A stretch of DNA of 64,000 bases from an uncultured Dehalococcoidia bacterium. Lineage in GTDB: Bacteria > Chloroflexota > Dehalococcoidia > Dehalococcoidales > UBA1222. Made by a program: the position numbers and the translations under genes. The stretch lies in assembly GCA_903844845.1 (NCBI GenBank), contig CAIMVG010000010.1, forward strand, positions 1-64,000, read 5' to 3'. Position 1 is the first letter of the stretch; every line of letters begins with the position of its first letter. Below the pieces are notes generated by a model. The model was not told the origin of the DNA and searched no databases. It was given only the letters and a program-made list of their open reading frames with translations. This document shows positions 1 to 64,000 of this stretch, piece by piece.

Positions 1-1
1 C

Positions 2-148
2 CGTCTGCTTATGAAATATCTAATCTGGTACAACACTGAAAAGCCTCACCGGGGCATTGGAAAATCTTCCCCTTTGCGCTACTATGTGGATAATTTCATC
101 ACCAACCCCCGGAAATCCCATATGTACTGGACCCTTACAGGCGCTTGA
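2..148 (+). mobile_element. Transposase C-terminal fragment (integrase core), cut by window start
   Basis: An open frame of 48 codons runs in from the left edge to TGA. It contains WYNTEKPHRGIG followed by SPLRYY, the C-terminal signature of integrase-core (DDE) transposases of the IS481/IS3 type, where WYN..RPH..L lies near the last catalytic Glu. Most of the gene is outside the window, so whether the element is intact cannot be judged. A terminator-like hairpin follows. Its position beside a restriction-modification operon fits accessory DNA. Confidence 0.75.
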
Positions 149-208
149 CTTTTAGTCAAGCCTCGACGATAATGGTGTTAGCTCATCCACCCATGGTGGA
201 AGGAGTTG

Positions 209-239
209 GACCAACGCTCTGCGCTGGTCTTTCTTTTTT
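209..239 (+). terminator. Rho-independent terminator after the transposase fragment
   Basis: A nine-base stem (209-217 with 221-229, one A/C mismatch) with a TCT loop is followed by a T-rich tract at 230-239. It lies 60 bases after the transposase stop and also sits just past the stop of the converging minus-strand gene. Confidence 0.6.
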
Positions 240-245
240 ACCGGA

Positions 246-719
246 TCAAATCCTGCTTTCGTATTTTTCCTTGAGTTTCCGCCTGGTATGACCATATTCC
301 ACCCAAAAAGACGTAATCAGCCGCCGCCTTCCATCAGGATATTTTTTTAATACTACCACAAAGTCATATCCACCCAGCCAGACATACGTCTTGATTGTGC
401 CGTCCCCTTCTTCGTAATCCCAGGCTAACTCTTCGGGGCAGCCAACCTGATCCAGCATGGGTCTAATCCAGGGAAAACGCTCGCATCTGCGAAGATCCGG
501 CAAACGCTCTCCAGCGTCCTTATCGTCTCTGGTAGTCAGATGCCAGAAAACGAGCTCCTTCCCATTCTCTTTTTCGGGATAAAACCAAACCGTTAGCCCC
601 TCGTAGTTTGGTTGAGACTCGATAAAATCCTTACGAAACAGGCAATACAGTTCATCGTAGCTAGTGCTGGTCCAGGGATTGACCTGAAATAGGTCTGGTA
701 ACCATTCCGGGTGACTCAT
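246..719 (-). CDS. Small phage-type protein of the FWHL...R...IPW family (RelE/barnase-like nuclease fold suspected)
   Basis: 157 residues, with FWHLTT near residue 58, a central R..RFPWIRPML block, YVWLGGYDFVVVL and a C-terminal H..RKLKEKY. This pattern matches a widespread small family found on phages, plasmids and islands, often annotated as phage P1-related or as a barnase/EndoU/colicin/RelE-like nuclease; the nuclease assignment is from memory of the family and not shown here. The start overlaps the stop of the DUF3800 gene by four bases, so it is the last gene of a translationally coupled hsdM-hsdS-DUF3800 operon. A toxin, a nuclease effector or a regulator of the restriction system are all possible. 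Confidence 0.5.
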   Translation of the reverse strand: MSHPEWLPDLFQVNPWTSTSYDELYCLFRKDFIESQPNYEGLTVWFYPEKENGKELVFWHLTTRDDKDAGERLPDLRRCERFPWIRPMLDQVGCPEELAWDYEEGDGTIKTYVWLGGYDFVVVLKKYPDGRRRLITSFWVEYGHTRRKLKEKYESRI

Positions 720-1432
720 ATCTCCTTATCCCTGTCCTGCTGCGGCATGAAGAGAAACAAATTGAATTTCTCTTCTGAAAGCGAAGTCGAATGAAGCAGG
801 TCGCGCCCCAAGCGAGCCTCCAAATGGCTGATTATGGCGACTTTGGCCGGATTCCCGGATAAACCGCGGTGCCGGTAGGATACCGCACCGAGGAGGAAAT
901 CGCAGACCTGTAAAAGGTGTGATTCATGGGAGCGGATGTTCTGCAAATGCCCGATCATCTGGCTGGTGAAGTCGTACTTGTCGTTACAGAGCACTTCTTT
1001 CAGTTTACTGAGTTTCAACCGGCTGCGAGTGTCTTTAATATCGAGGTAAATATTGTATCGAGCTTCCGGACTGAGGAGTTTGCTCAGCAACGAGAAATAC
1101 ATCTTGTAATAAAAAACGTCATGGGAGCCGTCATTGAAGCGTATATGGTCCAACTGGTCCTTGTGCAGGATGACAAAGCCCCGAAAACGCAGCTGCGCTT
1201 CGTCTAAAAACCAGTCTACAAGTTCAAGGTAAAAGTCCAGCCTTGACGCGGAAACCTTGATCCATTTCAATTCCCCCGTTGCCAGGTAGCGAGCCTTGAT
1301 TTCCTGCACTTCCGCTGAGAGGCGAGCAACCTCAGCCTGCGGGCACAATATTGCGCCCAACAGCATCACGGGCTGTTTATCATGCTCCAGGTGGCAAGAT
1401 TCGTCACAATAAATGTTGAAGGTATCGCTCAT
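716..1432 (-). CDS. DUF3800 domain protein (RNase H-like fold predicted)
   Basis: 238 residues. The N-terminal YCDESCH motif, the central YLDIKD, and the C-terminal LQVCDFLLGAV match DUF3800, a family with conserved acidic residues suggestive of an RNase H/DEDD-like metal-dependent nuclease. The length is usual for the family. It overlaps hsdS by four bases upstream and the 157-residue gene by four bases downstream, so it is co-translated with the restriction-modification genes. DUF3800 genes often occur beside defence genes; the actual substrate is unknown. Confidence 0.8.
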   Translation of the reverse strand: MSDTFNIYCDESCHLEHDKQPVMLLGAILCPQAEVARLSAEVQEIKARYLATGELKWIKVSASRLDFYLELVDWFLDEAQLRFRGFVILHKDQLDHIRFNDGSHDVFYYKMYFSLLSKLLSPEARYNIYLDIKDTRSRLKLSKLKEVLCNDKYDFTSQMIGHLQNIRSHESHLLQVCDFLLGAVSYRHRGLSGNPAKVAIISHLEARLGRDLLHSTSLSEEKFNLFLFMPQQDRDKEI

Positions 1433-2730
1433 GCGGCCTCCTGGGGAACAACTATATCCAGTTCAGACACATCCACCTCGCCGGAGATAAGCCTGGGCAG
1501 CAGTAAGTCGCGGGTGCGGTGGAGGGTGGTGTTTTTCCGTTGCAGATTCATAACCTGAAGGGCAAATTGCCGCACGGTCTCCTCAAATTGAGTGACAATA
1601 GCCTGTGCCGGAACTACCAGCTCGATGGTTTTGAATACACCTTTGGTGATCTCCTTGAAAGTGGCCCCTGTCCCAAGGCTGATGAAATAATCCACATTCT
1701 CTTTGAGCCAGTAGTAGAGGGTATAAAGTGGGAAACGCTCGTTCGAAACACAGGTTATAAACCCCTGATTCGTACATGCTTCGGTAGTATTAATTGAAAT
1801 AACGCCGAGCGTAGCCCTGCTGGTCATCATTACGGAAAACGGCGGAAATAAACGTGCCGAACTCTTTTTCAGGCCCAGTTCGCTGATTTGATTGCCAGAA
1901 TGTTCCATGAACATGGAACTTGTTGCTGTGAGATCGGTTGGCGAATACCAATTAATAGTCCCTTTATCCCAATATTCGGGGACTGCTTTTGAAGGTGTTC
2001 CACCGCCCAAAATGGCAAAAGTATGTTCGACAGTGTCCACTTCCCACCCCTCAGGAATCCTGCCGAGGGAAGAATCGGTGAAATGGGCATGCTGGTAGCC
2101 GGGGAAGCGGAACTTGATGAACCACTCGCGGTAGAGGTTCTGCGCCATCTCCTCAAGAATCTTGATTCGACGCAGGTTATTTTCGATCAGGTCGTCGTAG
2201 GCAGAGAGTATTGCGGCGATTTTGCGCTGGGTGGGGAGGGGAGGAAAGGTGACCTTTACAGCGTATATACGATCTGGTGCGGTATGTCTCACCGTGGCTC
2301 CAGTCGCGCTTCCCTTTATTTGATCACGAACTGCTTCTGTGTTTAAGACATGAAAAAGAAACCGCTTGGAAATGTCTGGGCTTATATCGCATACCTTGCC
2401 AAGTCGCTGGTTATGCAAAAAACGATTACTGTACGGAATGAACGCTGGGCTCCCGAGAATCGCAGCCGTCTGCGTTAAGTCCGTCATCACCACAAGAAGA
2501 TCATCCTTCTGCAAAAGGAATTCGTTTGGGAACGGTCCGGTATAATACTTTTCCTTTTCGCCTTTAAATTTAATGCCCCCGTCAGGGCAGAAATTACCTG
2601 GTGTTAAAAGAACATAAGATCCCGAATCGGAGAAGTACTCCCCTTTGAATGCATAACCGTGTTTTATTCGAAAATATTCGCCAAGGGTTGCGTCGCGCCA
2701 TGTGTAGCCTGTGGTCACAGTTGCCATCAC
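1429..2730 (-). CDS. hsdS: Type I restriction-modification specificity subunit HsdS
   Basis: 433 residues with the usual two target-recognition domains, roughly residues 10-165 and 225-385, separated by conserved spacer helices ([21 protein letters not shown], then [14 protein letters not shown]). The second half ends with a helical spacer containing [18 protein letters not shown]. It confers DNA sequence specificity on the HsdM methyltransferase. The start overlaps the hsdM stop by four bases (ATGA). Two adjacent ATG codons start the gene; either could be used. The order hsdM-hsdS is standard. Confidence 0.93.
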
Positions 2731-4277
2731 CCCCGCTCCAACAGCTTAGCCACATTCTCGGCAATGCGTTCTTCCAGTTCCCGTGCCTCGGCGTTGAGCG
2801 TTTCCAGTTCTTCGTTCTGTTCCTCCAGGCGTATCTTGAAGTCGAAGTCATCCTCCACACGGGCGGTGACGCCAACATAGCGTCCAGGGTTGAGGCTCCA
2901 GCCCTGGGCTTCGATTTCGGCCAGCGTCGCCACCTTGCACAACCCAAGCACATCACTATATTTACCATCGGGGAAATGTACTGCCATCAGGTCGGCGCTG
3001 TCGTGCAGATTCTCAACGGTCTCGCCCCGGTAGAGCCGGGCGATGTTGGACAGGAACTCAATCTGCGCCGGAGTCCAGTCGCGGTGGGCGCGGTCTATCT
3101 GGCGGTAGAGATGGCGGGAGTCAATGAAAAGAACTTTATCGGCACGGGTGGTCTTGCGCTTGCCCTTGTCGAAGAACCAGAGGGTGCAGGGCAGGGTGAC
3201 GGTATAGAAGAAGTTGGGCCCAACGGCCACGATTACATCCACGGCGCGGGATTCAATGATCTGTTTGCGGATATCGAGTTCCGAGCTGCGGGCGTCGGCG
3301 GCGGAATTGGCCATGACGAAACCGGAGCGGCCCGTGTCATTCAGGGCGCTGTAGAAAAGCTGAATCCAGAGGTAGTTGGCGTTGTCGGTACGGGGCAGTC
3401 CGAAGGGAAAGCGCTTATCGTCTTTAAGCCGATCCTTATCCACCCGGTCTACGTTGAAAGGCGGATTGGCCATGACGAAGTCGAACTTGCCGGTAGATGT
3501 GTGCAGGTCTTCGTAGTAGGCATTGCCCTGGCGGATATCGCCAGCCAAGCCATGCACGGCGAGGTTCATCTTGCCCAGACGCACGGTCTCGGCCACTTTT
3601 TCCTGACCATAAACGCTTAACTCGGCGCCGGGGTTCTTTTGGTGTTCGGCAACAAAGCGGGCGCTCTGTACGAACATTCCGCCAGAGCCGCAGGCCGGGT
3701 CGAAGATGCGCCCGTGAAACGGCTCCATGATGCCAACGATGAGCTGGACTATGGCGGTGGGGGTGAAAAACTCGCCGCCCTTCTGGCCTTCACTCATGGC
3801 GAAGTGGCCGAGGAAATATTCGTAAATCTTGCCAAAGGCGTCTCCCTCGATGTCCATGGGAACGGAGTTCATGGTTTTGAGGAGTTCCTTGAGCAAGGCG
3901 TTCTCGAAGCGGTTGTAGGTCTTGGGCAGGACATCCTTGAGGTCGGCATTCTCTGCCTCGATGGCGCGCATGGCGTCGTTGATGGCCTCGCCGATGTTGC
4001 CGCCCTCGGGCAGTTGAATCAGTGTTGAGAAACGAGCAGCCTCGGGCAGGTAAAGAACACCCCGGGCCTGGTAGTCTGCCGGACCTATCTTGCGACGTCC
4101 ACCGCCCGCGCCCTCAAGCTCCTTCGCCGCCGCCTGGAACTTGTGATCGGCATAGCGCAGAAAGACCAGCCCCAGGACGGGGACAGAATATTCAGAGGAT
4201 TTCAGCTTGGAATTAGCCCTGAGTTCATCCGCGGCATCCCACAGACGGGATTCGATGTTATTGCCGTTGTGGTTCAT
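2727..4277 (-). CDS. hsdM: Type I restriction-modification DNA methyltransferase HsdM (N6-adenine)
   Basis: 516 residues. An HsdM_N helical domain (about 1-140) is followed by the methyltransferase domain with SAM-binding motif [11 protein letters not shown] (about residues 195-204) and catalytic motif IV NPPF (about 270). The C-terminal part is helical and coiled ([21 protein letters not shown]). It methylates adenine in the bipartite site read by HsdS. It is the first gene of a four-gene operon with successive four-base overlaps. No hsdR lies on either side within the window; the restriction subunit may be past the left edge or absent. Confidence 0.95.
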
Positions 4278-4411
4278 TTCGTTATTTCCCTTCCGAGGCT
4301 ACCGGCGAACTGCGCTCATTCTAGCCCAAGGGAAGGGTGAAGGCAATACGGATGGGACCAGTCAGGAAAGTCGCCAGTCACGTAAACCCTGTTATATCAC
4401 CGCCAGGTCAT

Positions 4412-4624
4412 CTAAAAGAGTCGCTTGATACCATATGCCTTGTTTAATTCGGCAATTTTAGCATCCAATTTCTTTCCAAGATCGTTCACTTTTTTCTTTT
4501 CCTCTGCGTTTTCGGCAGTGCTGACAGATCCTAACAGTGTTTCGTGAAGTTTTTGGAATTGGGATTCAATTTCCTTGTATTCACTAAAAATACGCTTTCT
4601 GGTTTCAATATCCTCCATTGTCAT
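4412..4624 (-). CDS. Small helical protein, co-translated with the Ser/Thr kinase
   Basis: 70 residues, highly charged and predicted helical or coiled-coil (KEIESQFQKLHETLL, KKVNDLGKKLDAKIAELN). Its start overlaps the stop of the upstream kinase gene by four bases (ATGA), which is the main support for it being real. I do not recognise a family. A small kinase partner or substrate is a guess from linkage alone. Confidence 0.65.
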   Translation of the reverse strand: MTMEDIETRKRIFSEYKEIESQFQKLHETLLGSVSTAENAEEKKKVNDLGKKLDAKIAELNKAYGIKRLF

Positions 4625-6801
4625 TGTCTTTTCTCTCCTTTCAATTTTAATTTCAAATCCCTTATATGCTTTTTGGCCGCTAGTACCCGTTGTTTCTCAA
4701 TTGGCTTGTCTTGCGCAATTATAATGTAAGTTTCAAATTCTCTAAGAGCCGCTGCGGGTCTCCCCATCAATTCCAAGGTTTCGCCAAGATTTTTACGAGA
4801 GGTGCCGTAGTTGGGGTCAATCTTCAGGGCTTTGAGGTATTCCTTTACAGCCATACCAAATTTTCCTTGAGCCCGGTAACAATCGCCGAGGCTATCAATC
4901 GCATGCTTATATTTGGGATCAATCCTAATTGCTTTACGGATCTCGATTTTGGCTTCATCAATTTTGCCCTGGGCCAGATACAAATTCCCCAGATTATTGC
5001 GAGCTGATTTGTTCTTCGAATCAATCCTCAAGACTTCCAGGTATTGCGCTATCGCTTTGCTCATCTTGCCTTGGGTTTTGTAAACAATCGCGAGGTTTAT
5101 ATATGCTTCAGCATACTCCGGGTCAATTTTAATAGCCTTGCGGCATTGTTTAATAGCTTCAAGTAGATTGCCCTGTAAATAGTAATCATTCCCCAGGCTT
5201 ATATGTGCTTCATTACAGTTGGGGTCAACCCTCAGGGTTTCGAGGTGCTCTTTAACCGCCGCCTCTAGTTTCCCCTGTTCTCTATACGCCTCCCCCAAAT
5301 TGTAATGCGAAAATTTATCATCAGGATCAATCCTCAAAGCCTCCAAGTGTTCCACTATAGACGCATCAAGCTTGCCTTGGGATTGGTAGACATTCCCAAG
5401 CCTGCCATGTGCGGCAGTGTAGTTGGGATCAATTTTCAGAACTTTACGGTATTCCTTGATGGCCTCATCCAGTTTGCCTTGGGCCCGATAGATACCCCCC
5501 AGATTGTAAATGGCATCACCACAGTTGGGGTCAATTCCCAGAGCTTCCCTGTACTCCTTTTCAGCGTTATTCAGCCTACCTTGCTCTTCGAAAGCGGTAC
5601 CCAAATTGTTGTGGACCTGAGCATCATTTGGAGTATTCTTAAGAGCTTGAAGGTAATGGTGTACCGCTTCATCATAAAATCCAAGGTTGCCGAAAGAGAC
5701 CCCCAACCAATTGAGTTCGTGAGAGCGAAGAGATGCGCCGCTCGGAACCTTTACATCTTTTCCTGTTAGTTCAAAATATAAACCAGAAAGAACTTTTTCA
5801 AGTTCACTGAAATTCTGATATCTATAGTCAGGCGATTTTTCCAGGCATCTCATTATTATCGCCTGAAGTTCTAGATGCGTTTTCGGCGGCTTGGGGCTGA
5901 CATTGAGGTGGCAATCCCAGTACTTTTCTCGAATGGTGGCTAAAAAAGGAGTTTGTCCCGTAGCCATTTCATAAAGTACACAACCAAAGGAGTAAATATC
6001 TGACCTGCCATCGATTGCTTTGTCACCACAGCACTGTTCGGGAGACATATATTGAGGCGTACCGCAAATGCCGCCAGATTTGCTCAACCCCAACTTCTGG
6101 GGGGCTTTTTTATCGAGAATTACTGGATATATATCCTTCCCTGACCCAGAAAAGGCTTTCACCAAGCCGAAGTCAGTAACCTTGACGGTTTTATCGCTAC
6201 TGATAAGGATATTGGCCGGTTTAATATCTCTATGAACAAATGGCTTGCCCATTTTATTAAATTTCTTTTCTGCATACATCATCCCATGGCAAAACTGGAT
6301 AGCGAAGTTTAGTGTTAGGTCAATTTTTAAACCTTCCGCATTTATCCATCCTGAGAGATCCGGAGAATACTTCCCGAATCGCTTATCGCCAACGATAGGT
6401 TCCATAATAAGATAGGGCCGTCCATTAATTTCTTTAAATATTTGCGCCCTGACAATATTTGGGTGTTTTCCAAGTCTAACCCAAGTTTCAGATTCCAATT
6501 TGAAACGATCTATAAAACCTCGTTCTTTAATGAATTGTGGTTGTATTGTCTTAATCGCGACCGGATCTTTGTAGGCATGGTCGTAACACATGTAAACGAT
6601 GCCCATGCCGCTTTTGCCTGGGCCTCCGAAAGTCTTTTTAACTTCATAGCGGTTCTGAATTTTGTCGCCTATTTGCCATTGACCAGGTGTTGCTGATTTG
6701 GGTTTGGAAGAAGCCCTGGGGCGCACCTGGGAATCCCTATCCCAAGGCTTCTTGGTTACATCGTCAGTCTGGACCAAAGTCATATTTTCAGATGTACTCA
6801 T
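4621..6801 (-). CDS. Ser/Thr protein kinase with ten C-terminal TPR repeats
   Basis: 726 residues. A Hanks-type kinase domain spans about 52-345: the Gly loop is GGPGKSGMG (59-67), the ATP Lys K84, the catalytic loop HRDIKPAN (190-197), DFG at 210-212 and SPE at 253-255. All key residues are present, so it should be active. From about 365 to 710 there are ten 34-residue TPR units (NLG..Y..QGK....A....A..IDP). No membrane segment is visible, so the protein is probably cytosolic. The divergent neighbourhood (FHA regulator, PPP phosphatase) suggests a phospho-Ser/Thr circuit. It overlaps the small downstream gene by four bases. Confidence 0.93.
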   Translation of the reverse strand: MSTSENMTLVQTDDVTKKPWDRDSQVRPRASSKPKSATPGQWQIGDKIQNRYEVKKTFGGPGKSGMGIVYMCYDHAYKDPVAIKTIQPQFIKERGFIDRFKLESETWVRLGKHPNIVRAQIFKEINGRPYLIMEPIVGDKRFGKYSPDLSGWINAEGLKIDLTLNFAIQFCHGMMYAEKKFNKMGKPFVHRDIKPANILISSDKTVKVTDFGLVKAFSGSGKDIYPVILDKKAPQKLGLSKSGGICGTPQYMSPEQCCGDKAIDGRSDIYSFGCVLYEMATGQTPFLATIREKYWDCHLNVSPKPPKTHLELQAIIMRCLEKSPDYRYQNFSELEKVLSGLYFELTGKDVKVPSGASLRSHELNWLGVSFGNLGFYDEAVHHYLQALKNTPNDAQVHNNLGTAFEEQGRLNNAEKEYREALGIDPNCGDAIYNLGGIYRAQGKLDEAIKEYRKVLKIDPNYTAAHGRLGNVYQSQGKLDASIVEHLEALRIDPDDKFSHYNLGEAYREQGKLEAAVKEHLETLRVDPNCNEAHISLGNDYYLQGNLLEAIKQCRKAIKIDPEYAEAYINLAIVYKTQGKMSKAIAQYLEVLRIDSKNKSARNNLGNLYLAQGKIDEAKIEIRKAIRIDPKYKHAIDSLGDCYRAQGKFGMAVKEYLKALKIDPNYGTSRKNLGETLELMGRPAAALREFETYIIIAQDKPIEKQRVLAAKKHIRDLKLKLKGEKRQ

Positions 6802-6961
6802 TCAAAACACTCTTTATGCATTACCCTATTGGGTCGGTGATTCAACCTCTTTTCTCAAGATATTGCCCCCGGTTTAAGTTGTCAAGAGAGCGACTAAATT
6901 AAATGCGGCTTTCTTTGGTTGCGGGCCAGAGAATAAGATGTATTTACTGCCAAGGATGGGA

Positions 6962-7016
6962 TGTCAACGATTTGTCAATAATCTGTCATCGAACAGAACC
7001 GCGGATCTGATACATT
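6962..7016 (+). promoter_or_regulatory. Triple TGTCA direct-repeat box (11-bp period) plus putative -10
   Basis: TGTCA occurs at 6962, 6973 and 6984, each exactly 11 bp apart. A possible -10 (TACATT, 7011-7016) lies downstream, before the zinc-knuckle gene. Evenly spaced 11-bp direct repeats are typical of binding sites for OmpR/PhoB-type winged helices. An equivalent box lies upstream of the phosphatase gene. The FHA-winged-helix protein encoded between the two boxes is the obvious candidate binder. Confidence 0.6.
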
Positions 7017-7052
7017 GGGATTAAGCCAAAATTTTAGGAAGGAGAATACAAA

Positions 7053-7238
7053 ATGGAACTGCCAGCTTGCCCCAGGTGCTCGGGACGTCTGATGAAAGGA
7101 TTGGTCTTTGACTGCGGTGGGCCGAACCATGTGATTACCTGCTTTAATTGCGAGCTTGAGGCCCCTACCCTCGAAGAACTCATGGCAAAAGCCGAGCTCC
7201 CCAAAGTGCGGGTTGCATCAATTGCTCATTCCGGTTGA
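7053..7238 (+). CDS. Small zinc-knuckle protein (two CxxC pairs)
   Basis: 61 residues with CPRC (6-9) and CFNC (near 31-34), a two-knuckle zinc-ribbon arrangement, followed by an acidic helix. A strong ribosome binding site (AGGAAGGAG, about 7036-7044) precedes the ATG, and a promoter-like box lies upstream. A long perfect hairpin follows. The family is not recognised; binding of nucleic acid or a protein partner is possible. Confidence 0.65.
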   Translation: MELPACPRCSGRLMKGLVFDCGGPNHVITCFNCELEAPTLEELMAKAELPKVRVASIAHSG

Positions 7239-7266
7239 CCTCACGAAATCCACTCGCCGATTAGCA

Positions 7267-7305
7267 CACCGCCGTGAAGGGTGTTTCAAGCCCTTCACGG
7301 CGGTG
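7267..7305. terminator. Perfect 15-bp inverted repeat between convergent genes
   Basis: Bases 7267-7281 pair with 7291-7305 around a nine-base loop. It lies between the zinc-knuckle gene (+) and the FHA regulator (-), which converge here, so it may be a shared terminator. It lacks a T tract immediately after the stem on the plus strand. Confidence 0.55.
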
Positions 7306-7356
7306 GAATGCAAAGTAAGGATAACGACAACGCTATTCGTTAAAAATGCCTGAATC

Positions 7357-8088
7357 TTATTTAACAAACCTATAGCGGCCCACATGTCCCTGCTCGGTAA
7401 TAATATGGCGCGAATTTTCGGGTGTCTCCCCAAGTTTTTTCCTTATCCGGCATATATGCTGACTCACGCACTCTTTGAACACCTCTTTATTGGTCCTTCG
7501 AGCCAATTCTTCAGCAATAATGTCAATATCTACCGCATCATCATAGTCTTTCAATATCTCAAGAACTTTGAACTCCGTTTTGGTTAAGGAGACCTCCGAA
7601 CCATTTATTTTAACTATTCTTTTTGTCCAGTTAAATATATCCCCACCCGAACCAGCATCGTAATCTGACTTCATCCATGGGGGATTGGTTGAGCTATTTT
7701 CTCTGAAGATTAACTCCACCCTGAACTTACCGTTGATTTTTGCCAAGCCGATATGGCAATTGTGAGTCAAATCATAATAGCGTTTATTTTCAGGGTTACC
7801 GAGGTCCACAGCTTCCAGCTGTTCTTCGTTTAAAAAGGTGCCATTTGTGCTTCCCATATCACGGATGATAAAACGATTTTTCTCGCCATCAAATCTTATC
7901 TCCGCATGATTCTGGGAAATGAAATCGTCCCCAACAACGCGGATGCCAGAATCCTCTTTAACGGTCTGGCGGCCTATAACTAATCTCCCCGTTTTTTTTA
8001 GCGGTATTTCAGAATACTGCTCGTAGCCTTCGATTCTGCCGTGAACCACGGATTCCACTCTCAAGAAAGCGCTAGCAGCTTCGGGCAT
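7357..8088 (-). CDS. FHA domain-winged-helix DNA-binding regulator
   Basis: 243 residues. An FHA domain occupies about 33-105, with the phosphothreonine-binding residues visible in GR (39-40), ISQNHAEI (57-64) and GSTNGTFLN (79-87). A C-terminal OmpR-type winged helix (about 150-240) contains LTKTEFKVLEIL and ICRIRKKLGE. There is no receiver domain; the FHA domain takes its place, so input is probably a phosphorylated Thr, for example on the nearby TPR kinase. It lies between two genes that each carry a triple 11-bp repeat box, and may bind these. The fusion is uncommon but known in several phyla. Confidence 0.88.
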   Translation of the reverse strand: MPEAASAFLRVESVVHGRIEGYEQYSEIPLKKTGRLVIGRQTVKEDSGIRVVGDDFISQNHAEIRFDGEKNRFIIRDMGSTNGTFLNEEQLEAVDLGNPENKRYYDLTHNCHIGLAKINGKFRVELIFRENSSTNPPWMKSDYDAGSGGDIFNWTKRIVKINGSEVSLTKTEFKVLEILKDYDDAVDIDIIAEELARRTNKEVFKECVSQHICRIRKKLGETPENSRHIITEQGHVGRYRFVK

Positions 8089-8451
8089 TTATTCCTCCAA
8101 TGACAATAACCGTATAGAGATTGCCTGCAATTAATTGTTATCCAAGTTTGAACGTGTTGTCAATTGGCCAGACTGAAATCATGGCCCCCAGAAAGAACAG
8201 TGAAGTAACGCTTATTTGTTGGACAATACGCATGGGAGGGGGGGGAGGCACCAAATTGTCACAGATTCGTCAATAAAATGTCATCAATCCTGCCTGTGAG
8301 CTCCCGTATAATCGAGAATAGTTAGACAGTAGATGTTCCTTAATAACTGAATACGAAAATAACAAAAACAATGGTGGATCATGACTGTGAAAAACCAAAA
8401 CGAATAGTCACCTGATGTTATTAACCAGGCGCAAAAAGATTGGAGAGTATA
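8089..8451. other. Divergent intergenic region with promoter signals
   Basis: About 360 bases between the FHA regulator (-) and the phosphatase (+). It holds a G-rich run (about 8234-8247), the triple-repeat box and a TATAAT, listed separately. I see no further gene. Confidence 0.6.
8257..8312 (+). promoter_or_regulatory. Second triple GTCA direct-repeat box (11-bp period) plus TATAAT
   Basis: GTCA occurs at 8258, 8269 and 8280, exactly 11 bp apart (units TTGTCA, TCGTCA, ATGTCA). A consensus TATAAT lies at 8307-8312. From the last repeat to the -10 the spacing is about the same as in the box at 6962-7016. The arrangement fits an activator that overlaps the -35 position. It would drive the phosphatase gene. 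Confidence 0.65.
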
Positions 8452-9267
8452 TTGGAAAACACCTGTTCAGCAACCGAAGTGAGCTCGAAACTTTACGAAT
8501 TCGGACCAGAGGCAAGGCGCATTATCGTGGTAGGAGACCTCCACGGTGACTTCGCATCGTTCGTAAATGCCTTAATCATCGGGCGAGAGGAGTCAGGCTC
8601 ACATGTCGTGTTTTTAGGGGATTATGGTGACCGAGGGACAAATGGGGTTGAGATAACCGAAGCCCTCATCGAACTTTCCCAGGATCCCACCATAGTCGCT
8701 CTCAAGGGCAACCACGAGGGATACCCCGATTCAGGGATTCCGCATTGGGGGCGAACTGAATTAGATCTGATCTCGGAGGTTGAAAAGAAACGAGGCAACT
8801 GGGATGAGTATTTCAAAGAAACACTGCAACCTTTTTACAAGCGCCTGCCGATCGCAGCTATTCTGCCTGGGAAGCTGCTGTTTGTCCATGGGGGCATCAG
8901 TGACAAGATACAAGAACTGGATAACATCAAGCACCCAACAACCGAAATATCAGATGAGGTGCTGTGGAATGACCCGGGTGAAATCCCGGGGGTACAACCT
9001 AATTCGCGAGGATACGGGAAAGAGTTTGGACAGGATATTTCTGAAACTGTGTTAAAGAAGATTGGCGCAGTCGCAATGGTCCGGAGCCACAAACCCATAC
9101 TTGCTAAAGCAGGGCCCCATATTAGCCACGACGGGATGATCGTCACCATATCAAGTTGCAGGAGATATGGACGGCCACACTGCCTTGAGATCAAGCCAGA
9201 CAATCTACTCACAATGAACGGCGGCGCGAGGTTCGGATACACGATTAGGTATCTCGACCAAAACTAA
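8452..9267 (+). CDS. PPP-family Ser/Thr protein phosphatase (calcineurin-like)
   Basis: About 271 residues from a TTG at 8452, chosen because GGAG (8442-8445) sits six bases upstream; a TTG at 8440 in the same frame lacks this. The metal-binding motifs of the PPP family are in order: GDLHG, GDYGDRG, GNHEG and FVHGG, then a later SHKP histidine. It would remove phosphate from Ser/Thr, and linkage to a Hanks kinase and an FHA reader suggests it resets that circuit. It has no signal peptide. Its promoter carries the triple 11-bp repeat box. Confidence 0.88.
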   Translation: MENTCSATEVSSKLYEFGPEARRIIVVGDLHGDFASFVNALIIGREESGSHVVFLGDYGDRGTNGVEITEALIELSQDPTIVALKGNHEGYPDSGIPHWGRTELDLISEVEKKRGNWDEYFKETLQPFYKRLPIAAILPGKLLFVHGGISDKIQELDNIKHPTTEISDEVLWNDPGEIPGVQPNSRGYGKEFGQDISETVLKKIGAVAMVRSHKPILAKAGPHISHDGMIVTISSCRRYGRPHCLEIKPDNLLTMNGGARFGYTIRYLDQN

Positions 9268-9364
9268 AAAACAACGTCAATCAAACAACCGTGGAGATAA
9301 CCGTGGAGCTAATTTAGCAGAGCTTTCCACTATTACCCAATGCAAAAAGGAGGCGTAAACGCAT

Positions 9365-9481
9365 ATGTTTGGTTATCTTTGGGCATTAATCAAGGGAGGC
9401 ATCATAGGATGCCTGCTGTTATTTCTAGCTGTGATGGCATTCGTGATCTTTGGGGCCTTCCTTAAATCCTGCGGTTACTAA
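9365..9481 (+). CDS. Single-pass membrane microprotein (38 residues)
   Basis: An ATG follows a strong AAGGAGG (9347-9353). The 38-residue product is almost entirely one hydrophobic helix (GGIIGCLLFLAVMAFVIF) with a short polar tail. It lies between the phosphatase and the proteasome-like gene, in the same direction. The family is not recognised; the ribosome binding site and composition are the only support. Confidence 0.5.
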   Translation: MFGYLWALIKGGIIGCLLLFLAVMAFVIFGAFLKSCGY

Positions 9482-9603
9482 TCCGCAATATATCGTGATC
9501 GCGGTTAGGGGCTATCAGGACACCAGGGGGTAACACGCAAGCCATGATTACTTCATACAAAAAGTGTTGATAATTTATTTGAAATGAAAAGGAGATACTA
9601 CTC

Positions 9604-10818
9604 ATGACAATTTGTTTGGGTGCGCTGTGTGAAGACGGAGAAAAAATCGTCGTTGCGGCTGACCGGATGATCACATTTGGCGACAGTGAATTCGAGCGTG
9701 ACGTCAGGAAAATAATCCCAATAACGCAGACCTGCATGCTGCTATCATCCGGTTCAACGTTACCTAAAATCAATTTGATACGTGACGTCAAAAGGGAACT
9801 GCGAGAGCATCGTAGTCCCAACGTCGAACAGGTGGTTGCCAGCCTCAAGGAAAAATTCGTTGGGAAAAGGTGTCAAAGAGCGGAGGAATTACATCTCCAC
9901 CCGCTGGGCCTCGATTTCGGCCAGTTTATAAGGAATCAAGGCAATTTGTCTGATGGCCTGGCTTCCCGTTTGACTCAAAAAATCGAGGACGAAAGTCTGG
10001 GCTTGACGTTATTAGTAGCAGGAGTGGATTCTGATGGAGGTCACTTATATCTGGTGAAGGATCCGGGCATATCAAATTGCTATGACGTTGTCGGTTTTTT
10101 AACCATTGGATCGGGGGAGCATCATGCTGACCTGTCCTTTATACGCGCTTCGTATTCCCCAACGATATTGCTGAAACGAGCCGTATTTTTAGCCTATCAA
10201 GCAAAACGAGATGCGGAAATGGCCCCAGGGGTAGGGTCGCGTTACACGGACATCGGGATCATTGATGAGGATGGAGTCAGCTTTCTCTCCGATGAAATCC
10301 TGCTCGAACTTGGAGAAGTTTATAAAGTGTTGATGGAAAGCAACATCAAGAGTAATCGGGAAATCGACGCGAAAATTGAATCGCTGGATCTTAGCCCTTC
10401 TGGTATGACCAAGGCTGTTACAAGAAAACAAGAAAACCATGAGGGAGGGAATATGACAAACAGCATCATGGTTATCTTCCCTTACCTGTACAACGGAACC
10501 TGGGTGTTCGATGACAAATCCAAGCAATTCGACAAAGAGGCTTTCGTAGCCGGCATCCCTCCAATGATGGAAAGTTTAACTTCCCAAATACCCAACGCCC
10601 ACAACGGCTTCCGCATGTTATTCTCGGCTGCACCATTTCCCGGGTGCCATAAGGCGCTTGAATGGGTCAGAAGTGAGGCCGCTGGTGGAAACTGGTATAA
10701 GGAAACGGAGACGGATTTGGAAGGCTGGTTATGCCCATCCATCTTCAAGTACTTCGACGAAGCGCCAAAAAATATATACGTGCAGGCTGAACCTCTGAAT
10801 CACTCTTTAGACCGCTAG
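9604..10818 (+). CDS. Proteasome-like Ntn-hydrolase fused to a DUF6717-type domain
   Basis: 404 residues. The N-terminal half (1-270) resembles 20S proteasome beta/HslV-like Ntn hydrolases: Thr2 follows the initiator Met, AADR and RKII supply Asp and Lys at spacings close to the canonical Asp17 and Lys33, and LLVAG and LTIGSGEHHA follow. The C-terminal part (about 283-404, YNGTWVFDD...GWLCPSIFKYFDEAP) matches DUF6717 as I remember it. Inside the frame, an ATG at 10453 is preceded by GAGGGAGGGA, a strong ribosome binding site exactly at the domain junction, so the C-terminal domain may also be made separately. The substrate is unknown. Confidence 0.75.
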   Translation: MTICLGALCEDGEKIVVAADRMITFGDSEFERDVRKIIPITQTCMLLSSGSTLPKINLIRDVKRELREHRSPNVEQVVASLKEKFVGKRCQRAEELHLHPLGLDFGQFIRNQGNLSDGLASRLTQKIEDESLGLTLLVAGVDSDGGHLYLVKDPGISNCYDVVGFLTIGSGEHHADLSFIRASYSPTILLKRAVFLAYQAKRDAEMAPGVGSRYTDIGIIDEDGVSFLSDEILLELGEVYKVLMESNIKSNREIDAKIESLDLSPSGMTKAVTRKQENHEGGNMTNSIMVIFPYLYNGTWVFDDKSKQFDKEAFVAGIPPMMESLTSQIPNAHNGFRMLFSAAPFPGCHKALEWVRSEAAGGNWYKETETDLEGWLCPSIFKYFDEAPKNIYVQAEPLNHSLDR

Positions 10819-10896
10819 GCTTGGAGAAAGCGCAGACCAAACAAGGATGAAGAGAAGCATTCCCTTCTTAATCAAATCTGCCTCTACAATTTGTAC

Positions 10897-10902
10897 TATA
10901 AT
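10897..10902 (+). promoter_or_regulatory. Candidate -10 (TATAAT) for the DUF488 operon
   Basis: A perfect TATAAT lies 36 bases before the first DUF488 start. No good -35 is visible at 17 bp, so this is a weak call. Confidence 0.35.
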
Positions 10903-10937
10903 GTTGCTTCGGCGAGTTTACTGCGGATAGTATTAAG

Positions 10938-11561
10938 GTGGATGAATCAACTCATAACCAACAAGTGAAGATATATACTATTGGCCATTCTAACCAGAGG
11001 TTGGACAGCTTTTTGAATCTTCTTGTAATTCATGGGATCCAATTATTAGCGGATGTGAGATCTGTCCCTCATTCGAAAATTGCCAGGCAGTTTGATACGG
11101 CGCCTTTAAATAATTCCTTAAAAAGTTTAAAGATCGCCTACTATTTTCTCGGGCAGGAACTTGGAGGAAAACCTAATAAGCCTGAATATTACGATGTAGA
11201 GGGGTATGCTCTTTATTATCTCATGGCACAAGCGCCGTCTTTCATTAATGCGATTGAGAGATTAATTCAAATGGCAAATAAAAACAAAACAGCGATAATG
11301 TGCGTTGAAGAAAACCCCTTGGAGTGTCACCGCCGGTTACTGATTAGCCGCATATTATCCAGTCATGGAATAGAGGAGCTACATATCCGGGGTAATGGAC
11401 AATTGCAAACTGAAACGGAAATTTCCGGTACACGGAATTTCGACCAAGAGGGATTCCAATTTAATTTATTTGGAATGCAACAGGAGGAAATATGGCGATC
11501 CGCAAAGCCTATTCGATTGGATTCACCAAACACTCCGCGGAACAATTTTTCGGAACGTTGA
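10938..11561 (+). CDS. DUF488 family protein A
   Basis: 207 residues. DUF488 signatures are present: IYTIGHSN at the N-terminus, ADVRSVPHSK, LGQELGG, and C-terminal CVEENPLECHRRLL with the conserved Cys and His-Arg. The start is uncertain (GTG at 10938 overlaps AAGG; another GTG at 10965 begins KIYTIGHSN). The C-terminal 23 codons overlap the start of a second DUF488 gene in another frame. DUF488 is a predicted enzyme family of unknown reaction that recurs in DNA-processing and defence-like contexts. Confidence 0.85.
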   Translation: MDESTHNQQVKIYTIGHSNQRLDSFLNLLVIHGIQLLADVRSVPHSKIARQFDTAPLNNSLKSLKIAYYFLGQELGGKPNKPEYYDVEGYALYYLMAQAPSFINAIERLIQMANKNKTAIMCVEENPLECHRRLLISRILSSHGIEELHIRGNGQLQTETEISGTRNFDQEGFQFNLFGMQQEEIWRSAKPIRLDSPNTPRNNFSER

Positions 11562-11938
11562 AAGACGCCGGTATTAAACAACTTATAGATATCAGGTTAA
11601 ACAATGTCTCCCAGTTGGCAGGTTTTACAAAACAAAATGATTTGCGATATTTTTTAGACGCCATCTGCGGTGTAAGTTATAAGCACGAACCGTTGCTAGC
11701 CCCAACTAAAGAGATACTAGATGATTACAAGAAGAGACATAGTTCGTGGCAAAGTTACGAAGTCTCATTCCTAAAACTAATGGCTGATAGGCATATCGAA
11801 AACAAAATTCCAAGAAGCATATTTGATTTGCCAACGGTCATGCTATGCAGCGAACCTATTGCAGAAAAATGTCACAGGAGACTGGTTCTGGAATATTTGA
11901 GAGGTAAATGGGCTGACTTTGAAATCACCCACTTATAA
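11492..11938 (+). CDS. DUF488 family protein B
   Basis: 148 residues, homologous to the preceding gene: SIGFTKHS matches TIGHS, LIDIRLNNVS matches ADVRSVPHS, and LCSEPIAEKCHRRLVLEYL carries the CHRR motif. A strong AGGAGG stands before the ATG although the upstream gene continues for 70 bases, so the overlap is real and suggests coupling. Paired DUF488 genes followed by a dual-OB protein form a recurring neighbourhood as far as I recall. Confidence 0.87.
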   Translation: MAIRKAYSIGFTKHSAEQFFGTLKDAGIKQLIDIRLNNVSQLAGFTKQNDLRYFLDAICGVSYKHEPLLAPTKEILDDYKKRHSSWQSYEVSFLKLMADRHIENKIPRSIFDLPTVMLCSEPIAEKCHRRLVLEYLRGKWADFEITHL

Positions 11939-11947
11939 TTGGGGATA

Positions 11948-13522
11948 ATGATGAAAGTTCAATTCATTTGCTTAGCAAAGTCACGAAGACGGAGGCCGGA
12001 CGGAATATGCATCGCTGGAATAGGCATCGGACGAGGTAAATGGTTTCGTCCGATAAAATCAAATAACCGAGCCCTCGAACGCGATGATATCGTCTTAGAT
12101 AATGGTGCTGAGTGCAAATTGCTGGACGTTATCGAAGTTGATGTTTCTGATCATGAACCATTGGATTATCAGCCTGAAAACTGGTCGCTTGAAGAAACCG
12201 GCTGGAAATACTTACGACATATTGAAACGGACCATGTTTACAAGAAACTTAAACCATTTTTTAGTAATAATGGAAATATATTTGGTTTTAATGAAACCAG
12301 CAAACACATAACAGCGATAAGCGATAGGCCAGTCGCTTCCTCTCTAGCTTTAATTGAGCCTAAAGAGGTTTCGTGGAAAATAGTTCCAAATAGCGATAAA
12401 ACAGAAAAACGTGTTCGAGCGTTATTCAAGATTAAGGATGTCAACTACAACCTCACAGTCACGGATACAAATTGGGAAAGCCGATATAGCCAACTGTCTT
12501 TAGGGGAATATTCAAACGAGACGTTGGGCATTGGCCAATCAGATACCATTCTATTTACTATCAGTTTAAGTGGGCCCCATTGGCAATCCGGGTTGTGTAC
12601 AAAATTGGTTGCTGGTGTGATCCATTTGCCTTCTTCGAAGCGTAAGGCGGAGGTCAAATTAAGGGCCATATCTTCATCATCAAATCTGATAAAACTGAAT
12701 GCCACGAATGGCAAGAAACTGGGAACCTACAAAGTGGGCACTAAGCCTTGTGCCGTGTATTCTAATAAAAAATACGTATGGGTAGCGCACCAAGATAACA
12801 ACAATGTTACCTGGATGAGTGCTAGAGACGGGCACATTTTAAGTATTATTCCGGTAGGTAAAAACCCCGAGGCGATTTGCTACGACGGGAAAAATATATG
12901 GGTGGCGAATTCCGGGAGTAACAATGTCACCAAAATAAGAGCCAGCAACGGAGTCCCCGTGGGCTATTACCCAGTTGGTGAAGAACCCTTCGATATTTGC
13001 TACAGTGGAGGACATATCTGGGTAGCGAATAAGGGTAGCAACGATGTCACCAAGCTCAGAGCCAGCAACGGAGCCAAGGTGGGCAGGTATGAAGTGGGCA
13101 GAGAGCCGCATAGTATCTGCTTTGATGGCAAAAATATATGGGTGGCGAACAGGACAAGCCGAGATGTCACCAAGCTTAAAGCTAGCAATGGTGACCTTCT
13201 AAACAGATATGAAATAAACGCCGAGCCAAATGGTCTCTGCTTTGATGGCAAGAATATATGGGTGGCGATCCATGGTAGTAACAGTATCGCTAAAATTAGG
13301 GCTAGAGATGGCGCTTTACCTCACATATACCGAGCAGGTGCCAAACCATGGGAACTCTGCTCCGCTGGCAATAACATCTGGGTAATTGGTGCTTCTGACA
13401 CTGTTGCCAAAATCCATGCCCGCGACGGTGAGAAAATTGGTTCGTGGCAAGTGGGATCCAACCTCTGGGATATCTGTTTCGATGGCAAGAATATATGGGT
13501 AGTGGATTTTGGTGCGGCGTGA
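11948..13522 (+). CDS. Dual-OB domain protein fused to a seven-bladed beta-propeller
   Basis: About 524 residues from ATG 11948 or 11951 (GGGGA upstream; the earlier TTG at 11939 has no ribosome site). Residues 1-235 resemble the dual OB-fold family that accompanies DUF488: FICLAKSRR, CIAGI..GRGKWFRPI, then QPENW. The remainder is a YVTN/NHL-like propeller of 40-residue blades (NIWVA.....V.K..A..G). The chain starts mid-blade and ends with NIWVVDFGAA, so first and last strands would close the ring in the usual velcro manner, giving seven blades and a complete protein. OB folds suggest nucleic-acid binding; the propeller is an unusual addition. Confidence 0.75.
   Translation: MMKVQFICLAKSRRRRPDGICIAGIGIGRGKWFRPIKSNNRALERDDIVLDNGAECKLLDVIEVDVSDHEPLDYQPENWSLEETGWKYLRHIETDHVYKKLKPFFSNNGNIFGFNETSKHITAISDRPVASSLALIEPKEVSWKIVPNSDKTEKRVRALFKIKDVNYNLTVTDTNWESRYSQLSLGEYSNETLGIGQSDTILFTISLSGPHWQSGLCTKLVAGVIHLPSSKRKAEVKLRAISSSSNLIKLNATNGKKLGTYKVGTKPCAVYSNKKYVWVAHQDNNNVTWMSARDGHILSIIPVGKNPEAICYDGKNIWVANSGSNNVTKIRASNGVPVGYYPVGEEPFDICYSGGHIWVANKGSNDVTKLRASNGAKVGRYEVGREPHSICFDGKNIWVANRTSRDVTKLKASNGDLLNRYEINAEPNGLCFDGKNIWVAIHGSNSIAKIRARDGALPHIYRAGAKPWELCSAGNNIWVIGASDTVAKIHARDGEKIGSWQVGSNLWDICFDGKNIWVVDFGAA
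12781..13510 (+). repeat. Coding tandem repeat, 120-bp period (propeller blades)
   Basis: GGT(G/A)GCGAA-like segments recur at 12781, 12901, 13021, 13141, 13261 and 13381, exactly 120 bp apart, with a last unit of about 117 bp. The repeats encode propeller blades. Similarity between neighbouring blades at DNA level suggests recent amplification. Confidence 0.85.
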
Positions 13523-13915
<393 letters not shown>

Positions 13916-13920
13916 TTATT

Positions 13921-13954
13921 GAGGTCTCCATTGTCGGAGACCTCGTTCATTTTT
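13921..13954 (+). terminator. Rho-independent terminator following the ssrA/tRNA 3' end
   Basis: GAGGTCTCC (13921-13929) pairs perfectly with GGAGACCTC (13936-13944) around a six-base loop, followed by GTTCATTTTT. It lies five bases after the CCA. Confidence 0.8.
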
Positions 13955-14209
13955 AAAATACGCTAACGGAAAGTACACCTGCTTTTTCTTCACCATCGAT
14001 TTCGACACTGCCTATCCTGTTAATAGTTTTTATCTCTCAGTTAAATAACATTTTGACTAATACAACACTCAGCTGTAATATCGATATTTACGCAGTAAAG
14101 GTTGTCTAAATGCAATTAAACAGAATCCTGGGATAACGATGGGGCGCGATAAGTGATGAAGAAATCACTCATTGTGTGGCACGGGGATACTTGAAAGTAA
14201 GGATGAATC

Positions 14210-14435
14210 ATGTTTGAAGTCGATACCCTGGGTCTAGCCTGCCTCGATTCCTATTGTGCGTGTGCAAAAAGCAATTGCCAACCACCCCAATGAGCCACCG
14301 CTGATAAGGGTGGATTCCCCGACTGCAACAGAACATGTGACGCGCCTTGCCGAGAGCAAAGGTTACAGCGTAACAGTGGAACAATTAAAACACGAAACCC
14401 ACCTCAATCTTACACCGGGTCCAATATCTAAATGA
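14210..14435 (+). pseudogene. TusA/YedF-like sulfurtransferase, frameshifted
   Basis: Reading from ATG 14210 gives MFEVDTLGLAC, the TusA start. One extra base near 14243-14245 then shifts the frame, and from 14247 the other frame continues IPIVRVQKAIANHP, later VDSPTATEHVTRLAESKGY, to TGA at 14433. Without the extra base the product would be a normal TusA/SirA-like protein of about 74 residues with the CPxP motif whose Cys carries sulfur. A ribosome site (AAGGATG) precedes the ATG. It is a recent inactivation, a programmed shift or a sequence error. It is adjacent to the putative island scar. Confidence 0.8.
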
Positions 14436-14470
14436 ACCGGGGAATGATTTCAACCATTAAATAATCCGAA

Positions 14471-14501
14471 AAAAGGGGTGGGCTGACAGCCCGCCCCTTT
14501 T
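14471..14501 (+). terminator. Terminator after the TusA-like gene
   Basis: A 14-bp stem (14471-14484 with 14488-14501, one G.U pair) with a three-base loop lies 36 bases after the TusA stop, followed by AATTTTAAG. Confidence 0.75.
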
Positions 14502-14978
14502 AATTTTAAGACCAGGTTTTTCCCCGATAAACATCAACACAGCTTTGGCATAGAAGGCCGGTTACTTGAGCCTAACGGACTGGTAGTTGGGCGCAAAGGC
14601 AATAACACCATCATAGAAAACCCACCTGGGATGCTGCTATCCAGTTCATCCTTTTATTACCCTTGTTTAGTGTTACACCCCCCAATTTGATAGCCTATTT
14701 CCATGCCGACCATGACATGGAATTGTACTAAAACCGATTACCGTGAGGTTAAAACACAAGGGGGCCTGTTAGCCATTACACCCCTTCCGCTACTTCTTTC
14801 CCGTTCCTGGTAAATAACCGTGCTCACCCATTCCAACATTGGACTTTATTGATCAAGAGATCGAGTCCAAAGGTACGTGATTGCACAATAAAAGCGTTCA
14901 CACTGTAATGATTAAAACTGGCTTTAAACGCCGAGAACGCAGTAGAACCAAAGGAAAACAAGGGAAGGTGAAAGAAAA
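14502..14978. other. Intergenic stretch upstream of the Tat phosphoesterase
   Basis: About 480 bases with no credible coding frame, RNA gene or repeat visible. It presumably carries the promoter of the next gene, but I cannot point to one. Confidence 0.5.
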
Positions 14979-16898
14979 ATGTTTGAAAATACACTGAATT
15001 TTACTCGCCGCGATTTTCTCAAAACAGCCGGGATAGCCGGGTTAGCCCTCGGGGCGACCGCAGCAGGCGTTTCACTACCGGGGTGCAAAGCCGATTCAAC
15101 GGATCCCGCGACCACGGGAAAGAATTTGCCGGCACCCGAGGCCTATCCAATCGATCCCGCGGTTACTACCACCCTCCAGAAGACGATAGGTTTCGACAAA
15201 AACGTTACCGGGCTAGCTCCCCAAGAGATGAAACGGGTAGCCGATTACGATAAATACGGCTACGGCAAATGGACGGTGGGGCCTCCGCTTCTTTCCGACC
15301 CACGCACAGACATCATGCCCCCAGGGTATGCCACCGCATCAATCAGCAAGAAAGCCAGGCTTTTGAACTTCTTTACCATGACTGACATCCATATCACGGA
15401 TAAAGAATCTCCCAACCAGTTGATCTACCTGCAGCAGTTACATTACTCAAGCCCAATCCCCGGATTCGGCAACTATCCATGGACATGGGAAACCTCGGTA
15501 TACTCCCCCGTCATGCTTTATACTACTCACGTTCTGGACGCAGCCGTACAGACGATTAACACCCTGCACAAAGAGCCAGGCAAAGCCTTTGATTTCGGAT
15601 TATCGATCGGCGACGTCGCCAACAGCACACAATACAACGAACTGCGCTGGTACATTGACGTTCTCGACGGCCAGGTCATCAGCCCCAGTTCCGGCGCTCA
15701 CGCCGGAATCGACAAGATAGATTATCAAAAGCGGTTCAAAGCTGCCGGACTGGACAAATCCATCCCCTGGTACCAGACGCTGGGAAATCACGACCACTTC
15801 TTCATCGGTTCCCTGCCGGTGGGTGCTTTCCTGCGGCAGTCCTACATAAGCGACACCATAGCCGCCATGGGAGACGTCCTCCTTAATCCGGCGAATGTGG
15901 GTAACCAGCAATTCTATATGGGCACTATAGACGGCACAACCGCCGAGGGTGCCATCATAGACGCGGGCCATGTTGTGAATTTCAATACCCCCCCTAAAGT
16001 GGCAGCCGACCCCGATCGCCGCTCGCTTCTACGGACTGAGTGGATAAAGGAATTTTCCACTACAACTTCCAACCCTGTCGGCCATGGGTTCAACCTGGTA
16101 GACCCGAATCAGGAAATGGGTTTTGCCTGTTACAGCTTCGTACCAAAATCCGACATTCCCATCAAGGTTATCGTGCTCGATAACACCCAGGATGAAACCG
16201 ACGGTGACAGCGGCATCCACGGGCACGGTTATCTGGACGCGGCCCGCTGGGCCTGGCTAAAGAAAGAACTGGCAGACGGTGACACCAACGGACAACTCAT
16301 GATCATCTCGGCTCACGTTCCCATCGGCGTCTGCCCTATCAATTCCGGATACGAATGGTGGAACAATTCCGTGAATCCCATCGGCACACAGAATGCCGTT
16401 ATCCTGCCCGACCTGCTGGCAGAACTCCACCGACATCCAAATTTAATGCTGTGGCTCTCGGGGCATCTGCACCAGAATACCGTCAAGGCATTCCCAGGCG
16501 CCACCCCGGAGCAGGGATTCTGGGAGGTCCAAACATGTTCACTGCGCGATTTCCCCCAGCAGTTCCGCATGTTCGAGATCTACGTCAACAGCGATAACAA
16601 CGTGTCTATTGTGACTACCAACGTGGACCCATCGGTCAAAGATGGCACCCCGGCAGCAACTTCACGAAAATATGCCGTCGCGGCAGAACAGATAGGAGGA
16701 AACCAGACAATCTACCAGAACCCCAGTCAACTGGTTAACCTGAACGACCAGACCCTCGTTAAAGATGCAAATGGGAACGTACTGCCCGACCCGACGATGA
16801 AACCAATGCTCACGGGTTCCTATAATGCCAACCTATACAAAAAATTGACCGCGCAGATGCAGGATAAATTGAGGAACATTGGGACTCCAATAACGTGA
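14979..16898 (+). CDS. Tat-exported lipoprotein metallophosphoesterase (RPA4764-type)
   Basis: 639 residues. The N-terminus has a twin-arginine signal (TRRDFLKTAG) with a hydrophobic stretch ending in SLPGC, so a Tat lipoprotein is likely. Metallophosphoesterase motifs are in order: TDIHITD, SIGDVAN, LGNHDHFF, SAHVPIG and SGHLHQN. The length and the preamble with NFFTMTDIH fit the family described as metallophosphoesterase RPA4764. It would act outside the membrane on a phosphoester of unknown identity. It stands alone, between a terminator and a strong downstream hairpin. A ribosome site (GGGAAGGTGA) precedes the ATG. Confidence 0.85.
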   Translation: MFENTLNFTRRDFLKTAGIAGLALGATAAGVSLPGCKADSTDPATTGKNLPAPEAYPIDPAVTTTLQKTIGFDKNVTGLAPQEMKRVADYDKYGYGKWTVGPPLLSDPRTDIMPPGYATASISKKARLLNFFTMTDIHITDKESPNQLIYLQQLHYSSPIPGFGNYPWTWETSVYSPVMLYTTHVLDAAVQTINTLHKEPGKAFDFGLSIGDVANSTQYNELRWYIDVLDGQVISPSSGAHAGIDKIDYQKRFKAAGLDKSIPWYQTLGNHDHFFIGSLPVGAFLRQSYISDTIAAMGDVLLNPANVGNQQFYMGTIDGTTAEGAIIDAGHVVNFNTPPKVAADPDRRSLLRTEWIKEFSTTTSNPVGHGFNLVDPNQEMGFACYSFVPKSDIPIKVIVLDNTQDETDGDSGIHGHGYLDAARWAWLKKELADGDTNGQLMIISAHVPIGVCPINSGYEWWNNSVNPIGTQNAVILPDLLAELHRHPNLMLWLSGHLHQNTVKAFPGATPEQGFWEVQTCSLRDFPQQFRMFEIYVNSDNNVSIVTTNVDPSVKDGTPAATSRKYAVAAEQIGGNQTIYQNPSQLVNLNDQTLVKDANGNVLPDPTMKPMLTGSYNANLYKKLTAQMQDKLRNIGTPIT

Positions 16899-16977
16899 TG
16901 TAGTCAACGTTTTTCCTTAATCTGCCTGGCAGGTGGTTAAACAGTAGAAATAAACACATTGGATGAAAAACCATAGT

Positions 16978-17017
16978 AACCAAGGAAGGCTGGCTTCTGC
17001 GCCAGCCTTCCTTGGTT
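16978..17017. terminator. Long 17-bp hairpin between convergent genes
   Basis: Bases 16978-16994 pair perfectly with 17001-17017 around TTCTGC. It lies between the phosphoesterase (+) and the bactofilin-like gene (-), so it can serve both. The T tract on the plus strand is poor. Confidence 0.7.
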
Positions 17018-17057
17018 TATTTGAGGCTTGAATCTCACTTTATGTTAATGTTTTTGA

Positions 17058-18224
17058 TTAACTGACGGTTGTGGTTTCTGCGATATTCGTGGTGGGGAGC
17101 TTCTCACGTTTTTGGGATAGCACAATCGCCCCGATTCCAAAGAGAGCAGTTGCCAACCATATCGGGAAACCAATATACGGGATAAGCTTAATCAAGGTCA
17201 GGATCGCAAACCCAAGAGTAAAAGCTCCAACCAAAACTCCGCGTGAACTGCCGATGGCAAAACGGCCAATTATAAGGTTTCCAATAAACAACCCGACTGC
17301 AATCTGGCTAAGATAGAGGGCCAATCCGTATAGCAGAAGCCCTATCAGGCCCACGGGTATTCCAATGACCGTGATGAAAGTTATCAGTGCTGCAATCGGG
17401 GTTACGAACAGTATCAAAGCCCCCCATCCAAGGGTAGATAAAGGTTTACGCTTGATAGATTCGACTACGGCTGAGGCTTTTTTCGGAGCGATGAGTATGA
17501 TGAGGACGCCGGTCACCAGAGTCGTTAAAAAAGCTATTATCTTCAGCCAAATACCCATGTTCCGAGAAGCCGATGAACTTGTTTTGGGTAAATTGTGGGT
17601 AGTCGTACCCAGGATTTGAGCCCCAGAGTTAACAACAGCTTCATTGTCACTGACGTAGGTCAGGTTCCCCTTGATGCTGGCTGTAGAGGATATGGTCAGT
17701 TGAGTGGCCCCTATGTCAACTTTGCCACTTATCAAACTATTCAGGTTGGCCTTTCCAGCATAGCCCTGAACATTGCGTGCGATAGGAAGATCTACGTTGA
17801 TGTTACTAGACGCGAAAAAAAGGTCGCGTCCAATCGCCCCAACATTTGTTAAGTTGATGTCATTCCCGGCAACGAAAATGTCCTTGCCGACTTTTCCGCC
17901 AATATCGATGGTAGCGCCTGCGACACGCACTGAGTCCGTAACTTCCCCGTCAATGCGGATGGTTGACCCTACCGCAATAACGTTGCCATTGACGATTCCG
18001 TTTATCTCTATGGTTTCCCCGGCACACACGACATCGCCGTTGACCGTACCATTGATCACTATGCGGCTTGCCGCAACATAGAGATCATCGTTGACCTGGT
18101 CCCCGCTGGCGATGATGACAGTGTCGCCATTTCGGACATCGGCTGCCGATACCGGCGTGGTACCGAGCAGGAGCAGCAAGAGGGCCGGGATGATTGCGAG
18201 CGCTCTGAAAACATGTTTTACCAT
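17058..18224 (-). CDS. Bactofilin-like (polymer-forming) domain membrane protein
   Basis: 388 residues. A signal peptide (ends near VSAAD) is followed by a beta-helical region (about 30-205) with repeating short strands such as INGTVNGDVV and IRIDGEVTDSV, typical of polymer-forming/bactofilin-type repeats. The C-terminal 170 residues contain about four hydrophobic helices (ILIILIAP, ILFVTPIAALITF, GLIGLLLYGLALYL, LTLIKLIPYIGFP). The repeat part would be extracytoplasmic. Such proteins probably form a scaffold at the envelope; the exact role is unknown. It sits downstream of a two-component pair but is separated by a hairpin. Confidence 0.8.
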   Translation of the reverse strand: MVKHVFRALAIIPALLLLLLGTTPVSAADVRNGDTVIIASGDQVNDDLYVAASRIVINGTVNGDVVCAGETIEINGIVNGNVIAVGSTIRIDGEVTDSVRVAGATIDIGGKVGKDIFVAGNDINLTNVGAIGRDLFFASSNINVDLPIARNVQGYAGKANLNSLISGKVDIGATQLTISSTASIKGNLTYVSDNEAVVNSGAQILGTTTHNLPKTSSSASRNMGIWLKIIAFLTTLVTGVLIILIAPKKASAVVESIKRKPLSTLGWGALILFVTPIAALITFITVIGIPVGLIGLLLYGLALYLSQIAVGLFIGNLIIGRFAIGSSRGVLVGAFTLGFAILTLIKLIPYIGFPIWLATALFGIGAIVLSQKREKLPTTNIAETTTVS

Positions 18225-18315
18225 TTCTTCCTCCTTATTAATACCGAATTACACTGCCATTTTATCTTCGATATAAAGACGTGCCATCGGTATAAAGGTT
18301 GATTTACTGCAAGCA

Positions 18316-18343
18316 GAAAGGTTGACCATACGGTCAACCTTTC
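18316..18343. terminator. Perfect 12-bp inverted repeat after the NarL-type regulator
   Basis: GAAAGGTTGACC (18316-18327) and its complement (18332-18343) surround a four-base loop. It lies 30 bases past the stop of the minus-strand regulator, so it is probably its terminator; an operator is the alternative. Confidence 0.55.
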
Positions 18344-18373
18344 AACGTACGGGTTTTGAGCAACCAGTCTTTG

Positions 18374-19033
18374 TTAAAGGTGAATTATGCCCTTTTTTAC
18401 CGCTTCCGTCACAGCTTCAGTGCGAACGTTTACCCCAAGTTTGTTGAATATGCTCTGAATATGTGTCTTGGCGGTACTTTCCCCGATATTAAGCCCGGAG
18501 GCGATCGCCTTGTTACTGGCGCCCCTGGCCATCAGACCGAGTACTTCCACTTCCCGGTCGGAAAGTGAGACCGGAGATTGTTGTCGGCGGGAAAGTTCAG
18601 CGAAGCGATCAAGGACTTTCCCGGCTACCGCCGGTTCAATGAGGGACTCGCCTTTGCTTACCCCCCTTATAGCTTTAAACAGGTCTTCTCTGGGGGAATC
18701 CTTCAACAGGTAAGCCCGAGCGCCGGACTCGATACCCTTGAATATGTACTCATCATTATCATATGTCGTAAGAACGATGAACTTAATCCCGGGGTGATCT
18801 ATCTTTATACGGCGCATGGCTTCAATGCCATCAACTTCGGGCATCCTGAGATCCATCAGTATGATATCAGGATGAAGCTCTCCGGCTTTATCAATCGCTT
18901 TTTGTCCATTTTCAGCCAGTCCCACCACTTCGATATCATCTTCTCTGGAGAGCATTGCTGACAACCCTTCTCGTACCACAGGATGGTCATCGGCAATCAG
19001 GACCCGTATCTTTGATCGCACCGGTTCATTCAT
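18374..19033 (-). CDS. NarL/LuxR-family response regulator
   Basis: 219 residues. The receiver (about 9-125) has the acidic pair DD (15-16), phospho-acceptor D61 (ILMDLRMP) and Lys in LLKDSP. The C-terminal LuxR-type helix-turn-helix (about 150-215) has LSDREVEVLGLMARG and STAKTHIQSIFNKLG. The start overlaps the stop of the cognate kinase by four bases, so the pair is co-translated. It is expected to activate or repress genes on phosphorylation; the targets are not visible. Confidence 0.93.
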   Translation of the reverse strand: MNEPVRSKIRVLIADDHPVVREGLSAMLSREDDIEVVGLAENGQKAIDKAGELHPDIILMDLRMPEVDGIEAMRRIKIDHPGIKFIVLTTYDNDEYIFKGIESGARAYLLKDSPREDLFKAIRGVSKGESLIEPAVAGKVLDRFAELSRRQQSPVSLSDREVEVLGLMARGASNKAIASGLNIGESTAKTHIQSIFNKLGVNVRTEAVTEAVKKGIIHL

Positions 19034-20898
19034 ATTGTTCCCCTATCCATCGGCAGCATTACCTCAATATGGGTCCCCTTGCCTTTTTCGCTCCTTATAT
19101 CTATCGAGCCGCCAAGGAGTTTGGCCCTCTCGCGCATTCCTATCAAACCAAAATGCCTGCCGGATGAAGAAACATTTTCAAAACCAACTCCATTGTCGCT
19201 GATTCTTAGAATTACCGCTTGCCCGTCGATTCTGATATCAATCTTTACGTTGCTGGCTTCGGCGTGCTTCTTTATGTTAACCATAGACTCCTGAAATATT
19301 CTCAGTAACGCATTCTCAATTTCTTGGGAAAGCATCCCCACACTCCCGGAAACTTCGAAGTCTGCCGAGACTCCGGTCTCCCGGGAGAAAATGCCTACCT
19401 GTTGCCTGAGGGTCTCGATCAAGGTAAGTGTTTCAAGATCCTTCGGACGAAGATCCCACACTGAGCGACGGGCTTCATTGAGGCTTTCCCTGGCTAATAC
19501 CCGGGCCCGGTTCAGATGCTCCTGGGCATGATCAGGGTACTTGCTGAGAGATTGCTCTGCCGCTTCCAGTTGAAGAATGATCCCTGTGAAACCCTGTGCC
19601 AGGGTATCATGAATCTCTCTGGCCATCCGATTGCGTTCCTCGAGCACCGCTATATCGCGACCCTCCTGATAAAGCCTGGCATTTTCAATAGCGATCCCCA
19701 ATTGATCTCCGAGTGTTTGGGCAGTGAATAGATCAATCTCGTCAAAAGCATGGACCTCCAGGCTTTGAATGTCCAAAACGCCCAAAATCTCATTCCCTAT
19801 TTTGATGGGGACTGCCAATTCGGACGTTGCACGCGATGCCTCCTCTTGCAAAACCCCCTCAATTGCTTCACCAATATCACCCCCATACGCTATTCCTGTA
19901 GCTGCCACACGCCCAACAACCCCCGCATTCAAACATATTAACAATCCCGTGGATGCACCTCCATTTACTTCTCCGGCTGCAGCTTTTAATACCACCCCAC
20001 CCTGCCCCCGATCAAGCAGAAAAACCCTTACGTTGTAGTAGTCAAATGCCTTTTGCAAGGAACTGACTACGTAAGGCAGAAGCTCATCGAGGCTAAGGAT
20101 TGCGCTGATCCTGCGGTCAACTTCATTTATGGCTTTTAATTGGTCTGCCCGACGCCGCTCGCCCTTTGTGCGCAACTCCACTTTTTGCTCCAGCTCATCC
20201 CGAGCCGATTGCACCTGAGCGTACGACCGCTGCAAGTCCCCTGCCATTTGGTTGAAATTTGCCGCCAGTACTCCAATTTCGTCGTTAGTCTCAATGTTCA
20301 TCCTGACCTTCAGGTTGCCCGGTTTCAGTGCCCGCAAATAGCGCGCAATAGTTTCAATAGGCTGAATTACAGCACGTCCGAGGAAGATGAACAATGCCAA
20401 CCCCACCAGAAACAAAAATACTACCAGCGATGTAATCAGGACCAGTGTCGTCCTTTGCACCAGGGTATTGATGTACTGTTGGGAAAAACCAATTTCGTAA
20501 CTGCCAACCGATGTACCACCGCTCCTGATTTCATGGGTTTCTATTTTAAAATCCTGTGAAGTGACATTATCTTGTGTGCCCGATGCGATCAGTGTTCCAG
20601 CGTTATCGTAAACGGCAATATAGTCAATATTGTCAAAAATCAGGTATGAAGATATCACCTGGTTGATTTGCGTGTCTTCGCTTGAACCGAGCATCGGGCC
20701 AATGGAATTGGATAACGATTCGATGGCCGCCTCTTTTTCAGTTCCGTACAATCCGCGCATCTGGAAGCTTACAACAAGATTAATGCTGAAGGCAGAAACT
20801 ATGGCACAGAGAACGATGACGACAATGACATACAGAAGTACTTTTTTTCTCAGGCTATCTAGTTTAAACCATTCTTTCATTCGTCTTGTTTCCCACAA
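19030..20898 (-). CDS. NarX/DegS-type sensor histidine kinase (HAMP, GAF, HisKA_3)
   Basis: Up to 622 residues; the listed start is TTG, and ATG at 20880 (MKEWFKL, GGGA upstream) is equally likely. There are two membrane helices (about 20-42 and 150-175) flanking an extracytoplasmic sensor of about 110 residues, HAMP (about 175-230), a GAF domain (about 262-410), HisKA_3 with the phospho-His in MAREIHDTLAQG and an HATPase (about 515-618; GVGFE, GLIGMRERA). It phosphorylates the NarL-type regulator encoded immediately downstream. The signal is unknown. Confidence 0.92.
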   Translation of the reverse strand: MWETRRMKEWFKLDSLRKKVLLYVIVVIVLCAIVSAFSINLVVSFQMRGLYGTEKEAAIESLSNSIGPMLGSSEDTQINQVISSYLIFDNIDYIAVYDNAGTLIASGTQDNVTSQDFKIETHEIRSGGTSVGSYEIGFSQQYINTLVQRTTLVLITSLVVFLFLVGLALFIFLGRAVIQPIETIARYLRALKPGNLKVRMNIETNDEIGVLAANFNQMAGDLQRSYAQVQSARDELEQKVELRTKGERRRADQLKAINEVDRRISAILSLDELLPYVVSSLQKAFDYYNVRVFLLDRGQGGVVLKAAAGEVNGGASTGLLICLNAGVVGRVAATGIAYGGDIGEAIEGVLQEEASRATSELAVPIKIGNEILGVLDIQSLEVHAFDEIDLFTAQTLGDQLGIAIENARLYQEGRDIAVLEERNRMAREIHDTLAQGFTGIILQLEAAEQSLSKYPDHAQEHLNRARVLARESLNEARRSVWDLRPKDLETLTLIETLRQQVGIFSRETGVSADFEVSGSVGMLSQEIENALLRIFQESMVNIKKHAEASNVKIDIRIDGQAVILRISDNGVGFENVSSSGRHFGLIGMRERAKLLGGSIDIRSEKGKGTHIEVMLPMDRGTI

Positions 20899-20991
20899 CC
20901 GGTTTGATGGGATTATACTCCGATAAGAATGGGGTTTAAAAGAAAAAACACTGTCCCGATCGAACGTGATTTCAACCGGAATAAATGGGAA

Positions 20992-21014
20992 CCGTTTTTT
21001 TTGGGGGGGGGAGG
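20992..21014 (+). repeat. Adjacent T8 and G9 homopolymers
   Basis: A run of eight T is followed directly by nine G in the intergenic region between the sensor kinase promoter side and the DUF998 gene. It is a slippage-prone tract. Confidence 0.7.
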
Positions 21015-21079
21015 AGTATGGGTCGCTCCGATATTTGGTATCTCGTTCCTCTCAAGAATCAAGACTGGGTTAAAACCAA

Positions 21080-21697
21080 CTATTTCTGTTTAGACCAGGG
21101 TTCACCTAGCAACTGACCCATCTCTCGGGCCATCCGAGTAATATGCGACCCTGCTACTGTTAACCAGAAAAGGTCGACGGTTGCTAGCGCCCGCTCGGCC
21201 AGTCCGAAAGGTATGAACTTGAAAAACGAAATTAGCTGTGATGCGATAAATAGCAACCCAATCAGCCCTGTAATGCCAGTATAGAGGGCAATCCCGTTGC
21301 GGTTAAATATTCGGCGACGAAGGCTCAACACCATTATCAGACAGAAACAGGGGAAAAGGATAACCACACTCACAAAAGTGAAATAATGTATGAAGCCGTG
21401 CCATGACCTGGCGAAGCTTGTTGCGTCCGTATTGAAAGTGCCGATAAGTAAAAACCCGAGCCCGACAAGCAACAACAAAGCCCCGGCCATCCGGAAAAGT
21501 GCCCCTATCCGGCGGGAAAGCCAGGAAGACCACACGATACCCACGCCTATCAGGGTAAGCCCCACCGTGAATATGCCAAGTCGTTCTACCCAGCCGTATG
21601 GTTTTATTGCAAACGCGCTGACGGTATGCAATAAGGGACTGTACCCGTGATTTAGCAAGATAGACAACAGATCGTAACAAAAAAACAACGGGGGCAT
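21080..21697 (-). CDS. DUF998-like integral membrane protein (copy 1)
   Basis: 205 residues with about six hydrophobic segments (LGIFTVGLTLIGVGIVW, GALLLLVGLGFLLIG, FTFVSVVILFPCFCLI and others). A W-H-G-F-I-H motif after FNTDAT matches the DUF998 pattern. It is clearly paralogous to the protein at 33047-33715 (YDLLSI/FDLFSI; GWVERLGI/GWLEKTGI; WHGFIH/FHGFMH). No strong ribosome site precedes the ATG, so the start is uncertain. The function is unknown. Confidence 0.75.
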   Translation of the reverse strand: MPPLFFCYDLLSILLNHGYSPLLHTVSAFAIKPYGWVERLGIFTVGLTLIGVGIVWSSWLSRRIGALFRMAGALLLLVGLGFLLIGTFNTDATSFARSWHGFIHYFTFVSVVILFPCFCLIMVLSLRRRIFNRNGIALYTGITGLIGLLFIASQLISFFKFIPFGLAERALATVDLFWLTVAGSHITRMAREMGQLLGEPWSKQK

Positions 21698-21874
21698 AAT
21701 GATACAAGCAAGACAGGTAACAGTGATGATCAGATCTTTTTGAGAGGCAGTAAGTATTACTAGATGCGGGACATACCCTCGTTCGGATGGATTTTTTATT
21801 CGATTTTCCCCGGTTCCGGCATCTGTTGTTTCATTTCACCACGCCTAGTTGTACGTCCAACCATGCTACAATTT

Positions 21875-22480
21875 TCATTTAGCCTTAAAAACATTCAGTC
21901 TCTCTTTCGCGGAAACGTCTCTAAAATCCAGCTCACTTACGTTGACGTTAATCGTATTTTTCGTCATCGCCTCCACAGGAGTGAAGGGTAACCATGTCTG
22001 ATACCAAATCTTCTTAACCCGACTGCGGATGCTTTCGTATTCACAAACAAGATAATATTCCTTGTTCAATTCCATTTTTACAGGAACAAAGGTCAGCGCC
22101 TGTTCGTTATTCCTGAGGAACCCGATCGTTTCGCCCTGCAAGACAGACTTATCACCCTTCAATAATAAAAATTCCAGGTCTATTGCCGGACTGTTTCCTG
22201 CATTGAATAGTTCGAAATGCGAGAAATGAGACGTCAGGGGACGGCCGTCAGGGGAATGGGCGCTTCGCGGGGCGGTTACATTTTCATCATCATAAGTGGT
22301 GGTAGCTTCATGAACAACCGCCCTGATGACTAGCAGTGGACGGGACGCCATGGCTATTTCAGTCTTCGTGTCCTCAAGATTTTGCTCGAGTTGCTTTTTA
22401 GACTGTATGGAATAGTATAGCGAAGAGATGACCAGTATGAGGGTCAAAACAGCCGTTATTAAAAAATAAAAACTATCCAT
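21875..22480 (-). CDS. Membrane-anchored protein of unknown function
   Basis: 201 residues: one N-terminal transmembrane helix (FLITAVLTLILVISSLYY), a short coiled linker (SKKQLEQNLEDTKTEI), then a beta-rich soluble domain (NAGNSPAIDLEF, YYLVCEYESI). Its first codons overlap the end of the HD-GYP gene by eight bases, so it is the last gene of the PAS kinase/HD-GYP operon. I do not recognise a named family. Confidence 0.75.
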   Translation of the reverse strand: MDSFYFLITAVLTLILVISSLYYSIQSKKQLEQNLEDTKTEIAMASRPLLVIRAVVHEATTTYDDENVTAPRSAHSPDGRPLTSHFSHFELFNAGNSPAIDLEFLLLKGDKSVLQGETIGFLRNNEQALTFVPVKMELNKEYYLVCEYESIRSRVKKIWYQTWLPFTPVEAMTKNTINVNVSELDFRDVSAKERLNVFKAK

Positions 22481-23627
22481 GCGAATAAACCATGTTCGGA
22501 TTCGGCCTGAACATATATTGCTTCAACAAATCTTTCAGCCCCGGTATTTCAGGGGCTATTTGATGGTCTTTAAACGATTGATGCCTGATGGTAAGTATCT
22601 CCTCCCGGATAGCAAAAAACGCATCCACAACATCCGGGTCAAAATGGCTGCCTTTGCCCTCCATGATAATTTCAAATGATTCGGCGATAGTATTGGGTTC
22701 TTTGTAAGGGCGTTTCGAAACCAGGGCATCGAAGACATCTGCAATAGCGGCAATGCGGCCTTCAAGAGGTATTTCAGCCCCCTCCAACCCCGTCGGATAT
22801 CCGCTTCCGTCCCATTTCTCGTGATGGGTGAGTGCAATCATTTCACCCATTTTAATAAATTCAGCATCGGAGTTAGTAAGAATCCTGGCTCCGATAGTCG
22901 TATGCTTTTTCATAATTTCCCATTCCATCGAATCAAGCTTGCACGGTTTCAGTAAAATAGCATCCGGGATGCCTATCTTACCCAGGTCGTGCATGGGAGC
23001 CGCATAAAGAATAGTCTCAACCGCGTTCGCATCGAGCCCCATGCGGCGGGCGATGGCTGCGCAATACAGGCTCATCCGCCTGATATGGCCCCCCGTACCA
23101 TCATCCTTATATTCTGATGCCATCGACAGCCTGTAGATTGTATCCAACGAAGCTGCCTTTATCTTTGCGAATGCCTGCTTCAGTTCTGAGGTCCTCTGGT
23201 TAACTTCACCTTCCAGTTCCACGCGATAATTAGCAAGCAAGTCGTTGTACGCTTTAACTTTCAGCAATGAACGAACACGCGCGAGCAGTTCCGTCTTATC
23301 GACAGGTTTCGTAAGAAAATCGTCACAACCGGCCTCAATACCCCTTACACGGTCTTCGGTCTCCTTGAGTGCCGTGACAAGGACAATGGGGAGCAGGCGA
23401 TGTATAGGGTCTTGCCTGACCCTGCGGGTGACCTCGAAACCATCCATTCCTGGCATCATGACATCAAGCAGAACTAGGTCAACCGGGTCCTCGACAACTA
23501 TTCTCAGTGCTTCCTCGCCGTTTGCCGCCTTGACGACTTCATAACCATTGGGAATGAGATACGCCTCCAGCAGTTCGACATTCTGCGATTGGTCGTCCAC
23601 AACCAGGATTAGCCGTTTGTCTTGCAT
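22473..23627 (-). CDS. Response regulator with HD-GYP c-di-GMP phosphodiesterase domain
   Basis: 384 residues. The receiver (1-125) has acidic DD (11-12) and D55 in LLDVMMPG. A coiled linker (about 130-165) leads to an HD-GYP domain (about 175-350) with HDLGKIGIPD and HHEKWDGSGYPTG, all residues of an active domain. It would hydrolyse cyclic di-GMP under control of phosphorylation. AGGAGGAAGA precedes the ATG. It follows the CheY-like gene by about 40 bases and is probably driven by the multi-PAS kinase. Confidence 0.93.
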   Translation of the reverse strand: MQDKRLILVVDDQSQNVELLEAYLIPNGYEVVKAANGEEALRIVVEDPVDLVLLDVMMPGMDGFEVTRRVRQDPIHRLLPIVLVTALKETEDRVRGIEAGCDDFLTKPVDKTELLARVRSLLKVKAYNDLLANYRVELEGEVNQRTSELKQAFAKIKAASLDTIYRLSMASEYKDDGTGGHIRRMSLYCAAIARRMGLDANAVETILYAAPMHDLGKIGIPDAILLKPCKLDSMEWEIMKKHTTIGARILTNSDAEFIKMGEMIALTHHEKWDGSGYPTGLEGAEIPLEGRIAAIADVFDALVSKRPYKEPNTIAESFEIIMEGKGSHFDPDVVDAFFAIREEILTIRHQSFKDHQIAPEIPGLKDLLKQYMFRPNPNMVYSHG

Positions 23628-23665
23628 TCTTCCTCCTCGAGGTTAACTTGAGAGTGAATGGGAAC

Positions 23666-24031
23666 CTATTTGATAAACTCGCTTATCTCTGTTGCGAAAG
23701 TCCGGGTATTGATCGGCTTGCCTATGAACCCGGAGTTGACTATTGCGTTAATGGCTTCCCTGCCTTCCGCCATTACCGATGCAGTGACAAAAACAATGGG
23801 GATTTCCCTTGTGGCTTTATCCCGGCGTAATATTTTAGCGGCTTCGGTACCGCGCATATCCGGAAGGCGTATGTCCATAATTATGACATTCGGGATTTCT
23901 TTCGCAGCGATGGCGATACCGTCAGAAGCATTCTCTGAAAGAAACACCTCGAATCCAGCCAATTCCAAAAGGTCATTTTCCAGAGTCAAGTTGTTGATAT
24001 TGTCATCGACAATCAGTACTTTCTTCTTCAT
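23666..24031 (-). CDS. Stand-alone receiver (CheY-like) response regulator
   Basis: 121 residues, only a receiver: DD at 9-10, phospho-acceptor D53 (IIMDIRLPDM), Thr in VFVTAS and Lys in IGKPIN. The start overlaps the stop of the PAS kinase by four bases, so it is the direct partner. With no output domain it probably relays phosphate or works through the kinase or the HD-GYP protein. Confidence 0.92.
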   Translation of the reverse strand: MKKKVLIVDDNINNLTLENDLLELAGFEVFLSENASDGIAIAAKEIPNVIIMDIRLPDMRGTEAAKILRRDKATREIPIVFVTASVMAEGREAINAIVNSGFIGKPINTRTFATEISEFIK

Positions 24032-26382
24032 GTCGAAACCGCCCTTCCCGATGCAATCGGCAAAGTAAACTTGACCGAGGTGCCCTTGTTCAATCCATCC
24101 GATTCTACCGAAAAATTCCCTCCGTGCAATTCGACAAGTTTTTTTGAAAGGGGCAAACCCAGCCCTGTCCCCTCAGTTACGCGTGAGTAAGGAGTATCGA
24201 CACGGAAAAAACCTTCAAATATCTTCCCAATATTTTCCCTCGCGATACCGATACCATTATCCCAAACCAATATTTCCACGTTCGACCCGGCCAGTTTTGC
24301 CCGCATGCCGATTTTACCTCCACTAGGGGTAAATTTAACCGCATTTGAAAGCAGGTTGTAGATGATTTCTTTCACCTTAAGCTCATCAGCCTCTATATCC
24401 GGCAAATCCTCGGCGATTTCCAGGGTCATTTCAATGTTCTTTTTACTGACCAAGTCTGCTACCAGCATCGAAAGCTCGTTCAACAGGCTTTTCATCGGAA
24501 GTCTGGTTAATGAGAGAGTCATCTTTCCAGCTTCAACCTTTGCCATATCGAGAATCTGATTAATTAGCAAGAGCAGGTGTTTTCCGCTAGTCAGGACATT
24601 ATTGACGTATTGCTTCTGCTTCTGGTTGAGCGTTCCAAAAGTCTCGTCGTATAAAACTTCTGAAAAACCGTTGATGGAATTCAGCGGTGTCCTTAGTTCA
24701 TGAGACATATTTGCCAGGAATTCCGATTTTGCCCGAGCGGCCCGTTTCAGTTCCGAGGCCAAGTCTTTCAACTCTTCGTGGGCTCTTTCCAAACCTGTTT
24801 CGATTTCTCTTCTTTCGGTGATATCCTCGATAGCCAGGAGAATGACCTTTTCCTTCCCAGAAGCCCTTTGAATCTGGCGGGCGTTCAACAGCATGATACG
24901 CCTGCCTATTGTGGCAAAATTATGTTCTACTTCATAGTTCGCAAAGGATGTTTTCTGGGGCAGCACGGTCTCGAGCAGTTCCCTCAGCTTGGGGATATCC
25001 CATTGTTTGTTACCCAGATCATAAATGAGCTGTCCGACCGTTTCTTCGGGCTTTACTTTGAAAAATTCATAGAACGAACGGCTGACTGTAAGGACCCTGA
25101 GATCCTGATCCAGGGAAATCAGAGGTTCACGCACGGTATTAATCACACTCTCCGCGAAATCACTGGCTTCGTCGGCGGACCTTTTGATGACTTCCAGTTC
25201 TTTTCGTGTTTTTTCCAGGCCGGCTTCAATCTCTTTTCGCTCGGTGATATCTTCGATGGCCAGAAGAATGATGCGTTCCTTGCCCATACCGCGTTCGATT
25301 TGCCGGGCGTTGAGCAGCATGGTGCGCCTGCCAATGTTTGAAAAGTTGTGTTGAACTTCATAGTTGTCGAAAGTCGTCTTTTGGGGAAGGATGGTTTCCA
25401 GAAGTTCCCGCAGCCTGGGGATATCCCATTGTTTGTTACCCAGATCATAGATTAGCTGCCCGACCGTTTCTTCGGGCTTTACTTTGAAAAATTCATAGAA
25501 CGAGCGGCTCACCGCAACAACCCTGAGATCCTTGTCCAGTACTATGAGGGGCTCGCGCACCGTGTTAATGATGCTCTCGGAGTATTCACTGACAGCCAGA
25601 ATTTGCTTGGCTCTGTTCCGTTCGGTGATATCATGCATGATCGCTGAAACGCCATATATGTCCCCTGATTTGTCCCGAATCGGTGAAAGGGTCAACGAGA
25701 TATCGATAATCACGCCGTCTTTCCTGAGGCGTTTAGTGTCAAAATTCTTAATAGATTCTCCCGATTGCAACCTTATAAGCTGGCTGAGCATTTCTTTTTC
25801 GTATCCAGGGGGAGCTAAAACCGAGATATTCTTGCCGTGCATTTCGCTTCCGGAATAACCGTAAATTTGTTCGGCACCCTTATTCCAGCTGACGATGTCT
25901 CCCTCCAGGGTTTTTCCGATGATTCCATCCACGGAAGTATTAACTATCGCCGCCAGACCGAGAGTCGCTTCTTCAATGTTCTTTCGCCGAGTAATATCTT
26001 CGATAGCAAGGAGGATAACCTGTACCTTTTGCGGGGGGCTCGGGATCCTCCTGGCATTCAACAGCATCGTGCGTTTGCCGATACTGTTGAAATCGTGCTC
26101 AACCTCGTAATCTTCAAGGGTCGTTTTCTTGGGAAGGATGGTTCCCAACAACTCCCTAAGCTTTGGAATGTCCCACTGTTTATTGCCAAGGTCATAAATC
26201 AGGCGCCCGATGGTTTCCGAGGGCTTCACATTGAACACCCTATAAAAAGACCGGCTGGCGGTAACTACTCTTAAATCTTTATCCAGGACCATCAGAGGTT
26301 CGCGAACCGTTTCGACGATGCTCTCGGAATATTCCCGGGATACGGCTAACGTTGAAGTAGTTGCAGGTGTGGTTGTGGTCAT
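24028..26382 (-). CDS. Cytosolic histidine kinase with four PAS domains, three of them near-identical
   Basis: About 784 residues from ATG 26382, preferred because AAGGGA lies eight bases upstream; an ATG at 26409 has none. Three PAS units of about 130 residues share REPL.VLD.DLRV...SRSFY..F.VKP.ET.G.LIYDLGNKQWDIP.LRELL, and a different PAS (VNTSVDGIIGKTLEG) lies between the first and second. HisKA has SHELRTPLNSINGF; the HATPase has NLLSNAVKF, DNGIGI and GTGLGLPLSKK. No membrane helix is visible. It heads an operon with a CheY-like protein and an HD-GYP regulator, so its signal probably feeds c-di-GMP turnover. Confidence 0.93.
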   Translation of the reverse strand: MTTTTPATTSTLAVSREYSESIVETVREPLMVLDKDLRVVTASRSFYRVFNVKPSETIGRLIYDLGNKQWDIPKLRELLGTILPKKTTLEDYEVEHDFNSIGKRTMLLNARRIPSPPQKVQVILLAIEDITRRKNIEEATLGLAAIVNTSVDGIIGKTLEGDIVSWNKGAEQIYGYSGSEMHGKNISVLAPPGYEKEMLSQLIRLQSGESIKNFDTKRLRKDGVIIDISLTLSPIRDKSGDIYGVSAIMHDITERNRAKQILAVSEYSESIINTVREPLIVLDKDLRVVAVSRSFYEFFKVKPEETVGQLIYDLGNKQWDIPRLRELLETILPQKTTFDNYEVQHNFSNIGRRTMLLNARQIERGMGKERIILLAIEDITERKEIEAGLEKTRKELEVIKRSADEASDFAESVINTVREPLISLDQDLRVLTVSRSFYEFFKVKPEETVGQLIYDLGNKQWDIPKLRELLETVLPQKTSFANYEVEHNFATIGRRIMLLNARQIQRASGKEKVILLAIEDITERREIETGLERAHEELKDLASELKRAARAKSEFLANMSHELRTPLNSINGFSEVLYDETFGTLNQKQKQYVNNVLTSGKHLLLLINQILDMAKVEAGKMTLSLTRLPMKSLLNELSMLVADLVSKKNIEMTLEIAEDLPDIEADELKVKEIIYNLLSNAVKFTPSGGKIGMRAKLAGSNVEILVWDNGIGIARENIGKIFEGFFRVDTPYSRVTEGTGLGLPLSKKLVELHGGNFSVESDGLNKGTSVKFTLPIASGRAVST
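24780..25620 (-). repeat. Internal tandem duplication of a PAS-coding unit (426-bp offset)
   Basis: The segment beginning GGGGATATCCC at 24991 recurs at 25417 with long near-identical runs, an offset of 426 bp or 142 codons. A more diverged third copy lies near 26170. It records amplification of one PAS module. Confidence 0.85.
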
Positions 26383-26422
26383 ATTCTGTTCCCTTATCCA
26401 ACTATCCATGTTCTAAAGAGAG

Positions 26423-26467
26423 GGTCATCCGACCAGAGCCGGCCAAACCCTCTCCGGCCGGATGACC
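26423..26467 (-). terminator. Two-tier hairpin after the DUF502 gene
   Basis: An outer nine-bp stem (26423-26431 with 26459-26467) encloses a five-bp stem (26438-26442 with 26454-26458). It lies between the DUF502 stop and the PAS kinase start on the minus strand. The T tract is weak. Confidence 0.5.
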
Positions 26468-26476
26468 AGTAAATAC

Positions 26477-27196
26477 TCAAACCGATTTCGCCCGTTTGTT
26501 TTCGTTTGCGCATTTAATCGGGTGGATCGATTCAAGCATGATGTCTTTTCGCCCAACATCCAGTTTCAGGCCGAAATACTTTGACCGTTCTTCGAAATTT
26601 TCGAGAGACTCGTCGTCCCAAGGGATATATTCGAGGGCTTCCGGGCTGCGGATATTGTATAAAAGCAGGTCTATTACCTCTGTCGAAGAGTTAGCTAGTT
26701 TCATTACGGTATCTTTTCTTGCGGCAAAAACCTGCCCTGTGATCAGGGTGGGGACGTTGGGGAAATACACGCTTACTATCGTGAAGACCGCATCTTTATG
26801 ACTGAGTTTGACCTTTTCCTCGGCAAGTATCCAACCATATGAAATGGTGGTCGGAGAATACAGGAAGAGGCATGGGCACATCTGTCCCAGTTTTCCGATG
26901 GTCATGATCTCGCCCTGCCCAAAAAAGAGCCCGATGAACGGGACCTTGGAAAGCACCTTCCCCAGCTTTGTCTTTTTCAAAATGATCCCCGAGACATACA
27001 CAATGAGGAGGCAAAGGATAATACCGAATCCGGCGAACACGTATTTATCGGGTACTACGGTTTTCAAAATGGTCCGACCTATCTCATCGAGGTTGCTGAA
27101 AAGAAGCACAGCGATGTAGATAACCAGCGCTAAGGGAAGCCAGAACACAAAACCATAAAGAAGGAACGTCATCTGGCTCTTGTATATGCTTTTCAT
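26477..27196 (-). CDS. DUF502 family membrane protein
   Basis: 239 residues. Two membrane helices (about 10-33 and 53-73) are followed by a soluble domain with FFGQGEIMTIGKLGQM, FLYSPTTISYGW and VSVYFPNVPTLITGQV, the DUF502 pattern of P-T-P-x-x-x-G. The function of the family is not established; it occurs with stress and envelope genes. It is downstream of two DUF1508-type genes on the same strand. Confidence 0.75.
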   Translation of the reverse strand: MKSIYKSQMTFLLYGFVFWLPLALVIYIAVLLFSNLDEIGRTILKTVVPDKYVFAGFGIILCLLIVYVSGIILKKTKLGKVLSKVPFIGLFFGQGEIMTIGKLGQMCPCLFLYSPTTISYGWILAEEKVKLSHKDAVFTIVSVYFPNVPTLITGQVFAARKDTVMKLANSSTEVIDLLLYNIRSPEALEYIPWDDESLENFEERSKYFGLKLDVGRKDIMLESIHPIKCANENKRAKSV

Positions 27197-27285
27197 TGAT
27201 AATCTCCTGCCAAATCTTGCAAGGCTGGGTGGAAGCCATCCTATCTGACAGCCTCCACCTTAGCCCTGACTTGAACGAAGTGGGA

Positions 27286-27468
27286 CTAGACCGTTTTGTC
27301 TTCGACAGCCGCTTTGGCAGCATTCAACTTGACGGACTCGATTCCGGCCATGACGCTCTCCTTGCTTGTGTAACCCTCAGAAACTGCGATGACCTGGTTA
27401 TTCGGGGCAATGAGTTTAAAGCGGTATTCGCCTGCTTTATCTTTGCTGACTACGAATTTAGAACCCAT
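27286..27468 (-). CDS. DUF1508 (YegP-like) small protein
   Basis: 60 residues from ATG 27468, chosen for AAGGAG seven bases upstream; a longer frame starts at 27504. One DUF1508 repeat: F.VSKDKAGEYRFKLIAPN, then VIAVSEGYTSK. It is nearly identical over 40 residues to the C-terminal domain of the next gene upstream. YegP-type proteins are linked to stress; the biochemical role is unknown. Confidence 0.85.
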   Translation of the reverse strand: MGSKFVVSKDKAGEYRFKLIAPNNQVIAVSEGYTSKESVMAGIESVKLNAAKAAVEDKTV

Positions 27469-27579
27469 ATCATTTCTCCTTTTTCTTATCGACATTTTCC
27501 CCAAGCTGCTTTTAAATACTTACACTTGAACTGAATCTGATTAGACGATAACAACCCTTGAGAGGTTCGGCCTTCGAAT

Positions 27580-28176
27580 CTACAGAGTTGTATCTACGAT
27601 GGTAGCTATGAGGGCGTTTTCCTTCACCGATTCTATGCCGTTCATCAAGCCTTCTTTAGCTGTATAGCCCTCTGATACAGCGATGACCTGATTGTTCGGA
27701 GCGATGAGTTTGAAACGGTATTCGCCAGCTTTGTCTTTATCGATCTCAAACCTGGTGTCTACCTTACGGCGGCCCCTCTTGATAGAAACCAGCCTGACGA
27801 TGCCCAGGTATGACTTGTAGCCATGCTGGCCATAATAATGGTCGATAGCGGCGAGGTCGTCCTCTTTCTGCCACTGCTCAATCTCTTGCAGCCATTTGTC
27901 CTTGTGCATGCCGGGGGCATTTTTAAGGACCTCTTCAGGCATATCCAGAACGAACTTCATGGTTTCGGGATACCACTGTAAAGCGTCCCAGGGAAGGGCG
28001 AACCATTTGTCGCCGAAGCCGAGAGTACCACCGAAGGACACGAGCACGAATGCGATAAGGCCTTCATGCATATCGATCACGAATGTCTGGACCTGACCCA
28101 TGTCTTCATGCTTCTTGTTGACGACGTCATATTGTTTAAGTTTGATGGTAGGTACGAACCTTGCTAATGCAGCCAT
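27580..28176 (-). CDS. PRC-barrel protein fused to a DUF1508 domain
   Basis: 198 residues. The N-terminal 80 residues (YDVVNKKHEDMGQVQTFVID..., then KWFALPWDAL) are a PRC-barrel-like domain. A charged helical linker with HYYGQHGYKS leads to a DUF1508 domain (about 143-195) that nearly duplicates the neighbouring small protein. A good ribosome site (AGGAGAAATA) precedes the ATG. PRC-barrels bind RNA-processing or photosynthetic partners in other families; here the role is unknown. Confidence 0.75.
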   Translation of the reverse strand: MAALARFVPTIKLKQYDVVNKKHEDMGQVQTFVIDMHEGLIAFVLVSFGGTLGFGDKWFALPWDALQWYPETMKFVLDMPEEVLKNAPGMHKDKWLQEIEQWQKEDDLAAIDHYYGQHGYKSYLGIVRLVSIKRGRRKVDTRFEIDKDKAGEYRFKLIAPNNQVIAVSEGYTAKEGLMNGIESVKENALIATIVDTTL

Positions 28177-28230
28177 ATTATTTCTCCTGTTTATAACCGC
28201 CGTGGAATGCCCCTGGCAAACCCGGTTGGC

Positions 28231-28389
28231 CTAAAAGGCCCTGAAAATCCTTTTCAAAAGCCAGATGATGAGGAGGATGACAGCCAGGACGAGGGCGATG
28301 TTAATAAGACCGCCGAGGCTGAGGGCGAACAGACCAAGCGCCCAGAGGATGATAAGGATGACGGCGATGACCAGTAATAAGTCGAACAT
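28231..28389 (-). CDS. Two-helix small membrane protein (lmo0937-like)
   Basis: 52 residues: MFDLLLVIAVILIILWALGL, a short glycine turn, then a second helix ending IIWLLKRIFRAF. This is the lmo0937/DUF5670-type pattern. AAGGAGG lies six bases before the ATG. It sits in a row of small stress-type genes. Confidence 0.75.
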   Translation of the reverse strand: MFDLLLVIAVILIILWALGLFALSLGGLINIALVLAVILLIIWLLKRIFRAF

Positions 28390-28588
28390 TTTAACCTCCT
28401 TTCCGGTAAAACCGGCCTATTTAGTTATAAATACGCTTGTTGGCCTTTGAGTTAGTTCTGTCCCAGAGAAAGGCATATCTCTCTTCTGGGGCAAGGAATA
28501 GCCACTTTATGTGGAAAGATATCCTGGTTAATTTATTCATCATTTTCCCCACTCTCATCTTTTTTATCCCCCCGCGACCAATCGGTCA

Positions 28589-28840
28589 TTATTTCGTCTC
28601 GCCAGCCTTCAATTCATCCGTAATATCTTGTGATATCTTTAGGAAAAGTTTCTGGATTTTTTTCATGACCTGTTCGGAGGCTTTTTCACCGGCCAGCCGC
28701 GCATGCTCGGCAGCTTCTCTGGCTTCGGCCGCTGCTTTTTCCGCTATCCCGATGTTCGAGTCGATCTCATCCATGATTTCGGGTAGCGGTTTCTGCATGA
28801 TGTCATGCCTGATTGGAGTTTTCGCATCCTTATGTTCCAT
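28589..28840 (-). CDS. Ala/Glu-rich coiled-coil small protein
   Basis: 83 residues from ATG 28840 (GGGG upstream); a TTG at 28864 would add eight. The middle is a long amphipathic helix rich in Ala, Glu and Lys (AEKAAAEAREAAEHARLAGE). No family is recognised. The context is the small stress-type cluster. Confidence 0.6.
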   Translation of the reverse strand: MEHKDAKTPIRHDIMQKPLPEIMDEIDSNIGIAEKAAAEAREAAEHARLAGEKASEQVMKKIQKLFLKISQDITDELKAGETK

Positions 28841-28942
28841 TATCAAACCCCGCAATCGATTCAATTTTACGTAAGATATAGTGAAATAGTCATTAAATTA
28901 GTTTGAAATAGATTGAATTTTTATCAAATCTCTTGACTCCTG

Positions 28943-29116
28943 TTAAAACAGGTGGAGTACTGCTTCAAGCAGCCAGATACCCAGGATTATCACTCCCAAG
29001 ACGAGGAGGATGTGTACCAGCCTCTGGTCTGAAAAAACACCCCTTCCCCAACTTGTACGCCACCCGGTTAACCAGAGGACCAGTAAAATGATTGCGATAA
29101 GTAGTAAAATGCTCAT
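28943..29116 (-). CDS. Two-helix small membrane protein
   Basis: 57 residues with two hydrophobic helices (SILLLIAIILLVLWLTGW and ILLVLGVIILGIWLL) joined by a polar loop. AAGGAG precedes the ATG. Its architecture is like the lmo0937-like protein 550 bases downstream. Confidence 0.65.
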   Translation of the reverse strand: MSILLLIAIILLVLWLTGWRTSWGRGVFSDQRLVHILLVLGVIILGIWLLEAVLHLF

Positions 29117-29150
29117 TTGGCTCCTTAGTTTCGACTATTTCTATTTAGAT

Positions 29151-29294
29151 TTACTTAACTGCCTGGATGATCGCCAGGATGCCGATGATGATGAGGTATA
29201 TCCCTATCAGATAATTGAGGATTTTGGGGAAAACCATGACTATGACACCGAAAACCAGTGTGATTATACCGATTGCCAACCCGCTGATTACCAT
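29151..29294 (-). CDS. DUF3096-type small membrane protein
   Basis: 47 residues: MVISGLAIGIITLVFGVIV, then PKILNYLIGIYLIIIGIL. The P.ILNY..G.YLI..GI pattern is that of DUF3096. AGGAG precedes the ATG. It is the first gene of the minus-strand cluster of small stress-type genes. Confidence 0.75.
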   Translation of the reverse strand: MVISGLAIGIITLVFGVIVMVFPKILNYLIGIYLIIIGILAIIQAVK

Positions 29295-29521
29295 ATAGTT
29301 GTCTCCTAATAACGACCTCAATAATTTTGCTTTTTATCGTTCGATAAACCCTTTGTAGATTAACCCTGGGGTGCCAGATGAAATCGGCCCGGAGTTCGCC
29401 TGATTGGGGATATAGCAAGTATCCACCTTGTAAGAAAGTCCCACAAACCTCTAGAGGTTACGGCAGAGATGTCTCTTAGTGCCGATAGACTAATCTAATT
29501 AAGGGGCATACAATAGTGGTA

Positions 29522-29561
29522 TAAAGTGCACCAAAGGGTACCAACAGGTACACTAAAGTGC
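29522..29561 (+). promoter_or_regulatory. Repeat-rich putative operator upstream of the atypical NarL regulator
   Basis: TAAAGTGC occurs at 29522 and again at 29554, 32 bp apart (three helical turns). Between them lies an inverted repeat GTACC-AACA-GGTAC (29538-29551). It ends 20 bases before the regulator's ATG, so autoregulation is plausible. Confidence 0.5.
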
Positions 29562-29581
29562 GCTAATGATGGGGGTGACAG

Positions 29582-30319
29582 ATGATTGCGACAAATGGCC
29601 AAATGACTGATTTGGGTGTGATGCTTATCGACTTCAGTCCCGTCGTCCGTGCCGGACTGCAATCGATCTTGGCCACAGATAAAAATATCAGGGTGACAGG
29701 GGATGTCCCCAACGGAACCGAAGCCATTCTTCACATAAAGAAATCGTATGCAATCGGGAAACCGGTCCACGTCGTCTTGACTGAGACCCGCAATGAAAAG
29801 ATGGACGGTGTACAGGCGACAAGACAGATTAAAGACGCTTATCCCGAAGTCAAAGTGCTCGTATTAACCGAGAACCTGAACGATACCTACGTTATCGACG
29901 CCATCCACGCCGGTGCCGGCGGTTATATTTTCCTTAAAGACACGATGCCGGAAGCTTTGATAGAAAACATATACCGCGTGGTAAGCGGAGGGACACAGAT
30001 AAAGACAACGCTTTTGTTCGCGGCCGTCGAGAACTTGATTCAGAACGGACGGAAAACCCTCGCCGAGCGCACGGCGGAAGCAGCGCACCTGACCGCAAGG
30101 GAGGTTGATGTTCTCAGGCTCATGGGAAACGGAGACTCGAACAAGGTGATCGCTAATTCTCTCGGCATCACTTTGGATACCACTAAAAAACATGTCAGAA
30201 ATGTTATAGATAAACTGGAAGCAAAGACCCGTATCCATGCCGCTATCATCGCGGCTCAAGCAGGTATCGTGGGCAAGCCGGTAACAACCCTCGTTCCTGA
30301 AGCAAATTTATTATCGTAA
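29582..30319 (+). CDS. NarL-family regulator with Glu in place of the phospho-acceptor Asp
   Basis: 245 residues. The receiver fold is clear (MLIDFSPVVRAGLQSIL; VLVLTENLNDTYVIDAI; FLKD), but the phospho-acceptor position reads LTETRNEKMDG, so E68 replaces Asp, and the N-terminal acidic pair is reduced to D17 followed by Phe. Such receivers are usually phosphorylation-independent, and Glu may mimic the phosphorylated state. The helix-turn-helix (about 175-235) is normal (LTAREVDVLRLMGNGDSNKVI). There is no kinase partner next to it. It is divergent from the small stress-protein cluster and may control it. Confidence 0.9.
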   Translation: MIATNGQMTDLGVMLIDFSPVVRAGLQSILATDKNIRVTGDVPNGTEAILHIKKSYAIGKPVHVVLTETRNEKMDGVQATRQIKDAYPEVKVLVLTENLNDTYVIDAIHAGAGGYIFLKDTMPEALIENIYRVVSGGTQIKTTLLFAAVENLIQNGRKTLAERTAEAAHLTAREVDVLRLMGNGDSNKVIANSLGITLDTTKKHVRNVIDKLEAKTRIHAAIIAAQAGIVGKPVTTLVPEANLLS

Positions 30320-30625
30320 TTTAACATTACCTATACCGGCACAGATCATTAAAAAAGTTCTGCCGAGCCGAGACGCTTTTAAACCAAGGCTCTTTGCCAT
30401 GGAGAAATGCTAAATGGCAATGCGGGATTCTCAAACTACATTTTCTATTTTGGCAATCATTCTATCCTTATCAACCCCCAAACGAAAAAATATAATTAAT
30501 GATTTTGTAATATTTCTCTTTCAGCTTTTACGATTATTTAATAGAACCAGAGTAGGATTTGACGCATTCAATCAGATGCAGTATCAAGCGAGACCACCGG
30601 ATTTTTCAACAGGAGGTATTTTCGA
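30320..30625. other. Intergenic stretch before the SDR gene
   Basis: About 300 AT-rich bases. A 71-codon frame lies here but lacks a ribosome site and family features. A ribosome site for the SDR gene (AGGAGG, about 30611) is the only signal I can support. Confidence 0.5.
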
Positions 30626-31384
30626 ATGAAACTTCAAAATAAGGTTGCAGTGGTGACCGGGGCCGGATCCGGGATGGGGAAGGCCATTGCAACAATTTTT
30701 GCCCAAGAAGGAGCCAAAGTGATTGCCGCCGACATCAACCTGGAAACGGTAAAAGCAGTTGTAGCTAATATCGTTTCCAACGGTGGAGTTGCGACAGCTG
30801 TGGCTGCAAACGTGACTAAGGAACAAGACATCCAAAATATGATCGATGTGGCCGTGAGCGCATATGGGACACTGGATATCCTCGTAAACAATGCCGGGAT
30901 AATGGACAATTTTGTTCCCGCCGGAGAGGTCACTGACGAACTCTGGGAAAAAGTATTTGCCGTGAACGTGACAGGCCCGATGCGCGCAATAAGAAAGGGA
31001 CTGCCGATCTTACTTAAAAAAGGATCCGGTGTCATCATAAATATCGCCTCTGCGGGAGGGCTTCTCGGTTCAAGGGCCGGGGCATCATACACTGCTTCAA
31101 AGCATGCTGTGGTCGGATTGACTAAAAATGTCGGATTCCAGTATGCCAAGCTGGGTATCCGGTGCAATGCCATCGCCCCAGGAGCTGTAAACACCAATAT
31201 AGGAACTACCATCTATGACCCGAGTAAATTCGGTATGGAAAGGGCCATGGCCGGTATCAATTTAAATCCACGAGTCGGAGAACCGGAAGAAATCGCAAAA
31301 GTCGCCCTTTTTCTTGCCAGTGACGATTCAAGTTTCATAAATGGCGCGATTATCACCGCAGATGCAGGTTGGACGGCCTATTAG
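30626..31384 (+). CDS. Short-chain dehydrogenase/reductase (SDR, classical)
   Basis: 252 residues. The Rossmann motif TGAGSGMG (11-18), NNAG (88-91) and catalytic S142, Y155 and K159 (YTASK) are all present. An acidic residue after beta-2 (ADIN) favours NAD(H). AGGAGG precedes the ATG. It is followed by a thioredoxin-reductase-like gene and a peroxiredoxin-like gene, so a redox locus is suggested, but the substrate is unknown. Confidence 0.92.
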   Translation: MKLQNKVAVVTGAGSGMGKAIATIFAQEGAKVIAADINLETVKAVVANIVSNGGVATAVAANVTKEQDIQNMIDVAVSAYGTLDILVNNAGIMDNFVPAGEVTDELWEKVFAVNVTGPMRAIRKGLPILLKKGSGVIINIASAGGLLGSRAGASYTASKHAVVGLTKNVGFQYAKLGIRCNAIAPGAVNTNIGTTIYDPSKFGMERAMAGINLNPRVGEPEEIAKVALFLASDDSSFINGAIITADAGWTAY

Positions 31385-31435
31385 GGAAACGAGGAGCCAC
31401 TGATAATTTGAATCAACCCCCAGGAGACATCGTTG

Positions 31436-32350
31436 ATGTATGAACTGATAATCATAGGCGGAGGCCCTGCAGGAATGACAGCAGCGGTTTACGCTGCCCG
31501 CAAGTTATTGAATACCCTTCTTATATCGACAGATGTCGGCGGACAGGTAAATTGGACCAACGGGGTGGAAAATTATCCAGGGTTTCAGTTTATTGAAGGA
31601 TTTGACCTGATCTCCAAATTCCAAGAACAGGTCAATCGATTCCCCATCGATCAGAAAATCGGAGCGAAGGTAACGCAGATACGCAAGATAGATGCGGGGT
31701 TTGAGATCGACTCTGAACTCGAAGGTAAATTTCAGGCAAAAGCAATCATAATTGCGACAGGCAAACGCCCGCGTAAACTGAATGTCGAAAGGGAAACCGA
31801 ACTGACGGGGCACGGTGTAACGTATTGTTCAATCTGCGACGGCCCCGATTACACCGGGCAGAAAGTAGCAGTGATAGGCGGCGGAAATTCAGCTATCGAA
31901 GCGGCCCTCGATATGGTCAAGGCCGCCGAACATGTCGACCTTGTATCCCTCACACCGCTCACCGGCGACCCCATAATGATAGGAAAATTGTCGGATGCAG
32001 CCAACCTGACAATCTACACAGAGACAGAGGTTGCAAGCATCGCCGGTGAAAGTAAAGTTGAAAGTATCGTGATCAAAGACCTCAAGACCGGAAGCAGTAA
32101 ACGGTTGGATGTTGCCGGGGTTTTTATCGAAATCGGCCTGGTGCCTAATTCCGATATAGTGAAAGACCTGATCAAATTGAAGCAATCGGGTGAAATACCT
32201 GTCAGCAGCTCGTGCGAGACGGATATGCCCGGTCTTTTTGCCGCAGGAGACGTTACAACTGTACCCGAAAAGCAAATCGTGATCGCCGCAGGGGAGGGGG
32301 CCAAGGCCCTGTTACAGGCACACCGCTATTTGCGAAGCCTACCGAAGTAG
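31436..32350 (+). CDS. Thioredoxin reductase-like FAD/NAD(P)H disulfide oxidoreductase
   Basis: 304 residues from ATG 31436 (AGGAG upstream). FAD motif GGGPAG (8-13), the redox-active pair C131-S-I-C134, the NAD(P)H motif GGGNSA and the terminal FAD motif FAAGDV are present. The length and order match bacterial TrxB-like enzymes. No thioredoxin gene is adjacent; the nearest redox protein is the UxxC peroxiredoxin-like protein encoded about 100 bases downstream, which is a plausible electron acceptor. Confidence 0.92.
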   Translation: MYELIIIGGGPAGMTAAVYAARKLLNTLLISTDVGGQVNWTNGVENYPGFQFIEGFDLISKFQEQVNRFPIDQKIGAKVTQIRKIDAGFEIDSELEGKFQAKAIIIATGKRPRKLNVERETELTGHGVTYCSICDGPDYTGQKVAVIGGGNSAIEAALDMVKAAEHVDLVSLTPLTGDPIMIGKLSDAANLTIYTETEVASIAGESKVESIVIKDLKTGSSKRLDVAGVFIEIGLVPNSDIVKDLIKLKQSGEIPVSSSCETDMPGLFAAGDVTTVPEKQIVIAAGEGAKALLQAHRYLRSLPK

Positions 32351-32452
32351 GCCCGCGAAGGCCGAATCTAATTTGTATTTAACTCCGGATGGTAAAATAA
32401 TAATACAGCCAATACCAACTTACTTAATTATGTTAAACGGGAAATAAGAACA

Positions 32453-32947
32453 ATGATTGAAGAAACTCAAATCGACCCGGCACCCGATTTCACCACGACC
32501 GACAGCGAAGGCGGCGTAATTAAACTTTCACAGTATGCCGGGAATAAAAACGTGGTCCTGGTGTTTAACCGGGGATTTTTCTGACCGTATTGTCGAAAAC
32601 ACATGGCGCAGTTGCGTCAAGATTACCAGAAATTCGTGGAACGAAATACAGAAATCATCGTGGTGGGACCCGAAGACGGGAAAACATTCAGCGATTGGTG
32701 GCATGATCACCAAATGCCGTTTGTAGGGATACCCGACCCGCAACACGATATCGCTAAGAAATACGGCCAACAGTTCAACCTGCTTAGAGGAGGCCGCCTG
32801 CCTGCACTTTCGGTGATAGATAAAAAAGGCAATATCCGCTCGATGCACTTTAGCGATTTGCCGAGCGACATCCCTTCAGACGAGGATGTGCTCTCTTTAC
32901 TGGACAATCTGAACAAAGAACAAGAACCGGCAACGAACAGAAATTGA
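32453..32947 (+). CDS. Peroxiredoxin-like selenoprotein with in-frame UGA (UxxC)
   Basis: 164 residues if TGA at 32582-32584 is read as selenocysteine, residue 44. Upstream of it the frame gives the redoxin start (PAPDFTTTDSEGG, then VVLVFNRGFF), and downstream it continues PYCRKHMAQLRQDY to the end. Homologues read F.RG.WCPYCR at this place, so Sec replaces the first Cys of CxxC. A hairpin with an AGUU loop, 25 bases after UGA, fits a bacterial SECIS. Read as a stop, the gene would be broken at its active site, yet the rest is well conserved. It probably reduces peroxides or other oxidants; the TrxB-like neighbour may recharge it. Confidence 0.85.
32604..32619 (+). promoter_or_regulatory. 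Candidate bacterial SECIS hairpin (peroxiredoxin-like gene)
   Basis: UGGCGC (32604-32609) pairs with GCGUCA (32614-32619), one G.U, around the loop AGUU. The loop begins 26 bases after the UGA at 32582-32584. A short upper stem with G among the first two loop bases at this distance is the usual bacterial SECIS form. Confidence 0.65.
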
Positions 32948-33046
32948 ACAAATCGCAGGAGAACCAGACAATTTATTCACCGAGTTTTGCCTGCGAGACG
33001 TTGATACGAACAACTATATGCTGCGGGCCGGATGGCGAGGTAATTA

Positions 33047-33715
33047 TTGGCTGATAATGCCCTGGGCGTCCGGAATATCCGGCAGCATATGTACCAATCT
33101 GCACTCAAAATGGGAACCCCGGCCTGTATCGTCAACCCGGTGACCATGGTAATTTTCGATTTATTCAGCATCAAATTTACCCATACTTTCAACCCATTGG
33201 ACGCAACAATCAGCCAGTATGCCCTCGGCCCCACCGGTTGGCTGGAAAAAACCGGGATACTCCTGGTTGCTCTCGCATTTATACTGCTGGGCATGAATCT
33301 TTTAAGCAACCGCAAAAATACCGAGCTACCGGTAAACACGATCTGCGCCATCATGTTCCTGGTGGTGGGGGCGGGGTTCCTAATGGTAATCCTATTCAAT
33401 GTAGACACGACAAACGGCATCTCAAGCTTCCACGGATTCATGCACATGTTCGCAGCGATTGCGACAAGCCTGATATTCCCGATAGCGTGCCTGTTATTAT
33501 CTTTCGACTTGGCGAATAACCATAAACGTAATTCTCTAGCTGTTTACACCGCGTTGACCGGTTTAATCGGGTTTGGAGCAGTCATGTGGATAGCCTTTCC
33601 CTCCAACAGAGTTGCCTGGATAGGTTTGTCCGAAAGAACACTGGCAGGATTAAACCTTATGTGGCTAATATTCATCGCACCGAAAATAATAAAAATATCC
33701 AACGAGATTCAATAG
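33047..33715 (+). CDS. DUF998-like integral membrane protein (copy 2)
   Basis: Up to 222 residues from a TTG (GAGG nine bases upstream); ATG at 33089 is an alternative. About six hydrophobic helices; FNVDTTNGISSFHGFMH matches FNTDATSFARSWHGFIH in the copy at 21080-21697. It follows the peroxiredoxin-like gene by 100 bases in the same direction. Role unknown. Confidence 0.75.
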   Translation: MADNALGVRNIRQHMYQSALKMGTPACIVNPVTMVIFDLFSIKFTHTFNPLDATISQYALGPTGWLEKTGILLVALAFILLGMNLLSNRKNTELPVNTICAIMFLVVGAGFLMVILFNVDTTNGISSFHGFMHMFAAIATSLIFPIACLLLSFDLANNHKRNSLAVYTALTGLIGFGAVMWIAFPSNRVAWIGLSERTLAGLNLMWLIFIAPKIIKISNEIQ

Positions 33716-34011
33716 GTATCACACGACCACGGCCTGAGACGGATTCCATCATCAGGACAGCACTGGGGCTGACTAAAAAAGGAATTTACACTTCTGCAGA
33801 AATACCGATAGAAATACCCGGTACTAATTACTCATCCCCGGGTCCAAGAAATATGCACAATAACACCATAAGATGTATTGACCGCGCTGATATACTTAAT
33901 GTATGGTTGAAACATCAACTCCAGAACCAACCAGGAATAAAAAGTTAGCACGGGCGGGTTTTTATCCTTTCAAGGAGAGGCAATCGTTCCCTTCGCCATC
34001 GTAACAACACA

Positions 34012-34920
34012 ATGATAAAAGTCGAAATTGATTCTATCAAACCAGGCGCAAATGATTTCTTTGTTGTCATGTTGCGCGCGCAGCAAAGTGAAGTTGGGCT
34101 ACCGATCCCGGTAGACAAATTCGAAGGGGATGCCATTGCGGCAATTTGGAACGAGAATCAAGCGAATATCGGGCTTGCTTATACTTACGATTTGCTGCGC
34201 CTGGTGATAGCCCAGCAAAAAGCAAGCGTGGGCATGGCAATAATTAGCAGCTATCGTCTAACATCCCAGCGGGTAATGTTTGGCGCAACAATCAAAATCG
34301 TTACCGATGAAACCCAATTCGAAGTGGTTTGCAACGCACAGGTAGCGATTGCGCTGGCTGTTTTAACCAAAGCACCGATATTCGTTGTCGAATCGGTTAT
34401 CCAGAAGCGCGGAATCAAACTTCCGCAAGACGGAACAATCGACCATAAATATGACACCGATACTGAAAATCATTCGCAAAACAAAACTACGTTTGCTTCA
34501 ATCCCCAATCGGATATTGTCTTTGCCGGAAATGGCAATGAACGGCACCGAAATTAGAATGGAAGCTATCGGCATAATGTATTTTGTGGATAGCGGATTAA
34601 TAACACTCCATGACCATCTCAAACACTGGCGATTAGGGCTTCAACTTGATTTATCTGCAGCAAGAATGGTTGAACAAGGGAAAATCCGAATGTCCGACCC
34701 GCATAACGCGCTCAGTCAAATAATTGAAAGGTCGATGTCGCAGTTAATGATGGCTGTGATTACCGAGGGCAAAGAGCAAACTTTGAGCGCAAAACTCGTC
34801 TGGACACGCGAAGACAACAGGTTTGGATTAGAGTGCCGCCCTTCCGACGCCATCACGGCTGCCTTGACCGCGAAAGTGCCGATATATGCGCAGAAATCCA
34901 TTTTATATGCAGTGAATTAA
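34012..34920 (+). CDS. Tandem bifunctional-nuclease (DUF151) domain protein
   Basis: 302 residues with two DUF151/BFN-like units. The first (about 15-130) has VGLPIPVDKFEGDAIAAI and YDLLRLVI; the second (about 190-302) has ITLHDHLK and ends ECRPSDAITAALTAKVPIY, close to the canonical ARPSDAIALA..T..PI. The first copy lacks the RPSDA signature (VCNAQVAIALAVLTKAPI), so it may be degenerate. Plant and archaeal members have DNase and RNase activity; the bacterial role is unclear. The ATG has a weak upstream purine stretch. Confidence 0.8.
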   Translation: MIKVEIDSIKPGANDFFVVMLRAQQSEVGLPIPVDKFEGDAIAAIWNENQANIGLAYTYDLLRLVIAQQKASVGMAIISSYRLTSQRVMFGATIKIVTDETQFEVVCNAQVAIALAVLTKAPIFVVESVIQKRGIKLPQDGTIDHKYDTDTENHSQNKTTFASIPNRILSLPEMAMNGTEIRMEAIGIMYFVDSGLITLHDHLKHWRLGLQLDLSAARMVEQGKIRMSDPHNALSQIIERSMSQLMMAVITEGKEQTLSAKLVWTREDNRFGLECRPSDAITAALTAKVPIYAQKSILYAVN

Positions 34921-34971
34921 AAAACATAGTACTTTCAAGAGCTATGGAACAACATCCCGTATCACCGGCCC

Positions 34972-37900
34972 TTATTCTAATAACAAAAGCCCATCAACCA
35001 TCTTGAGCAAGATTTTGATATCAAACGGCTTGACTATGTAGGGCAGCTCGTTTGTATCAAGAAAAGCCTTTGCATTGTCATCCGAGACATCAGCGGTAAT
35101 GAAGATGAACCTGCCCGCGAGTTCAGGCCTCCTCGATTTGATATCGTTGTAGATATCAATCCCGCTAATGCCAGGCATCCGGATATCCATGAGAACAGCA
35201 TCATAAAGCGTGCTGTCAAGCATCTCACAGGCCGCCGTAGAGTCTGAGACAACGTCAACCCTGTATCCCTCTCTTGAGAGTACAGCCTTCACCAGGCTTG
35301 TTATCGCCTCCTCGTCGTCAACTACGATGATACGGCCAGATTTGACCTTCATTGCCGATGCCGTATCCGATGAAGAATCCCCGTCTGTATTTTCGGGGGA
35401 ACAATTTATGGGGAGAATCACAGTGAATGTCGCGCCTTTACCGGGTTCGCTCTCCACTTCAATCGTCCCGTTATGTTCCAGAATGATAGAACGCGTTACA
35501 GACAGCCCGAGGCCCGTGCCTTCACCCACCCCCTTGGTAGTGAAGAACGGATTAAACACCTTCTCCCTGGTGTCCCGGGTCATGCCGGCCCCGTCATCCT
35601 TGAACGAGATGCGCACGCGGTCACCCGCCTTCTCCGTGGCGATGGTCAAGTTCCCCCTGCCATGCGACTGCTTCATAGAGTATTCGGCGTTGACGATTAA
35701 GTTGAGGAACACCTGCTGCATCTGCCCGGCGTCGGCCACCACGCAATGCAAATCGGGATCGAAATGCTTAACGACTTCTATGTTGGCTGTTTTCAGAACG
35801 TAGCTCCTGAGGTCCAGCGTGGCCTCGATGAGCTCATTGATGTTGACGCAGGATTTTTTGGGTTTGGTCTGCCGGCTGAATGTAAGCATGCGCTTGACGA
35901 TTTCTTTCACCCTGGCGCTGCCCGCGCTGATCCTCTGTATATCCTCTTTGACGTCTGCCGGAAGATCCTGCCTCTCTGCCAGGAGCTCAGAGAAGCCGAT
36001 GACTCCCGTGAGGGGGTTGTTGATCTCGTGAGCGATGCCGGCCGCCATCTCGCCGACGGCCGCCAGGCGGCTGGAGCTCTCGGCTTTCTCACGGAGCTTT
36101 TGTTGTTCGGCTTCGGCATTCTTATAGTCGGTGATGTCGGTAAACAAGGCAACATTGGCAACGTGGTGCCCCGAACTGTCCTTTAATGGAGTAGCATTCA
36201 CCATTACCCAGCGGTTCGCTCCGCCTTTGTTCTTAATCTCAAACTCATTGGATAACAAACCATACTGGCTTAATGCCGATCTCATGGGTTCTGCCGGAGC
36301 ACTATCAAGCATTAACCCGGCGTCCACTTTGCCTATCAATTCATCAATAGAATACCCGGTAATCTCCGCCATCCGCTTGTTGGCAAAGGTGATAACGCCG
36401 TCCAGCCCGGTCGTGATGATACCTTCGGCTGCCGTATCGACGATGCTGCGGTATCTTTCTTCGCTGGCTAACAACTCATCCTCAGCCCGCTTGCGAGCAG
36501 TGATATCCCTGGCAATAGTGGATGCCCCTATGGTCTTCCCGGTACCGTCCTTCATCGGAGATATGGAGAGGGATACATCGATCACGGTGCCATCTTTTTT
36601 GAGGCGCTGCGTTTCGAAATGCGTAAAGACTTCTCCCCGGCTGATACCCTGCAGAATACCAGGTACCTCGTCATGTTTCTGGGCAGGCGACAGGATGGAG
36701 ATTGGTTGTCCCACCATTTCAAGAGCAGTATAGCCATAGAGATTTTCGGCGCCTTTATTCCACGAGGTCACAATGCCCGCCAGGTCCTTGGATATAATGG
36801 CGTCCTCGGAACTCCCCACGATGGTGGCAAAGTAACGATTCGTTTTTTCGCTCTCGCGCAAGGCTATTTCGGCCTTCTTGCGTTCGGTGATGTCCTGCCA
36901 GATGGCCTGATAGATGATGCGATCAGACACTTTTATCGTCTGTGCAAATACATAGACATCACGGATTTCGCCCTGTTTGGTACGATGGCGCGTCTCAAAA
37001 TCAGCCCTGCCGCTTTGCAAAACGAAACCGACACGTGCCCGAGTTTCCTCCGGGGTTTCGATAACATCGATATCGTAGAGGCTTAAGCGGGAAAACTCCT
37101 CGTGTGAATAGCCCAACTGTTCGTGAGCCGTCTTGTTGAATTCCAGAATGCGCATGGTTTCCGTGTCAATTATTACGATACCCAAGGGAGTCTGCTCAAA
37201 CAGCGCCCTGCGCCGTTCTGTTTCCTCATACAGAGTCGCTTCGCTAGTTTGCAGAGCCCGGGCAACCCGATTGCGCTCGGTGACGTCTAACGAAACCCCT
37301 CCGAGAAGAGGTTCCAGGCCCGGCCTTGCTATGAGAAATTTTTGGGTTTCGTAATAGTGCAAAGTACCATCGAGGTGGGGAATGCTTTCCTCGATTTTCT
37401 GGTAGCCTGACGCCATCACGCACATATCGTCAGCCAATAGTTTAGCTCCGAATTCATCCGGAAAAACCTCGAACATGGTTTTTCCCAGCCACTGAGAAGC
37501 GCCTAACGCGTCATCCATATATTTGTTAACAAACAAAGCATGCCCTTCACTATCTTTTAAAAAGACGATGGCGGGTAAATGTTCCATGAACGAAGAAAAT
37601 CTGTGTTCGCTCTCACTCAGGGCCAACTCAGCCTGCTTGCGCCTGGTGATGTCGTGCAGGAAAACAATAAAATACCCACCCTCAGACGGATGGTATTGGA
37701 CACTGACTTCGATTTCGAACGGGCTCCCGTTTTTACGCCGATGCCTGGATTCAAAACGACTTTCACCGTTTTTCATAAGCTCCCGGATGCGACGAAGGCT
37801 GGCTTCCTGTGTTTCGTTGATATTAAGGTCCGAGATGTGCATGCCAAGCAATTCTTGCGTGCCGTAACCGCTCATACTGCAGTAGGTCTCATTAACTTCC

Positions 37901-38919
37901 CTGATAAACCCTTTTTCGTCAACCCGTAAATATCCGTCCATGCTGGTCCGTATGATATCCCTATGGCGTTCTTCGCTCTTTCGCAGTTTACCTTCAGCCT
38001 GCTTGCGATCTGTGATATCCAGCATGACAGTCAGCATGAATTGCTGCCCGTCGTTGTTTATCAATACGCCGGAGAAGAGGCCTGTAAGCAGTCGCCCATT
38101 CTTGTGGCGAACATACAGTTCGCAATCTTCGACGTGGCCATCCCTTTGAAGTTGTTCCCCAAGTTTGGCCTGCTGAACCGAGTCTGGAAACAAATCCAGT
38201 TCGATGCTGGTTTTACCGATAACATCCTCACGGCAATAGCCCATGGTAGTAAGAAATGCTGCGTTCACGTCGAGGAATTTCATTTCCGGAATCGAGCTAA
38301 TCGCCATCAGGGCGGGGTTGTTGCGGAAGGAACTCTCGAAGCGCTGCCGCGCATCAATAACACCGCTGATGTCGCTCAGGGCGACCCGTGCAACCTGTGT
38401 GCCCTCGGCATTCAGTAGGACCACAGCCGTCATGTGCACCCAGAACACCTTCCTGTCCGTTTTCACCATGCGCAGGTCGAAATCCTGCTTGCCGTCACCC
38501 GCAAAAAGGTGCTTCCGCTGCAAATAATAGGCGTCTTGATCTTCTTTGAAGATGAACCGCGAAAAGGGAGATTTAACAACCTCACTTTTCGAAACACCCA
38601 ACATGGCAGATGCCGTGAAGTTGGCTTCCAGAATAAGACCCTCTTCGGTAACGGTAAGGTATCCCACCGGCGCCTTGTCATAGAGGTCGAAGTAGCGCTC
38701 CCGGGCGGTGTCCAGTTCCAGCTGGGCCCGCCGCAATTCCTCGTTCTGCATCTCGAGTTCTATCTGGTGTACTCCAAGCTCGTGGAGAGCGGCCTGACTT
38801 TCTTCGACCGAAAGCGGCTTATCCGGCTTTTGCGGCAGACCGGCTTTCGCGGCAAATTTCTCTTCTGCCTGCCGGCGGAGGGTGGCGGCGTCGCCCGGCT
38901 TGTTGCTTTTAGTGGTCAA
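34972..38919 (-). CDS. Hybrid histidine kinase with seven PAS domains and C-terminal receiver
   Basis: 1315 residues from a TTG with GGGAGGTG upstream; its first bases overlap the stop of the CheB-CheR-PAS gene (TTGA). After a helical N-terminus come seven PAS units, about 75-185, 190-310, 315-440, 440-560, 565-690, 690-815 and 815-940, most closed by DIT.RK.AE. HisKA has AAGIAHEINNPLTGVIGF; the HATPase has NLIVNAEYS, DDGAGM and GTGLGLSV. The receiver (about 1190-1310) has VLMDIRMPG. No membrane helices are seen. Linkage to a CheB/CheR fusion suggests a chemosensory-type cytosolic pathway. Confidence 0.93.
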   Translation of the reverse strand: MTTKSNKPGDAATLRRQAEEKFAAKAGLPQKPDKPLSVEESQAALHELGVHQIELEMQNEELRRAQLELDTARERYFDLYDKAPVGYLTVTEEGLILEANFTASAMLGVSKSEVVKSPFSRFIFKEDQDAYYLQRKHLFAGDGKQDFDLRMVKTDRKVFWVHMTAVVLLNAEGTQVARVALSDISGVIDARQRFESSFRNNPALMAISSIPEMKFLDVNAAFLTTMGYCREDVIGKTSIELDLFPDSVQQAKLGEQLQRDGHVEDCELYVRHKNGRLLTGLFSGVLINNDGQQFMLTVMLDITDRKQAEGKLRKSEERHRDIIRTSMDGYLRVDEKGFIREVNETYCSMSGYGTQELLGMHISDLNINETQEASLRRIRELMKNGESRFESRHRRKNGSPFEIEVSVQYHPSEGGYFIVFLHDITRRKQAELALSESEHRFSSFMEHLPAIVFLKDSEGHALFVNKYMDDALGASQWLGKTMFEVFPDEFGAKLLADDMCVMASGYQKIEESIPHLDGTLHYYETQKFLIARPGLEPLLGGVSLDVTERNRVARALQTSEATLYEETERRRALFEQTPLGIVIIDTETMRILEFNKTAHEQLGYSHEEFSRLSLYDIDVIETPEETRARVGFVLQSGRADFETRHRTKQGEIRDVYVFAQTIKVSDRIIYQAIWQDITERKKAEIALRESEKTNRYFATIVGSSEDAIISKDLAGIVTSWNKGAENLYGYTALEMVGQPISILSPAQKHDEVPGILQGISRGEVFTHFETQRLKKDGTVIDVSLSISPMKDGTGKTIGASTIARDITARKRAEDELLASEERYRSIVDTAAEGIITTGLDGVITFANKRMAEITGYSIDELIGKVDAGLMLDSAPAEPMRSALSQYGLLSNEFEIKNKGGANRWVMVNATPLKDSSGHHVANVALFTDITDYKNAEAEQQKLREKAESSSRLAAVGEMAAGIAHEINNPLTGVIGFSELLAERQDLPADVKEDIQRISAGSARVKEIVKRMLTFSRQTKPKKSCVNINELIEATLDLRSYVLKTANIEVVKHFDPDLHCVVADAGQMQQVFLNLIVNAEYSMKQSHGRGNLTIATEKAGDRVRISFKDDGAGMTRDTREKVFNPFFTTKGVGEGTGLGLSVTRSIILEHNGTIEVESEPGKGATFTVILPINCSPENTDGDSSSDTASAMKVKSGRIIVVDDEEAITSLVKAVLSREGYRVDVVSDSTAACEMLDSTLYDAVLMDIRMPGISGIDIYNDIKSRRPELAGRFIFITADVSDDNAKAFLDTNELPYIVKPFDIKILLKMVDGLLLLE

Positions 38920-41900
38920 TCTGCACCTCCCTTTGGAGTTACTTTGGCAACCTCCCGCTCGGTGGTGGCGATTGCATATAACTTCCCTGCCTTGTCCATC
39001 AGTGCAGTAGAGATAATAGAAACATCGATAGACTTACCCGCCTTTGTCAATCTCAGGGTATTGTAAGGCTCCAAGATGCTGGACTGACTGAGCCTGCGCA
39101 ATTTGTCCAGCGCACTCTCCCGCTGGTCCTGCGGGATACGATCACGCACATTCATGGAAAGCGCCTCGGCTTCGGTCCAGCCATAAATCCTCTCAGCCCC
39201 CGGATTCCAGGCAATTATACGGCCCTCCAGGTCCTGCACCGTTATGGCATCGTGCGAATCGCGCACCACTACAGCCAGGCGGAGTTCATCGTTGGCTTTG
39301 CGAAGGGACTCCCGCGCCAACTTCATCTCCGTGATGTCCACAAAAGTAATCACCACCCCCTCGATGACATTGGATGTCGTGCGGTAAGGCATGATGTGCA
39401 TAGCATAATACTCGCCCCCGGTTGTCTGAACCTCCAAATCCCTGGGGATGAGGGTATCCAGCACACCCTGAACGTCCCGCGTGAGTGCATCGTAGCCAAC
39501 GAGGTTGGAAACGATATGGGAAACCGGCCTACCCACGTCGCTTGAGATAAAATTGATAATCTTGGCGGCACCGGGAGTGAAACGAAGGATACGCAGGTGA
39601 TGGTCCACAAAAACGGTAGCGATACCGGTCCCCGACAACAGGTTGTTCATGTCGTCATTGACCCGCGACAGATCATTCACCTTGGTTTGCAATTCAGCGT
39701 TCACCGTAGCCAGTTCCTCGTTAACAGACTGAAGCTCCTCTTTGGAAGTCTCGAGTTCCTCGTTGGTAGACTGTAGTTCCTCGTTGACCGACTGCATCTC
39801 TTCGTTGGAAGACTTGAGCTCCTCGTTGGAGGTCTCCAGTTCTTCATTGGCTGTTTTGAGGTATTCTTCTTTGGTCCTGAGTTCGAGCTGAAGCGCTTCG
39901 ATCCGCTTTGCAGCCAGTCCGGCCTTCGGCTCAACGTTTTTATCGGCCCCATGCGCTATGCCGACATGCTCTTTCTCTGCGGCGCTGCCGTGAGCCGACT
40001 CGAGCACAACCAGGTACATAGCGGCGTCAGGCGCGGCGACAGCACCAGCCGATACCGGGCGCACGATGAGGTTAACGGTGGAGAAATCCCCGTTGGTTTT
40101 AACCCGCAGGCCCGGGGAGATAACAGCCTCTTTGCTGACATGCGCCCTGTGAAGGGCATTGGTCAGATCAGGCCTCAACCCCTCCCGTGCCATCCTGAGA
40201 ATGTTACTGACTCCGGCTTCTCCCGACGCAGGCTCCAGGTACATCCCGGTACGGCCATGCAGGTATAAAATGTCACCCTGCGAGTTAACCAGAGCCGCGG
40301 AGAGGGCCCCTTCTTTAAGCAACGATTGTTCAGTAAGCTGGCGCAGGTCTATTTTGGCGGAATAATCGACCTTTCTGGGCAAAGCGGTGTCAACCGCTGA
40401 AAAAGGGTTCACAAAACGGCTCATGCCCATGATATGGGCAGAGACAAACATTTCCTTGCGCCTGTAAATCTTTGACTTACGCTCCACTACGGAGAAAAGG
40501 TCACCGAAGTCACCAACACTTTCCGATGTGCCCAGAAAGAGATAACCCCCCGGGTTAAGCGCATAGTGGAACATCGGGATGAGCTTCCTCTGCAGTTCCC
40601 CGTCCATGTATATCATGACATTACGGCAACAGATGAGATCTAGCTTGGAGAAGGGCGGGTCCTTGGTCACGTTTTGCTCCGAGAAAACCAGCATGTCACG
40701 AACCGCCTTGTGCACACGGAAAAAATTGCCGTCGGAGTCAGCGGAGAAATAACGCGCCAGGCGCTCCGGGGAAACATCCGCGGTGATGCTGGACGGATAT
40801 TTGCCGGCCCGGGCCACGCCGATGGCCTGGCTGTCGATATCAGTAGCAAAAATCTGCACTTTGAAACTCCGCTTTATGGCCTCCTGATATTCGGCAAGCA
40901 GGATAGCCAGGGAATAGGCCTCCTCGCCGGTGGAGCAACCAGCCGACCAGAGGCGAATAGTAGAATCGGCAGCCTTGCCGGCAAAGAGTTTGGGAATAAC
41001 CTCTTCCTCGAGTACCTTGAAGGCCCCGGGGTCACGGAAGAAGTTAGTCACGCCTATCAGTAGATCGGCGAAAAGAGCAGCCGCTTCGTCAGGTTCGCGA
41101 TGCAGATATTTAACGTAATCTTCCATGGTTTCAATCTGGTGAACCACCATGCGGCGCTTGATACGCCGCAGAATGGTGTTGAGTTTGTACATAGAAAAAT
41201 CATGCCCGGTCTGGGAACGCAGGAGGATAAATATCTTCCTGAGTGCACCTTCGGCTTTGGGCACAGAGGTTCCGTATACCATCGATGAACCGTCTGAAGT
41301 ATGGGCCCAATACGATATGAGCTTAGCAGCCATCTCTGCCGGAGGCAGTTCGTAGTCCACCATGCCCGTTGCAATGGCGCTGGTCGGCATACCGTTATAC
41401 TCGGCCGTCGCGGGGCTCTGCACCATCACCATGCCCCCTTCGCCCTTGATAGCCCTTACACCCAGCGTGCCGTCACTGCCGGTACCGGACAGAATGATGC
41501 CGATGGCCCGCTCGTGCTGGTCCTGGGCCAGGGAACGGAAGAAGAAATCTATGGGCAGGCGCAGTCCGCGGGGGGCCGAAGGTTCCAGCAGATTGAGTGT
41601 TCCGTTTATGAAGGCCATGTCCCGGGCGGGCGGTATGATATAGGTAGTGTTGGGCTGGACCACCATACCGTCTTCCACTTCAACCACCTGCATGCGAGTA
41701 TAGCGCCGGACAAGGTCTGTGAGGATGCTCTTGTGGTTGGGATCCAGATGCTGGACCACCACGAAAGCCATCCCGGGATCGATATCTTTGGGCATGCCGG
41801 AAAAAAAGGCCTCGAAGGCCGCCAGCCCGCCTGCCGACGCACCTATGCCGACTATGGGAAAAAGCTTGCCTGCAGGTTCCTCAGGTGCTTCGCCAAGGTG

Positions 41901-42002
41901 GGGAATTGCGGAAACTGCGGCTGAAGCAGAGGGCTCCGCAGGAGTTGGGGGGGGCTGCGGCCGAGCCCTGGTTTTACGAACCATTGCCTTCTTTTCCATC
42001 AT
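38916..42002 (-). CDS. CheB-CheR-PAS fusion protein
   Basis: About 1028 residues from ATG 42002, chosen for GGAGG six bases upstream (a TTG at 42026 is poorer). A CheB methylesterase domain (about 45-235) has the catalytic trio in GASAGG, QHLDP and GTGSDG. A CheR methyltransferase domain (about 250-525) has TNFFRDP and SAGCSTGEEAYS. A long coiled coil of NEEL..SNEEL heptads (about 705-770) precedes two PAS domains (about 780-890 and 900-1010). The usual substrates would be chemoreceptor glutamates, but none is encoded here. It is co-translated with the hybrid kinase. Confidence 0.93.
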   Translation of the reverse strand: MMEKKAMVRKTRARPQPPPTPAEPSASAAVSAIPHLGEAPEEPAGKLFPIVGIGASAGGLAAFEAFFSGMPKDIDPGMAFVVVQHLDPNHKSILTDLVRRYTRMQVVEVEDGMVVQPNTTYIIPPARDMAFINGTLNLLEPSAPRGLRLPIDFFFRSLAQDQHERAIGIILSGTGSDGTLGVRAIKGEGGMVMVQSPATAEYNGMPTSAIATGMVDYELPPAEMAAKLISYWAHTSDGSSMVYGTSVPKAEGALRKIFILLRSQTGHDFSMYKLNTILRRIKRRMVVHQIETMEDYVKYLHREPDEAAALFADLLIGVTNFFRDPGAFKVLEEEVIPKLFAGKAADSTIRLWSAGCSTGEEAYSLAILLAEYQEAIKRSFKVQIFATDIDSQAIGVARAGKYPSSITADVSPERLARYFSADSDGNFFRVHKAVRDMLVFSEQNVTKDPPFSKLDLICCRNVMIYMDGELQRKLIPMFHYALNPGGYLFLGTSESVGDFGDLFSVVERKSKIYRRKEMFVSAHIMGMSRFVNPFSAVDTALPRKVDYSAKIDLRQLTEQSLLKEGALSAALVNSQGDILYLHGRTGMYLEPASGEAGVSNILRMAREGLRPDLTNALHRAHVSKEAVISPGLRVKTNGDFSTVNLIVRPVSAGAVAAPDAAMYLVVLESAHGSAAEKEHVGIAHGADKNVEPKAGLAAKRIEALQLELRTKEEYLKTANEELETSNEELKSSNEEMQSVNEELQSTNEELETSKEELQSVNEELATVNAELQTKVNDLSRVNDDMNNLLSGTGIATVFVDHHLRILRFTPGAAKIINFISSDVGRPVSHIVSNLVGYDALTRDVQGVLDTLIPRDLEVQTTGGEYYAMHIMPYRTTSNVIEGVVITFVDITEMKLARESLRKANDELRLAVVVRDSHDAITVQDLEGRIIAWNPGAERIYGWTEAEALSMNVRDRIPQDQRESALDKLRRLSQSSILEPYNTLRLTKAGKSIDVSIISTALMDKAGKLYAIATTEREVAKVTPKGGAD

Positions 42003-42348
42003 CACACCCTCCGGAGGCCATCTCAAAAGAGATACCGGTTAAAAACGACTTGAAGAAGTTTAAGCGGAACTTGACCGCAATAGTATAACACGTGAAGCAA
42101 TCCTATCGGCGCAAACGGCGGGCACCTGCCCGAACTTCTAGATCTGAATGGCTTTTCGCCTGACAGCGAAATACTTGCCGAAGCGGGAGTAACTAGTGAA
42201 CCGATAATCCCCAGTTAATCCATATGTGCGGGCGTATTTTATATTGCGAATAGGCAGCATCAATGCTACTATTGCCGTAATTAACGTTAGGGTTATGTTC
42301 ACTATGGCCAGTAAAAAAGAAGGAATACTACTCCCGGACCAGACGGTG
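42003..42348. other. Spacer between divergent sensor genes
   Basis: No intact gene is seen. A 106-codon minus-strand frame (42138-42458) has one hydrophobic stretch but overlaps the next gene and lacks a ribosome site. The right end carries a decayed gene tail, listed separately. Confidence 0.45.
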
Positions 42349-42417
42349 AAGGTATATACCGTCCCCACCACCATGCGAAATGTTACGCAAGCGACAGCAA
42401 CGGCAGGTGCGGATTGA
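42349..42417 (+). pseudogene. Decayed C-terminal tail of a second CheB-CheR-PAS gene
   Basis: The frame ending at TGA 42415-42417 reads KVYTVPTTMRNVTQATATAGAD, which aligns with the last 22 residues of the CheB-CheR-PAS protein (K.Y...TT.R.V......GAD). Both TGA codons overlap the TTG start of a PAS kinase in the same way. This suggests the kinase gene here once had the same upstream partner, now lost. Confidence 0.45.
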
Positions 42418-44960
42418 CCACCAAAAGCAACAAAGCAAGCGACGCCGCCAAACTGCACCGGCAGGCAGAGGATAAACTAGCGAGGAACGCCGACCTGCCC
42501 AAAAACCCCCTTTCGGCGGAAGAAATCCAGACCGCCCTCCACGAGCTTAAAGTGCACCAGATAGAGCTCGAGATGCAGAACGACGAACTGCGGCGGGCCC
42601 AGCTGGAACTGGACACCGCCCGGGAGCGCTACTTCGACCTCTACGACCTGGCTCCGGTAGGATACTGCACAGTCAGTGACAAGGGCATCGTCCTAGAAGC
42701 CAACCTGACTGTATCTGCACTCTTCGGGGTCAACAGGAACGAACTGGTCAAACAACCCTTCTCGCGTTTCATCTCCAAAGAAGACCAGGACACCTATTAT
42801 CTGCACCATAAACGCCTGTTCGCAGGTGAAGTCAAGCAGGAATTCGACCTGCGCATGCTGAAAACTGACGAGACAGTGTTCTGGGCGCACCTGGCGGCTG
42901 CGGCCGCCCAGGATGCCAAGGGAACAACTGTTTCAAGAGTCATCCTGAGCGATATCACACTACGCAAACAAAGGGAAACGTACAAAGAACTCGGGATGGA
43001 TGTCCTGGGAATATTGCGGCGCGTCGTCAGGGCGTTTAAAACACGGACAGGATTCGACGCGGTGGGGATCCGTTTGCAGCACGGGGAAGACTATCCATAT
43101 ATCGCACAGGAAGGCTTTTCAGAGGAGCATCTATCAACTGAAAACACGCTTCTTGAATGCGTCCACGACGGCGGGGTATGCCACGATAGGGACGGAAAGA
43201 TCAACCTTGAATGTACCTGCGGCCTGGTCATATCGGGCAAAACCGATCCCTCCAACCCTTTCTTCACAGCCGGGGGCAGCTTCTGGACCAACGATTCTTT
43301 CCCGATTTTAAGCATCCCGAGCGACGAGGACCCCAGATATCACCCGCGCAACAGGTGCATACATCAGGGTTATGCTTCCGTAGCCCTGGTGCCCATAAGA
43401 AACAGGGGACGGATAGTGGGCCTCATACAGTGCAACGTCCGGAGCAAGGGGTGTTTTTCCATCGAATCAATAACCCTGTTGGAAGAAATCTCATCGCACA
43501 TCGGAGAAGGGTTCATACGCAGGCTGTCAGACGATAAAGCCCTTGCCAGCGGCGAAGAGCACCGCGTCATTATCCAGACAGCCATGGACGGTTTCTGGAT
43601 GCTGGACGCCCATGGACACATACTGGAAGTCAACGACGCCTACGCCTGCATGAGCGGTTACAGCCAAGAGGAACTGCTGAAGATGAGCATCCCCGACCTC
43701 GATGCCGGAAGCAATGCGGATTCAGTAGCAGCCAGGATGCAAAATATCATCAAAGATGGTCAGGCACGTTTTGAAACGCGGCACAAACGGAAAGACGGCA
43801 GCGTATTCGATATCGAGATCAGCACCCAATACCAACCTGCCGAAGGGGGCCGGTTCGTTGCCTTTCTGCGCGATATCTCAGGCCGCAAACGCCGCGAAGA
43901 TGAACTCAGGGAAAAAGAGGAGAGGCTGCGCCTGCACGCTGAAAACTCCCCCCTCGCAATCGTCGAATGGAACGCCGACCTGGTGGTTACGCGCTGGGCC
44001 GGAACCGCGGAGGCCATGTTCGGCTGGAAAGGCTCAGAAGTCATCGGCAAGACAATCGCAGACATCAACCTGATTTACCCGGCCGATATCCCCAACCAAA
44101 GAATCGTTCTGGCCCAAATCACCGATGGAGTCAGCCGCAGAGTCACCACATCCAACCGCATTCTGACCAAAGACGGGCGCATAATCTGGTGCGAGTTGTA
44201 TCACTCCATCCTTTATGACGCCACCGGTAAAATGAAATCCGTCATGTCGGAGATACAAGACGTGACGGAACACCGGCGGACCGACCTGGCCAAGGACGAG
44301 TTTATCGGCCTGGTATCGCACGAACTCAGGAACCCGCTCACGGTCATCATCGGCTCGGTGCAGACCGCCCTTTCACCGGGCGTCTCGGACGATGAAATCA
44401 GATTCCTGCTCCAAAACGCCTCGGAAGGCGCCCTGTCGATGGACCAGATAATCTCCAACCTGCTGGAGCTGTCACGCTACCAGTCTAACCGGCTGAAATT
44501 ATCATACGCACCGGTAGACTTGCAATCCCTGGCGCGCAAAACCACGGAACAGGTAAAGCTGTTCCACCCCTCAAACCACTACATATTTAACATTGCCGAG
44601 GGGCTTCCCGCTGTAAAAGCCGATCCCGTCAGGATAGAACACATCTTATATAACCTCCTGGACAACGCCGCCAAATACTCATCTCCCAACAGTGAAATAA
44701 CGCTGAAAATCGCCTTCGATCCTTCCGTTGTCACACTGGCAGTCAGCGACCACGGAATAGGCATCCCCGCTGAAAGGACAAGCGAGTTATTCGAACCATT
44801 CCAGAGGCTGGTGGACCAGTCGCAATATACCAAAGGACTGGGGTTGGGGCTGGTGGTTTGCAAACGTCTTGTGGAGGCCCACGGCGGTAAAATCTGGGTG
44901 GAATCAACCTTCGGGGAGGGTTCTACTTTCTATTTCACACTGCCGCTCAAGACCGATTGA
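42414..44960 (+). CDS. Cytosolic histidine kinase, PAS-GAF-PAS-PAS
   Basis: 848 residues from TTG 42414. The first 130 residues are closely similar to those of the seven-PAS hybrid kinase (HQIELEMQN.ELRRAQLELD), which supports the TTG. PAS 1 (about 60-180), a GAF domain (about 190-375) with a Cys-rich insert (CVHDGGVCHD...CTCG), PAS 2 (about 375-500) and PAS 3 (about 505-625) follow. HisKA has VSHELRNPLTVIIG; the HATPase has LLDNAAKYS, DHGIGI and GLGLGLVV. There is no receiver. The cysteines in the GAF domain might bind a metal or heme, which is only a guess. Confidence 0.92.
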   Translation: MTTKSNKASDAAKLHRQAEDKLARNADLPKNPLSAEEIQTALHELKVHQIELEMQNDELRRAQLELDTARERYFDLYDLAPVGYCTVSDKGIVLEANLTVSALFGVNRNELVKQPFSRFISKEDQDTYYLHHKRLFAGEVKQEFDLRMLKTDETVFWAHLAAAAAQDAKGTTVSRVILSDITLRKQRETYKELGMDVLGILRRVVRAFKTRTGFDAVGIRLQHGEDYPYIAQEGFSEEHLSTENTLLECVHDGGVCHDRDGKINLECTCGLVISGKTDPSNPFFTAGGSFWTNDSFPILSIPSDEDPRYHPRNRCIHQGYASVALVPIRNRGRIVGLIQCNVRSKGCFSIESITLLEEISSHIGEGFIRRLSDDKALASGEEHRVIIQTAMDGFWMLDAHGHILEVNDAYACMSGYSQEELLKMSIPDLDAGSNADSVAARMQNIIKDGQARFETRHKRKDGSVFDIEISTQYQPAEGGRFVAFLRDISGRKRREDELREKEERLRLHAENSPLAIVEWNADLVVTRWAGTAEAMFGWKGSEVIGKTIADINLIYPADIPNQRIVLAQITDGVSRRVTTSNRILTKDGRIIWCELYHSILYDATGKMKSVMSEIQDVTEHRRTDLAKDEFIGLVSHELRNPLTVIIGSVQTALSPGVSDDEIRFLLQNASEGALSMDQIISNLLELSRYQSNRLKLSYAPVDLQSLARKTTEQVKLFHPSNHYIFNIAEGLPAVKADPVRIEHILYNLLDNAAKYSSPNSEITLKIAFDPSVVTLAVSDHGIGIPAERTSELFEPFQRLVDQSQYTKGLGLGLVVCKRLVEAHGGKIWVESTFGEGSTFYFTLPLKTD

Positions 44961-45023
44961 ATCCTTCGCCGACTCTCCGACAATAGATCTACCCCGGTAT
45001 GGCGGCGAAACACACTGCGGATT

Positions 45024-45377
45024 TCAGAAAGAAATGACTTTGTCGGCTGCCTTGATCAAGGCAGCCAGTTCACTCATTTTAGATTCGCATGCCCCGCTGA
45101 CAAGAGGCATATTCCGGGCAATGCCGCAGCGGGTCAAACAGGACTTGCACACCTTGACCACAACGCCTTTAGCCATCAATTCAGACAGCATCTTCCCAAG
45201 ATCGGTGTCGTAACCCCCGGGCGAAACGCCCTGCCTGGCAAGGTCAATGGAATCATTCAACAAAAAAATAGACGCACTGTCACCGGCCTCAACGACGGCT
45301 TCCGCCAAACGGAGCGCATTTCTGGCAACGTCTGTCCCGTCATAGGGATTCTTATTTAGGATCAAGAGAAGTTTCAC
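45024..45377 (-). CDS. DsrE-family protein (sulfur relay type)
   Basis: 117 residues: KLLLILNKNPYDGTDVARNALRLA, then SIFLLNDSIDLA, KVCKSCLTRCGI. This is a DsrE/DsrF-like fold; the conserved Cys lies in CKSCLTRC. Such proteins accept or pass persulfide sulfur. It is adjacent to, and divergent from, a YeeE/YedE transporter and a rhodanese, consistent with sulfur or selenium handling. Confidence 0.85.
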   Translation of the reverse strand: MKLLLILNKNPYDGTDVARNALRLAEAVVEAGDSASIFLLNDSIDLARQGVSPGGYDTDLGKMLSELMAKGVVVKVCKSCLTRCGIARNMPLVSGACESKMSELAALIKAADKVISF

Positions 45378-45508
45378 GGCATCACCCCTCCGAATAAAAT
45401 GGCCCTTCCCCGGAGATTTTAAAAGTCAGTTATCGAACCATTATACAGAAATCTCCCTTTCACGGCTATGAAAAGCCAGTCCAGGCTGATGAAAATGTGA
45501 TGAAGTGT

Positions 45509-45514
45509 TATAAT
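45509..45514 (+). promoter_or_regulatory. Candidate -10 (TATAAT) for the YeeE/YedE gene
   Basis: A perfect TATAAT lies about 100 bases before the start codon. No convincing -35 is seen. Confidence 0.3.
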
Positions 45515-45616
45515 TATACGTATATAGAGTTATATTCAACCAGAGAGTTTCGCTAAAACGGAATCATACCATTGCTATCCGAAATGACACCAGAATATAA
45601 TTTTGCCTGATACAGA

Positions 45617-46810
45617 ATGACTAACATTCGGCACAACTACAAACTCTGGACGGGGCTGGCGGTCCTGGCCGTATCGGCATGGATCTATTACGCCCTCAAC
45701 GCCGAAACCCCGCGCCTGGCGCTTTTTTGGGTATTCGGCCTGGCCTTCGGCTTCGTATTACAACGCAGCAGGTTCTGTTTCGTTTCGGCGATCAGCAACT
45801 ACTTTCTTTTCAGAGACCGCAGGCTGCTTGTCGGCATACTTACGGGACTATTCATTTCGACCATCGGCTTCGCAGTCATAATGCACAACCAGGTACCGGA
45901 CCCTTCTACCGGCATCCCGGCCACAGCATTTGTCGCTCCATTCGGCTGGCACCTCGTAGTTGCCGGTCTAATTTTCGGTCTCGGGATGATGCTGGCCGGG
46001 GGATGCGTGCTCGGGACCCTGTACAGGATCGGCGAAGGTGCTGTGGCGTCTCTGACAGCCTTGCTGGGCATCATCACGGGCATGGGCATACTGCAACACA
46101 ACTGGCCGTGGTGGTGGAACAATTATATCTCCCGGCTTCCCAATGTGTGGCTGCCTGCCCATATCGGCTGGATAGCCGCGGTGGGCTTGACGCTCGTGTC
46201 CATCCTGCTGCTTTTACGACTGGTTACGTTCGGAGCGGCAATCCGCCCGGTCCCCCAACCGGGAAAAACAATCATCAATAAACCCACCGGAAGCAGGCTC
46301 AAATCATTATCCAGCAGCGTTTTCATCCAGGGATGGCCGCTCGCGGCCGGGGGGATAATCCTGGGATTGGGAAACATCCTGCTCTATCAGACAGCCCAAA
46401 GACCATGGGGCATCACCGGCGAGGTGATGCGGTGGACCCAGAACGTCTTGCAGGCCATCCGTCTTCCAGCCCCGCCGATTGGAAACGTACCGGGCACATG
46501 AGTTAGTTCATCTACGCCGGGTCAGTTGACCTGGGGGTTGATGTTAACCGGAGGAATCATCATCGGGTCCCTCATGGCTGCAATGATTTCAGGGGATTTC
46601 GACATCCGCCGGCCACGGCAAAAAGCCGTATATATCCGCGTCGTTATAGGGGGACTGCTCATGGGCTACGGAGCCGGGCTGGCCTCGGGCTGCACTATAG
46701 GGGGATTCTTTTCAGCCGTACCCTCGCTCGGGCTGAACGGGCTGGTTTTTGGGGCTTCAATCTTTGCAGGCGCCCTGGCGGGTTTACAGCTGCTTAAAAA
46801 AATTGCATGA
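45617..46810 (+). CDS. YeeE/YedE-family sulfur (or selenium) transporter with in-frame UGA
   Basis: 397 residues if TGA 46499-46501 is read through (residue 295). The frame runs unbroken on both sides: QRSRFCFVSAI, LAGGCVLGTLYRIGEG and GITGEVMRW before it, WGLMLTGGIIIGS and LASGCTIGGFF after it. The three Cys of thiosulfate transporter YeeE are kept as Cys, so the UGA is at a new position, in a loop (PGT-U-VSSS). A seven-bp hairpin with an AGUU loop lies 22 bases after the UGA. Readthrough restores the usual family length. Alternatives are a nonsense mutation or two separate polypeptides; the second part has no strong ribosome site. Confidence 0.75.
46517..46534 (+). promoter_or_regulatory. 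Candidate bacterial SECIS hairpin (YeeE/YedE gene)
   Basis: CCGGGUC (46517-46523) pairs with GACCUGG (46528-46534), one G.U, around the loop AGUU. The loop begins 23 bases after UGA 46499-46501. The loop and spacing match the hairpin in the peroxiredoxin-like gene. Confidence 0.6.
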
Positions 46811-46886
46811 TGTTTGGATATACGAGTATTTAACAGGAATAGATGCTATTATCTTATCCATCGAAAACGTTATGCCGGAGGGAAAT

Positions 46887-47369
46887 ATGAAACGGTTAGC
46901 GATCATTTTTGCGGGTGCGTCCGCGCTATTGATTTTAACGGTAACGGCCGCCTGCGGAGGAACTTCAGCCACAACGACCCCGTCTGTTACGGCGTCATCG
47001 ACTGCGATGCCGGGTACACCAGTGAGCGTGACAGGCGGAGGCACATACTGGATGATAACACCAGCCGAGCTTTATTCATTCAAAACAAAGGACTTTTTCC
47101 TGGCCGACACGGACACCGCCTATGTCGGTGAAATCGGAGGCACGGACGTATTCCTGAACCCCGACACTATCAGCCAGAACCTGGATAAATTCCCAGCAGA
47201 CAAAAACACCAAAATCGTGGTTTACTGCGTGGCCGGGATGAAAAGCAAGGTTGTCGCGGCAACGCTGGTGCAGGCAGGATACACCCGGGTCATGGAACTG
47301 GATGGCGGCCTCATGGCCTGGGGGAACCAGGGCTACATGATTGTGCAAAAAACCCGAACGATGACTTAA
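46887..47369 (+). CDS. Rhodanese-domain lipoprotein
   Basis: 160 residues from ATG 46887 (GGAGGG upstream). A lipoprotein signal peptide ends with a lipobox at C23 (VTAAC), followed by a Ser/Thr-rich linker and a rhodanese domain (about 55-155) with the active-site loop Y-C114-VAGMKS and LDGGLMAWGNQGY. It would carry persulfide sulfur outside the membrane. It lies 76 bases after the YeeE/YedE transporter, so it may supply or process the transported sulfur compound. A strong terminator follows. Confidence 0.9.
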   Translation: MKRLAIIFAGASALLILTVTAACGGTSATTTPSVTASSTAMPGTPVSVTGGGTYWMITPAELYSFKTKDFFLADTDTAYVGEIGGTDVFLNPDTISQNLDKFPADKNTKIVVYCVAGMKSKVVAATLVQAGYTRVMELDGGLMAWGNQGYMIVQKTRTMT

Positions 47370-47394
47370 ACGGCATCAAATACCAAAGGCAATG

Positions 47395-47429
47395 AATCGG
47401 AGCCCCTCAAAGGGGCTCCGATTTTTTTA
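47395..47429 (+). terminator. Rho-independent terminator after the rhodanese gene
   Basis: A 13-bp perfect stem (47395-47407 with 47411-47423), a CAA loop and a T tract follow the stop by about 25 bases. Confidence 0.92.
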
Positions 47430-47532
47430 TCTCCCACTCCCAACCCATCTCGTCATGAATCTTGATAATTCCTTGATATCCCCGCGCATTGTCTTGAGCC
47501 CTTTTTGACCCCTGCCGGCTTAGAATCCACTT

Positions 47533-47622
47533 ATGAACGATCCGGGCTTTATTGTTCTAATGCTGGTATTTTTTCTGCTCACCATCGCATTCATCTCGTT
47601 ATGCGAAAAGCTCATGGGGTAA
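47533..47622 (+). CDS. Single-helix peptide upstream of kdpF
   Basis: 29 residues, MNDPGFIVLMLVFFLLTIAF then a short polar end (LCEKLMG). It ends two bases before the kdpF start. Comparable short membrane peptides precede kdpF in several phyla, as far as I recall. It probably belongs to the Kdp operon, but no role is known. Confidence 0.6.
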   Translation: MNDPGFIVLMLVFFLLTIAFISLCEKLMG

Positions 47623-47624
47623 CT

Positions 47625-47717
47625 ATGGACCCTGTATACATCATTTGCGGATTGCTTGCGCTGTTATTGCTGATATACCTGGTCCTGGCACTGCTTAAAC
47701 CGGAGTGGTTCAGATGA
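47625..47717 (+). CDS. kdpF: Potassium-transporting ATPase small subunit KdpF
   Basis: 30 residues: one membrane helix (GLLALLLLIYLVLALLKPEWF), the standard KdpF pattern with the PE/W end. The stop overlaps the kdpA ATG (ATGA). KdpF stabilises the KdpABC complex. Confidence 0.88.
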   Translation: MDPVYIICGLLALLLLIYLVLALLKPEWFR

Positions 47718-49453
47718 ACCCTGGCGACTACCTGCAAATCATCATTTATATCGGTGCGCTGCTCCTCCTGGTGAAACCGCTGGGATCATATATGGCAAAA
47801 GTATTCCAGGGCGAACGCAATGTTCTCAGCAGGGCGATCGGGCCCTTAGAACGTTTCGTTTACAGAATATCAGGCATAAGGTCCGACGAGGAAATGTCCT
47901 GGAAAACGTATGCCATGGCGATGATGCTTTTCACACTTGCCGGGCTGGTCTCGCTCTATGCGATAGAACGACTTCAGGCGATACTACCGCTTAACCCCCA
48001 AAACCTGGGGGCTGTCAATCCCGACCTCGCTTTCAACACTTCTACCAGCTTCAATACCAATACCAACTGGCAAAGCTATGGAGGGGAAACCACCATGAGC
48101 TACCTGACACAGATGGCAGGGCTTATGGTCCACCAGTTTCTTTCCGCGGCCGTAGGCATCGCTGTCCTGCTGGCCCTCATACGGGGATTCGCCAGGCATT
48201 CGGTCAAAACAATAGGAAACTTCTGGGTTGACGCCACGCGCGCCGTTTTATATGTGCTCATCCCCCTTTCACTCATACTGGCCATATTGCTGGTCTCCCA
48301 GGGCGTGGTACAAACATTCAGCGGACCAAAGACGGCGGACCTGCTGCAATCGACTCTGGATGCCAACGGACAGGTAGTTACCCGGCAGACTATAGCAACC
48401 GGGCCGGCGGCCGCCATGGTCGCTATCAAACAGCTCGGCACCAACGGCGGGGGGTTCTTCAACGTCAACTCGGCCCACCCTTTCGAGAACCCCACACCAT
48501 TCTCGAACTTCCTGGAAATGCTGGCCATCCTGGTCATCCCGGCGGCGCTTTGCTACACATTCGGCAAAATGGCGGGCGATACACGGCAGGGCTGGCTGAT
48601 ACTAGGTGTAATGACCGTAATTTTCGTCGCCATGGTTTCAGTCTGCATATGGTCCGAGCAAAGCGGCAACCCTGCCCTCGCGAAGTTAGGAGTCGACCAG
48701 ACAGCCTCGTCAATACAATCGGGCGGCAACATGGAAGGGAAAGAGGTGCGTTTCGGGTCAGTAAACTCCGCCCTGTGGGCAGTGGCAACTACTTCAGCCT
48801 CCAACGGTTCGGTCAACTCAATGCACGATTCCTTCACCACGATCGGCGGACTGATACCCATGTGGATGATGCAACTGGGAGAAGTGGTGTACGGGGGTGC
48901 CGGATCCGGCCTGTACGGCATGCTGGCTTTCGTAATCATCGCCGTCTTCATCGCCGGATTGATGATAGGCCGGACACCCGAATACCTTGGTAAAAAAATC
49001 GAAGCCTTCGAGATGAAAATGGCATCGCTCATGGTGCTTATCCCGGTTCTTCTGGTACTTTTCGGCACTGCCCTCGCTGTGACCCTGACCGCCGGAAAGA
49101 CTGCGGTGTTCAATCCCGGGCCCCACGGTTTCAGCGAAGTGCTGTATGCCTTTTCGTCGACAGGCAACAATAACGGGAGCGCTTTTGCCGGTCTCGGAAC
49201 GAATACCTTCTTTTACAATATCGCCCTTGCGACTGCGATGTTATTCGCCCGCTACTGGCTTGCCGTCCCTGCCCTGGCCATCGCCGGTTCGCTGGCACAA
49301 AAGAAAAGCGTTCCGGTTTCTTCCGGGACGCTGCCAACCCATACACCCCTGTTCGGCGGATGGCTCATCGGAGTAATAGCCATAGTGGGAGCGCTCAGTT
49401 TCTTCCCGGCCCTGTCTCTGGGGCCCATAGCAGAACGCCTGATGATGAGATAA
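47714..49453 (+). CDS. kdpA: Potassium-transporting ATPase channel-like subunit KdpA
   Basis: 579 residues from ATG 47714, chosen for the ATGA overlap with kdpF over the GTG nine bases earlier. About ten membrane helices; the selectivity-filter region [19 protein letters not shown] and the earlier [10 protein letters not shown] are diagnostic. KdpA takes up potassium with high affinity and passes it to KdpB. The length is usual. Operon order kdpF-A-B-C-(small gene)-D-E. Confidence 0.97.
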
Positions 49454-49455
49454 CC

Positions 49456-51582
49456 ATGGCAACGACTATAGATAATACCCGGGAATGTGCCTTGAATCCA
49501 AGCCCTCAAGATAAAAAAGCCAAAACCAACAGCAGGGGATGGGCCATCTACCGGCAAGCGCTCGCCGACGCTTTCGTTAAGCTGAACCCGCGCTGGATGC
49601 TGAGAAATCCGGTGATGTTCGTAACAGAGGTTGGAAGCACGCTCACCACCGGACTGTGGATCCAGGCGCTTTCAGGGCATGGAGAAGCCAAAACCTCCTT
49701 TATCGGAGGCATCGCTTTATGGCTCTGGCTCTGCGTACTTTTCGCCAATTTCTCCGAAGCCCTCGCAGAAGGCAGGGGCAAGGCCCAGGCCGCGGCGCTT
49801 CGCCGAACCAGGCAGGACACAAAAGCTAAAAAACTCTCCGAACCGAAATACGGAACGCCTTTTGAGCTCATTCCCTCGGGAGAACTCCTGGAAGGAGATT
49901 TCTTCCTGGTGGAATGCGGAGACACCATCCCCAGCGACGGCGAAACGGTCGAAGGCGTCGCCTCCGTGGACGAGAGCGCAGTCACCGGCGAGAGCGCCCC
50001 GGTGATTCGGGAATCAGGGGGGGACCGCAGCGCGGTTACAGGCGGCACAAGGCTGCTATCGGACTGGCTGGTAATTCGCGTCACCGCCGCCCCGGGGCAC
50101 GGGTTCCTAGAGCGTATGATAGCGCTTGTCGAGGGCGCGAAGCGCCAGAAAACACCGAACGAGATAGCTTTGAACATCCTGCTGGCAGCTTTCACCATCG
50201 TATTCCTGACCGTGTGCGTCACCCTGCTGCCTTACTCGATTTACAGTGTAAACGCATCACACCAGGGCTCACCAATCACGGTCACGGTCCTGATAGCTTT
50301 GCTGGTTTGCCTTATCCCGACGACCATCGGAGGACTATTGCCTGCCATCGGGATCGCCGGGATGGACCGTCTAATAAGGCGTAACGTCATAGCCCTGTCG
50401 GGCAGAGCCGTCGAGGCCGCCGGAGACGTCGACGTTTTGCTTCTGGATAAAACAGGAACGATCACGCTCGGCAACCGCCAGGCTGTGAATTTCATACCCG
50501 TCGGAGGTGCCAGCGAGCAGGAACTGGCCCTGGCGGCACAGATGTCCTCCCTAGCCGACGAAACCCCCGAGGGGCGCAGTATCGTGGTCCTGGCCAAGGA
50601 AAAGTTCGGGCTCAGAGGAGAAAGCGAAAACGTTGCGAACAAGGACCTGCGTTTTATCCCATTCTCCGCACAAACACGCATGAGCGGAGTGGACACCCCA
50701 TCTGTCAGCATACGCAAAGGCGCCTCAGACTCGATAATAGAATATGTACAAGAGCGTAGAAAGAATATACCAGACGATTTAAATAGCGCAGTCGACGCCA
50801 TTGCCCGCAGCGGGGGCACACCGCTTGTAGTTGTCCGTGACGGAGATATATTAGGAGTAATCCATCTAAAAGACATAGTGAAAGGCGGAATAAAGGAACG
50901 TTTTTCACAGATGCGCAAGATGGGCATCAAAACGATCATGATAACCGGAGACAACCCGCTGACTGCCACCGCCATCGCAGCCGAAGCAGGGGTCGACGAT
51001 TTCCTGGCACAGGCAACGCCTGAAACCAAACTCAAGCTCATCAGGGATTATCAAACCGGAGGCAGGCTGGTGGGCATGACCGGGGACGGGACCAACGATG
51101 CTCCTGCGCTGGCACAGGCAGACGTAGCGGTCGCCATGCACACGGGGACCCAACCCGCCCGCGAAGCCGCCAACATGATCGACCTCGACAGCAATCCCAC
51201 CAAGCTCATCGAAATCGTCGAAATCGGCAAGCAATTACTCATGACGCGCGGAGCGCTGACAACCTTCAGCATAGCCAACGACGTCTCCAAATATTTCGCC
51301 ATCATCCCCGCGGCCTTCGCCACCACGTACCCCGCGCTCGACGCTTTAAATATCATGCACCTGGCGACCCCGCAAAGCGCGGTGTTATCGGCAGTGATCT
51401 TCAACGCCTTGATCATCATGGCGCTGGTGCCGCTGGCGCTCAGGGGAGTAGCTTACAAACCGATGGGCGCGGATAAACTATTCCGCAATAACCTCCTCGT
51501 ATACGGCCTGGGCGGACTCGCCGCGCCATTCATAGGAATCAAGGCCATAGATATGCTGCTGGTTGCCTTGCACCTGGTATGA
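49456..51582 (+). CDS. kdpB: Potassium-transporting P-type ATPase subunit KdpB
   Basis: 708 residues from ATG 49456, two bases after kdpA; a longer upstream frame overlaps kdpA and is not used. The actuator motif AVTGES, phosphorylation motif [13 protein letters not shown] and hinge [13 protein letters not shown] are present, all active. It hydrolyses ATP to drive potassium through KdpA. About seven membrane helices. Length as expected. Confidence 0.97.
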
Positions 51583-51598
51583 GGGGGCTTGAGGATAA

Positions 51599-52171
51599 AT
51601 GTTACGTCAACTAAAAACAGCGGTTTTGTTCTTGCTCGTGTTCACCGTGATAACGGGTGTCATATATCCCCTTATCGTGACAGGCGCCGCCCAGGCGTTT
51701 TTTCATTCCCAGGCCAATGGGAGCCTGATTGAAGCAAACGGAACCATTCAAGGCTCGGCACTCATCGGACAGCCTTTCAGCGACCCGCGCTATTTCTGGG
51801 GACGCCTTTCTTCCACCCCTGATTATCCTTTCAACGCCTCGGCATCGCAAGGCTCGAATTACGGGCCTTCCGACCCTGCACTTCTGGCTGCCGTTCAGGC
51901 GCGCATGGACGCTCTTAAAGCTGCAGACCCCGCGAATACCCTGCCGGTCCCGGTCGACCTGGTGACAGCTTCAGGCAGCGGCCTCGACCCGAATATCAGC
52001 GTTGCCGCGGCCGAATACCAGGTCGCACGCGTGGCCCGCGAGCGTTCATTGAGCGTCGATAGCGTCACCAACCTGGTAAAAAAATATACGTCGGGGCGCC
52101 AGTTCCTTATCTTCGGTGAACCGCGGGTAAATGTTCTTGAATTGAACCTGGCGCTCGACAAGTTGGAGTAG
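51599..52171 (+). CDS. kdpC: Potassium-transporting ATPase subunit KdpC
   Basis: 190 residues: one N-terminal membrane helix (VLFLLVFTVITGVIYPLIV) and the conserved ALIGQPFSDPRYFWGRLS, then YGPSDPALL and a C-terminal helix. KdpC assists ATP binding of the complex. AGGATAA precedes the ATG. Confidence 0.96.
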   Translation: MLRQLKTAVLFLLVFTVITGVIYPLIVTGAAQAFFHSQANGSLIEANGTIQGSALIGQPFSDPRYFWGRLSSTPDYPFNASASQGSNYGPSDPALLAAVQARMDALKAADPANTLPVPVDLVTASGSGLDPNISVAAAEYQVARVARERSLSVDSVTNLVKKYTSGRQFLIFGEPRVNVLELNLALDKLE

Positions 52172-52202
52172 AGCCCCAGGCGGAAACGACAGGGAGGAAC
52201 AA

Positions 52203-52427
52203 ATGAACACAGGCCGCATAATCGCGTTGAAATGCACACTCGTGGTCTTGAGCCTGGCATTTCTTTCCGTTGGCACTCTGGCAGGGCTGATGCATGAATG
52301 GCACCGCGCCGTCTTTGTGTCTCTTGCCGGGCTCGATAATTCCTTCGACGCCACACTCGTGCTGCTGCTCCTCGGGATAGCTTGCTGGATACTGGCTGGG
52401 CTGCTGTTAAACGATGACCCGGCCTGA
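52203..52427 (+). CDS. Two-helix membrane protein between kdpC and kdpD
   Basis: 74 residues with two hydrophobic helices (ALKCTLVVLSLAFLSVGTLAG; LVLLLLGIACWILAGLLL). AGGGAGGAA precedes the ATG. It is not a standard Kdp component and I do not recognise a family. Placement between kdpC and kdpD suggests co-expression with the transporter. Confidence 0.7.
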   Translation: MNTGRIIALKCTLVVLSLAFLSVGTLAGLMHEWHRAVFVSLAGLDNSFDATLVLLLLGIACWILAGLLLNDDPA

Positions 52428-52504
52428 AAATATTTCGCAGAGGCCCGCCCCTTTGTGGACTAAGCCCCACACCGAGTATAGAATGATGGCAGGAAGAACA
52501 GGCT

Positions 52505-55192
52505 ATGCCAGCTAACGAAAACAAGCCCGAGCGCGATGAAGTACTGGACCGTGTGAAGGCCGGGAAAGAAAAACCTCAGCGCGGAAAGCTGAAAATATTC
52601 CTCGGCTACTGCGCCGGGGTGGGCAAGACCTATGCCATGCTCGAAGCGGCCAGCGAGATAAAAAATGACGTTGACCTTGTGGCGGGATTTGTGGAAACCC
52701 ATGGCCGCAAGGAGACAGAGGCCCTTCTTGAAGGGCTTGTCATCATCCCGCGGCGGCAAGTAGAATATCGCGGCATCACCATCCCCGAGATGGACCTCGA
52801 CACAATCCTCGCACGGCATCCCGTGCTCGCTCTCGTCGATGAAATGGCCCACACGAACGCGGCCGGATCAAGGCATGTCAAGCGCTTCCAGGACATCCAG
52901 GAATTGCTGAACGCAGGGATAGACGTTTATACGACCCTGAATGTCCAGCATCTGGAAAGCCTCAGGGACCTCGTGGCCCAGATCACAACAGTCTGGATGC
53001 GGGAAACCGTCCCGGACAGCGTCATCGACGAAGCATCAGAAATAGAATTGGTAGACCTCCCTCCTGACGAGTTATTAAAACGACTAAAAGAAGGCAAGGT
53101 TTACCTTGCGGAACAGGCGGCCCTCGCCACGGACCAATTCTTCCGCAAAGGCAACCTCCTGGCGCTGCGCGAACTGGCGATGCGCATCGCCGCCGAGAGG
53201 ATCGACGAACAGGCCCGTGAATATAAAGACACACATGCTATACGCGAGCCGTGGCCGATAAAAGAACGCATCCTGGTTTGCGTGAGCCCAAGTTCTTCCG
53301 GTGCGCACTTCGTACGCGCGGCAAGGAGGTTGGCATCACAACTGGACGCGGAATGGCTGGCATTATATGTCGAGACCCCGGAGATCTCTCAGCTATCCCC
53401 GGACCAGCGACAGCAACTCAACGACACCATGAGGCTGGCAGTGCGCCTGGGAGCCAAGACAGCCACCATCCAGGGAACTTCGATCGCCAGAAGCGTCATT
53501 GAGTATGCAAGGCAAAACAATTGGACCAAAATCGTCATCGGCAAACCGCAAAAGCAGAACCGGTGGAGGCTCTTCGGGTTATCGGTAGCCAATCAGATCA
53601 TGCGCGGCGCCGATGACATCGACGTTTACGTCGTCAGCGGCACGGGAGAAAGCGCTGAGCGCCAGTTTGCGCCAGGTCTATACGTTTTAGGCAAATGGAG
53701 AGGCTATCTTGCCGGCCTGGTGCTCGTAGGAGTTTCCACCTTCCTCGGACATCTTCTCCGCAACGTTTTCGACCCGTCCAATATCATCATGATTTACTTA
53801 TTGTCCGTTGTCGGGGTGGCAACTTTCTGGGGACTTGGCCCTTCGATAATGACGGCACTGTTGAGTGTCGTAGCATTTGATTTTTTCCTGATCCCTCCCA
53901 CGCTGACATTCGCTGTGAGGGACACCCAATATCTTTTCACGTTTGCCGGATTATTGCTTGTCGGAGGGACACTCAGCTACCTATCCGCACGGGTACGCCG
54001 CCAGGCTGAAACCGCACAACAGCGCGAACACGAAATGGTCACGCTGTATTCCACCGCACGCACCCTGGCCCTGACAGGCGGGATGAAACAGATACTGGAC
54101 TCTATCACCGTAAACGCAAAGGAAATTTTCGAACGCGAAGCGGTCATATTCCTTCCCGGAAACAAAAAAAACGAGCCGCTCGTGCCCGCCTCGAACAACC
54201 CCAAGACCCAAATCGACGAAAACGATATCGCCGCGGCCACATGGTCTTACGAACATAAATCCCCTGCCGGATTCAGTACAGACACCCTTCCGAATGCCAG
54301 GGCCCGTTTCGTACCGATGGTTACTTCTGCTGGAACATTGGGAGTATTGGCCCTCTGGAACAAAGACAAGGAAACTCCTTTCACGCCGGAACAAGAACGG
54401 CTTCTTGAAGCATTCCCATCGCTGGCCGCCGTCGCCATAGAAAGAGCGAAACTCACAGAGGAATCCCGCAACGCACAGATTTTACAGGCATCGGAAAAAC
54501 TCCAGACGGCCCTGCTGAATTCCGTTTCCCACGACCTGCGGACCCCGCTGGTATCGGTGATCGGAGCATTGAGCAGCTTAAGAGAAAAAGGCGCGAACCT
54601 CAAAGGGCCCGAGAGCGAAGAACTTGTTAAAATGGCGCTTGAAGAAGCAGAGCGGCTTAACCACCTCATAGGCAATCTACTGGATGTCTCAAGGATCGAA
54701 GCCGGTGCCGTGATACTTGCAAAGCAGCCGGTAGACATCCAGGACATCGTAGGCGTCGCACTTGCCCAACTCGGGAAAAGGGCCGAAGGCAGGAAGATAG
54801 ACGTTTTTCTGCCGAAAAACCTTCATTACGTTTCGGCCGATTCCGGACTGATAGTACAGGTCCTTGTTAATCTCCTGGATAACGCCGTAAAATATTCTCC
54901 CGAAGGTTTCCCGATCGAAATCAGCGCCAGGGACATCGAACCATTCGTCGAGATAGAGGTAGCGGATTTCGGGACGGGAATACCAAAAAACGACCTGGAG
55001 CGTATCTTCGACAAATTCTACCGGGTACACCACCCTGATAACGTGGCAGGGTCAGGCCTGGGGCTATCAATCGCGAGGGGCATAGTAGAAGCTCACGGCG
55101 GCAGGATAACGGCGGCAAACCGCAGCGGGGGGGGAACAATAATCAAGTTCACGCTTCCCATGAGCCGAAACCCCGACAGGGGAGACACATGA
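52505..55192 (+). CDS. kdpD: Osmosensitive K+ sensor histidine kinase KdpD
   Basis: 895 residues. The N-terminal KdpD domain has Walker-A-like GYCAGVGKTYAML and VDEMAHTNAAGSRH (about 20-230). A USP-like domain (about 250-370), four closely spaced membrane helices (about 400-500), a GAF-like domain (about 520-650), HisKA with VSHDLRTPLVSVIGA and an HATPase (LLDNAVKYS, DFGTGI, GSGLGLSIA) follow. It senses potassium or ionic stress and phosphorylates KdpE. Its stop overlaps kdpE by four bases. Confidence 0.96.
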   Translation: MPANENKPERDEVLDRVKAGKEKPQRGKLKIFLGYCAGVGKTYAMLEAASEIKNDVDLVAGFVETHGRKETEALLEGLVIIPRRQVEYRGITIPEMDLDTILARHPVLALVDEMAHTNAAGSRHVKRFQDIQELLNAGIDVYTTLNVQHLESLRDLVAQITTVWMRETVPDSVIDEASEIELVDLPPDELLKRLKEGKVYLAEQAALATDQFFRKGNLLALRELAMRIAAERIDEQAREYKDTHAIREPWPIKERILVCVSPSSSGAHFVRAARRLASQLDAEWLALYVETPEISQLSPDQRQQLNDTMRLAVRLGAKTATIQGTSIARSVIEYARQNNWTKIVIGKPQKQNRWRLFGLSVANQIMRGADDIDVYVVSGTGESAERQFAPGLYVLGKWRGYLAGLVLVGVSTFLGHLLRNVFDPSNIIMIYLLSVVGVATFWGLGPSIMTALLSVVAFDFFLIPPTLTFAVRDTQYLFTFAGLLLVGGTLSYLSARVRRQAETAQQREHEMVTLYSTARTLALTGGMKQILDSITVNAKEIFEREAVIFLPGNKKNEPLVPASNNPKTQIDENDIAAATWSYEHKSPAGFSTDTLPNARARFVPMVTSAGTLGVLALWNKDKETPFTPEQERLLEAFPSLAAVAIERAKLTEESRNAQILQASEKLQTALLNSVSHDLRTPLVSVIGALSSLREKGANLKGPESEELVKMALEEAERLNHLIGNLLDVSRIEAGAVILAKQPVDIQDIVGVALAQLGKRAEGRKIDVFLPKNLHYVSADSGLIVQVLVNLLDNAVKYSPEGFPIEISARDIEPFVEIEVADFGTGIPKNDLERIFDKFYRVHHPDNVAGSGLGLSIARGIVEAHGGRITAANRSGGGTIIKFTLPMSRNPDRGDT

Positions 55193-55878
55193 CCGAAAAT
55201 GAAACACGGGTCCTGGTCGTAGACGACGAGCAGTCAATCCGGAGGTTTCTGCATCTGACGCTCTCTGCTCAAAACTACACCGTTTTTCAAGCGGCGACAG
55301 GACGGGAGGCCGTCGAGAGCGCCGCCCAGCATAAACCCGACGTGATAATCCTGGACCTGGGATTACCGGATATGGACGGCGTTGAAGTGACCAGGCTCCT
55401 GAGGCAATGGACACAGACCCCTATCATAGTGCTTTCAGTCCGGGGTTCCGAGACCGACAAGATCGCCGCACTGGACGCCGGGGCCGACGACTATCTTACC
55501 AAACCCTTCAGCACCGGAGAACTCCTGGCACGGCTCCGTGCTGCGGTAAGACGTGCAACCCGCGCTCCGGAAGAACCGGTTTTTGTTTCAGACGGGCTGG
55601 AAATAGACATCGCCCGGAGGACTGTCCAGCTTAACGGCAATGACGTTCAGTTGACCCCGACCGAATACAACCTCCTGAAATTGCTGGTCGTCAATGCGGG
55701 TAAAGTTGTGACACAGCGGCAACTCCTGAGGGAGGCCTGCGGGCCCGGGTACGAGCAGGATTTCCACATCCTGCATGTAAATATAAGCAACATGCGCCGA
55801 AAAATCGAACCAGACCCGACACGCCCCCAATTCGTCATCACGGAACCCGGGGTCGGATACCGCTTGAAACTGGGCTAA
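55189..55878 (+). CDS. kdpE: KDP operon response regulator KdpE
   Basis: 229 residues. The receiver has DDE (12-14), D56 (IILDLGLPDMDG) and Lys in LTKPFS; the C-terminal OmpR-type winged helix has LTPTEYNLLKLL and VNISNMRRKIEP. It activates the kdp promoter when phosphorylated. Four-base overlap with kdpD. Confidence 0.96.
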   Translation: MTENETRVLVVDDEQSIRRFLHLTLSAQNYTVFQAATGREAVESAAQHKPDVIILDLGLPDMDGVEVTRLLRQWTQTPIIVLSVRGSETDKIAALDAGADDYLTKPFSTGELLARLRAAVRRATRAPEEPVFVSDGLEIDIARRTVQLNGNDVQLTPTEYNLLKLLVVNAGKVVTQRQLLREACGPGYEQDFHILHVNISNMRRKIEPDPTRPQFVITEPGVGYRLKLG

Positions 55879-56360
55879 ACGAGCTATCAGCAGTCAGCAA
55901 TCAGCCACGATAAATGTTTATTCTGGATGCCGGATGCCATTGAGCCTCGAGTGCGAGAACCTCGGGGGACATCCCGAGGTGCACTCCGGCATGACAACCG
56001 GGGAACCGCTTCGACAGGTAAAGTGGATGGATGTCGGATAACCCTCCTAAAATCCGGGTACAAGAAGCCCGACAATAATAAACTGATATCCTGAAGGCAC
56101 CTGCACGAGAAAATCTTGAGACTTTCTTGATACCGAAACCCGTAATTTTGATATTTTATTAAGACGGCCCCGGCTATAATTATCAGAATGGTAATTGAAT
56201 CCGGGCACCTCATTCCACAACTTCTTTCGTCAAATCCCATTCGAAGCCGCTAACTCGCACCCAATCACCCCAAATCATCATATTTCGCTGCCCCCACACA
56301 ATAGAAACCCTTAAAAGATCAAGATTTATGCCGGTCAAAAATCAACAGCAATGAAAAGAT
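55879..56360. repeat. Intergenic region with repeat-like segments
   Basis: About 480 bases without a gene. AGCAGTCAGCAATCAGC-type short tandem units stand at about 55889-55905 and a similar unit at 62349-62364. A hairpin with a seven-bp stem (55960-55966 with 55973-55979) and outer pairing of AGTGC with GCACT looks like a dispersed palindromic element. No strong terminator T tract is seen. Confidence 0.5.
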
Positions 56361-58442
56361 ATGAACCAAACATCAAAAGACACGAATCATAACATGCAAC
56401 CAGGAAACGACACGGGAAAATTCAATCCTGACCTGGTAAGCATCGAGACGCACCGCGGAACCCGGCCCGGCGAACCTTATGCCAGGGTGAAAAGGGCAAG
56501 CCGTTTCACAAAAGCCGGGCCCGGTTATTTCGTCGCCAAACCCGACCTGGAAATACCAAAGAGCCGCGTCGAGCGGGGGTACAAGGGGCTTAAAAAGTTC
56601 TTGATAGGCCGGCCCCTTTATACCGCGGAAGAAGGCGGCCAGAGACTTAACAAAATACGGGCCCTGGCAGTCTTCGGTTCAGATGCGATATCCTCGAGTG
56701 CCTACGCGACAGAAGCCTCCCTCGCAATACTTGTTGTAGCCGGGACAGCGGCACTGGGCGTTTCTGTCTATACCGCACTCGCTATCGCCCTGCTCCTTTC
56801 AATGGTGGCTTTTTCTTATCGCCAGACGGTACACGCCTACCCGCACGGGGGCGGTTCATACAACGTCAGCAGCCAGAACCTCGGGAAAAAAGTCGGGCTG
56901 GTCTCGGCCTCGGCCCTTCTAATCGATTACATCCTTACCGTGGCGGTTTCGATAGTGGCGGGGGCCCAGGGGATCACCTCGGCACTGAATGCATCAGGAT
57001 ATGGGAGCCTGGTAACAGGCATCTCACAAACGCTTCCGTCCTATCTGAATCTCACCGTCATGCTCAGCCTGTTTTTTATCGGGTTGATGGTGTTAGGAAA
57101 CCTTCGCGGCATCCGGGAGGCAGGCACCATATTTTCTATCCCGACCTACATGTTCATCATCGGCGTAAGCATCATGATCGTGATGGGTGTGGTAAAAGCA
57201 TTAACCGGCACCCTGCATGCGGCAACAACCCCTCCAACTATCGTGGCAATGGAACCGTTGACTCTGTGGCTGGTCCTTCGTGCGTTCTCGGCCGGGGCCG
57301 TGGCCATGAGCGGCACCGAAGCCATATCTAACGGCGTGCCCGTGTTCAAACCACCGGAATCAAAAAACGCCGCGGCGACGCTCACAATCATGGCAACCCT
57401 TCTCGGGGCCTTTTTCCTGGGGATAACCTTTCTGGCGACGCACATGCACCTGGTACCTGGCAACCAAACCATCATCTCGCAAGTGGCCCTGGCTGTTTTC
57501 GGGAAAAACATCTTTTACTACGTATTCCAGTTCGCCACGGTAGGAGTGCTGGTGGTGGCAGCCAACACCGCTTTCGCCGACTTCCCGAGACTGGCTTCGG
57601 TGCTGGCGCGCGACAACTTCCTGCCGCACCAATTCAGCTTCCGCGGCGACCGCCTGGCTTTTACAACCGGAATCATCTTCCTCGGCAGCCTGGCAGCAGT
57701 TCTAGTGGTGATTTTCGAAGGAAACGTAGACCGGCTTATCAACCTGTACGCCATCGGCGTGTTCCTGGCATTCAGCAGCTCCGACTCGGGCATGGTGGTC
57801 CACTGGTGGCGAACACGCGGCCCGGGCTGGAAGAAGAGCATCGCCATCAACGGGCTGGACGCCATATTCACATCCAGCATCATGGTCATCGCCATCCTGA
57901 CTAAATTCACGAGCGGCGGGTGGGTAATAGTCATCCTGATCCCGCTCATCGTAAGCATACTCCTGAGAGTACGCAATCATTATGACAAGGTCGGCAAGGA
58001 ACTCAGCATCAACCCGGACCAGCTGCCGCCTCAAAAGATAAACCAACTGGTCCTTGTACTTATCGATGATGTTAACTATGCGTCTTTAAGGGCTTTCGCA
58101 TTTGCCAGGACCATCGAAGCCCATAGAGTGGTACTGCATATCTCTACGAACGCCGAGCGCACGAAAAAACTTAAAGACAAGATGGAGAAATACGCTCCCG
58201 ACCTGAAGCTGGTAATCATAGAATCCCCGACAAGGAGCTTCTACCAGCCATTGCTGGGATATGTCGATGCGGTCCAGAGCCAATCTCCGACAGCATTCAT
58301 CACGGTAATCCTGCCGGAGTTCATAACGGCACATTTCTGGGAAAGGCTGCTCCACAACCGGACGGCTTCACACCTGCGGGGGATATTCGAGCGGCACCCC
58401 AATGTGACACTGGTGACAGTGCCGTACCTGCTGGAGAGATAA
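56361..58442 (+). CDS. kimA: KimA-like APC-superfamily potassium importer
   Basis: 693 residues. After a polar N-terminus of about 85 residues, the sequence follows Bacillus KimA closely: FLIGRPL, GSDAISSSAYATE, FSYRQTVHAYPHGGGSYNVS, LLIDYILTVAVSI, SGTEAISNGVPVFK and LARDNFLPHQF...GDRLAF. About 12 membrane helices end near residue 530; the C-terminal 160 residues form the cytosolic domain that in KimA binds c-di-AMP. Position right after kdpFABCDE supports potassium as substrate. General amino-acid permease is the usual automatic label. Confidence 0.85.
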   Translation: MNQTSKDTNHNMQPGNDTGKFNPDLVSIETHRGTRPGEPYARVKRASRFTKAGPGYFVAKPDLEIPKSRVERGYKGLKKFLIGRPLYTAEEGGQRLNKIRALAVFGSDAISSSAYATEASLAILVVAGTAALGVSVYTALAIALLLSMVAFSYRQTVHAYPHGGGSYNVSSQNLGKKVGLVSASALLIDYILTVAVSIVAGAQGITSALNASGYGSLVTGISQTLPSYLNLTVMLSLFFIGLMVLGNLRGIREAGTIFSIPTYMFIIGVSIMIVMGVVKALTGTLHAATTPPTIVAMEPLTLWLVLRAFSAGAVAMSGTEAISNGVPVFKPPESKNAAATLTIMATLLGAFFLGITFLATHMHLVPGNQTIISQVALAVFGKNIFYYVFQFATVGVLVVAANTAFADFPRLASVLARDNFLPHQFSFRGDRLAFTTGIIFLGSLAAVLVVIFEGNVDRLINLYAIGVFLAFSSSDSGMVVHWWRTRGPGWKKSIAINGLDAIFTSSIMVIAILTKFTSGGWVIVILIPLIVSILLRVRNHYDKVGKELSINPDQLPPQKINQLVLVLIDDVNYASLRAFAFARTIEAHRVVLHISTNAERTKKLKDKMEKYAPDLKLVIIESPTRSFYQPLLGYVDAVQSQSPTAFITVILPEFITAHFWERLLHNRTASHLRGIFERHPNVTLVTVPYLLER

Positions 58443-58528
58443 CTGCGTACACCAGAAGAAACAGAAAACGGCAATCAAATTTTGCCGGCAATTTATTTTA
58501 CCCGAGTTACCAATGCTGGTATTTTAAA

Positions 58529-59185
58529 CTACATCATCCCGCCGCGAGGGCTGGTTGGGCCGTCGCCTGCTTTCGAACCCTCCCCGGTGGCAATCGTAAC
58601 ACTCAGTGTAGCAGGGTAAGTTGAATCACCCCAGTCAGTTGCGAGATATTTAAACACTCCGAGGCTTGCATAGTTGATCTGCCCAACAAACCTCTGCACG
58701 TCAGAGGCCGTTTTAGTACAAACAAGGACGGGATTTCCCTTGTCATCAACACTTTTAGTCAGAGGGACGTTTTTGAGGGTAACCTGGAAATAATTGCTGG
58801 AACCCGGGCCGATCTCTTTGGAGTAAGTCATCGACTCTATCCACGCTCCATCAGCCGACACGCTGCCGTGCACTGTATACGTTATATCGGCTCCTGCGCC
58901 GGCGTTCTCAAGCAGGCCGTTAAAAATAAGCCCCATCCAGTAGACCGAGATCGGCGGGATCGAAAATTCAACGGGATAGACGAGTGTCTGATTGTAGCTT
59001 TCAAATGTACCGGAACCAAACACCCTGACTGAAACGTTGCCGAAATTTGAAAGCGGGCTTGAACTTGCATCAGCCGATGAGGAAGGGGAGACCGATTTCG
59101 CCCCGCAGGAGATAGACAAGACCAGCATAAATACCGAAATAACGGCAGGCAAGCGTGTAAAGAAGGACAACGTTTTCGGTTTCAT
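58529..59185 (-). CDS. Putative lipoprotein of unknown function
   Basis: 218 residues. A signal peptide ends at a lipobox (VLSISC), followed by a Ser-rich linker and a beta-rich domain (VSVRVFGSGTFESYNQTLVYP, YFQVTLKNVPL). It ends in a Gly/Pro-rich tail. No family is recognised. It is convergent with the KimA-like gene. Confidence 0.7.
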   Translation of the reverse strand: MKPKTLSFFTRLPAVISVFMLVLSISCGAKSVSPSSSADASSSPLSNFGNVSVRVFGSGTFESYNQTLVYPVEFSIPPISVYWMGLIFNGLLENAGAGADITYTVHGSVSADGAWIESMTYSKEIGPGSSNYFQVTLKNVPLTKSVDDKGNPVLVCTKTASDVQRFVGQINYASLGVFKYLATDWGDSTYPATLSVTIATGEGSKAGDGPTSPRGGMM

Positions 59186-59400
59186 AACTCTTAACAGGCA
59201 CCAACAAAAGAGCGGCTTTACTTTTAATAACTACATATACAGCCAGATTATAAATATCCGGTATGAAAAAGTCATCACACACAAACCCAAAATAGTTAAA
59301 TTGATGTGACATTTTGCCGGCAACATTGCCATCTTTGCCGTTTATGGGATATATTCAACCTGACAGGCATCTTGCCAATCAACGACCAGGAAGGATTATT

Positions 59401-59643
59401 ATGACTCAATACGAAGATATGCCCGAAGAATTAGGGGATTTTTTCCCCGTCGAAGACATCGCGATCCCGCCGATAATACGCGCACTCATCACCGACGGAT
59501 GGGACATCATGGATTCGACGCAGCAACGGCTGCTCATGGAAAAATTACAGGTGGCCAAACAACCCATCCCGAGAGCATTGATAGCTGTTTTCGAATCTTC
59601 CAAGGTGCTCCTTGCCCAGCCACCTGAAGACATCGTTTACTAA
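59401..59643 (+). CDS. Small acidic protein of unknown function
   Basis: 80 residues from ATG 59401; AGGAAGG lies eight bases upstream, which decides against an earlier start. The N-terminus is acidic (YEDMPEELGDFFPVED), followed by helical segments. No family is recognised. Confidence 0.65.
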   Translation: MTQYEDMPEELGDFFPVEDIAIPPIIRALITDGWDIMDSTQQRLLMEKLQVAKQPIPRALIAVFESSKVLLAQPPEDIVY

Positions 59644-59812
59644 CCCGCTTTCAGAGCTCAGCATTCAGCTTGCGGGTTTGGAGAACGAGTGGAGCAGTCT
59701 TTGCAGCCGTTCCGGCGGCTCCAATAATATTCTATGTATATTGACACTCTCTTATACATTCTTTACAATACTCACACCAGCCTCAAGATTGGGGCTGTTC
59801 CAGGAGGGTGAC

Positions 59813-59977
59813 ATGGCAAACGAAAGTAAATCAGGCAATAAAAGAACCACCATAGGCCTTAAAGAAAGCACCAAAATCAAACTAGACAAGAACCGCGCCC
59901 CCGGACAATGCTACGACGGGTTTATAAACCAGTTGGTGGACCTTTGGGAAAAGGATACACCGGTCAAACAAAAATAG
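59813..59977 (+). CDS. Small DUF7557-like protein (antitoxin-like)
   Basis: 54 residues from ATG 59813, after AGGAGGGTGAC. RTTIGLKESTKIKLDKNRA, then CYDGFINQLVDLWEK resembles ribbon-helix-helix-like antitoxins of the DUF7557/VapB type (TTIRLSKETKERL...SYDDVINRLL). No toxin gene is adjacent. Confidence 0.65.
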   Translation: MANESKSGNKRTTIGLKESTKIKLDKNRAPGQCYDGFINQLVDLWEKDTPVKQK

Positions 59978-60320
59978 AGGCCCTCCAGGGACAAATCTAA
60001 ATATCACATGTAAACGCCGCATCCGCAAATCTGCCCGGAGGCGGAGATAATTATTACAGCGTTTTTACTATGATCAACGTTTCTGGCTGAACCGCCAAGG
60101 GACATAGTAACACTATCGGAAACCGGAAAGTCAGCTATTTAATCCATGAAACCAGCGTCCAGTGAGTATTTTTAGCCCGGGTATAACACCCGTCCTTGAA
60201 TTCCAGGTTCTAAACCGGGTGGTCCGCAATCATATATCCCTCCATTTATGAGACTTTTCAATTGAACTGCCCGCCGCCGGCCGGTTTTCCCCGACCCTGC
60301 GGCGGGCGAACATTTTTATT
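59978..60320. other. Intergenic stretch left of modA
   Basis: About 340 bases without a gene. A nine-bp hairpin (60269-60277 with 60299-60307) lies just past the modA stop and may be its terminator, though it lacks a T tract. Confidence 0.45.
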
Positions 60321-61274
60321 CTATTTAGCCGCCATCGCGAAGCCGTATTTTTCGAAAATCGCTTTGGCATCCGACCCGGCCAGGTAGTTGAGGTAATCCT
60401 GTGCGGCAGAAGAATTCTTGCTTGCCTTGAGGATCGCCCCTGGGTAAACGATGGTAGCGTTGACATCGGCAGGCCCTGTCGCGATAACGGTAACGTTGCT
60501 ATCGGACAAAGCATCGGTTGAATACACCACACCGGCGTCAACGTTTCCGCTATCAACATACTGGAGCACCTGGGTTACGTTGGCCCCAAGTATAAATTTG
60601 GACTGGATAGCAGACAGGATACCGAGCTCGGTGAAGGCCGTATTGGCATATGTGCCGGCAGGGACCGACTTGGGGTCGCCGACCGCGATGAGCTTTACCT
60701 TCGAAAGGGTAAGGTCGCTGAAACCGGTCAACCCCAGGGGGTTTCCCTTGGGCACGATCAACACAATTTTATTGGTCAGGAGAGTGATGCGCGAGCCGGT
60801 GAGAAGCAGGTTTTCGGTCTGCAAATTATCCATCTGCGCGGCGGCGGCAGACAGGAACACATCACAGGGAGCCCCCTGTTCGATCTGGGTTTGAAGGGTT
60901 CCCGAACTGCCGTAGTTGGGAGTCAGCGTGACCCATGGCTTTAAAGCCGTATATGCCTTGTTGATTTCGTTGAGGGCATTGGTGAGGCTGGAAGCAGCCG
61001 AGATGTTTATGGTCACAGGCACAACGGTTGTGGTGGCGGTCTGGGTAGTCGTGGTGGTGGCGATAGCCGTCGTCGTAGCTATAACGGTGTTTGTTTGAGT
61101 GGCGGTAACCGTGTTCACCTGGGTGGCAGTCACGGTGTTTAACTGGGTGGCGGTCACCGTGCTCAACTGAGTCGACGTGGCGGTGATGGTAGATGGCGCA
61201 GGCGCCGAACAACCGGCAATCGTCAAAATCAGTGCCATCCCGAGCATTATGCTTGTTTTATTAATAGCGAACAT
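60321..61274 (-). CDS. modA: Molybdate ABC transporter substrate-binding lipoprotein ModA
   Basis: 317 residues. A signal peptide ends at a lipobox (LTIAGC), followed by a Thr/Val/Ala repeat linker (about 30-85) and the ModA domain: ISAASSLTNALNEI, YGSSGTLQTQIEQGAPCDVFLSA, LIVPKGNP, DPKSVPAGTYA and DAGVVYSTDA. It binds molybdate or tungstate outside the membrane. No modB or modC is in the window; they may be elsewhere. A ModE-like palindrome lies about 110 bases upstream. Confidence 0.93.
   Translation of the reverse strand: MFAINKTSIMLGMALILTIAGCSAPAPSTITATSTQLSTVTATQLNTVTATQVNTVTATQTNTVIATTTAIATTTTTQTATTTVVPVTINISAASSLTNALNEINKAYTALKPWVTLTPNYGSSGTLQTQIEQGAPCDVFLSAAAAQMDNLQTENLLLTGSRITLLTNKIVLIVPKGNPLGLTGFSDLTLSKVKLIAVGDPKSVPAGTYANTAFTELGILSAIQSKFILGANVTQVLQYVDSGNVDAGVVYSTDALSDSNVTVIATGPADVNATIVYPGAILKASKNSSAAQDYLNYLAGSDAKAIFEKYGFAMAAK
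61077..61172 (-). repeat. 24-bp minisatellite coding octapeptide repeats in ModA linker
   Basis: Four near-identical octapeptides (TQLSTVTA, TQLNTVTA, TQVNTVTA, TQTNTVIA) form the extracellular linker. Confidence 0.85.
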
Positions 61275-61382
61275 GGAAGGTTTCCCCTTTCAATAATTTG
61301 AATATCCCTGGAACGAACCGTATATGTCATTTCAAATCATTCCCTCTCCTGATAAGTTTTATTTATCGTTTGATTCAATAAG

Positions 61383-61406
61383 CGTTATATCATTCGTGAT
61401 ATACCG
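61383..61406 (-). promoter_or_regulatory. ModE-like palindrome upstream of modA
   Basis: CGTTATATCA-TTCG-TGATATACCG is an inverted repeat with one mismatch. It resembles the CG.TATAT...ATATA.CG sites of the molybdate regulator ModE. It precedes modA by about 110 bases. No modE gene is in the window. Confidence 0.55.
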
Positions 61407-61488
61407 CGTTTCCAAAACGGGGATATATTACTGGAGATATATCTTTTTGTCAAGAGGGTCTGCTATTATTTAGCGGGGGATTTTAAAA

Positions 61489-61962
61489 ATGGAACAAATA
61501 ATTTATCAGCCCATCGGTGTTATACATACCCCGTTTAAAGAATCTGCGGACGCGCCGGCGCAGGGGTGTTTCGCGCGCGACGCCCGCGGGCAGGTCGAAC
61601 TCTACCCGGAATATTCCGAAGGGTTGAAAGACATCGCGGGGTTTTCGCACCTGGTGCTGCTGTATCATTTCCACAGGGCAACCGGATACGAACTGATAAC
61701 AAAACCCATATTGGATAAAGAAAAAAGAGGCGTCTTCGCCACCCGGTATTTCAAACGCCCCAACCCGATAGGGTTTTCCATCGTCAAACTTTTCGGCGTG
61801 GATGGTAACAGGCTAGACGTGGGATGGGTGGATATGCTGGACATGACGCCCCTGCTGGATATCAAACCTTATGTAAGCCTATTCGATGCCAGGCAAGACG
61901 TTTGCGACGGGTGGTTCGAGACCGCCAGCGAATTAATAAAATACAGAAATACACCAAAATGA
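61489..61962 (+). CDS. trmO: TrmO/TsaA-like tRNA methyltransferase (UPF0066)
   Basis: 157 residues: YQPIGVIHTPFK, QGCFARDARGQVEL, GFSHLVLLYHFHRA, TRYFKRPNPIGFSIVKL and LDMTPLLDIKPYV. This is the UPF0066/YaeB family; E. coli TrmO N6-methylates t6A37 in tRNA-Thr using SAM. Length suits the single-domain form. In anaerobes the gene often sits beside molybdenum genes, as here, so a different methylation substrate is possible. Confidence 0.88.
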   Translation: MEQIIYQPIGVIHTPFKESADAPAQGCFARDARGQVELYPEYSEGLKDIAGFSHLVLLYHFHRATGYELITKPILDKEKRGVFATRYFKRPNPIGFSIVKLFGVDGNRLDVGWVDMLDMTPLLDIKPYVSLFDARQDVCDGWFETASELIKYRNTPK

Positions 61963-61993
61963 AAGTAGTATTATTCTAAAGTAAAGGAGTCTT

Positions 61994-62341
61994 ATGAAAA
62001 TCACCAACCTGAAAGAAACATCCAGCATAATACCCAAGATGGAAGGCGCAAAAGGCGTCACCAAACAGATCCCCATTTCGAAAGAAGACGGAACACCTTC
62101 TTTTTCGGTCAGGGTTTTCACTATCGAACCGGGCGGGCATACTCCGTTCCACAGTCATCCGTTCGAGCATCTGAACTACATCATCGAGGGCAAAGGCGCC
62201 GTGGTCGGCAAAGACCGCGAACTGGACGTGAAAAAAGGCGATTTCGCGCTGATCCTGCCGGGCGAGACGCATCAATACAAGAATACCTCTTACAGCGAAC
62301 CGTTCGTGATGATATGCGCCGTACCGAAGGAATACGAGTAG
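61994..62341 (+). CDS. Single-domain cupin protein
   Basis: 115 residues with the cupin motifs GGHTPFHSHPFEHLNYIIEG and LPGETHQYKN, giving the three His and one Glu of a metal site. AAAGGAG precedes the ATG. It follows the TrmO-like gene by about 30 bases and is probably in the same operon. The substrate is unknown. Confidence 0.9.
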   Translation: MKITNLKETSSIIPKMEGAKGVTKQIPISKEDGTPSFSVRVFTIEPGGHTPFHSHPFEHLNYIIEGKGAVVGKDRELDVKKGDFALILPGETHQYKNTSYSEPFVMICAVPKEYE

Positions 62342-62377
62342 GACATTAGCAGTCAGCAGTCAGGATTTTAAAGCCGG

Positions 62378-62408
62378 GGCCTCTTCTTGTAAAGAAGGGG
62401 CCTTTTTT
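62378..62408 (+). terminator. Rho-independent terminator after the cupin gene
   Basis: An 11-bp stem (62378-62388 with 62392-62402, one G.U pair), a three-base loop and six T follow the cupin stop by about 37 bases. Confidence 0.9.
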
Positions 62409-62557
62409 ATTAACACCCCGCCGAACATCCCCAGGACTAACATCGTTGCTAAGTAGAACATTTGTTCTTATTATGCTAAACTGGATTAGTCTGAAGTTAC
62501 CATTTTTGGTACATGACGAAGGAGAGGGAAGAAATACTTACGGAAAAGGAATACTAA

Positions 62558-62953
62558 ATGGAACCAGAGGGCAAACACCTTTGCAACAGCAAAAAGGTCA
62601 ATGGCGAAACGTGCAAAGGAAACGCGGGGCCCGACGGTTTCTGTTTCGCGCATTCACCAGCCCTCGCTTCAAAACATGCCGAAGTCAGCAAGATAGGTGG
62701 CCGGAACAAATCCAACGCTATTCGGGCGCAAAAACTTATGCCATCCCGTCTCGTACCGGTATTCGTGATGATGGAAGGGGTCCTGGCAGATATATACAAC
62801 GGCAAGATAACCGATTACAAGAAAGCACAAACGATTGCGCAAGTAGCCAGAGCGTTGGTGGCGATTTTCACGGCGGGAGAACTGGAGGAGAGGATTCGGG
62901 CGCTGGAAGAAAAGACGGGAAAGGACCATCCGAACCCGGCATCCTTAAGATAA
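62558..62953 (+). CDS. Cys/His-cluster small protein (phage-type)
   Basis: 131 residues. The N-terminus has C-x8-C-x9-C-x2-H (HLCNSKKVNGETC...GFCFAH), a zinc-binding pattern like small phage or island proteins of the GKQC..RCK..H type. GGRNKSNAIR and a C-terminal helix (GELEERIRALEEKTG) follow. An unmarked ATG with weak upstream purines starts it. The role is unknown; a terminase-small-subunit-like DNA-binding role is a possibility. Confidence 0.65.
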   Translation: MEPEGKHLCNSKKVNGETCKGNAGPDGFCFAHSPALASKHAEVSKIGGRNKSNAIRAQKLMPSRLVPVFVMMEGVLADIYNGKITDYKKAQTIAQVARALVAIFTAGELEERIRALEEKTGKDHPNPASLR

Positions 62954-62979
62954 AAATAATCAGTTTGGAGAGGGATCAA

Positions 62980-63180
62980 ATGAAACAGGAACATCGGGTA
63001 GGAAAGCTGGAACAAATCAACGATGTGAAACCGTTACCTAGAAAAATCACCGCCGCCATCAACGAGGATGGAACCCCATGCGGCGAATTCAACGCAAAAT
63101 TAATCCGGGAAGGAAAAGAGGCGGAAGCCAGAGGCGAAGAGATCGACTGGCTGATATTCAGAATGGTGACAGATCCTTAA
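62980..63180 (+). CDS. Small paralogous protein, copy 1
   Basis: 66 residues from ATG 62980 (GGAGAGGGA upstream). ITAAINEDGTPCGEFNAKLIREGKEAEARGEEIDWLIFRM aligns with the next gene. No family is recognised. Confidence 0.65.
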   Translation: MKQEHRVGKLEQINDVKPLPRKITAAINEDGTPCGEFNAKLIREGKEAEARGEEIDWLIFRMVTDP

Positions 63181-63225
63181 GGAAACAAGAATGAGATTAG
63201 AAAACAGGGTACAGAACAGGATAAT

Positions 63226-63435
63226 ATGGGATTAAAGAGCAGAATTTCTAAAATAGAAAAATCCGGAAAATTGGAACCGACACGAAGAGACATCATCGTC
63301 GAGGTATTCGCCCCGGATAATACACCGCGTAACGAAGAACAGGCAAGAATTTTGAAAGAGGGAAAAGACGCCGAAGCAAGGGGCGAACATATTTTTTGGA
63401 TATATGTCTGCATGCCGAAAGAAAGCGGCATATAA
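63226..63435 (+). CDS. Small paralogous protein, copy 2
   Basis: 69 residues. IIVEVFAPDNTPRNEEQARILKEGKDAEARGEHIFWIYVCM aligns with the preceding gene (EGK.AEARGE.I.W). They look like a tandem duplication. The start has weak upstream purines. Confidence 0.6.
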   Translation: MGLKSRISKIEKSGKLEPTRRDIIVEVFAPDNTPRNEEQARILKEGKDAEARGEHIFWIYVCMPKESGI

Positions 63436-63464
63436 ATAGTTTAACCTGACAGTGTCCTCACTTT

Positions 63465-63497
63465 AAAAGCTTGATTTATCGCAAGCTTTTTGTTTAT
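63465..63497 (+). terminator. Terminator after the small paralogous genes
   Basis: AAAAGCTTG (63465-63473) pairs with CAAGCTTTT (63482-63490), followed by TGTTTAT. Confidence 0.8.
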
Positions 63498-63526
63498 TCT
63501 ATAATAGAACTAAGTGGAATAACTAT

Positions 63527-64000
63527 ATGTACGATGTTCTGAGCATAGGCGCCGGTTACCTGCTGGGTTCGATATCATCGACCTGGATTGTCATGAAAGT
63601 GTTCGCCAAGCAGAACGTCCGCTGCGGAGCCGACGGAACCATCAGCCCTGCGCTGGTATTCCACAAACTCGGAAAACTGACCTTCATGCTCGCCACCCTC
63701 ATGGACATATCACTCTCCGTGACAGCCGTATTGTTAGCCAAAGCGCTCACTCATTCGACTTCCATCGCCATGCTTGCCGGCCTCGCCGCAATGGCAGGGC
63801 ACAACTGGTCCGCATTCCTCCAGTTCAAGGGAGGCCAGGGAGCCACTTCCATGGGCGGAGCCATCTTGGCAGTGATGCTCGTGCCCCTTTGTTTCGGGGT
63901 TATCGCTGCATCCATCACCTCCTATTTTACCCACAAATCGGGTTTGAGCACGGCAGTCGGCGTTCTAGTAATCTCTTTCGTTGCTTTCATCCAGAAGGGG
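63527..64000 (+). CDS. PlsY-like glycerol-3-phosphate acyltransferase, cut by window end
   Basis: At least 158 residues. GYLLGSISSTWIVMK opens it and GHNWSAFLQFKGGQGATSMGG is the PlsY GHxxxxF..FKGGKG motif. About five membrane helices. The usual GSGN.GATN motif near residue 35 reads GADGTISPALVF, so the family assignment is to a divergent member. PlsY transfers acyl groups from acyl-phosphate to glycerol-3-phosphate; loss of the first motif may mean a different acceptor. The 3' end is outside the window. Confidence 0.78.
   Translation, partial: MYDVLSIGAGYLLGSISSTWIVMKVFAKQNVRCGADGTISPALVFHKLGKLTFMLATLMDISLSVTAVLLAKALTHSTSIAMLAGLAAMAGHNWSAFLQFKGGQGATSMGGAILAVMLVPLCFGVIAASITSYFTHKSGLSTAVGVLVISFVAFIQKG

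Follow-up and report, generated by a model that had tools for sequence, protein, structure and literature searches.

Described relatives and the transporter of the window

Among the described members of the YeeE/TsuA family (PF04143), TsuA of S. thermophila (structures 6LEO and 8K1R) has three pore cysteines, and the inbound substrate meets C293, then C91 and then C22 (PMC11073785). Another YeeE-family protein, SoxT, resembles the transporter studied here in its presumed import of sulfur and in the rhodanese, TusA and DsrE proteins downstream in the sulfur flow, and differs in being linked to sox and shdr genes and, in the accessible part of its description, in carrying no mention of Sec (PMC11582611). 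Few transporters have been predicted to contain Sec, and what exactly Sec does in them is an open question (PMC13188914). One of them is the YeeE/YedE protein WP_012471001.1 (PF04143), which has the motif GUxSG and is listed in both PMC9312934 and PMC13188914. TsoY (NF047643) has recently been named a selenoprotein; its model finds no match in the genome studied here, nor in the transporter protein at E<=1, and an identity with TsoY was rejected.

The window, by which we mean the whole stretch of 64,000 nucleotides analysed, comes from an uncultured Dehalococcoidia bacterium and contains a gene of this family with a UGA at codon 295 (Table 1). Our analysis of the sequence argues, with near certainty, that this transporter is a genuine selenoprotein in which UGA 295 would be read as Sec. 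In standard annotation it would end at residue 294 or become two pieces.

Table 1. Features of the transporter locus, with positions in the window
Feature	Position	Strand	Remarks
Promoter-like TTGCTA-18-TATAAT, just 5' of the transporter gene	45572..45601	+	Weak; consensus match only
YeeE/TsuA-family transporter gene	45617..46810	+	397 aa with UGA 295 as Sec (predicted); stop 46808-46810
Cys54, equal to C22 of S. thermophila TsuA ("third", cytoplasmic side)	45776..45778	+	Invariant in 50 homologues; role PMC11073785
Cys130, equal to C91 of TsuA ("second", mid-membrane)	46004..46006	+	Invariant in 50 homologues; alignment to 6LEO
In-frame UGA, predicted selenocysteine 295	46499..46501	+	TGA shared by 13 genomes at this column; other homologues mostly Cys
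SECIS hairpin (predicted)	46517..46534	+	7-bp stem 46517-46523/46528-46534; apical loop AGUU 46524-46527
Cys359, equal to C293 of TsuA ("first", outer side)	46691..46693	+	Invariant in 50 homologues; alignment to 6LEO
Rhodanese-domain lipoprotein (lipobox Cys23, active-site Cys114)	46887..47369	+	PF00581; directly downstream of the transporter
Intrinsic terminator-like stem	47394..47424	+	14 pairs, T tail; ends the two-gene unit

The whole protein matches the Sulf_transp profile PF04143 with 202.8 bits over residues 50-387, above the gathering score of 27. An AlphaFold2 model built from 50 homologues has a mean pLDDT of 87.8 and is matched by the TsuA/YeeE crystal structures 8K1R, 8J4C, 6LEO and 6LEP with Z of 33-35.5, the next best being 5.6. 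The fold is thus shared with TsuA, as are the three pore cysteines in their order, which an earlier reading made from the sequence alone (the sequence-only reading) had rightly reported as intact, and likely also a TusA-type cytoplasmic acceptor. Unlike TsuA, the window transporter has an extra N-terminal helix and a longer outer loop carrying Sec295, with about 28% identity; thiosulfate as substrate is known only for relatives at this distance, and the analysis suggests that the protein of this bacterium probably imports sulfur compounds. The TsuA equivalog models of NCBIfam score below their cut-offs (NF052577, 132 against 400; NF041049, 93.8 against 645), and so does the YedE putative selenium transporter model TIGR04112 (46.4 against 200).

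The Sec residue lies in the context G(T/S/P)U, in a loop (residues 291-300) where model confidence is low, with pLDDT of about 59. E261 of TsuA, a residue of the cytoplasmic surface (PMC11073785), is matched in the alignment by D327, where helix 306-325 has its inner end. The Sec loop is at the opposite end of this helix, so the loop should be outside; the basic stretches after residue 326 and in 206-223 also fit the positive-inside rule. On these grounds Sec295 very likely sits on the outer face of the membrane. The claim of an additional, non-pore Sec, placed in a loop that precedes the last helices, is strongly supported. WP_012471001.1, likewise a PF04143 protein with predicted Sec, differs in this respect: its GUxSG corresponds to the motif GGCxSG at the second pore cysteine (here C130), and since GCxSG in the YeeE family surrounds that cysteine, its Sec probably replaces a pore residue, the position being judged from the motif alone. 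In the window transporter position 130 is Cys, and Sec295 in the outer loop forms a fourth chalcogen site. The sequence-only reading stands as to a Sec-containing YeeE protein with an extra non-pore Sec, and fails as to a family lacking described selenoproteins, in view of WP_012471001.1. No paper on Sec at site 295 was found in the open-access literature; the apparent novelties are the site of Sec, its clade across the order and the partner rhodanese.

Conservation of the UGA codon and its hairpin

The TGA at codon 295 is the single internal stop of the gene, and the terminal stop is TGA as well. As the sequence-only reading had noticed, frame and family homology are continuous across it: Sulf_transp profile positions 1-216 match the piece 5' of the UGA and positions 225-309 the 3' piece. 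Coding constraint runs on to 46807, dN/dS between the window and G001 being 0.17/1.58 after the UGA and 0.26/1.68 before it, hence at least as low after as before. Every homologue is closer to the window protein in the part after the UGA than in the part before it (for G001, 77% and 68% identity).

Searching 156 genomes of the same order, we found homologues in 17. Among them, 12 full-length genes and one fragment, from 13 genomes including the source genome, have TGA exactly at codon 295; they belong to families f1, f2, f4 and f9 and share 47-71% protein identity with the window protein. Three homologues within the order (L015, L016 and L026) have Cys in this column, and in the alignment of 50 sequences it holds Cys or Sec in 45, Lys in 3 and His in 2; outside the UGA genes, almost every Chloroflexota homologue has Cys there. 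The alignment of close homologues thus bears out a column of Cys or TGA, and the recurrence of TGA in independent assemblies speaks against an error that resequencing would remove. No additional TGA was found in the class- and phylum-wide samples, and a scan of named genomes places the relatives in Dehalococcoidia and other Chloroflexota. On the tree, three Sec/Cys changes are needed, all within one clade surrounded by Cys forms; therefore Sec was most likely derived from Cys, either once with two reversions or by two origins with one reversion. L015 and L016 (from G003 and G002, respectively, both keeping selA and selB) are Cys forms on a very long branch (1.23), which would reflect fast evolution after the loss of Sec. 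A further homologue fragment near a contig end (L027, G035:C53) has a TGA elsewhere, reading LGU where others have LGW, and may represent sequencing error or decay.

The hairpin that follows the UGA is CCGGGUC-AGUU-GACCUGG, with a folding energy of -10.6 kcal/mol; the second and third bases of its 4-nt loop are G and U. Its seven-bp stem and AGUU loop are as the sequence-only reading gave them, but the 22 nt placed there between UGA and hairpin reach to the apical loop, and the stem begins at 15 nt. The published bSECIS limits are a loop of 3-9 nt, a stem of 4-16 bp, G in the first two loop positions, a spacing of 16-37 nt and an MFE <= -7.5 (PMC13188914), and the window hairpin lies within every one of them (AGUU, 7 bp, spacing 22, -10.6 kcal/mol). 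Compared with random synonymous recoding, the hairpin alone is only moderately unusual (p 0.014), so the weight rests on the conservation test. Codons 301-305 have a synonymous identity of 0.84, compared with 0.37 on average for the gene (permutation p about 5e-6). This is the highest synonymous conservation anywhere in the transporter gene, and the 18 hairpin bases are nearly constant in 12 genes despite protein divergence of up to half. The PGQ codons of the hairpin are not kept by the Cys homologues of the order, and this suggests that they are constrained by RNA and not by protein. There are exceptions in detail: the loop of L024 is AAUU without the usual G and fails the G rule, and one stem pair is broken in L022. 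In the thirteenth UGA gene (L021, G010), an insertion brings an unrelated G-rich hairpin, GCCGCC-GUU-GGCGGC, to the same place, with its loop 18 nt downstream of its own UGA, possibly indicating an independent Cys-to-Sec change. A covariance model of the SECIS hairpin has its sole match in the whole genome in the hairpin itself, with no second copy, and an Rfam search gave chance-level matches only.

Selenocysteine machinery and neighbouring genes

The genome has a tRNA-Sec (70.8 bits) followed in one cluster by adjacent selD, selA and selB (362, 538 and 357 bits), so that the sel genes on which the sequence-only reading depended are all present. Both selA and selB are over their cut-offs in each of the 13 UGA genomes. 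G012, with a Cys homologue and 93% completeness, has no selA and a selB match only below the cut-off, and belongs to the same genus as the UGA-bearing G010. Other Cys genomes, namely G002, G003 and several of the class, keep selA and selB, so a genome can have the Cys form without having lost them.

Three further ORFs of the genome, in the AhpC-TSA family, carry a UGA in a U-x-x-C context, one of them in the window, and for this reason the genome probably makes several selenoproteins. The peroxiredoxin-like gene from 32453 onwards (+) has its UGA at 32582, in FFUPYC, and an AGUU-loop hairpin about 25 nt from the UGA; judged by these features it is likely a second selenoprotein of the window. 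The sequence-only reading had likened its hairpin to that of the transporter. The gene exists and the AGUU loop is common to both, but the covariance model of the transporter SECIS does not match it, and the likeness is therefore limited to that loop. In each of two TlpA-like lipoprotein ORFs, a hairpin whose loop contains GU comes after an in-frame UGA: L132 (G000:C8:25840-26199, minus strand; TTUGYC) and L133 (G000:C9:62071-62427, minus strand; TTUHYC).

Directly downstream, 76 bases from the end of the transporter gene, starts the rhodanese-domain lipoprotein, whose active-site cysteine is invariant. A rhodanese homologue occupies the same place in 11 of the 13 UGA loci, the window included, and at both f1 Cys loci (L015/L016); L012 and L021, both UGA genes, lack this neighbour. 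Five TusA-family genes over the cut-off are found elsewhere in the genome. On the other side, a small DsrE/TusD-like gene (45024-45377, minus strand) is divergent from the transporter; it has no homologue near the other loci and is therefore not counted as part of the system.

Readings of the UGA and the possible role of Sec295

Two readings would deny Sec altogether, and both are highly improbable. If the UGA were an ordinary stop, the gene would be a pseudogene, an assembly error or the source of a truncated 294-residue protein; the stop itself is all that speaks for this, together with a TTG-started ORF at 46526-46810. Against it, the identical TGA recurs in 13 assemblies in a column otherwise mostly Cys, selection is purifying 3' of the UGA, and C359, the equivalent of which is needed in TsuA, is located after it; pseudogene, sequencing error and stop with reinitiation were rejected on the 13-genome conservation and the selection past the UGA. 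Decoding as Trp or by general readthrough profits from a frame that is open under any reassignment of UGA, but homologues have Cys and never Trp at column 295, which rules out Trp, the full sel machinery accompanies a conserved hairpin, and the same gene uses UGA as its stop.

Given a selenoprotein, SelB and tRNA-Sec would decode UGA 295 as directed by the hairpin, yielding a full-length YeeE/TsuA-type transporter. The co-encoded rhodanese lipoprotein would probably offer sulfane sulfur or thiosulfate to Sec295, which would serve as a reactive outer acceptor preceding the cysteine relay of TsuA and hand the sulfur to C359, then C130, then C54 and finally a cytoplasmic carrier such as TusA. That Sec295 takes up sulfane sulfur or thiosulfate and relays it along this path is a tentative hypothesis, to which we give slightly less than an even chance. 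Its more specific form, in which the outward Sec295 is loaded with sulfane sulfur by the rhodanese and the atom crosses the membrane along the cysteines as persulfide or selenosulfide, seems rather unlikely. The main competitor accepts Sec295 as real and sees in it a redox switch or a metal(loid)- or selenium-binding site, for instance in selenium-compound uptake or gating, instead of a relay step. YedE-type relatives do have links to selenium metabolism (PMC9312934), the selenium-metabolism YedE/FdhT model is the top-scoring NCBIfam profile (154 bits, far under its 350-bit cut-off), and a lone exposed Sec, unpaired with any Cys of the loop, could act as a ligand-binding residue. However, the neighbouring rhodanese lipoprotein is a sulfur-transfer enzyme, the three TsuA pore cysteines are all intact, and Cys at position 295 is common in homologues across Chloroflexota, so that we regard a redox or ligand site as doubtful, with a share of the probability that is far from negligible. 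On the whole, a selenoprotein with Sec295 as the outer acceptor ahead of a TsuA-type relay is the best explanation, and one that we favour moderately.

The transporter places Sec at a new site of a structurally solved family in which Cys counterparts occur naturally; a partner gene recurs beside it, and its SECIS is sharply delimited. The contribution of selenium to sulfur transport thereby becomes directly testable. If the relay is true, selenium chemistry would be part of membrane transport. With Sec295 facing outwards, selenium would play a part at the entrance of a sulfur transporter, beside a sulfur-handling lipoprotein, in an anaerobic Chloroflexota bacterium.
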